From positions 38,595 through 102,594 of the forward strand of contig JANWYI010000006.1 in the NCBI GenBank assembly GCA_025055255.1: a DNA stretch of 64,000 nucleotides. The letters are read 5' to 3'. This stretch comes from Anaerolineae bacterium (GTDB taxonomy: Bacteria; Chloroflexota; Anaerolineae; Aggregatilineales; UBA2796). Every line of letters begins with the position of its first letter. The first letter of the stretch is position 1. Of this stretch, positions 1 to 64,000 are shown in pieces. Under the pieces are notes generated by a model that had not been told where the DNA came from, did no database searches, and saw nothing but the letters and a program-made list of their open reading frames with translations. Made by a program: the position numbers and the translations under genes.

Positions 1-1
1 C

Positions 2-205
2 TTTCAGGTCAACACAGCCGCGCGTGAGCTGGTCAGCGGCTTTCCGCTAGAGCGCGCCCACTTGTGGTATCAGACGCTCGTCACGCCGACAGGTCGCCGC
101 ATCGGCGCACAGCGCTTGGCTTTCTATGAACAAGTTCTGGCACAAATCGAAGCTGAGATCGTCACAGAAGACCCATACCCTGAACGCGAGCCCCAAGACA
201 CCTGA
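2..205 (+). CDS. 3' end of a truncated CDS (C-terminus ...[67 protein letters not shown]), function unknown
   Basis: Open frame from the window edge to TGA at 203-205; not in the ORF track because it has no start in the window. Confidence 0.55.
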
Positions 206-1940
206 GCACGCGGCGCACAGCGCGCTCGCCCTTGTCCTGAGCGCGCTCTTCCTTGCTGCGCTCGCTTGCGATCTGACGCCTGGCATCCCTGTCACGCCGA
301 CTCTTGCGCCGACTCTGCTGCTCTCTCCTAGCCCGACTGCAATTGCCTTACAACCTAGCCCGACTGCCACACCAAGCATCACGCTGACGCCGACTGTCAC
401 ACCAACAGCCACGCCGACCGTCACGCCGTCACCGACATTCACGCCGACTGCCACACCAAGCGTCACGCCGACGCCAACTGTCACACCAACAGCCACACTG
501 ACCGTCACGCCGTCACTGACAGCCACGCCGACTGCCACACCAAGCGTTACGCCGACACCAACTAGTCAACCAACTGTTACACCAACAGCCACGCTGACTG
601 TCACGCCGTCACTGACAGCCACGCCGACTGCCACACCAAGCGTTACGCCGACACTGACTAGTCAACCAACTGTCACACCAACAGCCACGCTGACCGCCAC
701 AGGCACGTCCACGCCTTCAGCTACGCCAACTTTGGCGCTGACCCTATTTGTGACGCCTGCATCGCCAACTGCCACAGCCTCGCCAACTGTGCGCATCCTG
801 ATTTTGCCGCCGCCGACTCAGCCTGCCACGCGCACGCCTGCGCCAACGATCATCATCTTCCTGCCCACTGTAGCGACTGTTGCGCCGCTCAGCACGCAGA
901 CGCCGTTGCCGGCGCCTTTCCTGCCAACTGCCACGCCCGTACTGCCTTTGCCAACGCCGTTCATCGTGGCGATTCGCGGCGGCGCTTTCGCCATCATCGG
1001 CGGCGATACGCTCCAAATTCCGCCAAGTGAGCAAGTCCGCGCCTTTGACATCAGTCCAACAGGTCGAAGTGCCGTGATCGATCAAGATGGACGCCTGTTC
1101 ATTGACGGCGTGCCGTACGACGGCAACGGCAAGCACGTCAATCAGCGCTTTGTCGCGGCGCGCTGGTCGCAAGACGGCAGCTATCTCGCCTACATTGTTG
1201 AGACACCAAATGCTGAGGCACAGCGCCTCGATCCTGTGCGTGCCAATGATGACGGCGTCTGGGTTGTTACGCAAGGCGGCGCGCCGCGCCATGTGCTGCG
1301 CAACCATTACATCGAAGGCTCAAACGAATATCCTTTCCGCGTAGCGCGCAGTCTAGCTTGGGCAGATGATGAAGATGCGATACTTGTCAACGTCACAGTC
1401 AGCGGCGGCGCGTCTGCCACCATCTTGACTGGGCGCAGCCGCTTTGCCAATGAACGCATGGACGGCTTGTTTGACATCTTGCCATTCACTGGCACAGCTT
1501 GGCTGCCCAGAGGCGTCGGCTGGATTGCTACGACGTTGCCAACTGAGGCGCGCGGCGTGCAGCTCGGCATCGTGGATCGCTATACAGCTGCCTTCACGCC
1601 GATTTTTGACGGCGCGGCGCTCGGCTTGTGGATGCAAGACGGCGCGCAACTACCTGATGGACGCTATGCCTTTCTGGGCAGACCATCACCTGATGGACGC
1701 AACCGCGAAGGCGGCAACAACCTGCGGCTCTACGCGGGCTATCCAACTGAGACGCCTTATCCGCTCAGCGCTCCACTGGAAGGCGAAGTCGTGCGTGCAG
1801 AGTGGAGTCCGAGTCGCTTGGCGCTCTACGTCCAAACTAGGCAGGCAGACGGCACAGTGCGTAACTTTGTGCTGGACGCGCTGAGCGGCGCGCGCCAAGA
1901 ATTGCCACGCGGCGCTTTGTCCATCACATGGCGCAACTAA
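126..1940 (+). CDS. Secreted lipoprotein-like protein: N-terminal hydrophobic segment with lipobox-like LAALAC, long Pro/Thr-rich repeat linker, C-terminal beta-propeller-like domain
   Basis: 604 aa [14 protein letters not shown] repeats; PD40-like motifs ([12 protein letters not shown]). Start is uncertain because it overlaps the upstream CDS by 80 nt. Confidence 0.75.
440..700 (+). repeat. Tandem minisatellite encoding Pro/Thr linker (approx. 96-nt higher-order unit, [30 protein letters not shown])
   Basis: Near-identical consecutive 96-nt units seen by eye within the CDS. Confidence 0.7.
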
Positions 1941-3115
1941 TCGCCGCTGACGCGCATAGCTGCAAGGCGCTCTGCTGCGGCTTGCAACGTCTCATCACGC
2001 TTGCAGACGGCAAAGCGCGCAAAGTGTGCTGCAAGATGCTTATCTTCAGCGCGGTAGAAGGCGCTCGGCGGAATGCAGGCTACGCCGACTTCGCGGATCA
2101 GCCACTCAGCGAACTGTACATCGTTGCGCACGTATTCAGGCGCGACGCCGCGCCAATCCACCATGATGAAGTAGCTACCTTGCGGCGCCAGCGGCTGAAA
2201 ACCTGCGCTGCGCAACATCTCTAACAACCAATCGCGCTTGCGCTGAAATTCGGCGCGCAGCGACTCAAAATACGAATCGGGTAAGTTGAGCGCAGTGGCT
2301 GCAGCAGCTTGCAGCGGCGTCGCCACTGAATACGTAATGAATTGATGAGCGCGATTGACGCTCTCGACTAGCTCAGGCGCGCCAATTGCCCAGCCGACTT
2401 TCCAGCCTGTGGCGCTGAAGGTTTTGCCGAGGCTGCTGATGGTCAAAGTGCGATCCGCCATGCCGTCTAGTGTGGCTAGACGCACATGCTGGACGCCGTC
2501 ATAAGTGATGTGCTCATAGACTTCGTCGGTAATGGCGATGACATTGTGGCGCAGGCACAGCTCAGCGATGATCTCCAGCTCATGGCGCGCATAGCACTTG
2601 CCTGTTGGATTATGCGGCGTATTGATGATGATCGCCTTTGTGCGCGGCGTGAAAGCAGCAGCTAACTCATCAGGATCGAACGTCCAGTCAGGCGGGTAGA
2701 GGTTGACGTAGCGCGGCAACACGCCTGCCATGCGCATATTCGGCACGTAGCTATCGTAGACGGGCTGAAAGACGATGATTTCATCGCCTGGGTCGCTTAG
2801 ACCGAGAATGGCGGCGAACATCGCCTCTGTGGCGCCAGCTGTGATCAAGACGTGATCAGGCGCGACGCGCTGACCGTAAAAGCGCTCAGCATGCCGCGCA
2901 ATTGCCTCGCGCGCCTCTGGCAGACCAATGTTCGGCGCATACTGGTTCAATTGACTGCATATGGCGCGGATCGCCGCCTCTAGCACGGGCGACGGAGCGT
3001 CGAAGTCGGGCGCGCCTTGCCCAAGATTGATGGCGCCGTGTTGACGGGCAAGGCGATTGATCTCGGCGAAGATGGTCGTGCCAAACGAGGCAACGCGCTG
3101 AGCCATTCGGGACAT
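1937..3115 (-). CDS. Class I/II PLP-dependent aminotransferase
   Basis: 392 aa; [38 protein letters not shown] motifs. Confidence 0.93.
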
Positions 3116-3174
3116 ATGCTATTGCGATCCTTGAAAACAGAGCTGAACAGTTCGCAAAGTATAGCGCAGACGGT

Positions 3175-4233
3175 CTATCGCTGCATCCCGATTTGCCGTC
3201 CGCCGCCGAGCGGCGTCGGCGTGACAGTTGGTCTGCCACCTGAGCTTTCACTGGTCGTCCCTGCTGTCCAAGACGGACTGTAATCATTTGTGCGGCTGCG
3301 CGTCAGGTTGCGCAAGCCCGTGCCGTTCACTCGTATGGCATAAATTTCAAGGTAGCCGTCACGATCTGTAGTGAAGGCGATCCAGCTGCCATCAGGCGAC
3401 CATGTCGGCGCAAAGTTGCGCGTTTTAGCGGCATTGATCGCTGTGAGGGGCGTAACATCTCTGCCCTCAGCGGTCATGCTAAAAATTTGCAGGCTGCCAC
3501 CTTCGCCTTCCGAGACGAAGAGCAGACGTCTGCCGTCAGGCGACCAGCGCGGCGCGCTATCGGCGACCGAGTTGTTCGTCAAGCGGCGCGGACTGCCGCC
3601 GTCGGCGTTCATGACGTAAATCTCAGGCTTTCCGTCGCGCGCTGAGACGAAAGCGATGCGCCGTCCATCAGGCGACCAAGCGGGCTCGCTCTCCGCTGTC
3701 CTGGTTTGAGTCAGTCGGCGCACGTCGCTTCCATCAGCGCGCATGACGTAAATTTGCGGCACGCCGTCACGATCAGAGACAAAAGCGATCTGCCTGCCAT
3801 TCGGCGACCATGTGGGCGAGTCATCGCGGGCACGATTGCGCGTCAGGCGCACTAGCGCACCAGTCTCGATGTTCAAGGTGTAAATTTCGCGGTTGCCGTC
3901 TCGCGCAGAGACAAAGGCAATCTGTCTGCCATTCGGCGACCATGCAGGCGAGTCATCTATCGCGCTGTTGCGCGTCAGACGGCGCAGATTGTCGCCGTTG
4001 GCGTCCATCACATAAATTTCAGGGTTGCCGTTGCGCTCGGAGACGAAGGCAATGCGTCCGCGCGGCAGAGTTTGCTGAGCAAGCACGGCTTGTCCACTGA
4101 GCCATGCGACTGCGCGCTCAAACAGCTCGGCAGTCGGCGCTAGGACTGCTGCATTGCTCAGCCACAGCGCAGCTATCACAGCGCACAAAACAAGCCACAC
4201 TCTGAGAATGCTCCGCTTGCTTGAAAAGCCCAT
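3175..4233 (-). CDS. TolB-like PD40 beta-propeller protein with N-terminal signal/anchor
   Basis: Multiple about 42-aa repeats IAFVSxRDGxxEIYVMxxDGxxxRRLT...WSPDGR; start set at internal Met (MGFSSKRS). Confidence 0.88.
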   Translation of the reverse strand: MGFSSKRSILRVWLVLCAVIAALWLSNAAVLAPTAELFERAVAWLSGQAVLAQQTLPRGRIAFVSERNGNPEIYVMDANGDNLRRLTRNSAIDDSPAWSPNGRQIAFVSARDGNREIYTLNIETGALVRLTRNRARDDSPTWSPNGRQIAFVSDRDGVPQIYVMRADGSDVRRLTQTRTAESEPAWSPDGRRIAFVSARDGKPEIYVMNADGGSPRRLTNNSVADSAPRWSPDGRRLLFVSEGEGGSLQIFSMTAEGRDVTPLTAINAAKTRNFAPTWSPDGSWIAFTTDRDGYLEIYAIRVNGTGLRNLTRSRTNDYSPSWTAGTTSESSGGRPTVTPTPLGGGRQIGMQR

Positions 4234-4443
4234 GTCAACTTTTGCTCGCTCCCTTGCCTCAATTTTATGACAACTCAGGCGCAAATGAGAAATGAGCGCC
4301 TGCTGAGTAGGTTGCATAATCCAATGAGCTGCGCCACAATCAGCGCTCAGTCGAGTAGAACTCACAGCGCTTTTAACTCTCTTTTAACATGACTTCGGTC
4401 AAGTCTTAAAGCGCAGCTTGTAGAAAAGCGTGCATCGTGTCGT

Positions 4444-6411
4444 GTGAGCGAGAGGATAGGCATGGCAACCACTTCCTATGTGGCAAGCGTACGAGCTGAG
4501 ACAGCCGTCAAGCGCGTTAGCCGCAGCCGTGTACAGCTGAACGAGGCAATTCTCGGTCTGCTTTTCGTGGCGCCAGTGGCGATTGTTTCCTTTGTCTTTG
4601 AGCTGTTTCCAGTCGCCTACGGCTTCTTCATCAGCATGCAAGGCGGAGTCAACGTGCCAGAAGGCTTCGTTGGCTTGGCAAACTTCGTGCGCATCATCGG
4701 TAGCCTTGCCTACATGATCGCGCTGGCTGTTGCTGTTGTCTTTGGTTTGGTCGGCTACAGCATGTATCGGCGCGGCGTCGAGGCGACGCGCGCGGGACAG
4801 GGCAACTTTTACCGCTATTTGCCCGTTGGCTACTTGACAGCGGTCGCCACGCTGACTTTCTTCGGCGCGCTGTTCACGCTCGGCTTTGAGTACGCGCTTG
4901 TGCCACTCGCGCTCTTGCTAACAGGCGTGCTGCTCTACGCTCTGCTTCAGCCGCGCAACGGCGACCTTGAGGCTCATAACGGCGCGCACTTCCTGTTTGT
5001 GATGAACTCGTGGGGCGTCGGCTTGATGACGCTGAGCGCTGTGCTGCTGACATGGTTCACATTTTACGAGCTGCATCGCATCTCGCAGCCGCTGCTAGAC
5101 GTGCTGAGCCGCGTAGTGACAGATCGGCGCTTCAGTTACGTCTATCCGCTGTTGCCGCAAATCGCTGCGCTCTTCGGCGTCATAGCAGCCGTGACGGCAA
5201 TCTTTGTAGCACATCGCGTGCGCTTGAGCGCCGACCCAGACGCACAGCCGCGTAAGTACGGCTTCTTCGGGATCATCCGCTGGTTGTTCGCCGCTGTGGC
5301 GCTCGGCTTGATCATCTACGTGATCGGCGCACAAGACGCGCTTCAGCAAACTCTAGCGCAATTTCAGCGCGTGCCGCGCGAGACGCTGCGCGAGTTCACG
5401 CGCGTGCGCCCTGAGACGCTGATTGATACCGTCTCACAGTGGAATGAAGTCTTCACGATGCTGCTTGGCATCGGCTTGATCGGCTTGGCGTATTTCTTCT
5501 GGAGCCGCGCCAAGTACCGCGAGACGACAAGTGGCATGCTCTCAACATTGATCATCGCCATTGCGCTGATGGTCGGCGGCTGGATGTTCATCGGCGAGCT
5601 GCCGATAGCAGCCGGGCGCGGCGACACGCAATTCTATGACTCAATCATTCGCACGGCGACCTACGCCTTCCTGACCGTGCCTGTCCAGCTCTCGCTCGGC
5701 TTGCTGCTGGCTTACATGCTCTTCTATGAGGTGCGCTTTGGCAAAGGTTTCTACCGCCTGATCTTCTTCATGCCGTACATCGCGCCGACGGTCGCCACAG
5801 CCACTGTTTTCGCTATGCTCTTCTCAAACAGCCCTGACACTGGTCCGATCAACCAGATTTTGAAGGCGTTTGGCTTGCCGCCGCAAGAGTGGATGCGCAA
5901 TCCGAAGGGTGTCTTCCAGATCATCGCTGAGATCATCGGCGGACCGAACGTGCGCCTGCCAAACTTCCTGATCGGACCGAGCTTGCCGTTATTGGCGGCG
6001 ATCATCTACGCGATCTGGGTCTTCAGCGGCTACAACGCCGTGATTTTCATGAATGGCTTAGGCAACGTGCCGAAGGAGATGTTTGAGGCGGCGCAGATTG
6101 ACGGCGCCGGCCGCTGGCAGACCTTCCGCCATGTGATCTTTCCGCTCATCTCGCCGACCACGTTCTACTTGACGTTGCTTGCGATCACGGGCACTTTCCG
6201 CACCTTCACGCACGTCTGGGTGCTGCGCACGCCGGATATGCGCGGCGCGCTCGACACAACTACAGTCTACATCTACGACACGATTCTGACAGCGTCCGCC
6301 ATCAAGACTCGTCCCTACGCCGCAGCAATGTCCTTCCTGCTGTTCGGCATTATCCTGATCTTGACGCTTCTGCAAAATCGGCTGACTCGTGACAAGGTGT
6401 TCTATGGCTGA
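4444..6411 (+). CDS. Carbohydrate ABC transporter permease (MalF-type) with long N-terminal multi-TM extension
   Basis: 655 aa; C-terminal EAAxxDGAGxxxxFxxVxxP motif (MFEAAQIDGAGRWQTFRHVIFPLISP). Confidence 0.88.
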   Translation: MSERIGMATTSYVASVRAETAVKRVSRSRVQLNEAILGLLFVAPVAIVSFVFELFPVAYGFFISMQGGVNVPEGFVGLANFVRIIGSLAYMIALAVAVVFGLVGYSMYRRGVEATRAGQGNFYRYLPVGYLTAVATLTFFGALFTLGFEYALVPLALLLTGVLLYALLQPRNGDLEAHNGAHFLFVMNSWGVGLMTLSAVLLTWFTFYELHRISQPLLDVLSRVVTDRRFSYVYPLLPQIAALFGVIAAVTAIFVAHRVRLSADPDAQPRKYGFFGIIRWLFAAVALGLIIYVIGAQDALQQTLAQFQRVPRETLREFTRVRPETLIDTVSQWNEVFTMLLGIGLIGLAYFFWSRAKYRETTSGMLSTLIIAIALMVGGWMFIGELPIAAGRGDTQFYDSIIRTATYAFLTVPVQLSLGLLLAYMLFYEVRFGKGFYRLIFFMPYIAPTVATATVFAMLFSNSPDTGPINQILKAFGLPPQEWMRNPKGVFQIIAEIIGGPNVRLPNFLIGPSLPLLAAIIYAIWVFSGYNAVIFMNGLGNVPKEMFEAAQIDGAGRWQTFRHVIFPLISPTTFYLTLLAITGTFRTFTHVWVLRTPDMRGALDTTTVYIYDTILTASAIKTRPYAAAMSFLLFGIILILTLLQNRLTRDKVFYG

Positions 6412-7318
6412 CCTGACGCTTTCCACGCCTGTTGGACGCAAAAAGTCCATCAACACATTTCGCATTCTTGTGTACGTGGTGCTCAGCTTCGCCGCGCTGA
6501 TCTACATCTTGCCTTTTGCATACATGCTCGGCAAGTCGCTCCAGACGCCTTTTGAGGCAAACAGCACTACGAACATCATCCCGACGCTCGGCATCCGCTT
6601 GGAAAACTACCCCGATGTGCTGTTCGGCTCAATGGCAATCGGCGAGTCGCGGCAATTCGGCTTGTTCCTGTGGAACACAGTGCGCATTGTGTTCCTGTCA
6701 GTTGTCGGGCAGACCGTGATCAGCGTCTTGGCAGCCTACGCTTTTGCGCGCATGCGCTTTCCGGGACGTGACATCCTGTTCGGCATGTTGCTGATGACGC
6801 TGTTCGTGCCGAGCATCATCCTGCTCGTGCCAAACCTGATCGTGGTGACGCGCGTCCATCAGTTCTTCACCAGCATTCATCCGTCGCTCACATGGATGAA
6901 TAACTGGCCCTCGTTAGTCATTCCGTTCCTCTCCAATACATTCAGTATCTTCCTGCTGCGGCAATTCTTTAAGCAGATTCCTAATGAGCTGTGGGAAGCA
7001 GCGCGCGTAGACGGCGCTGGGCATTGGCGTTTCCTGACCTCAGTCGTCGTGCCAATCTCTTGGGCGCCGATTGCCACGACCGTACTTTTCTGCTTTGTCA
7101 GCACGTGGAGCGCGCTAGAGTGGCCGCTTCTGGTCACGTCTGACAACACATGGCGTCCGATTGCGGTAGCGCTCAGCTTTTTCCGCGAAGACGGCGGCAC
7201 GCGCCTGCATCTGCTGATGGCTGCCTCAGTGGTAGCGCTCCTGCCCGTCATGGTGCTATACTTCTTCACGCAGAAGCTGTTCACGCAGGGCATCACTACG
7301 TCAGGTTTGAAAGGCTAG
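6404..7318 (+). CDS. Carbohydrate ABC transporter permease (MalG-type)
   Basis: ELWEAARVDGAGHWRFLTSVVVPIS motif; overlaps the end of the upstream permease CDS. Confidence 0.92.
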   Translation: MADLTLSTPVGRKKSINTFRILVYVVLSFAALIYILPFAYMLGKSLQTPFEANSTTNIIPTLGIRLENYPDVLFGSMAIGESRQFGLFLWNTVRIVFLSVVGQTVISVLAAYAFARMRFPGRDILFGMLLMTLFVPSIILLVPNLIVVTRVHQFFTSIHPSLTWMNNWPSLVIPFLSNTFSIFLLRQFFKQIPNELWEAARVDGAGHWRFLTSVVVPISWAPIATTVLFCFVSTWSALEWPLLVTSDNTWRPIAVALSFFREDGGTRLHLLMAASVVALLPVMVLYFFTQKLFTQGITTSGLKG

Positions 7319-8296
7319 TTGGCAGATTTGACCAAGCGTATTCTTGTGACAGGCGGCGCTGGCTTCATCGGCAGCCACTTGACCGATGCCCTGATCGCGC
7401 GTGGCTATCGCGTTGTTGTGTTGGATAATCTGAGCAGCGGCAAACGCGACTATGTGAATGCCGCTGCTGACTTTGTGCAAGGCGACGTCACTGAGCCTGC
7501 GCACCTTGAGCCAATCTTCGCGCAAGGTGTGGACGCTGTGCTACACCTAGCCGCGCAAGCCTCGATCCGCCTCTCTTTTGCCGATCCGTCACATGACTTG
7601 CGCACCAACACGCTTGGCACCATCAACATCTTGCAAGCCTGTCTTGCCTACCGCGTACCGCGCTTGCTCTTTGCTAGCTCAATGACCATCTACGGCAACA
7701 GCAACCCTGTGCCAACGGCTGAGAGCGCGCCGCCTGACCCTGCCTCATACTACGCGATCACTAAGTATGCCGCTGAGCGCTACGTGCATCTCACAGCAGC
7801 GCGCCGCGACCTCGACTTCCAGTTGAACGTGACCTCATTTCGCATGTTCAACGTCTACGGCGAGCGCCAAAGCCTGACGAACGCCTATCAAGGCGTGCTG
7901 GCAATTTTCATCGGCAACGTGCTGCGTGGCGAGCCGATCACAATTCATTCTGATGGCGAGCAGTCGCGTGACTTCGTGCACATCTCAGACGTTGTCCGCG
8001 CTTGGATGGACGCGCTCGAAGAGCCTGCCACTTACGGACAAGTCATCAATCTTGGCACAGGCACGCCAACAACGGTCAATGCGCTGTGCGACGCTGTGCT
8101 GAGCGCCTTTGGCAAGGATCGCAGCAGCTATCCTGTGCGCTACGGACCGGCACAACCCGGCGACATGCGCGCCAGCGCTGCTGACATCAGCCGTGCCAAA
8201 GCGCTGCTCAACTGGCAGCCGCGCGTATCTTTCGCTGAAGGCATTCAGCACACCATTGCTTGGGCGCGCGCGCAACTAGCTGCTCCTCGCCGTTGA
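7319..8296 (+). CDS. NAD-dependent epimerase/dehydratase (UDP-glucose 4-epimerase-like), TTG start
   Basis: ILVTGGAGFIGSHL Rossmann motif; YYAITKYAAE (YxxxK). Confidence 0.92.
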   Translation: MADLTKRILVTGGAGFIGSHLTDALIARGYRVVVLDNLSSGKRDYVNAAADFVQGDVTEPAHLEPIFAQGVDAVLHLAAQASIRLSFADPSHDLRTNTLGTINILQACLAYRVPRLLFASSMTIYGNSNPVPTAESAPPDPASYYAITKYAAERYVHLTAARRDLDFQLNVTSFRMFNVYGERQSLTNAYQGVLAIFIGNVLRGEPITIHSDGEQSRDFVHISDVVRAWMDALEEPATYGQVINLGTGTPTTVNALCDAVLSAFGKDRSSYPVRYGPAQPGDMRASAADISRAKALLNWQPRVSFAEGIQHTIAWARAQLAAPRR

Positions 8297-8321
8297 CCGC
8301 TGCACTGCGAACGGTTATAAT
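8293..8321 (+). promoter_or_regulatory. Sigma70-type promoter for tRNA-Ser (TTGACC-N17-TATAAT)
   Basis: -35 at 8293-8298, -10 at 8316-8321, directly upstream of the tRNA. Confidence 0.8.
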
Positions 8322-8334
8322 CCGCATAGTCAAC

Positions 8335-8421
8335 GGAGAGGTCGCATAGTTGGTCTAGTGCGCTCGCTTGGAAAGCGAGTAGGGTGAACAGCCCTCGTGG
8401 GTTCGAATCCCACCCTCTCCG
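8335..8421 (+). tRNA. tRNA-Ser(GGA)
   Basis: GGAGAGG...CCTCTCC acceptor, anticodon loop TTGGAAA, long variable arm, GTTCGAATCC T-loop. Confidence 0.95.
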
Positions 8422-8454
8422 CACTGCTGAGACTGACTCAAGTGTGCTCCGAGC

Positions 8455-8484
8455 AAAACAGCAGACATCGGTCTGCTGTTTTTA
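8455..8484 (+). terminator. Rho-independent terminator after tRNA-Ser
   Basis: aacagcagac-atcg-gtctgctgtttttatt. Confidence 0.85.
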
Positions 8485-8647
8485 TTTCGCGCTTACTCTG
8501 CTCCCTGACCATGTAAATTCAATTGAATTGCAAATTGCTGTTCAACATTATCTGCAAAGGCAATTTAGGCAAGCGGCTACTCGACAAACAACTGTGTAGC
8601 TTGTGCGAAAATGATTTATACTTATAATTACAGTAAAAAAGGCAGAT

Positions 8648-9082
8648 ATGTCAAAAGGATGGCTTCTGATGAAACGTCTGTCCTTGCTGGTTCTTCTTTT
8701 GCTTGTTTTTCCTCTGTCCGCATGCTCAGGCGACTCGCCGGAAGCTGGCATGCGAGAGTGGTTAGAGGCTTCGTTTCAAATGAAAGGGACAAAGCTCGCT
8801 GAGCGCACGTGCAATCGCATGATTCCAATGGTGCAGAACATGGGCGCAATGCTTTCGGGCATAATTGGCGCAGGACAGCTTATTGCCCGCCAAGACCTGA
8901 TTCTACAATCTGACCTATCAGGGCTGCGCTTCGAGACGGTCTCCAGTTCGGGCAACTCGGCGCGTGTGCGCGTGAGAGGTGAGATTCGCGTTGCGATCAT
9001 GGCAGCTTTTCAGGTCGCACAGATGGATTACACGGCAGATATGGTCTTGGAGGACAATCGCTGGAAATGGTGCGGTCCGTAG
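8648..9082 (+). CDS. Small lipoprotein, function unknown
   Basis: Signal peptide with lipobox LVFPLSAC. Confidence 0.8.
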   Translation: MSKGWLLMKRLSLLVLLLLVFPLSACSGDSPEAGMREWLEASFQMKGTKLAERTCNRMIPMVQNMGAMLSGIIGAGQLIARQDLILQSDLSGLRFETVSSSGNSARVRVRGEIRVAIMAAFQVAQMDYTADMVLEDNRWKWCGP

Positions 9083-9104
9083 TAACTATGCGACACAGCT
9101 AAAC

Positions 9105-9132
9105 AAAAACGCCCTTTTACAGGGCGTTTTGC
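9105..9132. terminator. Bidirectional rho-independent terminator
   Basis: aaaaacgccct-ttt-acagggcgtttt between convergent genes. Confidence 0.82.
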
Positions 9133-9134
9133 GC

Positions 9135-10340
9135 TTAAAAGTGCTTGCGGATGTACTCAAGCGCCGCTTCCAAGATTGGATCGCCTTGCAGACGGCTGCT
9201 GCTCGGCAACTCAACCTGTATATCAGGTTGTAAGCCGCTCTGCGCGCTGCCGTGCTGCTCAATGGGCGTCTCGTTAGGTGTGTACCACGCGCCTTGCGTC
9301 ACGCGCAGCTGTGAGCCATCGCTGAGCGTGAAAAGGCGCTGAACTGAGCCTTTGCCGAAGGTGCGCTCGCCAATCAGCACAGCTCGACCGCGGTCGCGCA
9401 GCGCGCCTGCCACAAGCTCGCTCGCGCTTGCGCTGCGCCGATTGACCAAGACGACAAGCGGGACGTCCTCGGCAAAGTCGCCGTTGCGTGAGCTAAAGCG
9501 CCGCGTCTGACCGCTCGCATTTTTCTCTATGGCGATAGTGCCTTCGCCCAAGAAGAAATCAGCAATTTGAATTGCCTCATCAAGGAAGCCGCCGCCGTTG
9601 TCACGCAGGTCAAGGATCAGCGCGCGTGGCTGCTGCGCTAAAAGCGGCTCTAGCTGTACTTTGATCTCATTTGGCGCTGTGCTGGTGAACTGTGTGAAAG
9701 TCAAGTAGGCGATCTGACCGTCTAGCATCTCACTGTAGACGTTGATCTGCTGGCGCGTGACAGTCAGCGTGAGCGGCTCAGGCGCGCCGCTGCGCCGCAC
9801 GGTTAGCCTGACCTGCGTGCCAAGTGCGCCGCGCACGCGCTCGATCAGCTGATTGAACGTCCACTCAGCCGTTGACTCGCCATCTACGGCGATGATTTCG
9901 TCGCCGACTCGTCCGCCTGCCTGCTCATATGCCCAGCCGCGCCGCACTTCCGCCACGATAAAGCGCCTATCTTCGGTCTGTGCCACCACAATGCCGACGC
10001 CGCCTTGCTGCCCGCTCATGACGGCGCGCTCGCGCTCAGCGCGTTCAGGCGGCAAGAAAATTGTGTTCGGGTCTTGAAAAGTGGCAAGCAGACCGTTGAT
10101 CGCGCCATAGAGCCGTTCCTGTGCGCTCGGCTTTTGGTAGTAAAAGTGACGGTCGGTCAGTTGCCACACTTCCTCAGCAAGGCGCAAGTTGCCCTGACTG
10201 CCGCTGAGCGCCACAACATAGCCTGCTACGAAAGCGCTGAAAGCGGTCACTAAGAGCGCAGCCAGTACAACTATCAGCTGTGTGCTGCGCAGCGGCGTCT
10301 GCAGCCACGGACGCTTTTCATCTCGCTCAGACCAAAACAT
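9135..10340 (-). CDS. S41 family C-terminal processing peptidase (PDZ + protease)
   Basis: VVLVNRRSASASELVAGALRD...GERTFGKGSVQ catalytic Ser/Lys region. Confidence 0.93.
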   Translation of the reverse strand: MFWSERDEKRPWLQTPLRSTQLIVVLAALLVTAFSAFVAGYVVALSGSQGNLRLAEEVWQLTDRHFYYQKPSAQERLYGAINGLLATFQDPNTIFLPPERAERERAVMSGQQGGVGIVVAQTEDRRFIVAEVRRGWAYEQAGGRVGDEIIAVDGESTAEWTFNQLIERVRGALGTQVRLTVRRSGAPEPLTLTVTRQQINVYSEMLDGQIAYLTFTQFTSTAPNEIKVQLEPLLAQQPRALILDLRDNGGGFLDEAIQIADFFLGEGTIAIEKNASGQTRRFSSRNGDFAEDVPLVVLVNRRSASASELVAGALRDRGRAVLIGERTFGKGSVQRLFTLSDGSQLRVTQGAWYTPNETPIEQHGSAQSGLQPDIQVELPSSSRLQGDPILEAALEYIRKHF

Positions 10341-10521
10341 AGGCGTCTACGTCCCACAACAACTAACAAGTGCCAAAAGGATAGCCGTGTTGCGGCGCGT
10401 TTTCAATGGCGCATCTGATGAGGAAAGTCTGAGCGCGTCCGCTCAGTCAAATAGGCTTGCCAGAAAAAGCACTAGCGCAGTGGCAAAAAGTATGCTAGAC
10501 TTGATCGCGTTCGTGAAGCAT

Positions 10522-10594
10522 GGTGGCCGTGGTGGAGGGGTACCACGTCTGGTTGTGGCCCAGAAGGTCGAGGGTTCGAAACCCTCCGGTCACC
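10522..10594 (+). tRNA. tRNA-His(GTG)
   Basis: GTGGCCG/CGGTCAC acceptor, anticodon loop TTGTGGC, GGTTCGAAACC T-arm. Confidence 0.93.
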
Positions 10595-10601
10595 CAAGCA
10601 G

Positions 10602-10630
10602 CGCCGACTTCACGCTGAGTCGGCGTTTTT
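10602..10630 (+). terminator. Terminator after tRNA-His, overlapping the 3' end of the convergent ABC ATPase gene
   Basis: cgccgact-tcacgctg-agtcggcgttttt. Confidence 0.75.
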
Positions 10631-11605
10631 GCTCCTCAGGGCAGTGATCAACGCCTCAAGCGAGCTGTAGGACGCTCCGTGCCAGTGCCAGCTGCTCTCA
10701 GTGACCTGCACGATGTCTGCAGCTTGTTCAGAGATGACGAATCCTGCGCGCTCTAGCGCCCGTTGCGTCCAAAAAGCGCGCAGACCGTTGCCCTGCACGT
10801 CTAAAGCGCCTTTTACCTCTGCGCATAGCTTGAATGTGCCACTTGTCACGTCAAAGGCAACGCCTTCACTGGCAAAGGTGCGCGCAAAAGCGCCGTTCAG
10901 CACCAAATCTTCAGGCGCGCCTGCTTGTAACCCGCCTTCGCCGTCCAGCAGCCAAATGCGATCTGCGCTGCGCAGCGCCAAATCAAGGTCATGCGTTGAG
11001 AGCAGCACAGCGCGTCCTGTCCGATGTGCCAAGCGACGCAACAGTGCCATAATCTCAACGCGACGTGGCAAGTCGAGAAACGCCGTTGGCTCATCAAGGA
11101 AAATCAGCGGCGTCTCCTGTGCCAGAGCGCGCCCGATCATCACTTTTTGACGCTCGCCATCGCTTAGCTCGCTAATTGGACGCTCTGCAAGTGCTGTTGC
11201 GCCGACCGACTCTAGCGCCCATTCCACAATTGCGCGATCTGCGGCGCTCAGACGACCTGTCCAATCTGTGTACGGCAATCTGCCGAGTGCCACCAGCTCG
11301 TATACGCTGAGCAGACTTGTCTGCGCGCGCTCAGTCAGCACAATGCTGATCAAGCGTGCCAGACGGCTGATCGGCAGGCGATGAATATCTTCAGCGCCAA
11401 CACAAACTGTGCCTGCCAGTGGCTTTTGGACTGCGGCAAGCGTGCGCATCAGCGTAGACTTGCCTGCGCCATTTTGTCCAAGCAGGCAGACTAATGTGCC
11501 GCGCTCAAGCTGCAATGTCAGGTCGTGCAGCACAACTTTCGGCGATCTGCGCCCTGTCCGATAGCCAACGGTCAGGCGTTGCGCCGTGAGAATGGTCTGG
11601 CTCAT
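10610..11605 (-). CDS. btuD: FecCD-type ABC transporter ATP-binding protein (BtuD-like)
   Basis: Walker A GQNGAGKST, signature LSDGERQ, Walker B LIFLDEPTAFLD; downstream of cobalamin riboswitch. Confidence 0.85.
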   Translation of the reverse strand: MSQTILTAQRLTVGYRTGRRSPKVVLHDLTLQLERGTLVCLLGQNGAGKSTLMRTLAAVQKPLAGTVCVGAEDIHRLPISRLARLISIVLTERAQTSLLSVYELVALGRLPYTDWTGRLSAADRAIVEWALESVGATALAERPISELSDGERQKVMIGRALAQETPLIFLDEPTAFLDLPRRVEIMALLRRLAHRTGRAVLLSTHDLDLALRSADRIWLLDGEGGLQAGAPEDLVLNGAFARTFASEGVAFDVTSGTFKLCAEVKGALDVQGNGLRAFWTQRALERAGFVISEQAADIVQVTESSWHWHGASYSSLEALITALRSKNADSA

Positions 11606-12696
11606 GCACTGAAGGCGTCGCGCAGACGGCGCTGACTTAGCACAATCAGCAGGACAATAGGTGCGCCGATCAAAGCAGTGATTGCATTCAGTGGCAAGAT
11701 GATCTGCCTGCCCGGCACTTGCGCAACCAAGTCGGCGAGCATGGCGATCAAAGCGCCGAGCAGCATCGCCGTTGGCAAGAGCCAGCGATGGTCAGCCGTG
11801 CGGATGAGAATACGGCTTATGTGTGGCACAGCAATGCCTAAAAAACCTATCGGTCCGCAGAAAGCGGTCACAGCGCCTGCCAACAGCGACGTGCTCAGGA
11901 TGACACCTATGCGCGCACGCCGTAGATCAATGCCCATGCTCTGCGCATACGCCTCGCCAAGCAGCAGCGCGTTGAGCGGCTTGATCAGCGCTAGGCTCAG
12001 CGCTAAGCCGACGCCGATGATCGGCGCAAGAATCGGCAATTGGCGCCATGTGACGCCGCCGAAGCTGCCAAACGTCCAGTTAACGTACGCCTGAATGCGC
12101 TCTGGCACGCTGAAGTAGAGCAACAAGCTGACCATGGCGCTCACAGCGTAGCCGAGCATCAAGCCGACGATCAAAAGCGATAGGACGCTGCGCGCGCGTT
12201 GCGCTACGCCAAGCACAAGGCTCAACATCAGTGCAGCACCTACGCTGGCTGCTGCAGCCAAACCGAAGTCGCCCAGCAAGCCAATGCCGACTAGGACAGT
12301 TGCGCCTGTGGTACCGACCGCTAAAACCACGAGCGCTACGCCTAAGCTAGCGCCGGCGCTGATGCCCAGCACGAATGGATCGGTCAGCGGATTGCGGAAG
12401 AGAGTCTGCATTTGCACGCCGCCTACAGCCAGTGCCGCGCCTGCCAAGAGCGCCGTCAGCGCGCGCGGCATGCGGAACTGTGTCACAATCGTGGCATAGG
12501 CAGGCTGACTGGTTGCCTGTCCAAGCAAGGCGCGCAGCACGTCTTCTAGCGGCACACTGACCGAGCCAACTGCTAAGACGAGGCAAAACATGCCGATCAA
12601 GGCGATAAGCAAGGCTATGAGGACAGCGCTCCGTCTGCTCAAGCCTGTGGCAAGGCGCGCCGATTGCCAAACCTGCGCTTCAGAGTGCGTCGCCAT
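11602..12696 (-). CDS. btuC: FecCD-family ABC permease (BtuC-like)
   Basis: PRALTALLAGAALAVGGVQMQTLFRNPLTDPFVLGISAGA signature. Confidence 0.88.
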   Translation of the reverse strand: MATHSEAQVWQSARLATGLSRRSAVLIALLIALIGMFCLVLAVGSVSVPLEDVLRALLGQATSQPAYATIVTQFRMPRALTALLAGAALAVGGVQMQTLFRNPLTDPFVLGISAGASLGVALVVLAVGTTGATVLVGIGLLGDFGLAAAASVGAALMLSLVLGVAQRARSVLSLLIVGLMLGYAVSAMVSLLLYFSVPERIQAYVNWTFGSFGGVTWRQLPILAPIIGVGLALSLALIKPLNALLLGEAYAQSMGIDLRRARIGVILSTSLLAGAVTAFCGPIGFLGIAVPHISRILIRTADHRWLLPTAMLLGALIAMLADLVAQVPGRQIILPLNAITALIGAPIVLLIVLSQRRLRDAFSA

Positions 12697-12711
12697 AGCC
12701 TTGCACCTCGC

Positions 12712-13902
12712 TCACTTCAGCTGCCGATAGTAGACCAGTTCATGGTCAGGCAGCAGCTCAGGATGGAAAATCTTGATCAAGTCGGCAAGGATCACGTGCG
12801 GACGGATCACGCCGCTCTCGAAGTAGTCGTTGCCGAAGTTCTCATTGGTGCGCTTATCGTTGTTGAAGACCTTGCCGTTTTTGAAGGCAGCGAACTGAGC
12901 GAAGCGTGCGTCCGCAGCTTCAAGGTCTTTCAATGAGCCGAAGAAGCCGACGTTGACCCAAAACTCAGCGTTGCCTGCCTTGGCAAAGACGTCTTCAATG
13001 CTCAGCGGCAAGCTACCTGTGGACTCGTCATCTGCCCATGCATAGCTGGCGCCAGCATCGAGCAAGAAGCGCGCTGCAAAGCTCTTGCCGCCAGGAATGT
13101 ACCAGACATCTTGGAAGGGTGTGTTGATCAAGACGCTTGGGCGCGTGCTGACGCGCTCAGTCAATGCTACAAGCCGCTGATACTCCTTTACAACACCCTC
13201 AAAGTAGGCATTCGCACGTGCCTCAGCGTTGAAGAAGAGCGCTGTGAACTTGATCCACTCAGCGCGACCAAGCGGCGTATTTTCGGCAAACTCGCCGTTC
13301 AGCGCGACCTTGTAACCTGCCTCGATCAGCTTGGGATGCGCGTCGTAGTCAGGGAAGCCGCTACCATAGGTCATGATCAGGTCAGGCGCGATCAGTGCAA
13401 CCTGTTCCACGTTGACTTGCGCGCCGCTGCCAATCTCGGTCAGCTTGCCTGCTTTGCCAAGTGCAACGATCTCAGGCGTTGAGACGTATTGCAGCGTGTC
13501 TACGCCGACTAGAGCGTCCAAGACGTTCAGCTCGACCAAGTGCGGCAAGTACGTCGTGGACATGCTGATAAGTTTTCTTATCGGAACTTCGACCACTGTG
13601 GCGTCTTTGAGCTGCTCATCCTTTGGCGTTGGCGCGCCGCACTGAACCAGCACGTAGGTGAAGCCGCGCTCAGCGCCTGCCCATGGTCGCGTCACACGCA
13701 CGACCTTATAGTGCTTGTTGTACTGGACGCTGAAGCCAGTGGCAAAGGCGATCTCAGTCTTCTGCGGGAAATAGTCTACATTTGGGTCAAAGTTGGTGAT
13801 GCATTGCGTTGGATTCGTGTCTTGTCCGCGCGCAATAGGTGCGCTGCTCAGAGCAACTGCCAAGACAAGGGCGATTACAAGGCTGAATTTGGCGATTTTC
13901 AT
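12712..13902 (-). CDS. btuF: ABC transporter periplasmic substrate-binding protein (BtuF/FecB-like)
   Basis: Signal peptide; VEQVALIAPDLIMTYGSG region; first gene after the riboswitch. Confidence 0.85.
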   Translation of the reverse strand: MKIAKFSLVIALVLAVALSSAPIARGQDTNPTQCITNFDPNVDYFPQKTEIAFATGFSVQYNKHYKVVRVTRPWAGAERGFTYVLVQCGAPTPKDEQLKDATVVEVPIRKLISMSTTYLPHLVELNVLDALVGVDTLQYVSTPEIVALGKAGKLTEIGSGAQVNVEQVALIAPDLIMTYGSGFPDYDAHPKLIEAGYKVALNGEFAENTPLGRAEWIKFTALFFNAEARANAYFEGVVKEYQRLVALTERVSTRPSVLINTPFQDVWYIPGGKSFAARFLLDAGASYAWADDESTGSLPLSIEDVFAKAGNAEFWVNVGFFGSLKDLEAADARFAQFAAFKNGKVFNNDKRTNENFGNDYFESGVIRPHVILADLIKIFHPELLPDHELVYYRQLK

Positions 13903-13984
13903 CGGTCAAACATCCTTTCCCAGAGCAATTAGCGAACGAGTTGGGCAAAGGATGCACGCGCCATGCTGTTTGGCGCGCCGACTA

Positions 13985-14009
13985 CAAAAAAACCCGCCAA
14001 AGGGCGGGC
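13985..14009 (-). terminator. Rho-independent terminator in cobalamin riboswitch expression platform
   Basis: minus strand cccgcc-cttt-ggcgggttttttt. Confidence 0.85.
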
Positions 14010-14077
14010 AAGACAGCATGGAGGTATGAACATCCACACGCGCTCCCCTTTGTCCACGAAGGTGAAACACGATCTTC

Positions 14078-14210
14078 AGTCAAAGTGGGCATTCGGGCTT
14101 CGCCTCAGCGGCGTTACCGTTGCGGGAACAGCGTCGGACTTACACCGATCTTCCCCCGAAGGTCTGCCAGACCTTGCGCCGTACATCCGGGTAGCGGCGC
14201 CCTTTGACCA
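14078..14210 (-). promoter_or_regulatory. Cobalamin riboswitch aptamer
   Basis: minus strand GGGGGAAGATCGGTGTAAGTCCGACGCTGTTCCCGCAACGGTAA...GCGAAGCCCGAATGCCCAC (B12 box), closed by P1 GTCAAAGGGC/GCCCaCTTTGAC. Confidence 0.93.
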
Positions 14211-14218
14211 TGTGCAAC

Positions 14219-14247
14219 AGTCTAACGCACTTTGAACAGTGAGTCAA
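14219..14247 (-). promoter_or_regulatory. Sigma70-type promoter upstream of cobalamin riboswitch (TTGACT-N17-TAGACT)
   Basis: -35 at 14242-14247, -10 at 14219-14224 on minus strand. Confidence 0.7.
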
Positions 14248-14392
14248 ATCTTGGATTTCTGTCTGAGCCCAAAACGTCCAAGCGCAGAATGATAGGCGAG
14301 GCAAGTGACAAGACAAATCTCACTCCTGCCTCTGCCCAACTTGGGCTACATTTTCAGGCAAGGTTATGTAAAATATATTAAGCAATCATTAA

Positions 14393-15373
14393 GTGAGCGA
14401 GGTTTTGCCAAAAGTTGTGGAAAAGACGAGCCTTCCTGTGACCTTTGAGGCGACTGAGCGTCCGAATTTGCAGCCTGATGACTTGATGAGCGAAGGCGGA
14501 CGCAAAGTCCTTGCCTTCCATTTTGGGAAGATGCTGGCGCGGCAAGCTGAGGTGTTGGCGAGCGAAGACATTGAAGCTGTCCACCAAATGCGCGTGGCGA
14601 CGCGCCGTCTCCGCAGCACGCTGCGCATTTTTCGTCCATACTACCGTCAAAATGCTTTGAAGCCGTTACGTGCCGCCTTGAAGCACACAGCCGAGCTGCT
14701 CGGCAACGTACGTGATCTGGACGTTTACCGCGAGCATCTCATGCGCTATGCTAAAGAGCAGCCTAGCGCCAAGCGCCGCGATTTGCGCTTGATCAATGAC
14801 CAACTTGGCAAGCGGCATGCTGAGCTGCGTTCACACTTGTATGAGCATCTCAATAGCGCAGCTTACGCCGCATTTTTGCGCGATTTTGCCGCCTTCTTGC
14901 AAACGCCTTATGCTGCTGCGCGCACAGTGCCAGACGATGAACCAATTCCATGCCGTGTGCGTGAGGTTGCGCCGCGCTTGATCTACGAACAGTACGGCGT
15001 AGTCCGCGCCTATGAGCCATATCTGGAAAAGGCGAGTGCTGAGCGTTTGCACGCCTTGCGCATTGAAGTGAAACGGCTGCGCTACCTGATTGAAGCCTTC
15101 AGCGAGTTGCTTGGATCACAAGCCGAAGTGGTCATCAGTGCCTGCAAGCAATTACAGGATTTTCTAGGCGAGTTACAGGATGCTAAGGTCGCAGCCCAGC
15201 TAAGCGCAACATATTTGCCTGATTTACGGCGCGGCAAGCGCGCATTGGAGCGCTACCTAGAGGCGCGCCAAGCCGATCAGGAACGTCTACGTGCCTCGCT
15301 ATGGGAACAGTGGTCGGCTTTCAACGCGCCGAGCGTGCGTGAGGCATTAGGATTAGCTGTATCTGCGCTATGA
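14393..15373 (+). CDS. CHAD domain protein
   Basis: VHQMRVATRRLRSTLRIFRP and LHALRIEVKRLRYLIEAF; GTG start. Confidence 0.9.
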   Translation: MSEVLPKVVEKTSLPVTFEATERPNLQPDDLMSEGGRKVLAFHFGKMLARQAEVLASEDIEAVHQMRVATRRLRSTLRIFRPYYRQNALKPLRAALKHTAELLGNVRDLDVYREHLMRYAKEQPSAKRRDLRLINDQLGKRHAELRSHLYEHLNSAAYAAFLRDFAAFLQTPYAAARTVPDDEPIPCRVREVAPRLIYEQYGVVRAYEPYLEKASAERLHALRIEVKRLRYLIEAFSELLGSQAEVVISACKQLQDFLGELQDAKVAAQLSATYLPDLRRGKRALERYLEARQADQERLRASLWEQWSAFNAPSVREALGLAVSAL

Positions 15374-15376
15374 GAC

Positions 15377-15970
15377 CTAGAAGCGCACGCGAATTCTCAG
15401 GCGTCCTAACCGAATTTCGTCGCCGCTGCGCAGCAAACGGTCGCCTTCTGGAATGAGACGGCGTCCATTCAAGTAGGTGTGATTGGTGCTGTGTAAGTCA
15501 GTGACGTAGATTAGGCTGCCGCGCCGCTTTAACTGCAAATGGCGGCGCGAGACGCCATGTTCCTCGGCGCCAAATGGTGATAAGTCTACATCTGGCGCTT
15601 GCTCGCCAGCAGCGCGCCGTCCGACAATTAGCGTCTCTTTGATCGTTAGATTCAAAACCTTGCCGTCTACTTCGAAAACAATCGGCTTTTCTTCGTTAAC
15701 AATTGCCTCGCCTGTTTGCTGCGGACCTGTAGGCACAACGTTGCCTGCATCGTCAATCCGATGGGTCTCGCCTGAGGAAACCATTGCTAGACCGCAGTTC
15801 GGACAAACTAGCTCGCCGACGCGCACGGTTTGTCCACAGCGCGTGCAGATCAGCTCTCTCGGCTTGGTTTCTACCCCGTCGTCCATGTTACCTTCAGGAG
15901 CACCTGATTGGAACAGTGGCTCTGCACCTGTGCTCTGCTCCACCTCAGCGCCTTCGTTTGGACTTGCCAT
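15377..15970 (-). CDS. Zinc-ribbon + FHA domain protein
   Basis: CTRCGQTVRVGELVCPNCG and GVSRRHLQLKRRG...HSTNHTYLNGRRL. Confidence 0.9.
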   Translation of the reverse strand: MASPNEGAEVEQSTGAEPLFQSGAPEGNMDDGVETKPRELICTRCGQTVRVGELVCPNCGLAMVSSGETHRIDDAGNVVPTGPQQTGEAIVNEEKPIVFEVDGKVLNLTIKETLIVGRRAAGEQAPDVDLSPFGAEEHGVSRRHLQLKRRGSLIYVTDLHSTNHTYLNGRRLIPEGDRLLRSGDEIRLGRLRIRVRF

Positions 15971-16287
15971 AGCTTTTTCCTGTCCAGTACCCTGCGTATT
16001 TACAAAATTCGTTTTCATTGTAACATGCTTCGCTTGAATGCAACGGACTCAAACGCAATTAAAACGAATAAAGGCTTGCGTTCGCACAGAGACAGGCAAA
16101 GCGCAGTTGTCTGCGCCGATCAGCACGCCAGTGCCGAGCCTGCTGCAAAAATTGTATATAGCGTTATCGAATTGTGTGCTATTCCTGCCTAAAGTGCGGT
16201 ATACTCAAAGAAAGATCGGTTTAGAGCGCTTTACAGGCTTCTGAAAACTTTGATAGGCTAACTAAAGAATAGGAGTACCTCATCAAT

Positions 16288-17577
16288 ATGGTTGCTCAAG
16301 CAGTTCCTCCCGCCATTGTCACCACGGATCCGACCTACCAAACGGCATTGCGTCAATATGACCGCGCAGTGGAATACTTGCCACACTTGCCGACTGGTGT
16401 CGTGGAATTCCTGAAGTGGCCGCGCCGCGAGCTGACCGTTCACTTTCCGGCGCGCATGGAAAATGGCGAGGTCAGAATTTTCACAGGCTATCGCGTCCAT
16501 CACAACACTGTTCTAGGTCCCTCTAAAGGCGGCATTCGCTACAGCCCGCACGTCAGCCTTGACGAGGTACGCGCCCTAGCCATGTGGATGACATGGAAGT
16601 GCGCACTCGTTAACTTGCCCTACGGCGGTGCCAAAGGCGGTGTGGTCGTTGATCCTTTCAAACACACTCAAAGTGAGCTTGAGGCGATCACACGGCGCTT
16701 CACTTCAGAGATCATCTTGCTGATCGGGCCCAAGATTGATATCCCAGCGCCTGACATGGGCACTAACGCTCAAACAATGGCGTGGATAATGGACACCTAC
16801 AGCATGACCGTTGGCTACTCAGTGCCAGCCGTTGTGACGGGCAAGCCGCTGAACATCGGTGGGTCACTAGGGCGTGAAGAGGCGACCGGGCGCGGCGCTA
16901 TCGTCTGCATGTTAGAAGCGCTGCGCCAACTGGAGATCACGAAGAGTCCGCAGGATATTTCAGTTGTGGTGCAAGGCTTTGGCAATGTCGGCTCGCATGC
17001 GGCGCGGCGTGCTCATGAGCTGGGCTTCAAAGTGATCGCCGTGAGCGACATCACAGGCGGCTACTATAACAGCAAGGGCTTGAACATCCCTGAGCTATAC
17101 AGCTACGTGCGCCAAAACCGTACTCTCGCAGGCTACAAAGGCGAGGCAGAGCCAATCACGAACGCTGAGCTGCTCGAATTGCCATGCGATGTGCTAATTC
17201 CAGCAGCCCTAGAAAATCAGCTGACAGGTGAAAATGCGCCGCGTGTCAAGGCAAAGCTGATTGTGGAAGGCGCGAACGGTCCGACGACACCTGAGGCTGA
17301 TGATATCTTCGATGATCGCGGCATTCTGGTCGTGCCGGATATCCTCGCCAATGCAGGCGGCGTGACAGTGTCCTACTTTGAGTGGGTACAAGGCTTGCAA
17401 GAGTACTTCTGGGACGAAGATGAAGTCTATCGCCGCTTAGAACGTATCCTTGTGCGCGCTTACGATGAAGTAGTGACAACTGCTGAGCGCTTTCGCGTCA
17501 ATATGCGTTTAGCGGCAAACATCACGGCGATCAACCGCGTGGCACAAGCTATGATGACACGCGGCTTCTATCCCTGA
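16288..17577 (+). CDS. gdhA: Glu/Leu/Phe/Val dehydrogenase (glutamate dehydrogenase)
   Basis: GPSKGGIRYSPHV, LPYGGAKGGVVVDP motifs. Confidence 0.95.
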   Translation: MVAQAVPPAIVTTDPTYQTALRQYDRAVEYLPHLPTGVVEFLKWPRRELTVHFPARMENGEVRIFTGYRVHHNTVLGPSKGGIRYSPHVSLDEVRALAMWMTWKCALVNLPYGGAKGGVVVDPFKHTQSELEAITRRFTSEIILLIGPKIDIPAPDMGTNAQTMAWIMDTYSMTVGYSVPAVVTGKPLNIGGSLGREEATGRGAIVCMLEALRQLEITKSPQDISVVVQGFGNVGSHAARRAHELGFKVIAVSDITGGYYNSKGLNIPELYSYVRQNRTLAGYKGEAEPITNAELLELPCDVLIPAALENQLTGENAPRVKAKLIVEGANGPTTPEADDIFDDRGILVVPDILANAGGVTVSYFEWVQGLQEYFWDEDEVYRRLERILVRAYDEVVTTAERFRVNMRLAANITAINRVAQAMMTRGFYP

Positions 17578-17615
17578 TCCTTGCTCAGCCAACTCAGCGC
17601 CTGCGTGCGCACTGC

Positions 17616-17649
17616 TCAGCGACGTGACGCTCACGTCGCTGGCTTTTTC
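17616..17649 (+). terminator. Rho-independent terminator
   Basis: agcgacgtga-cgc-tcacgtcgct ggcttttt. Confidence 0.8.
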
Positions 17650-17730
17650 TAGGCGCATTGCACATTCAAAGCGCCTGTGATATGCTCTGCGCAATCCTAG
17701 TCAAGTGCCTGAAAGTAGTTCAGCTGGACG

Positions 17731-18153
17731 ATGCACATTCACACTGTGATTTATACTGATCACTTGCCTGAGGTCGAAACGTTCTATCGCCGCGCTTTTC
17801 CAACTGTGCCCTTTGACGCACAGGAAGGCATGTTCACTGTGCGCTGGGCATCCAACGGCTGGCTGCACTTCGTGCGCGCCGATGAGACACATCCGCCTAG
17901 CCCTGTGGCACTGATACGCATCCACTTGCCACACACTGACCTTGAGCATGAGCGTCTGACCGCGCTTGGCATTGCCTGCGGCGCGTTGACTGTAGAGTCG
18001 TGGGGCAGATGGTACGGCAACAACGTTCGCTACTTCGAAGTAATCGATCCAACAGGCACGCGCCTGCACTTCTATGAGCCGCACTTCGGCGAGAAGCGCC
18101 AACTGATGACAACTGGCGACGGCACAGATACGCGCAAAGTCCATCACCACTGA
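17731..18153 (+). CDS. VOC/glyoxalase-like protein
   Basis: VIYTDHLPEVETFYRRAF...YFEVIDPTGTRLHFYEP. Confidence 0.82.
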   Translation: MHIHTVIYTDHLPEVETFYRRAFPTVPFDAQEGMFTVRWASNGWLHFVRADETHPPSPVALIRIHLPHTDLEHERLTALGIACGALTVESWGRWYGNNVRYFEVIDPTGTRLHFYEPHFGEKRQLMTTGDGTDTRKVHHH

Positions 18154-18159
18154 GCCGAC

Positions 18160-19812
18160 ATGCAATCAACAGTTAAACTGTTCCTCGTGCTGTGTCTCAC
18201 TTGGACAGCGCTCTCGCCGAGTGCCTTGAGCGCAGCACAGAGCGCTACAGTGCGCGTCATATTGCCGCCTTTTGGGACGCTCGATCCTGTCGCGCTCTCG
18301 CCTGCTGACCAGACAGGACGCGATCTGGTCGAGAATCTTTTTGCAGGTCTGACGCGCTACGATCCGCTCACCAAACAGATCGTCCCGGCATTGGCTGAGT
18401 CATGGTCGGTCAGTCCTGACGGCTTGGAGTGGACGTTTAGGTTGCGGGACGCACAATGGGTGCGCGTCCAGAATGGAGTCGTTGTGCCTGTGCGCCCAAT
18501 CGTAGCAGGTGACTTCGTCTTCGCTTTGCGCCGCGCTTGTGACGCACCGCCGCCGAATCCTGCTGCTAAGACAGTGTTTGTCATCAGCGGCTGCCGCAAA
18601 ATTGCCACGACTAATCCGCTGTTGGTAGATGACCTGTTTATTGCACGTGAGCTGGGAGTGCGCGTTGTCAATCTGCGTACGTTAGCCTTGCGCCTTGAGT
18701 TTCCTGCGCCAATGTTGCCTTTCATGCTCGCCCTGCCAGAGTTTCGCCCTGTGCCACGCGAATCGGTCAGTTTAGCCGCTGAGAACAGCGACTGGGCTGT
18801 GCCGAGCGCAATGCTCTCCAGCGGCGCTTACGCACTGGCTGAGCGCGACGCGCAGAGCCTAACCTTGCTGCGCAATCCATTTTGGCATGATCGGACAGGC
18901 AACATAGAGCAAGTGACGGTCGCTTTTGCTCCGTCTGAGTCAGCTGCAGACCTTTTCATCTCGCAAAGTGCTGATTTCGCCCGCCTGAGCCGAGAGAGTG
19001 CGACACAACTTGCTATGAGCGCGCCTGAGTCGCTCATCAGTATGCCTAGCGCAGCTGTGATCCTGCTCGGCTTTGCCGCTGAGCGTCCAGTGACAATGCG
19101 AGAGGAGCTGAGACGCGCTTTGGCGCTCTCAATTGACCGTAACGCGCTCGCTCAGCAACTCAGTGGCACAGTGCCGACATGGCGGCTGACCACGCCTGCA
19201 GTCGCTGCAGTGGCGCTACAGTCTGAAGCAGGCATTTTCTCACCACAAGCAGCCAAAGCACAGCTGATCGCAGCAGGCTATGCTGCTTGCCGCCTGCCTG
19301 AGCGCCTTGAACTGGTCATTGAAGATACGCCGCGCATGGAAGCCTTAGCGAACGCGCTCTTTGCGCAGTGGCAGGCAAATCTAGGCTGTAACGCCCAGAA
19401 CTTCCGTTTGACCAAGCGCAGCACTGAAGTTGTGCGCCGCCTTGCCGATGGCACCTTCAGCACCATTCGCACCACTGATCCAATTCGCCCGCATATGTGG
19501 CTGTTCACATGGTCGCCTGATTACTTGGATGTCACGGCGTGGACGGGCGACGGCGCGCATTGTCGCTACGGCTTTCTGAAGAGCTACGTGCCATGCGGCG
19601 AGGCAGATCAGTTAGTGAACGCGGCATTGCTGGAGAGCGACTTAGCGCGCCGCGCTGAGCTAGTCGAGCAGGCAGAGCGGCGCTACTTTGGTGAGAATGG
19701 CACTTTTCCTGTAGTGCCACTGCTGACTGAGCTGCGTTTCGCTGCACGCCGACCCAACTTGCAAGGCGTCAGCGCTGCAGCGCCGCTTTGGTTTGCGGCT
19801 TGGTCGCGTTAG
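18160..19812 (+). CDS. Peptide/oligopeptide ABC transporter substrate-binding protein (SBP family 5)
   Basis: LVENLFAGLTRYDPLTKQIVPALAESWSVSPDGLEWTFRLRD. Confidence 0.92.
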   Translation: MQSTVKLFLVLCLTWTALSPSALSAAQSATVRVILPPFGTLDPVALSPADQTGRDLVENLFAGLTRYDPLTKQIVPALAESWSVSPDGLEWTFRLRDAQWVRVQNGVVVPVRPIVAGDFVFALRRACDAPPPNPAAKTVFVISGCRKIATTNPLLVDDLFIARELGVRVVNLRTLALRLEFPAPMLPFMLALPEFRPVPRESVSLAAENSDWAVPSAMLSSGAYALAERDAQSLTLLRNPFWHDRTGNIEQVTVAFAPSESAADLFISQSADFARLSRESATQLAMSAPESLISMPSAAVILLGFAAERPVTMREELRRALALSIDRNALAQQLSGTVPTWRLTTPAVAAVALQSEAGIFSPQAAKAQLIAAGYAACRLPERLELVIEDTPRMEALANALFAQWQANLGCNAQNFRLTKRSTEVVRRLADGTFSTIRTTDPIRPHMWLFTWSPDYLDVTAWTGDGAHCRYGFLKSYVPCGEADQLVNAALLESDLARRAELVEQAERRYFGENGTFPVVPLLTELRFAARRPNLQGVSAAAPLWFAAWSR

Positions 19813-19876
19813 ACGTTACAAGCATACTCGAAATCTTGTAGAATCATGGGTAACGCTTCAATGAAAGGAGCTACCC

Positions 19877-20794
19877 GTGACCTTTCCGTCTTTCTACGAT
19901 CCCGAAACAGTTGGACAAATTTACGAGCCTGATCTGCAGCGTGCCTACGCTGAAGGTGCTGCAGCCTTTCAAACGCCTGCCAGCAGCGACCAGCAGCGTG
20001 TCTTGCTCTGGCTGATTGATATGCAGAACGACTTCATCCTGCCTGCACCGCTCGGTCGTTTGCCCGTGCCAAATGCCGTGCAGGATGCACAGCGCACTAT
20101 TGAATGGCTCTATCGCAACGTCCATCAAGTTACGCACATCGCTGCCTCGCTCGACACACACACGCCGTTTCAAATTTTCTATCCAACGTGGTGGAAAAAT
20201 GCCAAAGGCGAGCGTCCTGCGCCGTACACTGTCATTAGTGCTGAGGACGTCGCTAAACAGATTTGGCTGCCCGATCTAGAGCCTGAGTGGTCAGCTTATT
20301 ACGTAGAAGAGCTAGAAAAGGTCGGCAAGAAACAGCTGATGATCTGGCCTTTCCATTGCATGGAAGGCACAGCCGGACGCGCCCTGTTGCCTGCGCTCTC
20401 AGAGGCAATCATGTATCACAGCGGCGCACGCGCAGCACAGCCTACTTACCTGACCAAGGGCACAATTCCGCACACTGAGTTCTACTCAGTGGTCGAGCCA
20501 GAGGTGAAATATCCGCGGCGTCCTGACGGAGGCTTAAACACAGCCTTTCTGGACATGATTGCCAGCTACGACCTAGTTTATGTGGCAGGTGAGGCACGCA
20601 GTCACTGCGTGCTGGCAACGCTAGACTCAACACTGCGCTACTTCGCCAATCAGCCTGAGGTGATCGCTAAGCTGCGCTTCTTGGACGACTGCACGTCCTC
20701 TATTCCTGGCTTTGAGCAGGCTACTGAAGAGCGACTGGGCGCAATGGCAGCGCAAGGGCTGCGTTTCGTGAACTCAACTGATCCAATCGGCTGA
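19877..20794 (+). CDS. Cysteine hydrolase / nicotinamidase-like (isochorismatase fold)
   Basis: LLWLIDMQNDFILP, YLTKG, VAGEARSHCVLAT (D-K-C triad). Confidence 0.88.
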   Translation: MTFPSFYDPETVGQIYEPDLQRAYAEGAAAFQTPASSDQQRVLLWLIDMQNDFILPAPLGRLPVPNAVQDAQRTIEWLYRNVHQVTHIAASLDTHTPFQIFYPTWWKNAKGERPAPYTVISAEDVAKQIWLPDLEPEWSAYYVEELEKVGKKQLMIWPFHCMEGTAGRALLPALSEAIMYHSGARAAQPTYLTKGTIPHTEFYSVVEPEVKYPRRPDGGLNTAFLDMIASYDLVYVAGEARSHCVLATLDSTLRYFANQPEVIAKLRFLDDCTSSIPGFEQATEERLGAMAAQGLRFVNSTDPIG

Positions 20795-20846
20795 GCCTCG
20801 CAACCTCTGAGCGTCAGCTGCGTAGTATACGATTAGACATATATCA

Positions 20847-21332
20847 ATGCTGCAAAAGGTGGAGGCTATGAGCAGTGGATTCAAGCACGATGAACATGGC
20901 TGGTACTACGCAGGTGACTGGCTCAAACCTGCACTTGGGATTTTCGTGTTTTTGGTGATCGTCAGTCTGGTCTTCAAGCTCGTCTTGTCGCTGCTCCCTG
21001 TTGTGATTGTTGGTGCGCTGATTCTCTTCAGCGTCAGGTTGCTTGGTCAGAATGGCTTAGAGCGAGAGCGCTGGGAAGCGTGGAGCGAGCGACTCGGCGA
21101 GCGCATCAAGCGCTGGGCAGAACAAGTTAGCCAGCGCGCTGAAGATTGGGCGAAGCAGTTTGAATATCAAACAACAGGTCGCTCAAGGGCGCAGGAAAGC
21201 GCACGAGGGACTTTTGAGGAGCATCCGCGCAAGCGCAAGAACGACGAAGAGGTGCTGGAGATCGAATACGAGGAAGTTTCCACAGTGCATGGCAAAGCGA
21301 AACGTCGCTCTGAAGATGTAGAATATCTCTAA
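20847..21332 (+). CDS. Hypothetical membrane protein with charged C-terminal tail
   Basis: 161 aa ORF with TM segment(s). Confidence 0.7.
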   Translation: MLQKVEAMSSGFKHDEHGWYYAGDWLKPALGIFVFLVIVSLVFKLVLSLLPVVIVGALILFSVRLLGQNGLERERWEAWSERLGERIKRWAEQVSQRAEDWAKQFEYQTTGRSRAQESARGTFEEHPRKRKNDEEVLEIEYEEVSTVHGKAKRRSEDVEYL

Positions 21333-21340
21333 GCAGCTAG

Positions 21341-21374
21341 GCACGCCTCTCAGCGGTGAGAGGCGTGTTTGTTC
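21341..21374 (+). terminator. Rho-independent terminator
   Basis: cacgcctctca-gcgg-tgagaggcgtgtttgtt. Confidence 0.78.
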
Positions 21375-22362
21375 AGCGCACTGAGACTTCAGTCTGCCTA
21401 CCTGTGAGAACGACGGCTTCTATGCGCTGTTCAGGTGTGTTACCGCGCCGCACGAAGAACGTCCACGTGCCCGGCGCAGCGATCACGGGTTCATCCAGCA
21501 CGATCTGCCATGCGTTCTCGCTCTCTGCTACGCGCAGGACAATTTGATTGCTGAGCGAGGCAGTTACGTTCTGAGTGGAGAGGCGGAAGACGACCTCGCC
21601 AAAAGTGAAAGCTAATGTGACGGGCTGCTCAGCGGATAGGCGCAGACCTTCAACAATGTAAGGAATAGCCGTCTGAGCAACGACGCGGTAAGTCTCCGAT
21701 GGCACGCTGACGACTTGCCCAGTGGTAAACCTGAAAGTGATGCCTTGCGAGTCAGTCAAGTGAAGCGGCAAAGCGAGCGGCGTGCCATCTAAACGATAGG
21801 CAGCAGCGCGCAAAACCGCCCACTCAGTTTGTGCTGCGCGCCCATCAGCAGTTAGTTGCACACCTTGCCGCGCTTGGAGCATTAGAGCCTCAGCATTGTT
21901 CGGCTGCACGCGCGCACTTCCTTCCGTGACGCCGAAGAGCAAGTCGCCGTTCGGCAAGCCATAGGCAACGAAAGCACCTTCGCCTGTCATCTCCACGCTA
22001 CCGCCGACTGCCAGCAAGCTGAAGCGATAGGCGATGCCTCTGGGCTGTAAGCGACCATTGGCTTGCCCTTCGAAGAGCGCCACAGCCACTTGCCAGCCGT
22101 TGATCGGCGAGGCGTGATGTCGCCTGAGCGCTAGGCGCGTGCCATTGCTCAGATCGAGCTGAGCGTGAGCAAGGTGTAGCCTTGCTGCATCGCCGAGCGT
22201 GAGCGACGTGCCGTCAGGCGGCACGCGCTCCTGCCGATCAGAATCAGAATAGACCAGCACAGCAGCAGGCGGCTGCGTCTCTGCCGAGATGAGGCTGCCG
22301 AGTCCGATGCCTGCCAATGCAAACAACGCCAAGATCACCGTGAGAATTACGCGCCGAATCAC
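21373..22362 (-). CDS. Membrane-anchored FecR-domain-like protein, translationally overlapping rpoD
   Basis: N-terminal TM; beta-rich [15 protein letters not shown]...GSARVQ region resembling FecR; 4-nt overlap with rpoD stop. Confidence 0.65.
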
Positions 22363-24023
22363 AGGTAGTCCCTCAGATGACGACTGCGCGTCGGATGACG
22401 CAGCTTGCGCAGCGCTTTTGCCTCGATTTGGCGAATACGTTCGCGCGTCACGCCAAAATGCTTACCGACCTCTTCCAGAGTATGCTCCTGACCATCTTGC
22501 AAGCCGAAGCGCATAATCAACACCTCGCGCTCACGCTCGTTCAGCACGGCGAGTGCGCTGCGCACTTGCTCCTTCAGCAATTGGCGCGCTGCGGCGTCTA
22601 CAGGCCCAATAACCTTGTCGTCCTCGATGAAATCGCCCAGAAAGCTAGAATCCTCCTCGCCAACGGGCATTTCAAGTGACATCGGCTCTTGGGCGAGGCG
22701 CTGAATGCGGCGGACCTTAGCAGCAGCACGCCGCAGCTTACGGCTCAGAGCATGGTCGAGCTTCTCGCCTGACTCTAGCGCAGCGCGAATCTGTCGTGTG
22801 TCTTCTGCTGAGAGGAAATTCATTTCTAAGGCAAGCTGCTCAGCCGTTGGCTCAGTGCCGAGCTGCTGCACTAACTCACGGTAAATGCGCGTAAGACGGT
22901 TGAGCGTCTCAGACATGTGGACAGGAATGCGAATGGTGCGCCCTTGATCAGCAATAGCGCGGCTGATTGCCTGCCTGATCCACCAAGTAGCATAGGTGCT
23001 GAACTTGAAGCCTTTGGTGTGGTCGAACTTTTCGACAGCGCGCAACAAGCCGATGTTGCCTTCCTGAATCAGGTCGAGGAAGCTAATACCACGCATCATG
23101 TAGCGCTTTGCTACGCTGACGACAAGACGCAGGTTAGCGCGCGTGAGCGCCTCAGCAGCTGCATTGGCACGCTGACGCACGCCGTCATAGTAGTTTGCCA
23201 GAGCTTGGTCATCGCATAACTGAGTGAGCCATGCCTCAAAGTCGGCGCGTGGCGGCAGGGTGTTGTGTTGACGGACATACTCACTAAACACAGGCTCAAG
23301 GCAGTTTGGAATCAGGTACAGCCCTTGAAAGACTTCAAAAAGATGGCGTGCCAGCAACGTCCATGTCTCATCGCGTCCCCAGTCGCCTTGCTCAAGGTAA
23401 GTACGGATGTAAGACGGCTTAGATGGATCGAGTGGCTCGCATAGGCGGCGTGCCTCGCTCAGGAATGCTGAGAGATCGGGCATGGCGAGGCTGTAATCAG
23501 CAGCCTTTGACCGTACGCTCTCCCAAAATTGGAGCATGTCATCGTACAAAATCTGAAGCGCCTCACGATAGCTACGCTGATCGCCTGTCTGAGTGTTTGT
23601 GCAAGCGGCGCGTAATAACGAGAGCGCTGCCATCTGTGAAGAGAGCCATGTCTCGCTATTTGGATCAAGTAGCGGCACTTGCCCGATCTCTTTCAGATAC
23701 ATGCGCACGGGATCATCAGCAGCAAGCGCGCTACTTAGCTGCACGTCATCCAGGTCAGTTTCGTCGAGATAATCTAGCTCTTCCTCATCAGAGTCTCGGA
23801 AAGTGACAGGTACTTGATATTCAGAGAGGCTGTTGACATCAATGCCAATCTCGCCGAGCTCTTCTTGCACTGAGCGCGGTGACTCATCCAGCTCATACAG
23901 ATAGGCAAAATCCGTCTCAGTGTCAGGCAGCATAGCATCTGCGCTGAGATCGTCGGCTGTGTAGCGACTTGACTCTCCAGAATAGCTCGTTGTGCGTTGT
24001 TTTCGGCTTGTTCGCTTTGCCAT
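22359..24023 (-). CDS. rpoD: RNA polymerase primary sigma factor (sigma70)
   Basis: Regions 2-4: [28 protein letters not shown], ...[28 protein letters not shown]. Confidence 0.96.
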
Positions 24024-24038
24024 ACTCAGACGCTCACC

Positions 24039-26087
24039 TCACGAGAATGACTGACTGTTTAAGATCGGTTGGGCATGCATAGCTTGGCTGAGAGCGCGAA
24101 TGGCATGTAGATAGACCGTGCTGAGCCGCAAATAGTCTCTCAAACGCACTTCGTCTGCCTCTTGCATTAGATGGCTCAACTCAGCGCTCTCACGGCGCAG
24201 CCGTGCTAGGCGCAGCAAAAGCACGTGATGCAGAAGCGCAGTGCGATGACGAACTGTATCAGAGTGCAGTGAAACTTGCTCTCTCAACGTCGCTACATCT
24301 TTACTTAACGCACGCGGATACAGCTCAGTTGCACTCCGCAAGCGCTGTTCGTAGGCTTCTAGATGCGCCACTAACAACTGCTCAAGCACAGGTTGCAGCT
24401 CAGCAGGCAAGTGCGCTTCAAGGTAAGCAAGCCAATCTTCCTCGTACTGAGCGCGCGCGCGCACGAAGACCTCAAAAATGGCGCGCAAATCGGGACGTGT
24501 GAAATCAGCGGCACATAACGGCTGCAGAGCTGACTCAGCGGCTGCATTTTCGTTGATCAATTGGCGGAAAACGCGCTGTACGTCCGCTAACAAGTTTGGA
24601 TGCTGCAACAAAGCAGCCAAGCAATACTCTTGGAGTGCCTCGCCGTGCGCTGTGAGCGTTAGTGCCGCTTGACCTGTGTTCGGTTGAGCAGGCGCGCTCG
24701 GCTTGCCGTCAGCTGCAGGACGATCTATGCGCTTCAGGCGCTGCTGTTGCGCCGCCCACTCTAAAAGCGCCTTGCCGCTGCCCAAGCGCAGCTTGTACGC
24801 TAAGTGCTGCACGTTTGCCTGCTGCTGCAGATTGTTTTCAGTCGCCATGAGCAGCGGCAACAGCTCACGGGCGACTTTTTCACGCTCAGCTAGTGTAGCA
24901 TTAGCAGGTAAACGGGCTGCTGCCGTGTTGATCACATACTCTGCCACGCCTTGCGCCTCAGCAACCAAGTTGCGCCATGCTTGCGGATCATCGCGGATCA
25001 AATCATCGGGGTCTTTGCCGACTGGCAAAGTGACCACTTGTAATTCAAGGTTCAAGCGGCTCGATTCGCGCAGCGCGCCGTTTGGGTCAACAAAGACGCG
25101 CTCAACTGAAGCCGCTTGACGCGCCGCCTCAAGACCGCGCAGGGTTGCGCGTGCGCCTGCTTCATCAGCGTCAAGAGCGAGGATCAAGCGGCGCGCAAAG
25201 CGGCTCAGCGTCTTGAGTTGCGCTTGAGTCAGCGCCGTGCCCATCTGCGCAACCACATTGGTGAAGCCGTGCTGGTGCGCTTGGATAGCATCCATGTAGC
25301 CTTCCACGATCACGGCTGTCTCGCTCTCGCGAATGCTACGGCGCGCATGGTGCAAGGCAAACAAGACGGCGCTCTTATCGAAGAGTGGTGTCTGCGGCGA
25401 GTTGAGATATTTCGGTTGCGCCTCAGGTTTGAGTGCGCGCGCGCCGAAGCCAATCACTTGACCGCGCTCATCACAAATCGGGATCATCAGTCTATCGCGG
25501 AAGCGGTCGTAGACACGCTCAGAGTCGTCATGGCGCGTTAAAATGCCCGCTTCCAGCATATCTCGCTCAGTGTAGCCGATCTGCTTCAGGCGATCTAGCA
25601 CTGTGCTCCAGCTATCAGGCGCGTAGCCAATCTGAAACTGGACAAGCGTTGCCTCGCTTAAGCCGCGCCGCGCTACATAGGCGCGCGCTTCAGCTGCATC
25701 GGGCGCGTTCAGCAAGCGCTGATGGTAAAAACGCGCTACTTCGTTGAGCAGGCTGCGCAATTTGTCGAGATGAGCCTCGCGTTGGCGTTGTTCAGGTGTG
25801 CGCGGCTGCAGCTGGACACCTGCTTTTTCCGCTAAGATGCGCAGCGCCTCAGCAAAATCCACGTTTTCGCGGCGCTGCACAAAGGTGAAAATATCGCCAC
25901 CTGTGCTGCAGGCGCCAAAGCAATGCCACGTTTGGGTCTCAGGAAAGACGACAAAAGAAGGCGTTTTTTCGCTGTGGAACGGACAGCACGCAGTGAAGTA
26001 GCGTCCTGCTTTGCGCAGCGGGACGCCACTCTGCGAAATGTATTGCACCAGATCGAGTTTTGCTCGAATCTCTTGGGTGATGGACAA
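24039..26087 (-). CDS. dnaG: DNA primase
   Basis: Zinc finger CCPFHSEKTPSF...HCFGACSTGGD; TOPRIM VEGYMDAI. Confidence 0.97.
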   Translation of the reverse strand: MSITQEIRAKLDLVQYISQSGVPLRKAGRYFTACCPFHSEKTPSFVVFPETQTWHCFGACSTGGDIFTFVQRRENVDFAEALRILAEKAGVQLQPRTPEQRQREAHLDKLRSLLNEVARFYHQRLLNAPDAAEARAYVARRGLSEATLVQFQIGYAPDSWSTVLDRLKQIGYTERDMLEAGILTRHDDSERVYDRFRDRLMIPICDERGQVIGFGARALKPEAQPKYLNSPQTPLFDKSAVLFALHHARRSIRESETAVIVEGYMDAIQAHQHGFTNVVAQMGTALTQAQLKTLSRFARRLILALDADEAGARATLRGLEAARQAASVERVFVDPNGALRESSRLNLELQVVTLPVGKDPDDLIRDDPQAWRNLVAEAQGVAEYVINTAAARLPANATLAEREKVARELLPLLMATENNLQQQANVQHLAYKLRLGSGKALLEWAAQQQRLKRIDRPAADGKPSAPAQPNTGQAALTLTAHGEALQEYCLAALLQHPNLLADVQRVFRQLINENAAAESALQPLCAADFTRPDLRAIFEVFVRARAQYEEDWLAYLEAHLPAELQPVLEQLLVAHLEAYEQRLRSATELYPRALSKDVATLREQVSLHSDTVRHRTALLHHVLLLRLARLRRESAELSHLMQEADEVRLRDYLRLSTVYLHAIRALSQAMHAQPILNSQSFS

Positions 26088-26502
26088 CGTGCCGCCTCCG
26101 CTGAACGCTTTTGAATTATAACGACAGCAAAAGGGCTAAGCAAGGCGTTTATTACCGTACTAAGTTTTCTGGATAGCACATTTCGCAAGGATCAAACAGC
26201 GGAGCAATGGTCACTGGCAAGTTTTGAGTGCATTCCTTGAGGCTTGTCCTTAGACCATTAGTTCTGGCAAGGACAGTGCTGCGCCTGTTTGAGTTCCGCT
26301 CAAAAGAACGATTTTTCAGCAATGACATCAAATAAAGTGCTTTTTCGGAGCTTAGAAGTCCCTAAAGACTGCTTATCAGCTGCACAAATATGTGTCATGC
26401 TTAGACAAAGCTGCTACAATATGAAAAAGCGCCACACAGTTTGTCAAATTGAGCGCAGCGGCTTGTCAAAGCACATGAGTCGCCGCTCTAGAGATAGGAC
26501 AG

Positions 26503-27606
26503 ATGGATATGCGAATCGTTGTCATTACGTCTTGGGCGACTGATGTCATCAGCGGCAGTGGCACAGCTGTCTTTTTCAATGCGTTTCTAGCAGGGCTGCG
26601 CCAGCGCGGCTACACAGTTGAGGTGATTGCGCCAAACTTTGACACGAGCGATTATATCGAGGCGACGCTCAAGCGCTTCCAGTTCAACACAGAGCTGCGC
26701 ACTGATCCACGCCTGCGCAACGCTGATGTGATCATTGGCTTTGACTACGACGGCTACGGTCTCGATCCTGCGCAACGTCCGCCGCTGATCGCCTCTGCTC
26801 ATGCAATCTTTGGCGACCTTTGCCGCTGGGAACGTGAGCCGATCCGCACAGTGGTCTATGCGCAGGCATTTTTTGACCGCCTGAACATGCAGCAAGCTGA
26901 CTTGGTGACGGCAGGTAGTCAGTACGCCAAAGAGCGGATTGTGGCGCTTTACGGCGTGCCAGCGGAGAAAGTGCAAGTTATTCCGCACGGCATGCTCACA
27001 CCAAATTGGTTGCCGCTCGTAGATGCTGAGCCACGCCAAGCTAATGATCATCCAATCGTGCTGGCAGTCGGCAAGTTTTACCCACGCAAGCGAGTAGATG
27101 TGCTGCTGCGTGCTGTGCCGCTGCTGGTTGAGGAGTTTCCAGACCTAGAGGTGCGGATTGTCGGCAACGGCTTGGAGTGGGACGTGCTGCATGCGCTCGC
27201 TGATGAGCTGAAGATTAACGCTCATGTGACGTGGCTCTCACACATTGCTGATGACGCCGCTTTTGCTCGTGAGTGGCGACAAGCCGATGTCTTCTGTCAT
27301 CCAAGCTGTCAGGAAAGTTTTGGCTACGTTTACCTTGAAGCGATGACGCTTGGTAAGCCAATTGTGGCAGCAAATGCCAGTGCAGCACCTGAAGTTGTCG
27401 GCGAGGCAGGTCTGTTAGTCGAGCCCGAAAACCCTGCAGCACTGGCAGAAGGCATTAGGCGACTCTTGCGCGATGAGTCTTTGCGCGCCGAGTGCAGCCG
27501 TCGTGGGCGCGCACGTGCGGCACAATTCAGCGTAGCGCGCATGATTGACGGCTATGAAGCAGCAATTCAGCGTGTTCTTGCACCAGTTCCAGTGGTTGTG
27601 CGCTGA
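26503..27606 (+). CDS. GT4-type glycosyltransferase
   Basis: VGKFYPRKRVDVLLRA; HPSCQESFGYVYLEAMTLGKPIVA. Confidence 0.92.
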   Translation: MDMRIVVITSWATDVISGSGTAVFFNAFLAGLRQRGYTVEVIAPNFDTSDYIEATLKRFQFNTELRTDPRLRNADVIIGFDYDGYGLDPAQRPPLIASAHAIFGDLCRWEREPIRTVVYAQAFFDRLNMQQADLVTAGSQYAKERIVALYGVPAEKVQVIPHGMLTPNWLPLVDAEPRQANDHPIVLAVGKFYPRKRVDVLLRAVPLLVEEFPDLEVRIVGNGLEWDVLHALADELKINAHVTWLSHIADDAAFAREWRQADVFCHPSCQESFGYVYLEAMTLGKPIVAANASAAPEVVGEAGLLVEPENPAALAEGIRRLLRDESLRAECSRRGRARAAQFSVARMIDGYEAAIQRVLAPVPVVVR

Positions 27607-27639
27607 CATATTTTCGCGCTGTGCCTCACGCTCGTGTTA

Positions 27640-27667
27640 AACGGGTAGCTCTTGGAGCTACCCGCCT
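27640..27667. terminator. Possible terminator hairpin between convergent genes (weak U tract)
   Basis: cgggtagct-cttgg-agctacccg, 9 bp perfect stem. Confidence 0.5.
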
Positions 27668-27677
27668 CTGTTGCAGA

Positions 27678-28718
27678 TTAGCGACGAATTTCTAACCAGT
27701 ACTCTGTGGCGTCGCCCTCAGCTGCCCAGCCTTCTAGGTTTTTCTTCAGCCACAGCACCTTGTACCACGCTAGATTGTCAGCGCAAACCGGTCCTTCTAG
27801 GATGACAATGTCGTCACCTGTACGCATCAGGTCAAGGTTAGTGGAACGACGCACCGGCGCACGCTTAAGCGCAACTAGGTCGCTGATCACGCGCGCTTGA
27901 TCGTTCGGCTTCAAGCGTGAGGGCTGCGTGCCACGGCACTTGACATCCTTTGGCGGCTCGGCGCTGCCAGCAGTGACTGGCTCAATCCAGTACTCGCGCG
28001 CGTCACCTTCGGCTGCCCAGCCTTCCAAGTTTTTCTTCGTCCACAGCAGCCGATACCAAGCCAGATTATCGGCGCACAGCGGACCTTCAAGGATCACTAC
28101 GTCGTCACCAGTGCGCATTAGGTCAAGGTTGACCGCAGAACGGCGCGGACTGCGCTTGATGGCAGTCAGGTCGCTGACAATGCGCGCAAAGTCGCCCGGC
28201 TTCAAGCGCGAGACCTGTGTACCTTGACATTGCACTGGACCTTCTGGTGCAGTTGTATCTAGCACCTGCTTTTCCATCCAGTACTCGCGCGCGTCGCCTT
28301 CAGCCGCCCAGCCTTCCAGATTCTTCTTTGTCCACAGCACCTTGTACCAAGCGAGGTTCTCAGCGCACACTGGACCTTCGAGAATAACAACCGTATCACC
28401 AGTACGCATTAGGTCGAGGTTAGTAGCGGCGCGGCGCGGCTCGCGCTTGATAGCAACTAGATCACTGACGATACGCGCTAGATCGTCGGGTTGCAAGCGT
28501 GAGACTTGAGTGCCGCGGCAGCGGACAGGAGTCGGCTCAGGTGTAGGCGTTGGATCACCTTGAAAGAGAGCAAAGGAAGTCGTAGCAATGCTACCAGCCT
28601 GTACGTTCAGGGAAATGCCGAAGAGTGCTGCCATGATCAGCGCAACCAGAGAAAGCGTCCAAATAGGGCGGAAGAGTCGCATGGGTTCCTCTTTCTGTGA
28701 GAAGATTTCCACTTGCAA
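27678..28718 (-). CDS. Secreted protein with three near-identical SH3-like domains
   Basis: Signal peptide plus 3x (R/K)CRGTQxSRLxPxDxARxxSDLxAxKRxPxR..NLDLMRTGDxVVILEGPxCAxNLAWYxxLWxKKNLEGWAAEGDAxEYW. Confidence 0.88.
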   Translation of the reverse strand: MQVEIFSQKEEPMRLFRPIWTLSLVALIMAALFGISLNVQAGSIATTSFALFQGDPTPTPEPTPVRCRGTQVSRLQPDDLARIVSDLVAIKREPRRAATNLDLMRTGDTVVILEGPVCAENLAWYKVLWTKKNLEGWAAEGDAREYWMEKQVLDTTAPEGPVQCQGTQVSRLKPGDFARIVSDLTAIKRSPRRSAVNLDLMRTGDDVVILEGPLCADNLAWYRLLWTKKNLEGWAAEGDAREYWIEPVTAGSAEPPKDVKCRGTQPSRLKPNDQARVISDLVALKRAPVRRSTNLDLMRTGDDIVILEGPVCADNLAWYKVLWLKKNLEGWAAEGDATEYWLEIRR

Positions 28719-28879
28719 TTCTCAAAGCTACCGCAAGATTTGCAGACGCGCTATACAGAGCGTATCTCAAAAGTATATCGGAGAGCAATGAACGTTTGTG
28801 AAAACTATCAAAACGCGGTAGCTTGCCGAGTCCTTGCTCTAGCGCTATTCTAGAAGATGCACACGACTCAGGAGCAAGT

Positions 28880-29344
28880 ATGGGCGGCAAATACTTCGAG
28901 GAACTGCCTGTCGGTACACGCTTCAGGCATCGGCTTGGGCGCACTGTGACTGAGATGGATAACGTCTTGTTCTGCGCGCTGACGCTCAACACACAGCCGC
29001 TACATATCAACGAAGATTTCGCAGCGAACACTGAGTTTGGCAGGCGCATTGTCAACGGTCTATTTACGCTCGGACTAGTTGTTGGTTTAACTGTGAGCGA
29101 TTTGACAGAGGGTACAATCGTCGCCAATCTCGGCTATGAACGCATCGTGCATCCGCGACCAGTCTTTCACGGCGACACGCTCTATGCTGAGACCGAAGTG
29201 CTAGAAGCTCGTGAGTCGCGTTCGCGTCCTGATTGCGGCATAGTGCGCCTGAAACATATTGGACGTAATCAACACGGCGAAGTCGTCATCGAGCTAGAGC
29301 GTACTGCCTTGTTCTTGCGCCGTCCACAGGAGAGAGAGCCATGA
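28880..29344 (+). CDS. MaoC-family dehydratase/hydratase
   Basis: YFEELPVGTRFRHRLGRTVTEMDNVLFCALTLNTQPLHINEDFA. Confidence 0.9.
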   Translation: MGGKYFEELPVGTRFRHRLGRTVTEMDNVLFCALTLNTQPLHINEDFAANTEFGRRIVNGLFTLGLVVGLTVSDLTEGTIVANLGYERIVHPRPVFHGDTLYAETEVLEARESRSRPDCGIVRLKHIGRNQHGEVVIELERTALFLRRPQEREP

Positions 29345-30213
29345 GCTATAAGCCGCGCCGTGCCTTGCTCTTCATGCCTGCTGATGACCTGCACAAGATC
29401 AGCAAAGCTGCCACACTGGATGTGGATTGCATCGTGATGGATTTGGAAGATGGTGTAGCACCTGATCGTAAAAGCGCCGCACGTCAGACAGCAGCTCAAG
29501 CGCTCCAGACACTGACTTTCGGACGCACAGAGCGCCTCGTGCGCCTAAATCCGCTCAACACGGCTGAATGCGAGGCAGATTTGCGCGCACTATTGCCTGC
29601 TGTGCCTGATGGGTTCGTCGTGCCAAAGGCTGAAGATGCTGTTGGGCTGAGCGCGCTTAGCGCGCGCTTGGCAACCTTCGAGCGTGAGGCGGACTTACCG
29701 CAAGGCAAGTTCACGCTAATTGCTATCATCGAGACAGCGCGTGGTATGGTAGCGCTGCGCGAAATTGCGGCTAGTACGCCGCGTCTGAGCGCCTTGATCT
29801 TTGGCGCCGAGGATTATACCAGCAGCATCGGCGCACAGCGCACGCGTAGCGGCACTGAGATACTCTACGCACGCTCGGCTGTGGTGCTACACGCTGCTGC
29901 TGCTAATCTGCAGGCAATTGACACGCTCTTCACTGACCTCGAAGATATGGAAGGCTTGCAAGCAGACTGCACCTTTGCGCGTCAGCTTGGCTTCACGGGC
30001 AAATTGGCAATTCATCCAAAGCAAGTGCCGATCATCCAAGCGGCTTTCACGCCGAGCGAGGCAGAAATTGCCGCTGCTGAGCGTCTGCTGGCAGCATACA
30101 GAGCGAATCAGGCTGCCGGCGTCGGCGTGTTTGCTTACGAAGGTAAGATGGTGGATATGCCGATGATCAGAGCAGCCCAAAATGTGCTGCTGCGCGCAGG
30201 TAGGACGTTCTAG
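29341..30213 (+). CDS. HpcH/HpaI (CitE-like) CoA ester lyase
   Basis: ALLFMPADDLHKISKA...DCIVMDLEDGVAPDRK...GFTGKLAIHPKQV. Confidence 0.93.
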   Translation: MSYKPRRALLFMPADDLHKISKAATLDVDCIVMDLEDGVAPDRKSAARQTAAQALQTLTFGRTERLVRLNPLNTAECEADLRALLPAVPDGFVVPKAEDAVGLSALSARLATFEREADLPQGKFTLIAIIETARGMVALREIAASTPRLSALIFGAEDYTSSIGAQRTRSGTEILYARSAVVLHAAAANLQAIDTLFTDLEDMEGLQADCTFARQLGFTGKLAIHPKQVPIIQAAFTPSEAEIAAAERLLAAYRANQAAGVGVFAYEGKMVDMPMIRAAQNVLLRAGRTF

Positions 30214-30232
30214 AGTAGCAAAGGAGCTGACA

Positions 30233-30658
30233 ATGCCTAGCGAGTACATGATGGAGACTTTTCTCGGCTTTGCGCATTCAGGTTGGCGTTGGGTCGTCAT
30301 TCTGACAGCCCTACTTGCCTTTGTCTGGGCGTTGATTCGCGTGGTCAGACAGACAGACAATGCGCGTCTGACGCGCCTCACTATGCTCGCCTTCACAATT
30401 GGCATGGATATGCAAGTGCTGTTCGGCGTCCTACATTTCCTGGAGCGGCTCTCACAGAACAAGGTCTATGATGGTATTTGGATTCACCTCGTGCTTGGTC
30501 TTGTGGCGCTGGGCGTCTTGCACGGTTTGACGGCATATGCGCGTCGGCAAACGGCGAGCGTTCAAGCGCGCACGCACTTAATCGCCGTGATAGCTTCCTT
30601 CGCACTTGTTTTCGTAGGCGTGGCTACGCTTGTAGGTGGATTGCCGCGTTGGTTCTAG
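30233..30658 (+). CDS. Hypothetical 4-TM membrane protein
   Basis: 141 aa with several hydrophobic segments; SD aaggag upstream of ATG. Confidence 0.75.
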   Translation: MPSEYMMETFLGFAHSGWRWVVILTALLAFVWALIRVVRQTDNARLTRLTMLAFTIGMDMQVLFGVLHFLERLSQNKVYDGIWIHLVLGLVALGVLHGLTAYARRQTASVQARTHLIAVIASFALVFVGVATLVGGLPRWF

Positions 30659-30728
30659 GCTGCTGAGGCGTTCTGTAGTCTGGTGACAGGTCACCCTCAG
30701 CTGATGTCAGCGTCTTGAGAGCTGAAGT

Positions 30729-31622
30729 ATGTTGACGAGTGAACAGCCAAGCGACAATAGTGGAATACAAGGTGCGATTGATCGCCTGACGGAGGCTGTT
30801 GATCGCGTAGACGAGTTGATCGGGCAGCTCTCAGAGTGGCTGAAGGCAACTCACAAGGTACAGCTTTCGCCGCAGTTGCCTACGCTTGTGCGCGAGATAC
30901 GCCGCAACGTACAGATCATCAGCCATGCGGTTGCTCAAAATGCAGCGCATACGCACCAGCTAGAAGAGCTCGTGCGCATTTTTGCGCTGATCACGTCTTC
31001 GCTAGAGCCTGATCAAGTGCTTGAGGAGGTGATGGATACAGTTATCCATCTGACTAATGCTGAGCGCGGCTACCTGATGTTGCTAGATGAGGAAACAAAT
31101 TCATTTGTCATCCGCACATCGCGCGACCGCGGAAGGCGCTCCTTGCCTGAGGAAGACGTGATCTTCAGCCGCAGCATTGCACACGCTGCTATCAGTCAGG
31201 CTGAGCCAATCATCACTATCAATGCGCAGAGCGATCCACGTTTTCAAGGGCTGCAAAGCGTCTCGGTCAACAACCTGCGTTCGATCATGGCTATTCCGCT
31301 TGTTCTGCACAGCAAAGTAATCGGCGTGTTATACGCTGACAATCCAGTGGCACAGGGCGTCTTCACGCAGGAGAGTGTGCCTGTGCTAAAAGCCTTTGCA
31401 GGGCAAGCTGCGATTGCGATTGACAATGCCAAGCGTTTTTCTAGAGTGAGAGCAGATTTGGAACGCGCTGAACAGGAAATGCTGGAGCTGCGCATTCAAA
31501 TTGACGAGCGCAAGCGCGAGCAGGCAGTCCGCGAGATCACAGAGACGGAGTACTTCCATGAGCTAGAGATTTTGGCGCGCAGCTTGCGCCGCAGAGCAAG
31601 ACGCTCCGAAAAAGGCAGGTAG
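30729..31622 (+). CDS. GAF domain protein
   Basis: GAF-like core: MDTVIHLTNAERGYLMLLDEE...SIMAIPLVLHSKVIGVLYADN. Confidence 0.9.
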   Translation: MLTSEQPSDNSGIQGAIDRLTEAVDRVDELIGQLSEWLKATHKVQLSPQLPTLVREIRRNVQIISHAVAQNAAHTHQLEELVRIFALITSSLEPDQVLEEVMDTVIHLTNAERGYLMLLDEETNSFVIRTSRDRGRRSLPEEDVIFSRSIAHAAISQAEPIITINAQSDPRFQGLQSVSVNNLRSIMAIPLVLHSKVIGVLYADNPVAQGVFTQESVPVLKAFAGQAAIAIDNAKRFSRVRADLERAEQEMLELRIQIDERKREQAVREITETEYFHELEILARSLRRRARRSEKGR

Positions 31623-31669
31623 GTCAGCGTTTACCGTTGAAGCGGCGTCATTGAGAGTAGAAAAAGCGC

Positions 31670-32914
31670 GTGTGTCTCTCTGAGCCAAGTCTGTACACAG
31701 CTAAGCGCGTCCCACTGACGGAGCTTTTCCGCACTTTTCTGTTTTTCGGCATGATCGGCTTTGGCGGACCAGCAGCGCACATCGCGCTAATGGAGCGCGA
31801 GCTAGTAGCACGGCGCGCTTGGCTCAGCCGTCAACACTTCCTCAGTCTGTTAGCAGCGATCAACTTGGTGCCGGGTCCGAACTCAACTGAGATGGCATTT
31901 CACATTGGCTTGGTGACGGGTGGCTTCTGGGGCTGTGTGTTGAGCGGCGTTGCGTTCATTGTGCCTGCTGTGTTGCTCTCGCTCGGACTGGGCATTGTTT
32001 ACGTCGCTGCAGGTGCCTTGCCAGCTGTGCAGGGCATTTTGCTCGGCGTGCAACCGATTGTGCTGGTGCTGATCCTGAGCGCAGCATATAACCTTGCGCT
32101 TAAGGCACTTGACAGCGCGGCGATGCGCATCTTAGGCGCTCTGGCAATGGCAGTAGCTGCTTTGACCGTTGTGCCATTCATGCAACTGTTCAGTGCGGCG
32201 CCAATTTATTTTCCAGAGCTGCTGATGTTGCTCGGCACAGGCACACTGTATATGTCATGGCGTTCGCGCTTGCGCGCAGCAGCTCTGCTGTTTGTTTCGC
32301 CACTTTTCAGCATCGCCAGTCAGCTAGTAGAGGCGCTTAAGCCGAGCCTTGCCGATCTTTTTCTGCGCTTTCTGATTATCGGCGGCACACTGTTCGGCAG
32401 CGGCTACGTGCTGATTGCCTACATGGAACGCGCCTTCGTCACAGAGACCAACTGGTTGACGCCACGCCAGCTCGTAGATGCTTTTTCGATTGGTCAGGCA
32501 ACGCCCGGTCCGGTCCTCAGCACGGCTGCAGCTGCAGGCTACATTATGCACGCTGATCCAAATAATCTCTGGGCAGGCGTGCCGAGCGGGATCGTCTCAG
32601 CTGTGGCTGTATTTCTGCCTGCTTTCTTGATTGTATTAGCACTCGGCAAATTCATGCCGCTGCTAGAGCGCTACACTTTCATCAGCGACTTTCTAAAAGG
32701 CGTAAATGCCGGCGTGATCGCGTTGCTTGCAGCGACGTTCCTGAACTTGGCGTGGAGCACTTTCGTGCGCGTTGAGCGCAGCGTAGATTGGCTTTCAGTC
32801 GGCATGGCGATTGCTGCCTTTTTCGCGCTGGAGCGCTTGAAGTGGTCGCCGCTGCTTTTAGTGACGCTTGGTATTGGCATCGGCATCACGCGGACGCTTT
32901 TCAACTGGCTATAG
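31670..32914 (+). CDS. chrA: Chromate transporter, two CHR domains
   Basis: FRTFLFFGMIGFGGPAAHIALMERELV...NLVPGPNSTEMAFHIG...IGQATPGPVLSTAAAAGY. Confidence 0.92.
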   Translation: MCLSEPSLYTAKRVPLTELFRTFLFFGMIGFGGPAAHIALMERELVARRAWLSRQHFLSLLAAINLVPGPNSTEMAFHIGLVTGGFWGCVLSGVAFIVPAVLLSLGLGIVYVAAGALPAVQGILLGVQPIVLVLILSAAYNLALKALDSAAMRILGALAMAVAALTVVPFMQLFSAAPIYFPELLMLLGTGTLYMSWRSRLRAAALLFVSPLFSIASQLVEALKPSLADLFLRFLIIGGTLFGSGYVLIAYMERAFVTETNWLTPRQLVDAFSIGQATPGPVLSTAAAAGYIMHADPNNLWAGVPSGIVSAVAVFLPAFLIVLALGKFMPLLERYTFISDFLKGVNAGVIALLAATFLNLAWSTFVRVERSVDWLSVGMAIAAFFALERLKWSPLLLVTLGIGIGITRTLFNWL

Positions 32915-32920
32915 GGGAAC

Positions 32921-33895
32921 ATGACTGTGCAACGTAAACGACGTTTTCTGCGCTTGTTGCTCGTCTTTGCGATCATCCTGATCGCGCTGATGATTGTACC
33001 GTTTTTCCTGCCTGTGACGGCTGCAAACGCTGATCCACACACACTCGCTGATCCAAATGGTGTCTTCATCACCTTGAACGGCGGCGAGGTCTATTACATT
33101 GCCTACGGCGATGAAAATGCGCCTGCTGTGGTCTTTTTGCACGGCTTGTTTGGTAGCACTTTCACATGGCGCAAAAATCTGGAGGTAGTTGCAGCAGCAG
33201 GTTACCGCGCTATCGCCTTTGATCGCTTTGGCGCAGGCTTGAGCGACAAGCGCGAGTCGCTCGACTTCTCGCACGCCGCAGGCGCTGACTTGACGGCTGC
33301 TCTGTTGGACGCTCTAAAGATCGAGCGCGCCACAATTGTTGGACACAGCGCCGGCGGCAACGTCTTAGCGCACTTTGCGCTGCGCTACCCTGAGCGTGTA
33401 GATAAGTTGGTCATCGTAGACGGTGCAATCATTGGACCGAGCGGTCCACCACCATTTATTAGTGCGCTGGTCGCCTTTCCGCCGATCAATCGCTGGGCGC
33501 GAGTCTTGCTCGGCGCCTTGCTGACCGAGTCGCGCTTGGCAGAGGCAGTTGAGGCATTTTATGTGAAAAGAGACTGGCTCACAGAGGCGGATTTGGCAGG
33601 CTATTGGCGTCCGTTTCAGGCAAAAGACTGGGATGTCGGTTTAGTTGGTTTGGTGCGCGATTCGGCTACAAACAGGCTGAGCGATAATCAGGTGGCGCGG
33701 CTAGCTCAATTTGCGCCGCGCACACTGATCATCTGGGGCGAGGCAGATACAGTCACGCCGTTTGAAATTGGACGCGAGTTAGCGCAACGGCTCTCAGGTG
33801 CGCAGTTTATAAGTTACTCAGGCGTCGGACATCAACCTATGGAAGAGCTGTCCGACGCCTTCAACCGCGATCTAATCGCTTTCTTGGCGCGCTAG
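32921..33895 (+). CDS. Alpha/beta hydrolase
   Basis: VVFLHGLFGSTFTWRKNLE; GHSAGG nucleophile elbow. Confidence 0.92.
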   Translation: MTVQRKRRFLRLLLVFAIILIALMIVPFFLPVTAANADPHTLADPNGVFITLNGGEVYYIAYGDENAPAVVFLHGLFGSTFTWRKNLEVVAAAGYRAIAFDRFGAGLSDKRESLDFSHAAGADLTAALLDALKIERATIVGHSAGGNVLAHFALRYPERVDKLVIVDGAIIGPSGPPPFISALVAFPPINRWARVLLGALLTESRLAEAVEAFYVKRDWLTEADLAGYWRPFQAKDWDVGLVGLVRDSATNRLSDNQVARLAQFAPRTLIIWGEADTVTPFEIGRELAQRLSGAQFISYSGVGHQPMEELSDAFNRDLIAFLAR

Positions 33896-34443
33896 TCCCA
33901 CTTAAGGTGGAAGATGGTATGCGTGCCGCCTTCATGTTGGCGTGGTACGTCAGGATCGTAGCTGACTGTGAAGTGTGTGCCGCGCGGCAAGAAGCGCTTT
34001 GCCACGCCGTAGATGTAGCCGTAGATCATGTCATCAGGGTATGGCGTATTGGTGATATACTTCAAATGTTTTTCGCCGACCTGTTCGATGATGTAGCGAC
34101 CTGGATCGCCTGTGCCGCGATGATTGATGTCGTGCAAAGCGCCGATCAGCATCAGCTTCTGCAGCAATGGCGCGCTCTCCATCTCAGGCGGCCATGGCGC
34201 ATTGTTGATGATCGCCATGCCGACGCTGACTAGCTGATTCGTGGTATTCTCAGGGTTTCTGAACCAGTCGGCGAAAACTTCGATGAACTTGTCTACCGGG
34301 TACCACTCATCAGGCTTGAGGCTGTCAACGCCGTGCTTGCGCAGCGAGTCCATCACTTCATCGCCCAGCATATGGTTGAAAATTGCACTAGCAGCTTGCC
34401 CAAGTACCTCAGCGCCTGGCGCATAACGATATGGGTAGGACAT
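33892..34443 (-). CDS. Conserved hypothetical, alpha-helical N-terminal region (distant V4R/heme-NO-binding-like? unproven)
   Basis: 183 aa from MSYPYRYAPG. Confidence 0.6.
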   Translation of the reverse strand: MSYPYRYAPGAEVLGQAASAIFNHMLGDEVMDSLRKHGVDSLKPDEWYPVDKFIEVFADWFRNPENTTNQLVSVGMAIINNAPWPPEMESAPLLQKLMLIGALHDINHRGTGDPGRYIIEQVGEKHLKYITNTPYPDDMIYGYIYGVAKRFLPRGTHFTVSYDPDVPRQHEGGTHTIFHLKWD

Positions 34444-34560
34444 ATAGGAAGCTCCATGTAGCCAGAGGTTAAAAGTCAACAACTAGACTCAGCATAGTTC
34501 AAAATGTGCTTAACAAGCATTTCAAAAACGTACCAACTTGATGTAACGAGGTCTTCGCTC

Positions 34561-35409
34561 ATGGTCAATGAATTGGTCAGCACAGCGTGGCTTGCCGAGC
34601 ATTTGGAGGACAAAAACCTGCGCATTGTGGACATTCGCGGTCATGTCCTGCCTGCGACCGAGCCGCCGCCGCATTACTTCAATCACTACGCTGACTATCT
34701 GGTCAGCCACATTCCAAACGCCGTCTTCATAGACTGGGTACACGAGATCACTGACCCAGCTGATCCGCGCCATGCGCAGATCGCGCCGCCTGACCGATTC
34801 GCAGCGGCGATGAGTCGAGCAGGCATTGGCGATGAGACATTTGTGGTCGCTTACGATGATGCAGGCGGCATGTTTGCAGCGCGGCTATGGTGGGCGCTCA
34901 ACTATTATGGACATTCACAGGTCGCCGTGCTGGACGGCGGCTGGCAGAAGTGGATCGCTGAAGGGCGACCGATCACAGCCGAGCTTCCAACTTTTGCGTC
35001 AACGGTCTTTACGCCGCGCCCTGATCCTGCGTGGTATCGCAACAGTGCGCAAGTGTCGGCAGCGCTTGGCACGTCAATCCGTCTTGTGGACATGCGCAGT
35101 CCAGAGGAGTTTCGTGGTGAGGCGTCGCGCGCTGCGCGCAAAGGGCACATTCCCGGCGCTGTCAATCAGCCGCGCCGCGAGCTGCTGGGCGAAGATGGTG
35201 CGCTGCTGCCACCTGAGGCACTGCGTCAAAAATTCGCCGCGCTAGGCGTCACTGATGAGACAGAAGAGGTGATTTTTTATTGCAACGCAGGCGTCTCTGC
35301 CAGTTTTGGCTTGTTGGCGCTGCGCGCCGCAGGTATTCAGGCACGCGCGGCTGTCTACGATGGATCGTGGAAAGATTGGGGCAACGATCCTGAGAAACCG
35401 ATTGAATGA
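34561..35409 (+). CDS. Tandem-rhodanese sulfurtransferase (cytoplasmic)
   Basis: VSTAWLAEHLEDKNLRIVDIRG...VIFYCNAGVSASFGLLAL. Confidence 0.92.
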   Translation: MVNELVSTAWLAEHLEDKNLRIVDIRGHVLPATEPPPHYFNHYADYLVSHIPNAVFIDWVHEITDPADPRHAQIAPPDRFAAAMSRAGIGDETFVVAYDDAGGMFAARLWWALNYYGHSQVAVLDGGWQKWIAEGRPITAELPTFASTVFTPRPDPAWYRNSAQVSAALGTSIRLVDMRSPEEFRGEASRAARKGHIPGAVNQPRRELLGEDGALLPPEALRQKFAALGVTDETEEVIFYCNAGVSASFGLLALRAAGIQARAAVYDGSWKDWGNDPEKPIE

Positions 35410-35441
35410 GTATGGAGTGGGCGGCATATAGCCGCCCTCTG

Positions 35442-36671
35442 CTACTCTGACAAGCGCAGCTTGATGCCCAGCCACACGCCTGCAAACACTGCTGCGCCGA
35501 AAACCCAGCCTGAGACCGCAAATGCCGAGATACCTGAAAGCAATGTCCCGACTGTGCAGCCAAGCGAGACCATGGCGCCCCAGCCCATCAGGACGCCGCC
35601 TAAAAGCGCGGTCAGCACATTACGCAGCGTCAGCCGTGAGAGCTGAAAGCGATTGGTGAAGAGTGCGATTGCCAGTGAACCTGCCACCAAGCCGCCGATC
35701 AGGAAGCCGTTATTAGTGATAGTGTGCGTCACGCGCGTTGCGCAACCTGCAAAGCTGTCTAAGCCAACTAGACGCTCTGCCAACCAGCCTGCCTCAGTCA
35801 GCGCTGTGCGCGCTAGACTGCCCAGCTGCGACGTCACGCCGAGCGGCGATACGCGGAAGTAAGCGATTGTGCCGACTATGCCTACTAACGCGCCTGTCAC
35901 CAGTGGATTCCAGCGAGTCACGAACACAGCTTGGTAGATTCTTTGCCACGTGAGCTTGCCGCCTGCTTGTGCAGGCAACTCAGGCAAGTAGCGCAACAGC
36001 AGGACAGCGATCAGGCTCAGCACAGCCAGATGGAAGGCGAGACTTCCGCCGTAGCCAAGCGTCTTAGGCAGCCATGCTACAGGCGCGACCGAGATTGCCT
36101 CGACATAGAGCGTGTGCCATGTGAAAAAGCCGACTCCAAAGCCGACGAGTGCGCCAAAAAGCGCGAACGGCGCGCGCGCGTAGCCTTCGCCCATGCGATA
36201 GAGGTGTCCGCTGATGCACGCACCTGAGAGCGCCATGCCTATGCCGAAGGCAAGTCCGCCTGCAGCCAAGACCCAGCTCACTGGTCCGATGTGCGCATTA
36301 GGCGGCAAGTATTGACCGCTCGGATTTGGCATGAAAGCGCCGAAGACAATTGCGTAGCCAATGCCGCCAACGGCTAAAGCGCTCAGCAGGGCGAACAGAC
36401 CAGAGCTGTTCCGATTTTCGATGAAGTCGCGGAAGATGCAGAAAAAGCAAAAGCGTCCACGCTGGAAGATGACACCGAGTGCGACACCGATCAAAAGCGA
36501 GAGCGACGCGCCTGCGCCGCGATTGGGCGTATCGTGCAGGCTAAAAGCGAGTGCCACAAGCGCGCCCAGAATCAGCCATGCCAAGCCCATGCGGACTGCT
36601 GCGACAACTCTTGGATTGTTGAGTGACGTGGAGGCGGCTTTTACGCCGCCTCCGAGTGTGGTCTCAGCCAT
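35442..36671 (-). CDS. YeeE/YedE family (thiosulfate/sulfur) transporter
   Basis: RGRFCFFCIFRDF...GFAMALSGACISGHLYRMGEG-type Cys motifs, GWGAMVSLGCTVGTLLSG. Confidence 0.9.
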   Translation of the reverse strand: MAETTLGGGVKAASTSLNNPRVVAAVRMGLAWLILGALVALAFSLHDTPNRGAGASLSLLIGVALGVIFQRGRFCFFCIFRDFIENRNSSGLFALLSALAVGGIGYAIVFGAFMPNPSGQYLPPNAHIGPVSWVLAAGGLAFGIGMALSGACISGHLYRMGEGYARAPFALFGALVGFGVGFFTWHTLYVEAISVAPVAWLPKTLGYGGSLAFHLAVLSLIAVLLLRYLPELPAQAGGKLTWQRIYQAVFVTRWNPLVTGALVGIVGTIAYFRVSPLGVTSQLGSLARTALTEAGWLAERLVGLDSFAGCATRVTHTITNNGFLIGGLVAGSLAIALFTNRFQLSRLTLRNVLTALLGGVLMGWGAMVSLGCTVGTLLSGISAFAVSGWVFGAAVFAGVWLGIKLRLSE

Positions 36672-36678
36672 ATCAGAC

Positions 36679-37623
36679 TTACTGTCTGCCCCAGACCGTG
36701 CCAGCAGGGTTGGCGATTGGCACGCCGACTGCATTGCCCCACTCTGTCCATGAGCCGTCATACTGTGCCACGTCGTAGCCCAAAATCTTGCTCAGGACGA
36801 ACCAAGTGTGGCTGGAGCGCTCGCCAATGCGGCAATAGACGTAAATCTTCTTGCTCCCATCTACGCCGACCGAGGCATACAGCTGGCGCAGCTCCTCAAC
36901 CGACTTGAACGTGCCATCTTCTTTCACAGCTTTTGCCCACGGCACATTGACCGCGCCGGGAATGTGACCCGCGCGGATTGCAAGCTCTTGGAAGCCCTCT
37001 GGCGCGAAGATACGCCCTTCGTACTCGGCTGGGGAACGAATGTCTACGATCACGCCCTCAGCCTCGCCCTTGACCACTGCTAGCACGTCAGCTAGGAAGG
37101 CGCGAATCTCGCGGCGCGCAGGCTTGGCAGTGAAGTTGCCCTCAGGATGGCTGACTTGCTGCGTTGAGAGCGGACGATTCTCGCGCTCCCACTTGGCGCG
37201 TCCGCCGTCGAGCAAGCGCACGTCCTCATGTCCGTAGATCGTGAAAATCCAAGCGCCCCAAGCGGCAAACCAGTTATTGTTGTCGCCGTACAGCACAACA
37301 GTTGTGTCGTTGTTGATGCCGGCAGCGCGTGCCAACTTCTGGAATGCCTCTGGCGAGGCGATGTCGCGGATGACAGGGTCAACAAGGTCAGTGTGCCACA
37401 CAAAGTTGACGGCGCCAGGAATGTGTCCGCGCTCATAGACGCCTGGCACCACGCTCACTTCCACTACGCGCACCTTTGGATCGTTCAGGCGCGCTGCGAG
37501 CCACTCTGTGCTGACCACAGCGCTCTCAGGCAGGTCAGCGCGTGCGCGCAGCGAAGGCACGGCGAAGCCACCTGCAATTAGCACGACCACAGCGAAAAGT
37601 GTCAGAAGACGACGGATAGTCAT
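36679..37623 (-). CDS. Exported tandem-rhodanese sulfurtransferase
   Basis: Signal peptide MTIRRLLTLFAVVVLIAGG; ...IYVYCRIGERSSHTWFVL; SD gaaaggggag 5' of ATG at 37623. Confidence 0.9.
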   Translation of the reverse strand: MTIRRLLTLFAVVVLIAGGFAVPSLRARADLPESAVVSTEWLAARLNDPKVRVVEVSVVPGVYERGHIPGAVNFVWHTDLVDPVIRDIASPEAFQKLARAAGINNDTTVVLYGDNNNWFAAWGAWIFTIYGHEDVRLLDGGRAKWERENRPLSTQQVSHPEGNFTAKPARREIRAFLADVLAVVKGEAEGVIVDIRSPAEYEGRIFAPEGFQELAIRAGHIPGAVNVPWAKAVKEDGTFKSVEELRQLYASVGVDGSKKIYVYCRIGERSSHTWFVLSKILGYDVAQYDGSWTEWGNAVGVPIANPAGTVWGRQ

Positions 37624-37645
37624 GGAAATCTCCCCTTTCAGAATC

Positions 37646-37735
37646 TCAGCGTTTGCATACAAGCCGAACAGAACGAATCGAACGAACCGAACAAATTGCC
37701 GAACAGCGCCTCAGGCTACAACACGATGAGTCCAT
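37646..37735 (-). CDS. Cys-rich short ORF (MDSSCCSLRRCSAICSVRSIRSVRLVCKR), putative leader peptide 2
   Basis: ATG with SD aaaggag 7 nt upstream; 5 Cys in 29 codons; ends 22 nt before the rhodanese start. Confidence 0.5.
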   Translation of the reverse strand: MDSSCCSLRRCSAICSVRSIRSVRLVCKR

Positions 37736-37766
37736 AGGCAAACTCCTTTCTGTGGCGTGCGCCAAG

Positions 37767-37795
37767 CAACAAAAAGCCCCGAACTCAGTCGGGGC
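37767..37795 (-). terminator. Rho-independent terminator in 5' leader of sulfur cluster (attenuator)
   Basis: minus strand gccccga-ctgagt-tcggggc-ttttt. Confidence 0.82.
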
Positions 37796-37822
37796 AGGTT
37801 GAGCAAGGCGCACAATACGGCA

Positions 37823-37927
37823 TTAGGCGTCCCACACCCCGACCTTTGCACAGCGACACAGCGCCGCACACAAACACATGGGCAGACACAGGTCAAAAGG
37901 CGAAGTCAGGTGTTGAACGGAAGACAT
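37823..37927 (-). CDS. Cys-rich short ORF (MSSVQHLTSPFDLCLPMCLCAALCRCAKVGVWDA), putative attenuator leader peptide
   Basis: Five TGT codons at positions 14,18,20,24,26; TAA stop upstream of terminator; its codons 29-31 (GTCGGGG) complement the terminator 5' arm. Start codon uncertain (no strong SD). Confidence 0.55.
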   Translation of the reverse strand: MSSVQHLTSPFDLCLPMCLCAALCRCAKVGVWDA

Positions 37928-37968
37928 GGTGATATCAGTTTCTCTAATGCCTCTCAAAACGCACATAC

Positions 37969-37997
37969 AGTTTAGATAGAACTGATTACTTTGTCAA
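37969..37997 (-). promoter_or_regulatory. Sigma70-type promoter for sulfur cluster leader (TTGACA-N17-TAAACT)
   Basis: -35 at 37992-37997, -10 at 37969-37974 on minus strand. Confidence 0.65.
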
Positions 37998-38035
37998 GCC
38001 CTTGAGCCAAAAGTTTGTCAGATTGCACAAATGGC

Positions 38036-38070
38036 ACAAAAAAATGCGCCTCAGGGCAACCTGAGGCGCG
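38036..38070 (-). terminator. Rho-independent terminator
   Basis: gcgcctcagg-gcaa-cctgaggcgc with A-run on the plus-strand 5' side, i.e. U tract on minus strand. Confidence 0.85.
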
Positions 38071-38086
38071 TCAAAGGCAGCGCGCA

Positions 38087-40126
38087 CTAGCGCAATGGCT
38101 GCAGATTGGTCTCGACTTTGCCGTTTGCGTCAATATACTGGTCAACGACCCAGCCTGTCAGACCGTCAGCTTCGCGCTGCACCTGCCACCAACGCAAGTT
38201 ATCGGCAAAAACTGGACCAGCCAGAATGCGCACCACCTCATTTGGACGCAAAATGCTGATTGCGTTGCTGCGATTGGGCAGGTACTGCGGCGTGCTGCGT
38301 ACAATGACAGGAGCGCCAGGCGGCACTATGGCACGCCCGCCGATCAGCAAGCCAAGCGGATTCTGACCGTCTGTGGCGCGTAGGGCTGGCACAGCTGTCG
38401 GTGCAGCTGGACGCGGCGTCGGCGTAGCTGCTGGCATCACAGGCGGCACAGCAGGCGGTAGAACAGGCGCCGTCACTATGTTCGCAGGAATGGCTGTGAA
38501 TGACATCGCAGGGCTGAAAGTAGGCTGACCGCCGTCGGCGCCGATCACATACGGATAGCCGGGCGTGCCGAGCGGCAAGGCTGCAATGCCGATCTTGACG
38601 CGCGGCGCGGCGCTCAGCACGTTTTGATAGCTATCATTGGCGTTAATCCGCGCGATCATCGCCACATCTGACTCCACGATGCTGAAGGCAACTAGCGAGG
38701 TGTTCAGTGCAGGCGTGATCGCGGCAATGCCATAGCCTTCGCTCTCATAAACCTGCTGTAACCCGCCGCCTAGGAGCGGTCGTGCGAACAGTCTCAGCCT
38801 GTAGCTCTCGCCGCTCAGCGCGAAGAACGATGCGGCGAGTGGCGCGCTGCTATTGACGGCTACGCGCTGAATCAGCTCGCGCGTCACAAGGAAAATGGTG
38901 CTTCCGTCGCCGCTCCAGCCCAGTTGGTCAGGCACAGGCACGTCGCTGAGCGGCGTCTTAGCAGTGACCGCTAGGTCTAGCAACACCACTTGGCTGCCGC
39001 GCCTGAAGTCCAGACTTGGCTCTAACGCCACAGCGCTTGCGCCGCTCGGCGAGACGCGCACTCTGGTCACGTTTGGGAACGACCACAAGCGCGTACCGTC
39101 GAAGGCAGTCAGCGCTAGACCAGAGCCATCACAGCCAATTGTGTGCAGAAAACCGTTGCCACGCCACTTGAAAACTGTCCGATTGCCGTTGAAGCCTGCC
39201 TCTTGGAAGTAGTTAATGATCGTCGGTCCGAAGCCGCCGCTGAGACAGCCGACGGTCAGCTCAATGCGTCCAGCAGGCACAGCTACGCCGCCTGTGGCAG
39301 GCACAGCTAGAATGTTGTAAATCAGACTGTCAGGGTTAGGCGACGGCGTGGTTGACGCTGCATAGGCAATTTGTGACCCATCTGGCGACCAAGCTGGCGG
39401 AATCTCTACTAGAAGACCTGTGGCAATCGGCATAGGCGGACTGCCGCTAGCGGCTACGAAAAGCGTCTGTGACCTCTGGTCAACAAAAGCTAGTCGGCTA
39501 CCATCGGGCGACCAGCTCAAGTGGATGTAGTTCCGCTGACCGCCTGTGTAGCCACCTTCGTAGACAAAACCTTGTGCATCACCTGTCAGCGGCACGTAGC
39601 CTTGCGCGCTGCTCAGACTCGTCACATAGACGTTGCCGTCACGCCCGACAAACGCCAGAATCGGCGCGGCAAGCGTCACAGGCGCTGAGACTAGGCCTAT
39701 CGGCGGCGGCACAGGCAGAGTGCCGCCTGCAGCGGCAGGTGGCGGCGCAGCGACCGTCGGTGGCACGTTCGCGCCGACGCCAACGCCTGTGCAGAAGAAA
39801 ATCAGTGAGTTATCGTTCGAAATGCGATACTCATAGCTGCCAAAACCATTCACTGTGACGCGGACGACCCAAGCGCGAGTCTGACCGGGCGCGTTGCGCT
39901 GACCGTTTGGACAGCCAAGGTTATCGTCGCGCACCACGATCTGCTCGTACGTCCAGAAGCCGTCAAAGCGCATCCGAGAGACCGTTCGTCCAATTCGTGC
40001 GCTCACGTCTTGAAACACACGATCTAGCGCCGCCTCGCTCGGCGCGCCTTGTGCCTTAGCTATTGGCGCAGCCGTCAAGCTGGCGAAAAAAAGCGCTAGT
40101 ATCGCTAAATAGGTAAATTTCCGCAT
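38087..40126 (-). CDS. Secreted WD40/PD40-like protein with C-terminal SH3-like domain
   Basis: Signal peptide; WSPDGSRLAFVDQRS, WSPDGSQIAYAAS; C-terminal VRSTPQYLPNRSNAISILRPNEVVRILAGPVFADNLRWWQVQ. Confidence 0.85.
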   Translation of the reverse strand: MRKFTYLAILALFFASLTAAPIAKAQGAPSEAALDRVFQDVSARIGRTVSRMRFDGFWTYEQIVVRDDNLGCPNGQRNAPGQTRAWVVRVTVNGFGSYEYRISNDNSLIFFCTGVGVGANVPPTVAAPPPAAAGGTLPVPPPIGLVSAPVTLAAPILAFVGRDGNVYVTSLSSAQGYVPLTGDAQGFVYEGGYTGGQRNYIHLSWSPDGSRLAFVDQRSQTLFVAASGSPPMPIATGLLVEIPPAWSPDGSQIAYAASTTPSPNPDSLIYNILAVPATGGVAVPAGRIELTVGCLSGGFGPTIINYFQEAGFNGNRTVFKWRGNGFLHTIGCDGSGLALTAFDGTRLWSFPNVTRVRVSPSGASAVALEPSLDFRRGSQVVLLDLAVTAKTPLSDVPVPDQLGWSGDGSTIFLVTRELIQRVAVNSSAPLAASFFALSGESYRLRLFARPLLGGGLQQVYESEGYGIAAITPALNTSLVAFSIVESDVAMIARINANDSYQNVLSAAPRVKIGIAALPLGTPGYPYVIGADGGQPTFSPAMSFTAIPANIVTAPVLPPAVPPVMPAATPTPRPAAPTAVPALRATDGQNPLGLLIGGRAIVPPGAPVIVRSTPQYLPNRSNAISILRPNEVVRILAGPVFADNLRWWQVQREADGLTGWVVDQYIDANGKVETNLQPLR

Positions 40127-40397
40127 GAATTTCCTCCGCGCACTGCGGCTCAGAGCTTGCGTTGCGCCTGATCATACTTTGCCTTGCCAACTATTCACAA
40201 TATACGGCGTGTAAAAGACCAGTTGTCAAGGTGTAAACGACCAGAATAAACTACAGGTGAGACAGCGCCCAGTCGTTAAGGCGAGACTAGACACCACCTA
40301 CCTGAAATTGCTAACGCACTTCTAATTCAAACATGCTAGAATTGTGCCTCAGGTACACCCAAAAGCGATCAATCAATCTTCAGGAGGACGTGCAGAG

Positions 40398-40673
40398 ATG
40401 CCACTCTATGAGTATCGCTGCAGGAGCTGCGGCGCGCGTTTTGAGGTCAGTCAAGCGTTCACGGATGAGCCGCTCAGCACTTGTCATGTGTGCGGCGGGA
40501 CGGTCAAGCGCGTAGTTGGACGCGGCACAGGCGTGATCTTCAAGGGATCGGGCTTCTATGTGACGGATACTCGCTCGACCAACAGCGCTAACGGCAAGTC
40601 CTCTAGTGGCGAGAGCGCAGCTGAGAAGAAGAGCGAGTCAGCCGCTGAGAAAGCAGCCGCTAGCGGCGACTAA
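40398..40673 (+). CDS. FmdB-family zinc ribbon protein
   Basis: MPLYEYRCRSCGARFEVSQAFTDEPLSTCHVCGG; SD caggagg. Confidence 0.93.
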   Translation: MPLYEYRCRSCGARFEVSQAFTDEPLSTCHVCGGTVKRVVGRGTGVIFKGSGFYVTDTRSTNSANGKSSSGESAAEKKSESAAEKAAASGD

Positions 40674-40711
40674 GCCTATACAAAGCTCAGAAAAAAGCAC
40701 AGGCATTATGC

Positions 40712-40742
40712 CGCCGAGCAGCTAAGCTCGGCTTTTTTGTTG
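40712..40742 (+). terminator. Rho-independent terminator
   Basis: gccgagc-agctaa-gctcggc-ttttttg. Confidence 0.85.
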
Positions 40743-40779
40743 TGTCAGAAGCGCTTTTTCTGATCTACAATCAAACTAT

Positions 40780-41751
40780 GTGCCAATATGTACTAAACAA
40801 TGCGCTGTGCCTGAGAAAGTGATCGCTATTTTGCCTACTGCTGAGCGCAAGCCAGTTGTACGTCTCAACATGCCGCTTGCGCCGATTGAGATGCTCCTTG
40901 TACTGGGTATGATCATCTGGGGAACGCACTATAGCGTCGCTAAGGCAGCTCTGAGCGTGCTACCGCCATTTCTATTCAACGCGCTCCGCTTCAGCGCGGC
41001 TGTGGCGACGCTGTATTTGATCATGCGAGCAAGCAGCGAGTCGTTTGCCCTCAAGCGCAGCGCTATCCTGCGTTTGATCTTCACCTCGTTCCTGTTGCAC
41101 GTACTCTACCAAGTCTTCTTCATCAACGGTTTACGCTACACGACCGTTGCCAATAGCGTGTTAATCAGCACTATAGCTCCTGTTGGCGTGATTATTGTCA
41201 ACATCTTGCTACGCCGTGAGCGTGGCAGTTGGCGGCTGTTCAGCGGCATGAGCCTAGCATTTGGCGGCGTGCTGATCGTGATTCTCTCGCGCTATGCAGA
41301 TCAAATCGGCTTAGGCACGCCGACGACCTTGCTCGGCGACGCGCTGACCGTGATCGGCACTTTCATCTGGGTCGGCATGACTTTCTCGCTACGCACGCTG
41401 ATGACAGACAATCCTGTGATTCCGACGTCGTTTTGGCTGCTGCTGTGCGGCACAGTTCTGGACGCTTGCATCGCTATTCCAGAGACGCTGCATTTTGACT
41501 GGTCGCTGTTGACGTGGGAAGTTGGCTTAGCAGTGCTGTACTCTGGTGTGGTCTCTATTGGTATCGGCGGCGCAATCTGGAATCTAGCGCTGAAGCGGAT
41601 TGGCGCCTCACGTACAGCGTCGTTTCTGAACCTACAGCCAATCGTGGCAGCATTTGTAGCGGTTATCTTTCTGGGTGAGCCGTTCACGCTCTGGCTAGTG
41701 TTGGGCATTGGCTTGGTGATCGTCGGCATGACGCGCTTACGCATAGGCTAA
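40780..41751 (+). CDS. EamA/DMT-family transporter
   Basis: 10-TM profile; LGMIIWGTHYSVAKAAL; FLNLQPIVAAFVAVIFLGEPF; GTG start or internal ATG at 40870. Confidence 0.88.
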   Translation: MPICTKQCAVPEKVIAILPTAERKPVVRLNMPLAPIEMLLVLGMIIWGTHYSVAKAALSVLPPFLFNALRFSAAVATLYLIMRASSESFALKRSAILRLIFTSFLLHVLYQVFFINGLRYTTVANSVLISTIAPVGVIIVNILLRRERGSWRLFSGMSLAFGGVLIVILSRYADQIGLGTPTTLLGDALTVIGTFIWVGMTFSLRTLMTDNPVIPTSFWLLLCGTVLDACIAIPETLHFDWSLLTWEVGLAVLYSGVVSIGIGGAIWNLALKRIGASRTASFLNLQPIVAAFVAVIFLGEPFTLWLVLGIGLVIVGMTRLRIG

Positions 41752-41753
41752 CT

Positions 41754-42554
41754 ATGGGAATGCACACCGAAGACTTCGGCATACGTCTTGTGGCGCGCCA
41801 CGCGCCAACAGGCACGTTGCTGACCATTGGCGACGTACCGCTGGAGCGGCTGCGCACTTACTCGGAGCGCGGAGAGTTGCGCTGTCCAGAGTGCGGCGCA
41901 CTGCTGCGCTTGAAGGCAGGCAACATTCGCCAGCACCATTTTGCGCACGTCAGCCTTGCACAATGTGCAACGCGCTACGCTGAGCCTGAGTCTGAGAGTC
42001 ATCGTACAGGCAAAATGGCGCTGTATCGGCATTTTCGACGCGAGTCGCCGCATGCGCAGCTGGAATGGCGCATTCAGGCGACTGATCAGCGCGCTGATGT
42101 CTTCGTCCCGCCGAACTTTGTTCTAGAGTTTCAGCAGGCGAGCAACAGTGCTGAGCAGTGGCGTGAACGTCAACGGCTGTATGAAGATGCAGGCATGTGT
42201 GCGATCTGGTTCTTAGGTCAGGTGCGCTATGCAGAGGCGCGCAGCGAACCAGTGCGCCCGATCTCAATCTACGACCCATCGCCTGTGCCGCGCCGCGACT
42301 TTGAAGCAGCAGCAGGCGCTTTCCGCGTGCGCGAGATGGAACGTGCCATGTTGGAAGTCTTCACGATGCTCTACTATCTCGATCCATACGTCGAGATGCT
42401 CACTATCTTGTTGCCGCGCAGCTGGCACGCTCAAACTTTGCGTGCCTATCGCTACCGTCTACCATTGGCGCTCGCTCGGTTGACGCCAAACGGCTTGTGG
42501 ACACCGCTACATGCTCAGCTGGATGAAAAGACCTTGAGAAAGCGACGCGCCTGA
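41754..42554 (+). CDS. CoiA-like competence/nuclease family protein
   Basis: LRCPECGALLRLKAGNIRQHHFAH; DVFVPPNFVLEFQQASN. Confidence 0.85.
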   Translation: MGMHTEDFGIRLVARHAPTGTLLTIGDVPLERLRTYSERGELRCPECGALLRLKAGNIRQHHFAHVSLAQCATRYAEPESESHRTGKMALYRHFRRESPHAQLEWRIQATDQRADVFVPPNFVLEFQQASNSAEQWRERQRLYEDAGMCAIWFLGQVRYAEARSEPVRPISIYDPSPVPRRDFEAAAGAFRVREMERAMLEVFTMLYYLDPYVEMLTILLPRSWHAQTLRAYRYRLPLALARLTPNGLWTPLHAQLDEKTLRKRRA

Positions 42555-42585
42555 GTCATTATTAGTAGCAAACAAGGCGCGTCTC

Positions 42586-42957
42586 ATGCATGAGTTGCCG
42601 ATCACGCAGCATCTCTTAGAAATTGTCCTGCGTCATGCTGAGCAGGCAGGCGCAGCGCGTGTCACAGACATTTACCTTGTGATCGGACAGCTCTCATCGT
42701 ATGTAGACGAGTCAATTCAATTTTATTGGGACACACTCTGTCGCGGCACGGTCGCTGAGGGCGCACAACTACACTTTGAGCATATCCAAGCTGAGGTTGA
42801 GTGCCAAGCCTGCGGCATGCACTCAGCGTGGGGCGAGATCGGGCAAGGCTGCCCAAACTGTGGCAGTCTGCGCGTGAAAGTGATAGCAGGCGAAGAATTT
42901 TACGTGCGCGCCATTCGCGTCCAGACAGCGGATGAAGTTGAGGGAAGTGAAGCATGA
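42586..42957 (+). CDS. hypA: Hydrogenase/nickel maturation metallochaperone HypA
   Basis: MHELPITQHLLEIVLRHAEQAGA; CxxC...CPNCGS. Confidence 0.95.
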   Translation: MHELPITQHLLEIVLRHAEQAGAARVTDIYLVIGQLSSYVDESIQFYWDTLCRGTVAEGAQLHFEHIQAEVECQACGMHSAWGEIGQGCPNCGSLRVKVIAGEEFYVRAIRVQTADEVEGSEA

Positions 42958-43625
42958 GCGTCAAAGTGATCTCAGTTCTGGAAAACATTTTGCAGGCGAA
43001 CGATCAGATTGCAGCGGAAAACCGCGCGCGGCTAGATGCAGCAGGCGTCTACGCAATCAACCTGATGTCTGCGCCGGGCGCTGGCAAGACGGCGCTGATT
43101 GAGCAAACGTTGCGCGCTCTAACTCCGCAAGTGCGCATCGGCATGATCAACGGCGATACAACGGCTGCCAGTATGGACGCTGAGCGCGGCGCACAGGCAG
43201 GCGCAATGGCTGTACACATCAACACAGGTGGAAACTGTCACCTCGAAGCGCACATGGTGCGTCAAGCGCTCTCCGCGCTCGACCTGAGCACACTTGACCT
43301 GCTGATCGTGGAAAATGTGGGCAATTTGGTCTGTCCAGCCGGCTGGGACTTGGGCACTCACGCGCGCGTGATGATAGCGAGCGTCACGGAAGGCGATGAC
43401 AAGCCTTACAAGTATCCGAGCATGTATCGCGCAGCGGACGTGCTGATCTTGAATAAGATTGACCTATTGCCGTATCTTCAGTTCAACCTAGACTATTATT
43501 TGCGAGGTGTGCGCCTGCTGAAGCCTGAGATACAAGTCTTTCAGGTCTCATGCCGCACAGGCGAAGGCATTTCCGCATGGATAGACTGGCTGCGCGAGTG
43601 CGTCAGCTCAAAACGGCTGACCTGA
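42954..43625 (+). CDS. hypB: Hydrogenase nickel incorporation GTPase HypB
   Basis: NLMSAPGAGKTALIEQTL P-loop; NKIDLLPY. Confidence 0.95.
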   Translation: MSVKVISVLENILQANDQIAAENRARLDAAGVYAINLMSAPGAGKTALIEQTLRALTPQVRIGMINGDTTAASMDAERGAQAGAMAVHINTGGNCHLEAHMVRQALSALDLSTLDLLIVENVGNLVCPAGWDLGTHARVMIASVTEGDDKPYKYPSMYRAADVLILNKIDLLPYLQFNLDYYLRGVRLLKPEIQVFQVSCRTGEGISAWIDWLRECVSSKRLT

Positions 43626-43634
43626 GCAGGCTAT

Positions 43635-44021
43635 ATGCGCCGCTTCACGCTTGTGCTGTTGGTAGGAATGCTGATCGGCATTGGCATCGGTTTGACGCTC
43701 GGTTGGCTCGTCCTACCTGCACCAGAGAGCGCTAGTCCGCTCAATCGGCTGGCACGCCGTCACCAAGAGGAGTTTGCGTTGATGGTGGCGGCTGCTTATG
43801 AGGTAGATAACGATCTGAGCGCGGCAATTGAGCGCCTGCGCTTGCTCGGCATGGCTGATCCGTTCACCTACATGCGCGACTTCACAGAGCGCTTCATCTT
43901 GCAAGCAGGTGTCGCGCGTGAGCGTGAGGCACGCCTGCTGGTGCAGCTCTCCTGCGCTATGGGCTTGTGCACTGAGCCAATGCAGCCGTTTCTGCTGCCA
44001 GCAGCCTCATCAGGATCGTAA
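43635..44021 (+). CDS. Hypothetical membrane-anchored protein (paralog of the next gene)
   Basis: LVGMLIGIGIGLTLGWLVLP TM; EEFALMVAAAYEVDNDLSAAIERLRLLG. Confidence 0.75.
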   Translation: MRRFTLVLLVGMLIGIGIGLTLGWLVLPAPESASPLNRLARRHQEEFALMVAAAYEVDNDLSAAIERLRLLGMADPFTYMRDFTERFILQAGVAREREARLLVQLSCAMGLCTEPMQPFLLPAASSGS

Positions 44022-44023
44022 TC

Positions 44024-44881
44024 ATGCGCTCAAATGTGCTGCTCTGGGCAATTCCGCTCTTGCTGGGCGTGCTGATCGGCGTCATTCTCGGTCTGTTCTA
44101 CGCGCTGCGCATTGATCCGCGCGTGATCACTGACGTCAACTTTGCACAGCTGACCGAAGGCGACAAGCGCAACGTCATGATCTTGATCAGCCTCGCCTAT
44201 GCCCAAGATCGGCGCATTGAGGTCGCTGCGCAGCGCCTGCTCAGCCTTGACAAGGATTGGCAAGCTGTGGCTGATGCTGCTTGTGAACTAGCTCAAACAG
44301 GCTATGCCAGCACGAATACAGGCTTGCGCGCCATTCGCAGCATGGTCGAGTTGGCAGGCTCGCAGGGCTACAGCGGCTGTGCCTCTGCCTTGATTCCAGT
44401 CTACACAGCAACGCCACGTCCAAGTCCAACGCCGCGCCCAACCGCTACGCCGACTCGTCCGCCTGTGCCGACTAAAACGCCCACTGAGCCGCCGCCTGAC
44501 ACACCCATTCCGCTTGCCCTGCAGGTCACGCCGACGCCGCGCGGCGAATTCGTCGTAGCAAATATTGTGCCATTCTGCGATCCACGTCTGCCTGCCCTGA
44601 TTGAGTTCTCTGTGCGCGACGCTGATGGCAACGGCATCCCTGCTGTAGCAATTGAGGTTCGTTCAGGCAACCTGCGCCAACGCCTGTTCACAGGCTTGAA
44701 GCCTGAGCGCGATCTCGGCTACGCTGACTTCCAAATGACGCCCGATGAAATCTACCGCGCTGAGTTGCCGTCACTGAGCGAGCCGACGCGTCCGCTTGAA
44801 GCAAGCGCTTGCACAGCGCAAGACGGCAGGCGGACGCGCACCAGCTACCGCGTTATCTTTCAGCGCGTCCGTCAACCTTAG
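44024..44881 (+). CDS. Hypothetical membrane-anchored protein with Pro/Thr linker
   Basis: LLGVLIGVILGLFYALRIDP TM; KRNVMILISLAYAQDRRIEVAAQRLLSL; TPRPSPTPRPTATPTRPP. Confidence 0.78.
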   Translation: MRSNVLLWAIPLLLGVLIGVILGLFYALRIDPRVITDVNFAQLTEGDKRNVMILISLAYAQDRRIEVAAQRLLSLDKDWQAVADAACELAQTGYASTNTGLRAIRSMVELAGSQGYSGCASALIPVYTATPRPSPTPRPTATPTRPPVPTKTPTEPPPDTPIPLALQVTPTPRGEFVVANIVPFCDPRLPALIEFSVRDADGNGIPAVAIEVRSGNLRQRLFTGLKPERDLGYADFQMTPDEIYRAELPSLSEPTRPLEASACTAQDGRRTRTSYRVIFQRVRQP

Positions 44882-44890
44882 GAGCAACCT

Positions 44891-45685
44891 GTGGCAGCAT
44901 CAACCTATGAGCAAACGCGCCAAGCCTGGCGCAACATCTGGCAGGAGACTGACTTTGCCCGTGAGTTAGCGACGTTAGATTATCCGCGCGCACGTGAGCT
45001 GCTCAACTTATACTTGCCGTATCTTGATCGCACGTTGCCTGTGCTGGAAGCAGGTTGCGGACCTGGTCATGTTGTTTACCACTTGCGTCAACATGGCTAT
45101 GCGGCGCTAGGTCTAGACTACGCGCCAGAGGCGCTTTTGCCGACTCGCGCGCAATTCCCTGACTTGCCGCTGCACCTCGGTGACGTGCATCATTTGCCAT
45201 ATGCGGCGAACAGCTTCGGCGCATATCTCTCCTTTGGCGTCGTGGAGCATTTCGAGGAAGGTCCGGTAGGCGCGCTGCGCGAGGCATTTCGCGTCCTGAA
45301 GCCAAAAGGTATCCTCGTGCTGACCACGCCGACGCCAAATTTCGTGGACGCGCTACGCAAGCTCGCAGATCGGTTGATTTCGGCGCGGCGCTCGCGTCCG
45401 CCGCGTGCTGAGTACTATGAGACTGCCTACACAGGTGCGCAACTGGCTGAGTTTTGCCGCTCAGTCGGCTTCTGTGTGTTGAAAGTAGTGCCGTATTCGC
45501 ACAGCTTCACATTTTACGGCTTGCATCGCATCTTTCGCGGCAAGGGCTATTACCAGACCTCAGGTCTAGCAGAGCTGATGGGCAAACTTGGACGACTAAT
45601 TGCGCCGCAGTGGACTGCTTTTGCAGTGCTCGTCATCGCCCAGAAGCCGTTGCCTAGCGAATCGTGCGCTTCCACTGATCCTTGA
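44891..45685 (+). CDS. Class I SAM-dependent methyltransferase
   Basis: VLEAGCGPGHVVYHLRQHGYAALGLDYAPEAL. Confidence 0.92.
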   Translation: MAASTYEQTRQAWRNIWQETDFARELATLDYPRARELLNLYLPYLDRTLPVLEAGCGPGHVVYHLRQHGYAALGLDYAPEALLPTRAQFPDLPLHLGDVHHLPYAANSFGAYLSFGVVEHFEEGPVGALREAFRVLKPKGILVLTTPTPNFVDALRKLADRLISARRSRPPRAEYYETAYTGAQLAEFCRSVGFCVLKVVPYSHSFTFYGLHRIFRGKGYYQTSGLAELMGKLGRLIAPQWTAFAVLVIAQKPLPSESCASTDP

Positions 45686-46742
45686 ACTGCACGTTTGTCA
45701 GATCAGGCGCTTCTAAGAAGTCCACCAGCAAGCGATTAAACTTCGCTGTGATCTGCAGCATTGGGAAATGTCCAACAGCTGGCTCAATGAGCGGCAAGAA
45801 GTAGCCGCTCTGCTTGCCGCGATTGATGCGCTGGATGAGCGACTCGCTTGGCGGCGGCAATAAAGTGTCATCTTCGCCGTGCAGCAGCAGCGTTGGCGTC
45901 ATCAGGCGCTTCAGCTCAAGAGCCAAATTTTGCACACTTAGCGACTGAGCAGTTCGCATAAAAGCGATCTCATCAGCCTTGCCGACTTCTGTGCGCAGCA
46001 CCTCAAGGTCAGGTAAGTCGCGCGCAGCGTGCTTTGCCAACAGCGCCGTCGGCTTGGCTGAGGTAAGCGCAGCGAAAATTGGCGCAAAATCCTGTGACGG
46101 CGACTCAGGCGATGGTGTTGGCACAGTAGCGATTGAGAGCGGTAGCACAGGCGGCACGGGACGACTCTCAAGTGGCGGTTGCGTCTGCGGCGGCACAGAC
46201 TGCGCCTGCTGGAGTGCGCGAAACGGATTCGACGGCAGCGTCTCGCTTGTGGGGCTGTAAGTGACACTTGGCGGTTGTGCCACAGGCGCGCTCGGCTTTG
46301 GCTCAGCGGGTCTAGGTGGCGGCGCAATTGGACGTGGCTGCATCCCAGCAGGCAACTCATCGCCTAGACCGCCCATGTCCACCAAAGGCAAGCTGATTAG
46401 GAAGAGGCGATGTGTGAACTCAGGATATTGACGTGCGAAATTCAGGCAGACTGCAGCGCCCAGTGAATGCCCAACTAAGACTGCCTTGCGGATGCCCATG
46501 CTCTCGAAGAACTTATAGAGTAGGTTGACTTGGTCTTTGACAGCGTACTTGTTTGCGTCCTTGCCCGAATCGCCAAAGCCCCACAGATCAAGCGCGTAGG
46601 CACGATACTTGCCGCTGAGGTGTTGCATAGTCGGCACCCAGTAGCGCCATGAACCGAGCCAACCGTGCACCAAAATGACTGGACGACCGCGTCCAAGCGC
46701 CTCATAGTGAACCAAGTCGTTTTCAATCGTTATTGCGCTCAT
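45654..46742 (-). CDS. Alpha/beta hydrolase with long Pro-rich insertion
   Basis: VILVHGWLGSWRYW, GHSLGAAV, LLLHGEDDTLLPP; start set at MSAITIEND. Confidence 0.88.
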   Translation of the reverse strand: MSAITIENDLVHYEALGRGRPVILVHGWLGSWRYWVPTMQHLSGKYRAYALDLWGFGDSGKDANKYAVKDQVNLLYKFFESMGIRKAVLVGHSLGAAVCLNFARQYPEFTHRLFLISLPLVDMGGLGDELPAGMQPRPIAPPPRPAEPKPSAPVAQPPSVTYSPTSETLPSNPFRALQQAQSVPPQTQPPLESRPVPPVLPLSIATVPTPSPESPSQDFAPIFAALTSAKPTALLAKHAARDLPDLEVLRTEVGKADEIAFMRTAQSLSVQNLALELKRLMTPTLLLHGEDDTLLPPPSESLIQRINRGKQSGYFLPLIEPAVGHFPMLQITAKFNRLLVDFLEAPDLTNVQFKDQWKRTIR

Positions 46743-46943
46743 GGCAACCCTCTGAGCACTCCGAGACGGGCAATGCTGCATTGCTCTCACAACTATAGCA
46801 CGCCTTTGCCAAAAAGAAAGGCTAGGTCAAGTTCCGACAGAGCGACGCAAGCGGCTTGCGGATGTATCTTTCTCTACACAGCAAAGCGAGAGTGCGCTAT
46901 AGTTGTTAGGCAAGATCCAGTAATTGAACAAAACAGGTACAGC

Positions 46944-47264
46944 ATGATCGTCGCGCTCGTCTCAATCCACGTAAAACCTGAGCATGTGCAGGCTTTTATC
47001 GCCGCCACACTGGAGAATGCCCGTCACAGCGTCCAAGAGGCAGGCGTTGCCCGCTTTGACTTTATTCAGCAGGAAGACGATCCGACGCGCTTCATGCTGA
47101 TCGAGGTCTTTCGTTCGCCTGAGGCGCAACAAGCACATCGTGAGACGGCGCATTACCTCATTTGGCGCGAGGCGGTTGCTGAGATGCTGGCAGAGCCGCG
47201 CGTCGGTGTGCGGTATGTGCCGATTTTCCCTGACCAAGCATTGTGGAAGTACCCTAATGCTTGA
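46944..47264 (+). CDS. Antibiotic biosynthesis monooxygenase (ABM) domain protein
   Basis: MIVALVSIHVKPEHVQAFIAATLENARHSVQEAGVARFDFIQ. Confidence 0.9.
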   Translation: MIVALVSIHVKPEHVQAFIAATLENARHSVQEAGVARFDFIQQEDDPTRFMLIEVFRSPEAQQAHRETAHYLIWREAVAEMLAEPRVGVRYVPIFPDQALWKYPNA

Positions 47265-48420
47265 GCGCTTCGAGTTCATGACAGCAGGGCGCATTATTTT
47301 TGGCAATGGCGTCCTGCGCGAGCTACCGAACCTTGCTAAGGCATTCGGCGAGCGCGCACTAGTTGTCACAGGCAGTGACGCGCAACGTGCAGCGCCTGTT
47401 CTTACTCTGTTGGAGGACGCTCACATTCGCTATCACGTCTTCAGTGTGAGCGGAGAGCCGACTGTTCAGACAGCGTGCAATGGCGTGGCACACGCGCGCA
47501 ATTTTGCGGCGCAGCTTGTGGTCGGCATTGGCGGCGGCGGCGCTCTGGACGCGGCAAAGGCAATTGCTGCATTGGCGACCAATCAAGGCGATCCGCTCGA
47601 CTACCTTGAGATTGTCGGCAAGGCACAACCATTGACCAATGCGCCGTTGCCGTACATCGCCATTCCGACAACTGCTGGCACAGGCTCTGAGGCGACGCGC
47701 AACGCTGTGCTGACAGCCGAAACGCAGCGTGTGAAAGTCAGTCTGCGCTCGCCATTGATGTTGCCGCGCATTGCTTTGATCGATCCGAGCTTGACGCACA
47801 GCCTGCCGCCGCACGTCACTGCCAGCAGCGGCTTGGACGCGCTGACACAGCTAATTGAGCCGTTTATTTGTCGCCGCGCCAATCCAATCACAGACGCGCT
47901 CTGCCGCGAAGGGATCACCAATGCGGCTTGGGCGCTGCCGCGCGCCTATGCTGATGGGAATGACGCTGAGGCGCGCGAGGCAATGGCGTATGCCAGCTTG
48001 TTCAGCGGCATAGCATTAGCGAATGCAGGTCTGGGCGTGGTGCATGGCTTTGCTGCGCCAATTGGCGGCATGTTCGGCGCGCCGCACGGCATGATCTGCG
48101 CTTGTCTGCTGCCGCACGGTATGGCGGCAAACGTACGCGCCTTGCGCGCTCAGGACGATGCTTTTGCGCGTGATCGGCTGATGCGCTTTGAAGAGATCGC
48201 CCTGCTGCTGGATGCCGAGTCGCCTGAGGCAGAAGCTGCTGTTGAGGCACTGCACGCCTTGTGCGCGCGCCTGAACGTGCCACGCCTGCGCGATCTCGGC
48301 GTGCCGCGCGAGGCATTCTCAGAGATTGTGCAGAAAGCCAAAGTCTCAAACAGCATGAAAGCAAATCCTGTCGCGTTGAGCGACTTTGAGCTACACGCCA
48401 TTCTCGACTCTGCTTGGTAA
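47257..48420 (+). CDS. Iron-containing alcohol dehydrogenase
   Basis: VGIGGGGALDAAKAIAAL; IPTTAGTGSEATRNAV; GVVHGFAAPIGGMFGAPHG. Confidence 0.93.
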   Translation: MLERFEFMTAGRIIFGNGVLRELPNLAKAFGERALVVTGSDAQRAAPVLTLLEDAHIRYHVFSVSGEPTVQTACNGVAHARNFAAQLVVGIGGGGALDAAKAIAALATNQGDPLDYLEIVGKAQPLTNAPLPYIAIPTTAGTGSEATRNAVLTAETQRVKVSLRSPLMLPRIALIDPSLTHSLPPHVTASSGLDALTQLIEPFICRRANPITDALCREGITNAAWALPRAYADGNDAEAREAMAYASLFSGIALANAGLGVVHGFAAPIGGMFGAPHGMICACLLPHGMAANVRALRAQDDAFARDRLMRFEEIALLLDAESPEAEAAVEALHALCARLNVPRLRDLGVPREAFSEIVQKAKVSNSMKANPVALSDFELHAILDSAW

Positions 48421-48450
48421 GCCCGTTTTGAGAGAGACGGAGAGCCGCAA

Positions 48451-49491
48451 ATGTCCCAACTTGCGTCTGAGACGCCGCGCCGCGCTGTGTCACGTTCGGT
48501 CAGCCTGTATAGCCTGCTCTTAGTCGCCTTTTTGAGCAGCCGCGAGCGCCTGCCAGAGACCGATCTACCGCCTGTGGCGCTGCTGAACAGCCTGCTGCAC
48601 TTACTGTTGAAACCTGCTCTGCTCGGCGCGCCGCTCGCGCTGCTGAGCCGCCGTTGGCGCACTGCTGCGTTGCTGGCGCCGCTTGCCGCTGAATTCCTGC
48701 GGCACTACGGCGCGCAGTTGTGGCGCACAGTGCGTCCGCCACAGCCGATCCACTCGCCGCGCAGCTTGACAGCGCTGACTTACAACGTCCACAAAGAAGA
48801 TATTCACCTAGAGCCGATTTTGAACGTGATCCGCAGCGCAAATGCCGACGTGGTCGCCCTGCAAGAGCTGGGCAGCCGCGCCGCTGAGTGTTTTGAGCAA
48901 CAGCTTGCACACGAGTATCCCTATCGCAGTCTGCAGCCATACCCTGCTTTCCCAAGCGCAGGTCAGGGCATTTTGAGCCGCTTTCCGCTCAGCGACATTG
49001 TGTATTGGCGGCATGAGGGGATTGTCAACGCGCTCGGACATCAGCGCGCCACGCTCAGCGCACACGGCGTCCAAATTGCGCTCTACAACGTGCATCCTGT
49101 GCACCCAGGCATGGTCGGCAAGCTCTTCGACGCGCGTCCGCGCCAGTGGGAAATTGACCAGATCATGGCACGCCTTGCCGCTGAGCGGCGCTCAGTCTTG
49201 CTGCTTGGCGACTTCAATTTGACCGATCAAGCCGACGCTTACCGTCAAATTACGGCGCGCTACTATGACGTTTTCCGTCGAGTCGGCGCAGGCATGGGCT
49301 ACACCTTCCCTGCTTGGCGCTATCCACAAGCGCGCGACCTGACCAACGGCTTGCCGCTCGGCTGGTTGCCGCCGCTCTTCCGCATTGACTACGCCTTTGC
49401 CAGTGAAGGCATTCAAGCGCTGCAGGCGCGCGTCCTGCCTGACTCAGGTGGCTCGGATCACTTGCCGCTCTGGATTGAAGTCGCTATTTGA
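48451..49491 (+). CDS. Membrane-anchored endonuclease/exonuclease/phosphatase family protein
   Basis: LTYNVHKEDI, VVALQELG, LLGDFNLTDQ, GGSDHLPL. Confidence 0.9.
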   Translation: MSQLASETPRRAVSRSVSLYSLLLVAFLSSRERLPETDLPPVALLNSLLHLLLKPALLGAPLALLSRRWRTAALLAPLAAEFLRHYGAQLWRTVRPPQPIHSPRSLTALTYNVHKEDIHLEPILNVIRSANADVVALQELGSRAAECFEQQLAHEYPYRSLQPYPAFPSAGQGILSRFPLSDIVYWRHEGIVNALGHQRATLSAHGVQIALYNVHPVHPGMVGKLFDARPRQWEIDQIMARLAAERRSVLLLGDFNLTDQADAYRQITARYYDVFRRVGAGMGYTFPAWRYPQARDLTNGLPLGWLPPLFRIDYAFASEGIQALQARVLPDSGGSDHLPLWIEVAI

Positions 49492-49498
49492 GAGGTGA

Positions 49499-51109
49499 AT
49501 GGACGTGACCTACACTATCTTCGTCACAACTACGCTCACAGGTGAGGCGCTTGATTTCTTGCGGCGCACTGAAGGGATCGAGGTGCGCATTTTGCCGCCA
49601 AATCGGGCAGAGGTGCTGAGGCTGATTGGCGAAGCAGACGGGCTGATCATTCGTGATGAGCTAGAGATAGATGCTGAGCTGCTAGCAAGCGCCAAGCGCC
49701 TGAAAGTCGTTGGGCGTGTCGGAGTCGGCTTGGCAGGCATTGACATCGAGGCGGCAACGGCGCGCGGCGTGATGGTCATGCACACGCCGGGCGTCAACGC
49801 CATCTCAACAGCCGAATACACTTTCGCGCTGATGCTGGCATTGGCACGCCAAGTGGTCGCGGCGCACACTGAGCTGGGACGCGGCTTGTGGCTGCGGCAA
49901 GCGCATATTGGCGTAGAGCTGTACGGCAAGGTGCTGGGAATCATCGGCATTGGGCGCGTTGGACGGCGTGTGGCAGAGCGCGCGATTGCTTTCGGCATGG
50001 ACGTGATCGCTTACGATCCGTACGTGGCAGAGGCACAAATCGCTGACCTGCGCGTCAAGCTCGTCGGCTTTGAGGAATTATTGCGCCGCAGCGATTTTAT
50101 CAGCGTCCACTGCGCCTACACACCAGAGACAGCCAATCTGCTCAATGCCGAGGCATTTAAACACATGAAAGCAGGCGCGCGACTGATCAACGTGGCGCAT
50201 GGCGGCGTGGTCAATGAAGCAGCGCTTGCTGCAGCGCTGCGCAGCGGTCGCTTGAGCGGCGCCGCACTGGATGTTTTCGCTAGTGAGCCGCCGACTGACT
50301 CGCCGCTCATCGGCTTGCCAAATGTCATTCACACGCCGCACATGGGCGACGCGACGCTTGAGGCACAGCGCGACCTGAGCATCCAAATCGCGCGCCAAGT
50401 CTGCGACGCGCTCTTCGGCGTGGATTATCGCAACATTGTCAACATGCCATTCATGCCCGGACGCGCTTTTGACGCGATGCAGCCTTATTTACAGTTGGCT
50501 GAGCGCATCGGCGCGCTGCATCACTATCTCGCGCGCGGGCGCATTCGGCGCGTCGCTGTTGAGTACAAAGGTGAAGAGTTAGACGGTCTGGTCAAACCAT
50601 TGACGGTTGCGCTGCTCAAGGGCATGTTGGCGCCCGTCCTCGGCGAGAGTGTCAACTACATCAATGCGCCGCTCGTGGCAATGGAGCGCGGCATTCACGT
50701 CACGCAGACCAAAGGCTTGGACGTGGTGGACTACACCAACTTGGTCTCTTGCCAAGTCCACTGGGAAGGCGGCGGCGGTCAGGTGATCAGCGGCGCGCTC
50801 TTCAATCGGCGTGAGCCACGCATTGTACAGATTGACGAATACCGCAGCGACTTTGTGCCGAGCGGCATCCTGCTCATCTTCGGCAGCTACGACGTGCCGG
50901 GCGTGATCGGCAAAGTCGGCACGCTGCTGGGCAATAACGGCATCAACATTGCGGCATGGCGCACTGGTCGCAAGACTAAAGGCGGTCAGACGCTGACTGT
51001 GTTAACGCTCGATCAGCCGATGCCCGATGATCTGCTGGAGCGTTTCCGCGCCTTGGACTTTGTGCGGCATGCCACACAGGTCAACTTGCCCGAACTCGCC
51101 CAAAGCTAG
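49499..51109 (+). CDS. serA: D-3-phosphoglycerate dehydrogenase (with ACT domain)
   Basis: KVVGRVGVGLAGIDIEAATARGVMVMHTPG; GIIGIGRVGRRVAERA; 536 aa with ACT C-terminus. Confidence 0.94.
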   Translation: MDVTYTIFVTTTLTGEALDFLRRTEGIEVRILPPNRAEVLRLIGEADGLIIRDELEIDAELLASAKRLKVVGRVGVGLAGIDIEAATARGVMVMHTPGVNAISTAEYTFALMLALARQVVAAHTELGRGLWLRQAHIGVELYGKVLGIIGIGRVGRRVAERAIAFGMDVIAYDPYVAEAQIADLRVKLVGFEELLRRSDFISVHCAYTPETANLLNAEAFKHMKAGARLINVAHGGVVNEAALAAALRSGRLSGAALDVFASEPPTDSPLIGLPNVIHTPHMGDATLEAQRDLSIQIARQVCDALFGVDYRNIVNMPFMPGRAFDAMQPYLQLAERIGALHHYLARGRIRRVAVEYKGEELDGLVKPLTVALLKGMLAPVLGESVNYINAPLVAMERGIHVTQTKGLDVVDYTNLVSCQVHWEGGGGQVISGALFNRREPRIVQIDEYRSDFVPSGILLIFGSYDVPGVIGKVGTLLGNNGINIAAWRTGRKTKGGQTLTVLTLDQPMPDDLLERFRALDFVRHATQVNLPELAQS

Positions 51110-51160
51110 TCTGTACGACCTTAGCAAGCCCTATTGCATGCCGCTTAAATTGGCTGTAAA

Positions 51161-52453
51161 ATGTATGGAGAGTTCACAACTGTAGCAGGCGAGCAAAAGT
51201 TAATGGTCACTAGACGCTTTCCTGACGAGCCCTCAGAGGCTGCTTCAGAACCGACACCACCTTCAGCGCCGTCACAAGGGCAGAATGTAGCGCGGATCGG
51301 GCGACCGCCTGCGCCGACTCAGCCGCCTGTGCCTCAAAGTCCGCCACTTGATCCACACAATCCGTCGCAACATCCTGCGCGCGTCTCACGCCGTGCACTA
51401 ACTCACCGACCGTCTCAGCACATGCCGCGCACGTTGGCACAAGTGCTGAACGACGCCAACGACTCTGTTGTGCGTGGCGACCTCTCAGACTTTACGCCGC
51501 AGCCAACAGGTTTCGATCCGCTTGATGGCTTGATCGGCGGCGGCTTGCGCAAAACCGAGCTGGTCTTGTTAGGCGGCGCACAAGGCATTGGTAAGACGAT
51601 TGCTGCGCTGCAGATGGCGCGCAACATCGCCATGCGTCCAGACCAGTTCGCCTTCTACATTTCCTATGAACACACTGAGACGCACTTGATGAATCGCCTG
51701 CTGTGCCTTGAGAGCGTCAATCCGCCTGAGATTGACACGCGCAACGGCTTAAAGCTCAAAGACCTATTCGATATCATCATCTCGCAGCGCGCGCGTGAGC
51801 TGCTGGGGCGCGATACAACCAAGTCAGGCTCACTTCAGACCATCTTGCGCGAGCATCCCAAGACCTCTATGGCACTCGCGCGCCTGAATAAGTATGCTGA
51901 CCGTCTAATCATGGTCAAAGCGAGTCCAGCAGTCACCACGCTGAGCGCTATCCGCGAGATGACAGCGCGCCTTGCTGAGGCGACCAGCGGCAATCTGACC
52001 GTTTTTGTAGACTACCTACAGAAGGTAGCGATCTACCCTGAGCGCGCTGAAAACGAGGAAGACAAAGTCACAATCGTAGTGGAAGGCTTGAAGGATATTG
52101 CGCTCTCGCTAAATATCCCTGTGCTTTCCATTGTCGCCGCTGACCGCGAAGGCTTGAAGGCGAAGCGCTTGCACTTGTTCCACCTGCGCGGCAGCTCAGC
52201 GCTTGACTATGAGTGTGACATCGCCATTATCATGAACAACAAGTACCAAGTGTTGGCAAAGGATCACATCTCGTTCAATCCGTATGCCGCGCAGCAGTTC
52301 CGTAACTGGGTTGTCTTCACTGTGGAAAAGAATCGAGCAGGGCGCGCCATGATGGACATGGAATTCCAGCTGCACGCGCCGTTCTTTGCCTTCGATCCGC
52401 GCGGGCAGGAAGTGCGCCAGCAACTGATTGACGACAAGATTATTGAATCCTGA
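51161..52453 (+). CDS. DnaB-C-like P-loop ATPase with Pro-rich N-terminus (no DnaB N-domain)
   Basis: PLDGLIGGGLRKTELVLLGGAQGIGKT; VFVDYLQKV; LRGSSALDYECDIAIIMNN. Confidence 0.85.
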   Translation: MYGEFTTVAGEQKLMVTRRFPDEPSEAASEPTPPSAPSQGQNVARIGRPPAPTQPPVPQSPPLDPHNPSQHPARVSRRALTHRPSQHMPRTLAQVLNDANDSVVRGDLSDFTPQPTGFDPLDGLIGGGLRKTELVLLGGAQGIGKTIAALQMARNIAMRPDQFAFYISYEHTETHLMNRLLCLESVNPPEIDTRNGLKLKDLFDIIISQRARELLGRDTTKSGSLQTILREHPKTSMALARLNKYADRLIMVKASPAVTTLSAIREMTARLAEATSGNLTVFVDYLQKVAIYPERAENEEDKVTIVVEGLKDIALSLNIPVLSIVAADREGLKAKRLHLFHLRGSSALDYECDIAIIMNNKYQVLAKDHISFNPYAAQQFRNWVVFTVEKNRAGRAMMDMEFQLHAPFFAFDPRGQEVRQQLIDDKIIES

Positions 52454-52550
52454 GCCTGAGCGCGCTCAACTACGCAATCGCCTGCCTTTGGACTATACTT
52501 CATAAAAGTGCAGGCGAGTCGCCCTCGCTTTCTCCATTCCGATAAGCTAA

Positions 52551-53948
52551 ATGAGTAGCCACATGACAACGAATTCCAAAAACGGCGTATTGCGCCATGT
52601 CTTGCCAAACGGCTTGGTGATCCTGCTGAAAGAATCACACAAGGCGCCTGTGATCAGCTTTTGGGTGCTGTATCGAGTCGGCAGCCGTGACGAGCCGAGC
52701 GGCAAGACAGGTATTTCGCACTGGGTTGAGCACATGATGTTCAAAGGCACGCCGAATTTCCCAGCAGGCGTGCTAGATAAGCTGATTGACCGCGAAGGCG
52801 GCGTCTGGAATGCACAGACGTCGCTTGATTACACAGCCTACTTTGAGACCATGCCTGCGGATCGCATTGACATCGCCTTGCGCGCTGAGGCAGATCGCAT
52901 GGTCAATGCGCAGTTCGATCCTAAGGAAGTTGAGAACGAGCGCACGGTCATCATTAGCGAACGGCAAGGCTTGGAGAACAGTCCGTCGTTCTGGCTAGGC
53001 GAAGAAGTGCAAGCAATGGCATTCCGCGTGCATGGCTACCATCACGAGGTCATCGGCGACATGGCAGACCTTGAGCGGCTGACTCGTGATGACCTGTACA
53101 CGCACTATCGCACATACTATGCGCCAAATAACGCCATTATCTCGGTCGTAGGCGACTTTGAGAGCGCGCTGATGCTGGGACGCCTCGAAGAGCTGTATGG
53201 CAACATTCCGCCCACTGATCTGCCTAAGCCGTTCGTGCGTCCTGAGCCGCCGCAGCAAGGCGAGCGCCGTGTGCGCGTCGAGCGTCCCGGTCCAACGCCG
53301 CTGATCTCAGTCGCCTATAAAGTACCAGCTGTGACTCATCCCGATTGGATCAAGCTCTTCGTGCTGGATAGCATTTTAGGCGGCGCCAGCGGCTTCGGCG
53401 GCGGCGGAGTCGGCAACAAGACGTCGCGGCTGTATCAGGCGCTGGTTAAGCAAGAATTGGTGGCAGGCTTCAGCTCAGGGCTGTATCCATCAGCTGATCC
53501 TTATTTGTATTCAATTGATTTGACGCTGCGCGAAGGGCGCACGCTTGAGGAAGTTGAGGCGGCGCTAGACGCTGAGCTGGCAAAGGCAGTCAACGGCGAG
53601 ATCACTCAGGCAGAGCTGGATAAGGCGCGCAAGCAGGCGCGCGCACTGTTCGCCTACAGCACAGAGAGCGTCACTAATCAGGCATTCTGGTTAGCTTACT
53701 TTGAGCACGTGGCAGGCAGCTACGAGTTCTTCTTGACCTTTGAAGAGCGTCTGCGCGCCGTGACGCTAGAAGACATTCATGACGTAGCACGACGTTACTT
53801 GCGTCCGCAGACGCGCACAGTTGGCTGGTTCGTGCCGACACAAAACTCAGGCGGCGGCGAGCTAGAAGACTCACTCACAGATGAACTACTCGGAGACGTA
53901 CATCAAGAAGAGGCGGAAGATGACGATGAATGGGCTTTCTCTGCCTAG
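52551..53948 (+). CDS. M16 family zinc peptidase, catalytic-type subunit
   Basis: HWVEHMMFKGT (HxxEH). Confidence 0.93.
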   Translation: MSSHMTTNSKNGVLRHVLPNGLVILLKESHKAPVISFWVLYRVGSRDEPSGKTGISHWVEHMMFKGTPNFPAGVLDKLIDREGGVWNAQTSLDYTAYFETMPADRIDIALRAEADRMVNAQFDPKEVENERTVIISERQGLENSPSFWLGEEVQAMAFRVHGYHHEVIGDMADLERLTRDDLYTHYRTYYAPNNAIISVVGDFESALMLGRLEELYGNIPPTDLPKPFVRPEPPQQGERRVRVERPGPTPLISVAYKVPAVTHPDWIKLFVLDSILGGASGFGGGGVGNKTSRLYQALVKQELVAGFSSGLYPSADPYLYSIDLTLREGRTLEEVEAALDAELAKAVNGEITQAELDKARKQARALFAYSTESVTNQAFWLAYFEHVAGSYEFFLTFEERLRAVTLEDIHDVARRYLRPQTRTVGWFVPTQNSGGGELEDSLTDELLGDVHQEEAEDDDEWAFSA

Positions 53949-55206
53949 CAGCGCTGATATCCTGCGCGTTGTGCTGCCGAATGGCGTCACTGTGCTGGCA
54001 CGCGAGAATTTTGCCAATCAATCGGTCGTGATTGGCGGCAGCCTGGCTGTCGGCAGCCTGCTGGAGCCTGACGGCAAAGACGGCTTGGCAGATTTTGTCG
54101 CCTCAGCGCTGATGCGTGGCACGCGCAACCGCGACTTTGACGCGCTGCACGAGGCATTGGAAAGCATCGGCGCAAGTCTGAGCGTCAGCGGCGGCGGACA
54201 TACAACAGGCTTTGGCGGAAAGGCGCTCGCCGAAGACTTGGGCACACTGCTCAGCATTCTCTCAGACGTGCTACGCGCGCCTGCCTTCCCCGCTGATCAG
54301 ACCGAGCGGCTGCGCGGCGAGATGCTCACGGCGCTCAGAATCCGCATGCAGGATACACGCAGCGTCGCCTATGAGAATTTCCGCAGCCTAGCTTATCCGC
54401 CTGAGCATCCGTACAGCCGCACCATGTTCGCCGTCGCCGAGAGTTTGCCGCGCTTGACCCTAGATGACTTACATGCTTTCCATGCGCAGACCTACGGTCC
54501 GAACGGCATGATTGTCGTCATTGTCGGCGCCGTGAAGGCAGAAGACGCCGTGAAGTTAGTTGCTGACCAATTCAGCGATTGGCACAACGCCGATCAGCCT
54601 GCCATGCCGAAAGTCCCTGAAGTGCCGCTGCTCTCGGAGCCGCGCCAAGTCTTCAAGACGGTAGATGGCAAGACGCAGTCAGACATCGTGATTGGCTGGG
54701 CAGGTCCGTCGCGCTTCGCGCCTGATTTTCAAGCCGCTAATCTCGCTAACAACATTCTGGGCGTCTTCGGCATGATGGGCAGACTCGGCAGGAGCGTGCG
54801 CGAGGAACAAGGCTTGGCGTACTACGCCTACAGCACAGTGCGCGGCGGTCACGGACCGTCGCCTTGGACAGCGGCTGCAGGCGTCAATCCGAAGAATGTG
54901 CAGCGTGCCATTGAGAGCATCCTGCGCGAGATAGATCGCCTGACCTCAGAGCTGGTCGGCGAGGAAGAGTTAGCAGACACTAAGGCGAATTTCACAGGCA
55001 GTCTGCCACTGACTCTGGAGACAAATGAAGGCGTGGCAGCTGCGATTTTGAACATGGAGACCTACAAACTTGGTCTGGACTACTTGGTACACTACGCTGA
55101 GACGATCAACGCAATCACGCGCGAGGACGTGCTGAAGGCAGCACAGAAATATCTTTCAGCAAAAGCATATGCGCTCTCGGTCGCCGGCCCAGAGCTGAGC
55201 AACTAG
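53923..55206 (+). CDS. M16 family peptidase-like, non-catalytic-type subunit
   Basis: M16 fold motifs but GLADFVASALMRGT replaces HxxEH. Confidence 0.9.
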   Translation, partial: TMNGLSLPSSADILRVVLPNGVTVLARENFANQSVVIGGSLAVGSLLEPDGKDGLADFVASALMRGTRNRDFDALHEALESIGASLSVSGGGHTTGFGGKALAEDLGTLLSILSDVLRAPAFPADQTERLRGEMLTALRIRMQDTRSVAYENFRSLAYPPEHPYSRTMFAVAESLPRLTLDDLHAFHAQTYGPNGMIVVIVGAVKAEDAVKLVADQFSDWHNADQPAMPKVPEVPLLSEPRQVFKTVDGKTQSDIVIGWAGPSRFAPDFQAANLANNILGVFGMMGRLGRSVREEQGLAYYAYSTVRGGHGPSPWTAAAGVNPKNVQRAIESILREIDRLTSELVGEEELADTKANFTGSLPLTLETNEGVAAAILNMETYKLGLDYLVHYAETINAITREDVLKAAQKYLSAKAYALSVAGPELSN

Positions 55207-55658
55207 CCAGCGCGCGCTTTGAGCGGTGCAGGCAGGGCGCGCTCAGGCGGATGTGCGGCGATAAAGCGTGCCAAGACTACAGCAGCAGCGTGTCCATCTA
55301 TGCGCTCAGGACGCGCTGCTCCGATCTCAGCCAGAATCTCTTCTGCCTCAGCGCTGCTGTACGACTCGTCCCACAGATAGACAGGCAAAGGCACAGCTGC
55401 GGCAAGACGACTTGCCCAGCGGCGTACAGTGCGACTCTGTGCTGTCTCGCCTTCAGGCATGATTGGCACGCCGACCACAATCCCGATAGCGCGCTGTTGC
55501 TGAGCCAGCGCGGCAATCTTGGCAAAATCAGCGGCGCGCGTGGTGCGCTGAATCACTGCCAGTGGACGCGCGATCAGCCAGCTGGCATCGCAGCACGCCA
55601 CGCCAATGACGCGCTCGCCGTGATCTATGCCCAGCAAAACGCCGCGCGTCACGCTCAT
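55203..55658 (-). CDS. ruvX: Putative pre-16S rRNA nuclease / Holliday junction resolvase-like (YqgF)
   Basis: GIDHGERVIGVACCD; VYLWDESYSSAEAE. Confidence 0.9.
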   Translation of the reverse strand: MSVTRGVLLGIDHGERVIGVACCDASWLIARPLAVIQRTTRAADFAKIAALAQQQRAIGIVVGVPIMPEGETAQSRTVRRWASRLAAAVPLPVYLWDESYSSAEAEEILAEIGAARPERIDGHAAAVVLARFIAAHPPERALPAPLKARAG

Positions 55659-57262
55659 GGCAGACTCGCGCTCTGTGGCGCGCGGATGGTGACCGTAATG
55701 CGCGCAGGCAAGGCAGGCAATCTGCCGAACAGGTCAGGGTAGAGCGCGATCTGCGGCGGACGGAGCGGATCGAGCAGCAGCTCGCGGTTCAGGCGCGCCA
55801 AAGCTGCATCAACGCTCAAGCCTGCAATGCGTTGACGTACCAATGCGCTATCCACACTCGCCATGACAGACGCCGTGGCGTACATCAGAAACGTCACACG
55901 CCCTTGTGCATCAGCCGCTTGCAACGGACTGCGATTGTAGGCAATCGTGTCCAAAAGCAGACGCTGTCCGCTCGGAATTTCGCGCGAGAGCCGCGCCAAG
56001 ACTGCTTGCCGCGCCATCAACTCGTCAATCACTAGCGCCTGCACACGCGCACGCATGGTCAAGCTCAGCGTGTCCACTTGGTCGCCAATCAACGCGCTGT
56101 ATGCCACTTCTTCAGCGCCTTCATTCAGGATGCGAATGCCGTTCGGCACGACGATCTGCGTGCCGCCGAGCCGCGCGCTGACTTCTGTCAAGGCATTTTG
56201 CAGCAGTTGTGCGCGTCCGATCACCAGCAAGCGGTCATAGTCGGCGCGCGTGACCACGCGCTGCTCGCGGACTGTGCCGCCGCGCGTCGGCTCTAGGTTG
56301 CGGACTGAGAGGATGCGATTCAGCGCACCTTCAATGTTGACAATGGCGCCTGCCTGTACGTTGCCAACCACACCTAATGACTCGTCCAGTGCTTCAATTG
56401 GCACTTTGACTGTCTTGCCGACTCCAGCAGGCACAGTCGCGTCCACCAATGTGCGGAAACGCGCAGGGCGCGCGCCAATCGAGCGGAGAGTCGTGTTGGC
56501 AGGCACGTCCACAGCCGACTCAATCAAGTTGTAGAAGACGACCTCGCCTCTAGCACGTCCGCTCGGCACGTCTGCCAAGCCTGATGGCGCGATGCTGACC
56601 GTTGCCTCGACTTCGAGGATTTCAGCAATTGCAGGCACGCGACCGTGTTCTACGTCAATTTGTGTGGCATTTGGATCAGCAATGATTGGCAAGGAAGTGC
56701 TGATCTGCGCCTGAGACGGCGTGATGATCACCTCAGCTGCAGGCAAGAGCAGATAGGCTGCGATCAGCACAACAGCGATCAGCACAATTGCGGCGCCGTT
56801 GCGCATCAGGCGCTGCAAACGGCGCTGTTGCGGCGTGAGCGCGCGCAGACGACTGGCGCGCAGGCGTAACTCATGCAAGTCGAGCGCGTCAGGCTGCTCA
56901 GGACGCCGCTGTCTATCCCAGAAGACTTGGCTGCGCGGCTTGCGCCATTTTTTGCGCTGGCTCTCGCGCAGTGTGCGAAAGACCGAGATGTTCAGCTCGC
57001 GCGCATTCTCAATCACTGGCAGATCGTTTGTGACGAGCGCCAACCGTGCGCCGCGCCGCGCTGCTTCGCGCTGCAGCAACACCAAGTCCAGCTTGCGCCG
57101 CAAAATGCCACCTTGTCTCGGCAAGATCAACAGCACGCGCTCTGCCTTGACAAACGTCAGCCTGTCGCGCGCCGAGATCACGTCATCGTACGGCTCTAAC
57201 TGGATGATCTGCAGCCGCATACTGCCTCCTGAGCGCTCACTCGGCTCGTGAGCGCTCGACAA
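55655..57262 (-). CDS. Membrane protein of the Chloroflexota baseplate-J-like-annotated type
   Basis: N-terminal cytoplasmic domain, one TM, extracellular beta-rich repeats (VPANTTLRSIGARPARFRTLVDATVPAG). Confidence 0.6.
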   Translation of the reverse strand: MSSAHEPSERSGGSMRLQIIQLEPYDDVISARDRLTFVKAERVLLILPRQGGILRRKLDLVLLQREAARRGARLALVTNDLPVIENARELNISVFRTLRESQRKKWRKPRSQVFWDRQRRPEQPDALDLHELRLRASRLRALTPQQRRLQRLMRNGAAIVLIAVVLIAAYLLLPAAEVIITPSQAQISTSLPIIADPNATQIDVEHGRVPAIAEILEVEATVSIAPSGLADVPSGRARGEVVFYNLIESAVDVPANTTLRSIGARPARFRTLVDATVPAGVGKTVKVPIEALDESLGVVGNVQAGAIVNIEGALNRILSVRNLEPTRGGTVREQRVVTRADYDRLLVIGRAQLLQNALTEVSARLGGTQIVVPNGIRILNEGAEEVAYSALIGDQVDTLSLTMRARVQALVIDELMARQAVLARLSREIPSGQRLLLDTIAYNRSPLQAADAQGRVTFLMYATASVMASVDSALVRQRIAGLSVDAALARLNRELLLDPLRPPQIALYPDLFGRLPALPARITVTIRAPQSASLP

Positions 57263-58196
57263 ACGCTGTCAGACTGGCTGAGTCTATGATTGGCACGCCA
57301 ATTGCCTCACGGTCAATCCGTTTGAGCAAGCCTGTCAGCACGTCTTTTGAACCGAGCTCGAGGAAGGTCTGTGCGCCAAGCCGACGTAACGCCCGCACTG
57401 ACTCTGTCCAACGGACTCTGCCTGTCAGCTGTGCGCTCAGCTCTGTCAGAATGTCTTCAGGCGTGTTGAGCGGCGCTGCCGTTGTGTTGCCGATCACTGG
57501 AAAGCGCGGCGCGCGGAAGGCAGTTGACTCTAGCGCGCGACGAAACGACTCGGCTGCGCTCGCCATGAGCGGCGAATGTGCCGCAACGCTGACCGCCAAT
57601 TTCACAGCGCGCTTGATGCCGCGTTCTTTGGCGAGAGCAATGGCGCGCTCAACAGCCGACTCGGCGCCACTAATTACGACCTGACCGGGACAGTTATCGT
57701 TCGCCACGACCACAGGCTCAGATTCGGCACTGGCTGACTCACAAATGGCTTGGACATCCGCGAGTTCGGCGCCCAGCAGCGCCGCCATAGCGCCGCGCTG
57801 ACTCTCGCCTGCTTGCGCCATCAGCTGACCGCGCAGACGCACCAGACGCAGACCGTCTTCTAGGCTGAGCGCGTCAGCAGCAGTGAGCGCTGTAAACTCC
57901 CCAAGACTGTGTCCGGCTGCAGCGAGAGGCGTGATCGGCGCTCTGTCATTTACAGCTGACTCCAGCGCGCGCAGTGCAGCCATGCCTGCAATGTAGAGCG
58001 CCGGTTGTGTGTTCTCTGTCCGATCTAGCGCTGCCGCGTCTTCAAACAGGTCTGAGAAGCGCTCGCCATAGATGCGATCTGCGATCTCGAAGACTTCCGC
58101 TGCGCTCGGATAGGCAAGTCTGAAATCACGCGCCATGCCTACAGCTTGTGAGCCTTGTCCGGGAAATAAAAGTGCCGTACGCGACCAATCTATCAT
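57237..58196 (-). CDS. fabD: Malonyl-CoA:ACP transacylase
   Basis: ALLFPGQGSQAVGMARD; AAGHSLGEFTAL. Confidence 0.95.
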   Translation of the reverse strand: MIDWSRTALLFPGQGSQAVGMARDFRLAYPSAAEVFEIADRIYGERFSDLFEDAAALDRTENTQPALYIAGMAALRALESAVNDRAPITPLAAAGHSLGEFTALTAADALSLEDGLRLVRLRGQLMAQAGESQRGAMAALLGAELADVQAICESASAESEPVVVANDNCPGQVVISGAESAVERAIALAKERGIKRAVKLAVSVAAHSPLMASAAESFRRALESTAFRAPRFPVIGNTTAAPLNTPEDILTELSAQLTGRVRWTESVRALRRLGAQTFLELGSKDVLTGLLKRIDREAIGVPIIDSASLTAFVERSRAE

Positions 58197-59323
58197 GATA
58201 CGTCCTTTCGTAAGGCGCCTGTCCGCTGATAGACAGCCAGAGTACGCTCTACCATTTTGGAAACACTGAACTCAGCGCGCAGACGCGCTGCACCATTGGC
58301 GCCGAGACGCATTGCTAGGTCACGGTCTGCGAGCAGCTGTGCCATGCGTTCGGCAAAGCAAGCGACGTCGCGCGGCGCGCACAAAAAGCCTGTTATGCCG
58401 TCCACCACAATCTCAGGCAAGGCAGAGACGCGCGACGCGATGATCGGCAAGTGCGCTGCCATTGCCTCTAGCGTCGCTAAACCGAAACCTTCCCACAAAG
58501 ACGGCATCAGGAAGACATCGAAGGCGCTCATGCGTGCGGCTGCATCAGAGCGCCAACCTGCAAAATGAACGCGCGCTGCAATGCCGAGCGCCTCTGCCTC
58601 TGCGCGCAACGATTCACGTAAGGCGCCATCGCCGACGATCACATAGTGCGCCTCTGGAAAACGCGGCGCAATTTGCGCGAAGGCGCGCAACGCAAAAGTC
58701 AAGCCTTTCTGCTCAATCAAGCGACACACAGAGCCGAAGACGGGCGCATCCAGCGGAATGTCTAGCTCAGCGCGGAACACAGCGCGCATGAGTAGGTCAG
58801 GCGGCGTCGGAGCTATGCCGTAGTGCACAGTGTGGACTTTGCGCGGCGGCGCCAACTCAACTTTGATCATGAATTGGCGGACTGCCTCGCTGATGGCGAT
58901 GCCTGCTGTCACGCGCCGCCACAAGTAGGCTTGCACAAGGCGAATTGGCAGTCGGTAACGGAACGGATCATCGTTATGTCCAGACGTATAGACGTAGCGC
59001 ACGCCTGCGCGCCGTGCCGCTGGAATGCCGTGCCAGTCGGCGTGAATCAGGTGCGTATGCACAGCATCTGCTCGTATGGCGCGCAGACGCGCCGTCAATT
59101 GACCGATCAAGCGCAGATCGAGGTCGCTGTGAATGGTAATTAGCTCAGTTGGCACGCCGTGTGCGCTCATCTGCGCTGCATAGGCGTACATCGGCTTCTC
59201 AGGCTCGCACAACACGATCAAGCGCACGTCTAGTCCGCACTTAGCAAGCTGCGGCAGGAGCGCTAGGAGGTGATTCTCTGTGCCGGCGACGCCTGTCATT
59301 TTGGCAAGGTGGACGAGTCGCAC
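58193..59323 (-). CDS. GT4-type glycosyltransferase
   Basis: VFGSVCRLIEQKGLTFALRAFA; MPSLWEGFGLATLEAMA. Confidence 0.93.
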   Translation of the reverse strand: MRLVHLAKMTGVAGTENHLLALLPQLAKCGLDVRLIVLCEPEKPMYAYAAQMSAHGVPTELITIHSDLDLRLIGQLTARLRAIRADAVHTHLIHADWHGIPAARRAGVRYVYTSGHNDDPFRYRLPIRLVQAYLWRRVTAGIAISEAVRQFMIKVELAPPRKVHTVHYGIAPTPPDLLMRAVFRAELDIPLDAPVFGSVCRLIEQKGLTFALRAFAQIAPRFPEAHYVIVGDGALRESLRAEAEALGIAARVHFAGWRSDAAARMSAFDVFLMPSLWEGFGLATLEAMAAHLPIIASRVSALPEIVVDGITGFLCAPRDVACFAERMAQLLADRDLAMRLGANGAARLRAEFSVSKMVERTLAVYQRTGALRKDVS

Positions 59324-59329
59324 GCGCTC

Positions 59330-60436
59330 TCACACCTCAAGGATAGCTGGACGCGGCATTGGCTGTCCATCTATGGATATCGGCAAGGTCGGGAAGCCTT
59401 CCATTGCTGTGAGAATCTCGACGCCGTTCTCAGTTAGCAAGATGCTGTCTTCGCTTTTAACGCCGCGGATGGACGGATTCCAAGCGAACATCTGGTTGAT
59501 GGCGATTGGTGTCTGCACGTCAGGACGCGCTACTACCTCACGCGGCATGTAGCCAGCGCTTCCGCCTTGATGATGCTCATCAATTGCCTCTGGATAGCCT
59601 TCATCGGCATAGGCGTCGCGCGCGAGCGCGAACATGTCGCCAAGCGTGCGCCCTGCTCGCGTGCCGAGTATCAACCGTGCGTCTACGCGCGCACAGGCTT
59701 CTGCTTTGCGTTTCAAGTCGCTTGGTACAGCGCCGAAATGCACAAGGCGTGTCAGTGAGATAACTAAGCCGTCTTTGCGGAAACACAGCACGAGCATGGC
59801 GTAGCGCTCAATCGGCTTATCCGTCGGCAACGGATGACGGTAGTTGAAAACGCGCTCGTCGCTGGCGACCAGCACAACAATTGGCACGCCGCCGCGCTCG
59901 TAGACCTCAGCGGCAAGGCGTGCTGCAGCGTCATGCTCAGTCTGACCGATTTGGACGGCGCGAATCGCCTCGTGCATTGCCTCAGCTGCAAGGCGGCTGT
60001 TCATGCGCAGCCGCGCGATCTCGCTCGGCATCAATGTACTGCGCAGCCGCTGTAGCTCAGCCGCAAGGTTAGCGCCGTTGCCTTCGCCATCTTGACCAAG
60101 CCGCGAGCTGCTCGCTAATTTTTCCACCAAGTTGCCGCGCATGTGCCACGTCTGCACAGCAAGCTCAAAGCCAAGCGCCTCCACTTGACATTCCTGAGCC
60201 AGACGTGGCGCTTCAATTGAGTCAGTGATTAGGTAGGCGCGCTCAGCCGTGATCAAGGCGCGGACAGGGCTGGTCTCGCTGGCAATGTTGATGTAAGTTG
60301 GCACACCAGCAGTCAGCCACGCCAGATTTGCCGTTTGGCGTATCTCAACTGCCTCAAGCGCTCGCACTGCAAGGACTTGGCGCAATTGTGCCAGTTTTGC
60401 CGAGACTTCAGCCGCGCGCTCGTCCAATGTTTGCAT
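59330..60436 (-). CDS. M24-family metallopeptidase (Xaa-Pro aminopeptidase-like)
   Basis: M24 N-terminal and catalytic-domain features; VQIGQTEHDAAARLAAEVYERGGVP. Confidence 0.8.
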   Translation of the reverse strand: MQTLDERAAEVSAKLAQLRQVLAVRALEAVEIRQTANLAWLTAGVPTYINIASETSPVRALITAERAYLITDSIEAPRLAQECQVEALGFELAVQTWHMRGNLVEKLASSSRLGQDGEGNGANLAAELQRLRSTLMPSEIARLRMNSRLAAEAMHEAIRAVQIGQTEHDAAARLAAEVYERGGVPIVVLVASDERVFNYRHPLPTDKPIERYAMLVLCFRKDGLVISLTRLVHFGAVPSDLKRKAEACARVDARLILGTRAGRTLGDMFALARDAYADEGYPEAIDEHHQGGSAGYMPREVVARPDVQTPIAINQMFAWNPSIRGVKSEDSILLTENGVEILTAMEGFPTLPISIDGQPMPRPAILEV

Positions 60437-60569
60437 GATGTTTCACCTTTTGTAAGCAGCAATTTTTGCAAAGTTGCCGCCTTTGATTCTACAATCAGGC
60501 TGCTGAATGTCAAAAGGACTGCGCTGAGGCAGGACGTGGCTTTTGACAGGCAGTCTGGAGGTTGTAAGC

Positions 60570-60845
60570 ATGAGAGGGAATGTGATCACAGTGGATTTAT
60601 GGCGCGCACCAATGCATGAGTTGGACTACGTGGTGTTGAATGTGGACGTACCGGAGTACGGCTTGCGCGCAGGTGACGTGGGCATTATTATCGCAGAGCC
60701 CACAGGCGATCAGCCCTATGAAGTGGAATTCACGGCGCTCAGCGGCGAGGTGATCGCAGTTCTAGCCTTGCTGCGCTCAGAAATCCGCGCGGCGAGGCGC
60801 GGCGAGGTGCCGCATGTGCGTCAGCGCACATGTTACGGTCACTAG
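60570..60845 (+). CDS. DUF4926-like small protein
   Basis: HELDYVVLNVDVPEYGLRAGDVGIIIAEPTGDQPYEVEFTALSGEVIAVLAL. Confidence 0.75.
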   Translation: MRGNVITVDLWRAPMHELDYVVLNVDVPEYGLRAGDVGIIIAEPTGDQPYEVEFTALSGEVIAVLALLRSEIRAARRGEVPHVRQRTCYGH

Positions 60846-60933
60846 ACGGCGCGCTCTAGACAGCGGCTTGCCTTTTTGCTACAATGCGGCGCACAAAAAC
60901 GCGGTTTAATCGCTCAGCTGAGGAGTAAAAGGA

Positions 60934-61212
60934 TTGGCTAACCATAAGTCTGCTTTGAAGCGGATTCGCGTCAACAAGCGCCGCCGCTTGGAAAATCGCC
61001 TGCATATCAGCCGCTCACGCACGGAAGTGCGCCACGCACGTGAGGCAATCGCTAGTGGCGACCTTGAAGCAGCACGTCGAGCTACGCTGATTGCCATTCG
61101 CGTCCTAGACAAGGCTGTGCGCAGCGGCGCGCTGCATCGCAACAATGCTGCACGCCGCAAGAGTCGCTTGATGGCGCGCCTGAATGCACTTGAAGCTGCG
61201 CAGAAAGCCTGA
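60934..61212 (+). CDS. rpsT: 30S ribosomal protein S20, TTG start
   Basis: MANHKSALKRIRVNKRRRLENR. Confidence 0.95.
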   Translation: MANHKSALKRIRVNKRRRLENRLHISRSRTEVRHAREAIASGDLEAARRATLIAIRVLDKAVRSGALHRNNAARRKSRLMARLNALEAAQKA

Positions 61213-61217
61213 GATCG

Positions 61218-62431
61218 GCTTGCGGCGGCTGCGCCTTCTGGAGTTGCGCTTGAGCGACGTGGCTCAGCTGGCTGCGACGCCTGCCTTCAGCACCTTGCGC
61301 GCGGCGTTGCAAGCCTATCAAGCGCGCTTGCTTGCCGAGACAGTCACTATTCAGCAGATCGCCTCACCAACCTTCGAAGAATCCGAGCGCGCTGCTTACG
61401 TACAGGCGCGCCTCGCAGCCCTGTCGGCGCTCGACCAGAGCAGCGTGTGCACAGACGACCTGTACAATGTCTACGCCTGCCTGCGCGGCAATGACCCAAG
61501 TCGCCCCGCTCTTCTGGTCAGCGCGCATACTGACACAGTCTTCAGCCGCCAGACATCGCTGAGCGTCAAACAAACTGCTGAGACACTCTGCGGCGCAGGC
61601 ATTGGCGATAACAGTCTAGGCGTCGCAGCGCTGCTTGCCGCAGCTGAGCTGCTCTCTCAGAGCCATGTCCGTTTGCCATCAGACGTCTGGTTCGTAGCAA
61701 ATAGCCGTGAGGAAGGCTTAGGCAACCTTGACGGCATTCGCGCTGTCTACGCACGTCTGGGCAGGTGTTTAGGTCGCGCGATTGTGATTGAAGGCATGGC
61801 GCTTGGGCATGTTTACATTGGCGGTATCGCCGTCAAGCGGTTGCGCATTGCCTGCTATACCGAAGGCGGACATAGTTGGCTGCACTTCGGGCGACCAAGC
61901 GCGATTCATCACTTGATGCGGCTCGGCGCGCAAATCGCCGCGCTGCGTCCGCCTGAGTCGCCGCGCAGCACGTATAACATCGGCGTGATTGAAGGCGGTC
62001 GCTCTGTGAACTCGATTGCGGCTGAGGCGTCGCTCCTGCTTGACCTGCGCTCTGAGACTCGTGAAGGTCTGGCAGCACTTGAGCGCAGCGTCCTGAACTT
62101 GATTGACCTGAATCGGACAAATGGCGTCCGCTTTGAGGTGACAACCATTGGCGAGCGCCCGTCTGGCAGCATTCCGCGCAGTCATCCACTGGTACAACTC
62201 GCGCATGAGACGCTCACTTATCTCGGCATTCAGCCAATTTTTGAACATGGCAGCACAGACGCTAATGCGCTCTTGGCACACGGCTTGCCGACCATCACTA
62301 TCGGCATCACGCGCGGCGGCAATGCACATCGTGAAGACGAGTTTATTGAGATCGCGCCTATCCTCGACGGCGTCTGGCAACTGCTCCTGCTGATTGGCGC
62401 CGCTGCACATCTACCTGCTCATCCAGATTGA
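61218..62431 (+). CDS. M20-family peptidase
   Basis: LLVSAHTDTVF; NSREEGLGNLDGIRA; start uncertain (TTG at 61218 chosen). Confidence 0.85.
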
Positions 62432-62459
62432 CTGCCAGCACACCTGTTCGATGAATTTT

Positions 62460-62486
62460 TTAGCACTCTCTAACACAGAGTGCTAA
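62460..62486. promoter_or_regulatory. CIRCE element 1 (HrcA operator)
   Basis: TTAGCACTC-N9-GAGTGCTAA exact. Confidence 0.97.
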
Positions 62487-62494
62487 AAAGCCTC

Positions 62495-62523
62495 TTGACA
62501 TGCCTTTCTAACCTGAATATATT
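62495..62523 (+). promoter_or_regulatory. groESL promoter (TTGACA-N17-TATATT)
   Basis: Between the two CIRCE elements. Confidence 0.88.
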
Positions 62524-62534
62524 TATGGGCGTGT

Positions 62535-62561
62535 TTAGCACTCACAAGGCGAGAGTGCTAA
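62535..62561. promoter_or_regulatory. CIRCE element 2 (HrcA operator)
   Basis: TTAGCACTC-N9-GAGTGCTAA exact. Confidence 0.97.
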
Positions 62562-62600
62562 AAGTCCTTCATACGCACACAAACTTTGGAGGAAAGGCAT

Positions 62601-62897
62601 ATGGCGCTCAAGTTGCGTCCGCTCGCAGATCGCGTTGTAGTTGAGCCAATGGAAGGCGAAGAGGTGACAGCCGGCGGCATTCTGCTGCCTGAGACGGCAA
62701 AAGAGAAGCCGCAGCAGGGCAAAATTTTGGCTGTCGGTCAGGGTCGCCGCGACGAAGACGGCAATCTGATTCCAATGGAAGTCAAGGTGGATGACAAAGT
62801 GCTGTACGCCAAGTACGCAGGCACTGAGGTCAAGGTAGACGGCAAAAAGCTGTTGATCCTCAAAGAGAGCGACATTCTCGCTGTTATCACGGACTAA
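62601..62897 (+). CDS. groES: Co-chaperonin GroES
   Basis: [42 protein letters not shown] ggagg. Confidence 0.98.
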
Positions 62898-62912
62898 ACC
62901 TTCTAGGAGTGA

Positions 62913-64000
<1,088 letters not shown>

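Follow-up and report, generated by a model that had tools for sequence, protein, structure and literature searches.

Attenuators of the trp/his type, such as trpL and hisL of Proteobacteria, carry a leader ORF in which codons for the sensed amino acid are repeated. In a 2010 survey, amino-acid leader-peptide systems were known only from Proteobacteria and Actinobacteria, to which a histidine leader in bacilli was added (PMC2965389). Poly-Cys leaders without conserved terminators have been predicted in Actinobacteria (Seliverstov 2005, PMC1262725), and those of Mycobacterium smegmatis have been described as leaderless, cysteine-responsive attenuators (Canestrari 2020, as cited in PMC9031893 and PMC9094748). 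The mycobacterial leaders are short ORFs that contain runs of Cys codons and precede sulfur genes; they are taken to respond to cysteine supply. In a search of limited coverage, which leaves novelty unproven, we found nothing relevant on attenuation by cysteine, whether in Chloroflexota or next to thiosulfate genes. Neither a Cys-specific trp/his-type attenuator with a terminator nor any comparable amino-acid attenuator from Chloroflexota turned up in the literature searched.

The leader described here is located on the minus strand of a 64-kb stretch of Chloroflexota DNA (the window), ahead of genes for a rhodanese and a sulfur transporter. Like trpL and hisL, it has an ORF with a repeated codon, but the amino acid sensed would be cysteine, the host belongs to Chloroflexota, and there is an additional closing helix, a second Cys ORF past the terminator and, in relatives, a second terminator. 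The logic is already known; what appears to be new, judging from the sequence, is the amino-acid specificity and the lineage. The mycobacterial leaders, previously put forward as a precedent for this locus, are a real one (PMC1262725; Canestrari 2020, via PMC9031893), with short Cys-rich ORFs before sulfur genes as here. However, they lack a conserved terminator, whereas the present leader combines a probable 5' UTR of ≈35 nt with a conserved intrinsic terminator and a covarying antiterminator.

Elements of the leader

Several elements had been claimed in a preliminary description of this DNA, and we found them in place: every base of the promoter was as claimed, the ORF with five Cys codons (ORF1; codons 14, 18, 20, 24 and 26, all TGT) was present base for base, GTCGGGG within it was complementary to the terminator 5' arm, and the terminator itself (GCCCCGA-CTGAGT-TCGGGGC-TTTTT, 37795–37771) begins 27 nt past the TAA stop of ORF1, for a claimed distance of about 28 nt (Table 1).

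Table 1. Features of the leader and operon in the window; positions count from the first base of the window
Feature	Position	Strand	Sequence	Basis or remark
Promoter	37969..37997	-	TTGACA-N17-TAAACT	TTGACA 37997-37992, TAAACT 37974-37969
Closing helix P1, 5' strand	37944..37951	-	GGCATTAG	Upstream of ORF1 start; pairs with CTAATGCC
ORF1, Cys-rich leader ORF	37823..37927	-	MSSVQHLTSPFDLCLPMCLCAALCRCAKVGVWDA	Read in sequence
Protector (segment 1), 5' strand	37903..37919	-	CGTTCAACACCTGACTT	Inside ORF1; RNAfold of leader
Protector, 3' strand	37828..37846	-	AAGGTCGGGGTGTGGGACG	Contains antiterminator arm; RNAfold and locus-specific pairing
Antiterminator arm (segment 2)	37837..37843	-	GTCGGGG	ORF1 codons 29-31; complement to 37794-37788
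Closing helix P1, 3' strand	37819..37826	-	CTAATGCC	Overlaps ORF1 stop codon; complementarity across loci
Terminator 5' arm (segment 3)	37789..37795	-	GCCCCGA	CCCCGAC 37794-37788 pairs with antiterminator arm
Terminator 3' arm (segment 4)	37776..37782	-	TCGGGGC	Followed by TTTTT 37775-37771
Shine-Dalgarno of ORF2	37743..37749	-	AAAGGAG	Anti-SD duplex -8.2 kcal/mol
ORF2, second Cys leader ORF	37646..37735	-	MDSSCCSLRRCSAICSVRSIRSVRLVCKR	Conserved across loci
Rhodanese, putatively exported, first structural gene	36679..37623	-		PF00581, two stretches (two Rhodanese domains)
YeeE/YedE-type sulfur transporter	35442..36761	-		PF04143 Sulf_transp; upstream end of ORF overlaps rhodanese

The -10 hexamer ends ≈40 nt before the ATG of ORF1. 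A transcription start placed from the promoter would give ORF1 a 5' UTR of ≈35 nt, so that, judged by promoter position, the start codon is not at the transcription start as in a leaderless ORF. A hairpin (GCGCCTCAG/CTGAGGCGC) with a T-run at 38069–38046 on the minus strand forms a terminator just past the upstream gene (38087–40126), and the rhodanese–YeeE operon therefore needs its own promoter. The genes behind the leader belong to families that handle sulfur (rhodanese and sulfur transporter). The rhodanese is presumably exported, given its hydrophobic N-terminus; the substrates of the two proteins and their contribution to cysteine are presumptive.

The window was scanned for ORFs with 4 or more Cys in 15 codons that end before a hairpin with a T-run and have a complement of at least 6 nt. 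This pattern matched exactly once in the 64-kb window and in none of 20 shuffled windows; in 499 kb around other rhodaneses there was a single match, likely another Cys leader. Neither the ORF1 nor the ORF2 peptide matched an NCBIfam family.

Conservation and pairing in orthologous leaders

We assembled leaders from 19 distinct loci with a rhodanese–YeeE operon, five in the window's genus and 14 in family f7 of the same order within the class Anaerolineae. The exported rhodanese is 87–93% identical in the four congeners and 63–74% in family f7, and YeeE follows it in 18 loci, the contig of the remaining one (L006) ending inside the rhodanese gene. The loci share a plan of promoter, ORF1, terminator (T1), in 11 cases a second terminator (T2), Shine-Dalgarno and ORF2, rhodanese and YeeE. 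TTGACA is kept in 17 of the 19, followed after 16–17 nt by a -10-like hexamer, which in nearly all other loci ends 30–52 nt before the ATG. An in-frame Cys-rich ORF with 3–7 Cys, its translation being predicted from sequence, and an intrinsic terminator (GC hairpin and T-run) between it and the rhodanese are found in all 19; a search for leaders that keep the terminator but have lost the Cys codons or the complement gave none. The only complete ortholog without the leader (G104) has its promoter directly before the gene, and this leader is also missing from rhodanese paralogs and more distant homologs. Additional leaders of the same kind occur in G059 (L160, a second copy), G053 (L146) and G080 (L152). 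The leader sequence of the G081 locus is that of SZPD01000130.1, from Anaerolineae bacterium CFX9, which falls in the same order as the window's genome.

Two weak points raised in the preliminary description hold in the window's genus. The Shine-Dalgarno of ORF1 is indeed poor there (dG -2.3 to -5.2), but several relatives have a good one. The rival +1 frame through the ORF1 tract is Cys-rich within the genus but not in most loci outside it, which settles the frame of ORF1.

The complement between ORF1 and the terminator ranges from 5 nt (L034, where it is poor) to 10 nt, and both sides vary together: GTCGGGG/CCCCGAC, GTCAGGG/CCCTGAC, GTCGAGG/CCTCGAC and CAGCCAGGG/CCCTGGCTG. When leaders and terminators were exchanged among the 19 loci, the mean length fell from 7.26 nt for own-locus pairs to 5.30 nt, with a best value of 6.37 nt in 10,000 permutations (p = 1e-4, the floor of the test); because the loci are related, these p-values are not strict probabilities, but they hold without the window's genus. 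Since the 7-nt complement of the window locus is by itself only weakly significant (shuffle p = 0.04), the significance comes from the 19-locus comparison. Covariation of both helices, proposed earlier as a check, was found in the genus: in the antiterminator, both partners of two G-C pairs are exchanged to give A-U, and 35/35 cells are paired, a fraction that drops to 37–51% when the partner is slid by 1–3 columns; two pairs of the terminator stem likewise change from G-C to A-U. The loci with two terminators served as a control: there, the arm matched T1 (p = 0.001 by energy, 2e-4 by exact complement), but not T2 (p = 0.69). The arm is separated by 6–22 nt from the nearest Cys codon upstream, and in 12 of the 19 loci the complement sits 10–13 nt upstream of the ORF1 stop, close enough for a ribosome at the stop to mask it.

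A scan for locus-specific pairing among all pairs of ten leader segments ranked two further helices at the top (z = -5.85 and -4.18). One of them, the protector, joins the 5' part of ORF1 to the antiterminator region (p = 1e-4 in 19 loci with overlap removed; p = 2e-4 when the genus is left out and 14 loci remain), and is absent or very weak in L112 and L114, where ORF1 is shortest. In several relatives its strand runs through the Cys codons, e.g., CAAACCTGTTGT against CCGCCGGGGTTTG in L117, so that stalling of a ribosome there would disrupt the helix. The other, the closing helix, pairs the ribosome-binding region of ORF1 with the stop region (p = 2e-4 by energy and 1e-4 by exact complement, 19 loci). 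In the five loci of the genus, 40/40 cells are standard pairs, with one change on both sides; elsewhere it reads GATACTGCCA/TGGCAGTATC in L112 and, in L113, AAACAAAGGT with its exact complement after the ORF1 stop, while it is weak or absent in ≈5 of the 19 loci. Without a ribosome, the closing helix would shut the leader, hide the start region and favor termination.

Some pairings lie outside this set. An outer helix GTGCGCC/GGCGCAC surrounds the terminator and T-run (37813–37807 with 37763–37757, minus strand); it is fully paired in three of the five congeners, one of them with a compensatory change, has one mismatch in a fourth and is mostly broken in G003. Outside the genus (e.g., L113, L117 and L125), pairing is also possible between the T2 5' arm and the 3' arm of T1. 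A relay, in which the T1 3' arm captures the T2 5' arm, is possible there (p = 0.0002); the T1 5' arm with the T2 3' arm is also significant (0.0006), because T1 and T2 resemble each other.

A predicted cysteine-responsive switch and its alternatives

Very probably, this leader senses charged Cys-tRNA by ribosome-mediated attenuation of transcription. The earlier claim of a cysteine-responsive trp/his-type attenuator is well supported at the sequence level by the 19 leaders, covariation, permutation and geometry; that picture was incomplete, as neither protector nor closing helix nor ORF2 formed part of it. The sequence elements, their conservation and their covariation were observed directly. 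From them we infer that the leader is translated, that ribosomes stall on it and that it responds to cysteine, as well as what ORF2 does. Protector 1:2, antiterminator 2:3 and terminator 3:4, each supported across loci, make up what appears to be a complete classical switch, backed by covariation and specific for cysteine. With cysteine present, a ribosome would reach the ORF1 stop and mask GTCGGGG, and the terminator would form ahead of the rhodanese–YeeE genes. If cysteine is short, the ribosome would halt on the Cys codons of ORF1 and disrupt the protector; the freed GTCGGGG would then capture the terminator 5' arm, allowing RNA polymerase to read through. With no translation, closing helix and protector would fold by default; both the start region of ORF1 and the antiterminator arm would then be hidden, and transcription would terminate. 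When the upstream ORF was removed, RNAfold chose the antiterminator in only one of seven leaders and favored the terminator in the other six. Since the terminator wins at equilibrium even without the upstream ORF, the switch must work kinetically.

Read-through transcripts would carry ORF2, which the preliminary description had missed. A Shine-Dalgarno, a start and Cys within the first seven codons, between terminator and rhodanese, were found in 18 of the 19 loci, compared to 0.36 expected from shuffles, with anti-SD duplexes of about -6 to -12.6 kcal/mol. The peptide starts MDSSCC in the window and reads MEPCCC, MESCCCR*, MEDCCCCHR*, MKLCCCR*, MHICCCRLC* or MDCCCSR* elsewhere. It is 4 to 29 residues long (longer in L127), and the stop position varies; the conserved core is the strong start with Cys codons directly after it. 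We rejected translational attenuation by ORF2 as a structural model, as the scan of ten leader segments showed no locus-specific pairing between the ORF2 area and the rhodanese start, and this leaves the mechanism of ORF2 without structural support. RNase J and Rho are encoded. ORF2 is probably a second starvation-dependent layer, acting through a parked ribosome that would protect the mRNA or block Rho; its role is the least certain step of the model. As a tentative proposal, possible rather than probable, the leader might be a two-stage cysteine sensor, in which ORF1 gates transcription and ORF2 the fate of the read-through mRNA. Here, a starved ribosome would park beside the ORF2 start, which needs no RNA structure of its own, and would protect the message from 5' decay by RNase J or shield it from Rho. 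Two short upstream ORFs also control one gene in ermB induction, but by antibiotic-driven translational attenuation (PMC8274638) and not by amino-acid starvation as proposed here. The tandem Cys ORFs raise the testable question of layered control by ribosome stalling.

From the window alone, where two frames are Cys-rich and the single 7-nt complement is marginal (p = 0.04), one might regard the hairpin as a partial terminator that acts constitutively, and the Cys-rich ORF as a chance product of the TG-rich tract. However, the 19 leaders share the frame, the run of Cys codons and the complement, compensatory changes are seen among them, and the scan pattern was absent from the 20 shuffled windows; the ortholog comparison refutes this reading as far as sequence can and leaves it an almost negligible chance. 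Control of translation or of Rho-dependent polarity by the Cys ORF, with the hairpin as a backup or processing site, would agree with the mycobacterial poly-Cys leaders, for which, lacking conserved terminators, Rho (PMC1262725) or translation (PMC9031893) has been suggested; it would also fit the presence of Rho and the conservation of ORF2 though no terminator follows it. Yet the antiterminator arm follows the terminator 5' arm at the level of single bases from one locus to the next, which would be without purpose in a translation-only model, and the search for pairing with the rhodanese start gave none; we regard this explanation as improbable.

There is also a very small chance that an attenuator of this kind senses another signal, such as translation slowing down in general, or damage by persulfide to Cys-tRNA or the ribosome. 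The rhodanese handles sulfane sulfur, as known for its family, and leader peptides can answer signals besides the amino acid, but Cys alone among the residues recurs consistently in both ORFs from locus to locus, an indication that the amino acid itself is the signal.

Cys leaders before other sulfur genes

In related genomes, Cys-rich leader ORFs with a terminator were also found before NIR_SIR sulfite/nitrite reductase genes, in L142 (G016), L164 (G417) and L154 (G091), the last with two complete units of Cys ORF and terminator in series. Others precede an operon of a JAB/M67 metallopeptidase and a rhodanese (L007, L008, L009, L015, L025, L133 and L148), where the Cys-rich ORF often looks leaderless. 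Because the antiterminator complement is short (4 nt) in most of these M67-type leaders, we do not claim the same mechanism for them. Pattern matches L143, L144, L145, L150, L162 and L163 were left out, as chance matches or otherwise. Together, the rhodanese–YeeE, sulfite reductase and JAB peptidase–rhodanese genes would make up a predicted cysteine regulon in a phylum most of which is uncultured. The JAB/M67 operon of the window's own genome (G000:C147, L024) shows a promoter and ATG, followed by sequence that reads N.

Two observations concern other parts of the window. A second rhodanese gene, ≈40% identical to the first, lies on the plus strand at 34504–35409 and converges on the YeeE gene. 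At gathering scores, Rfam gave no match in the leader region; an AdoCbl-II (cobalamin) riboswitch match above the gathering score was found at 14079–14172 on the minus strand.
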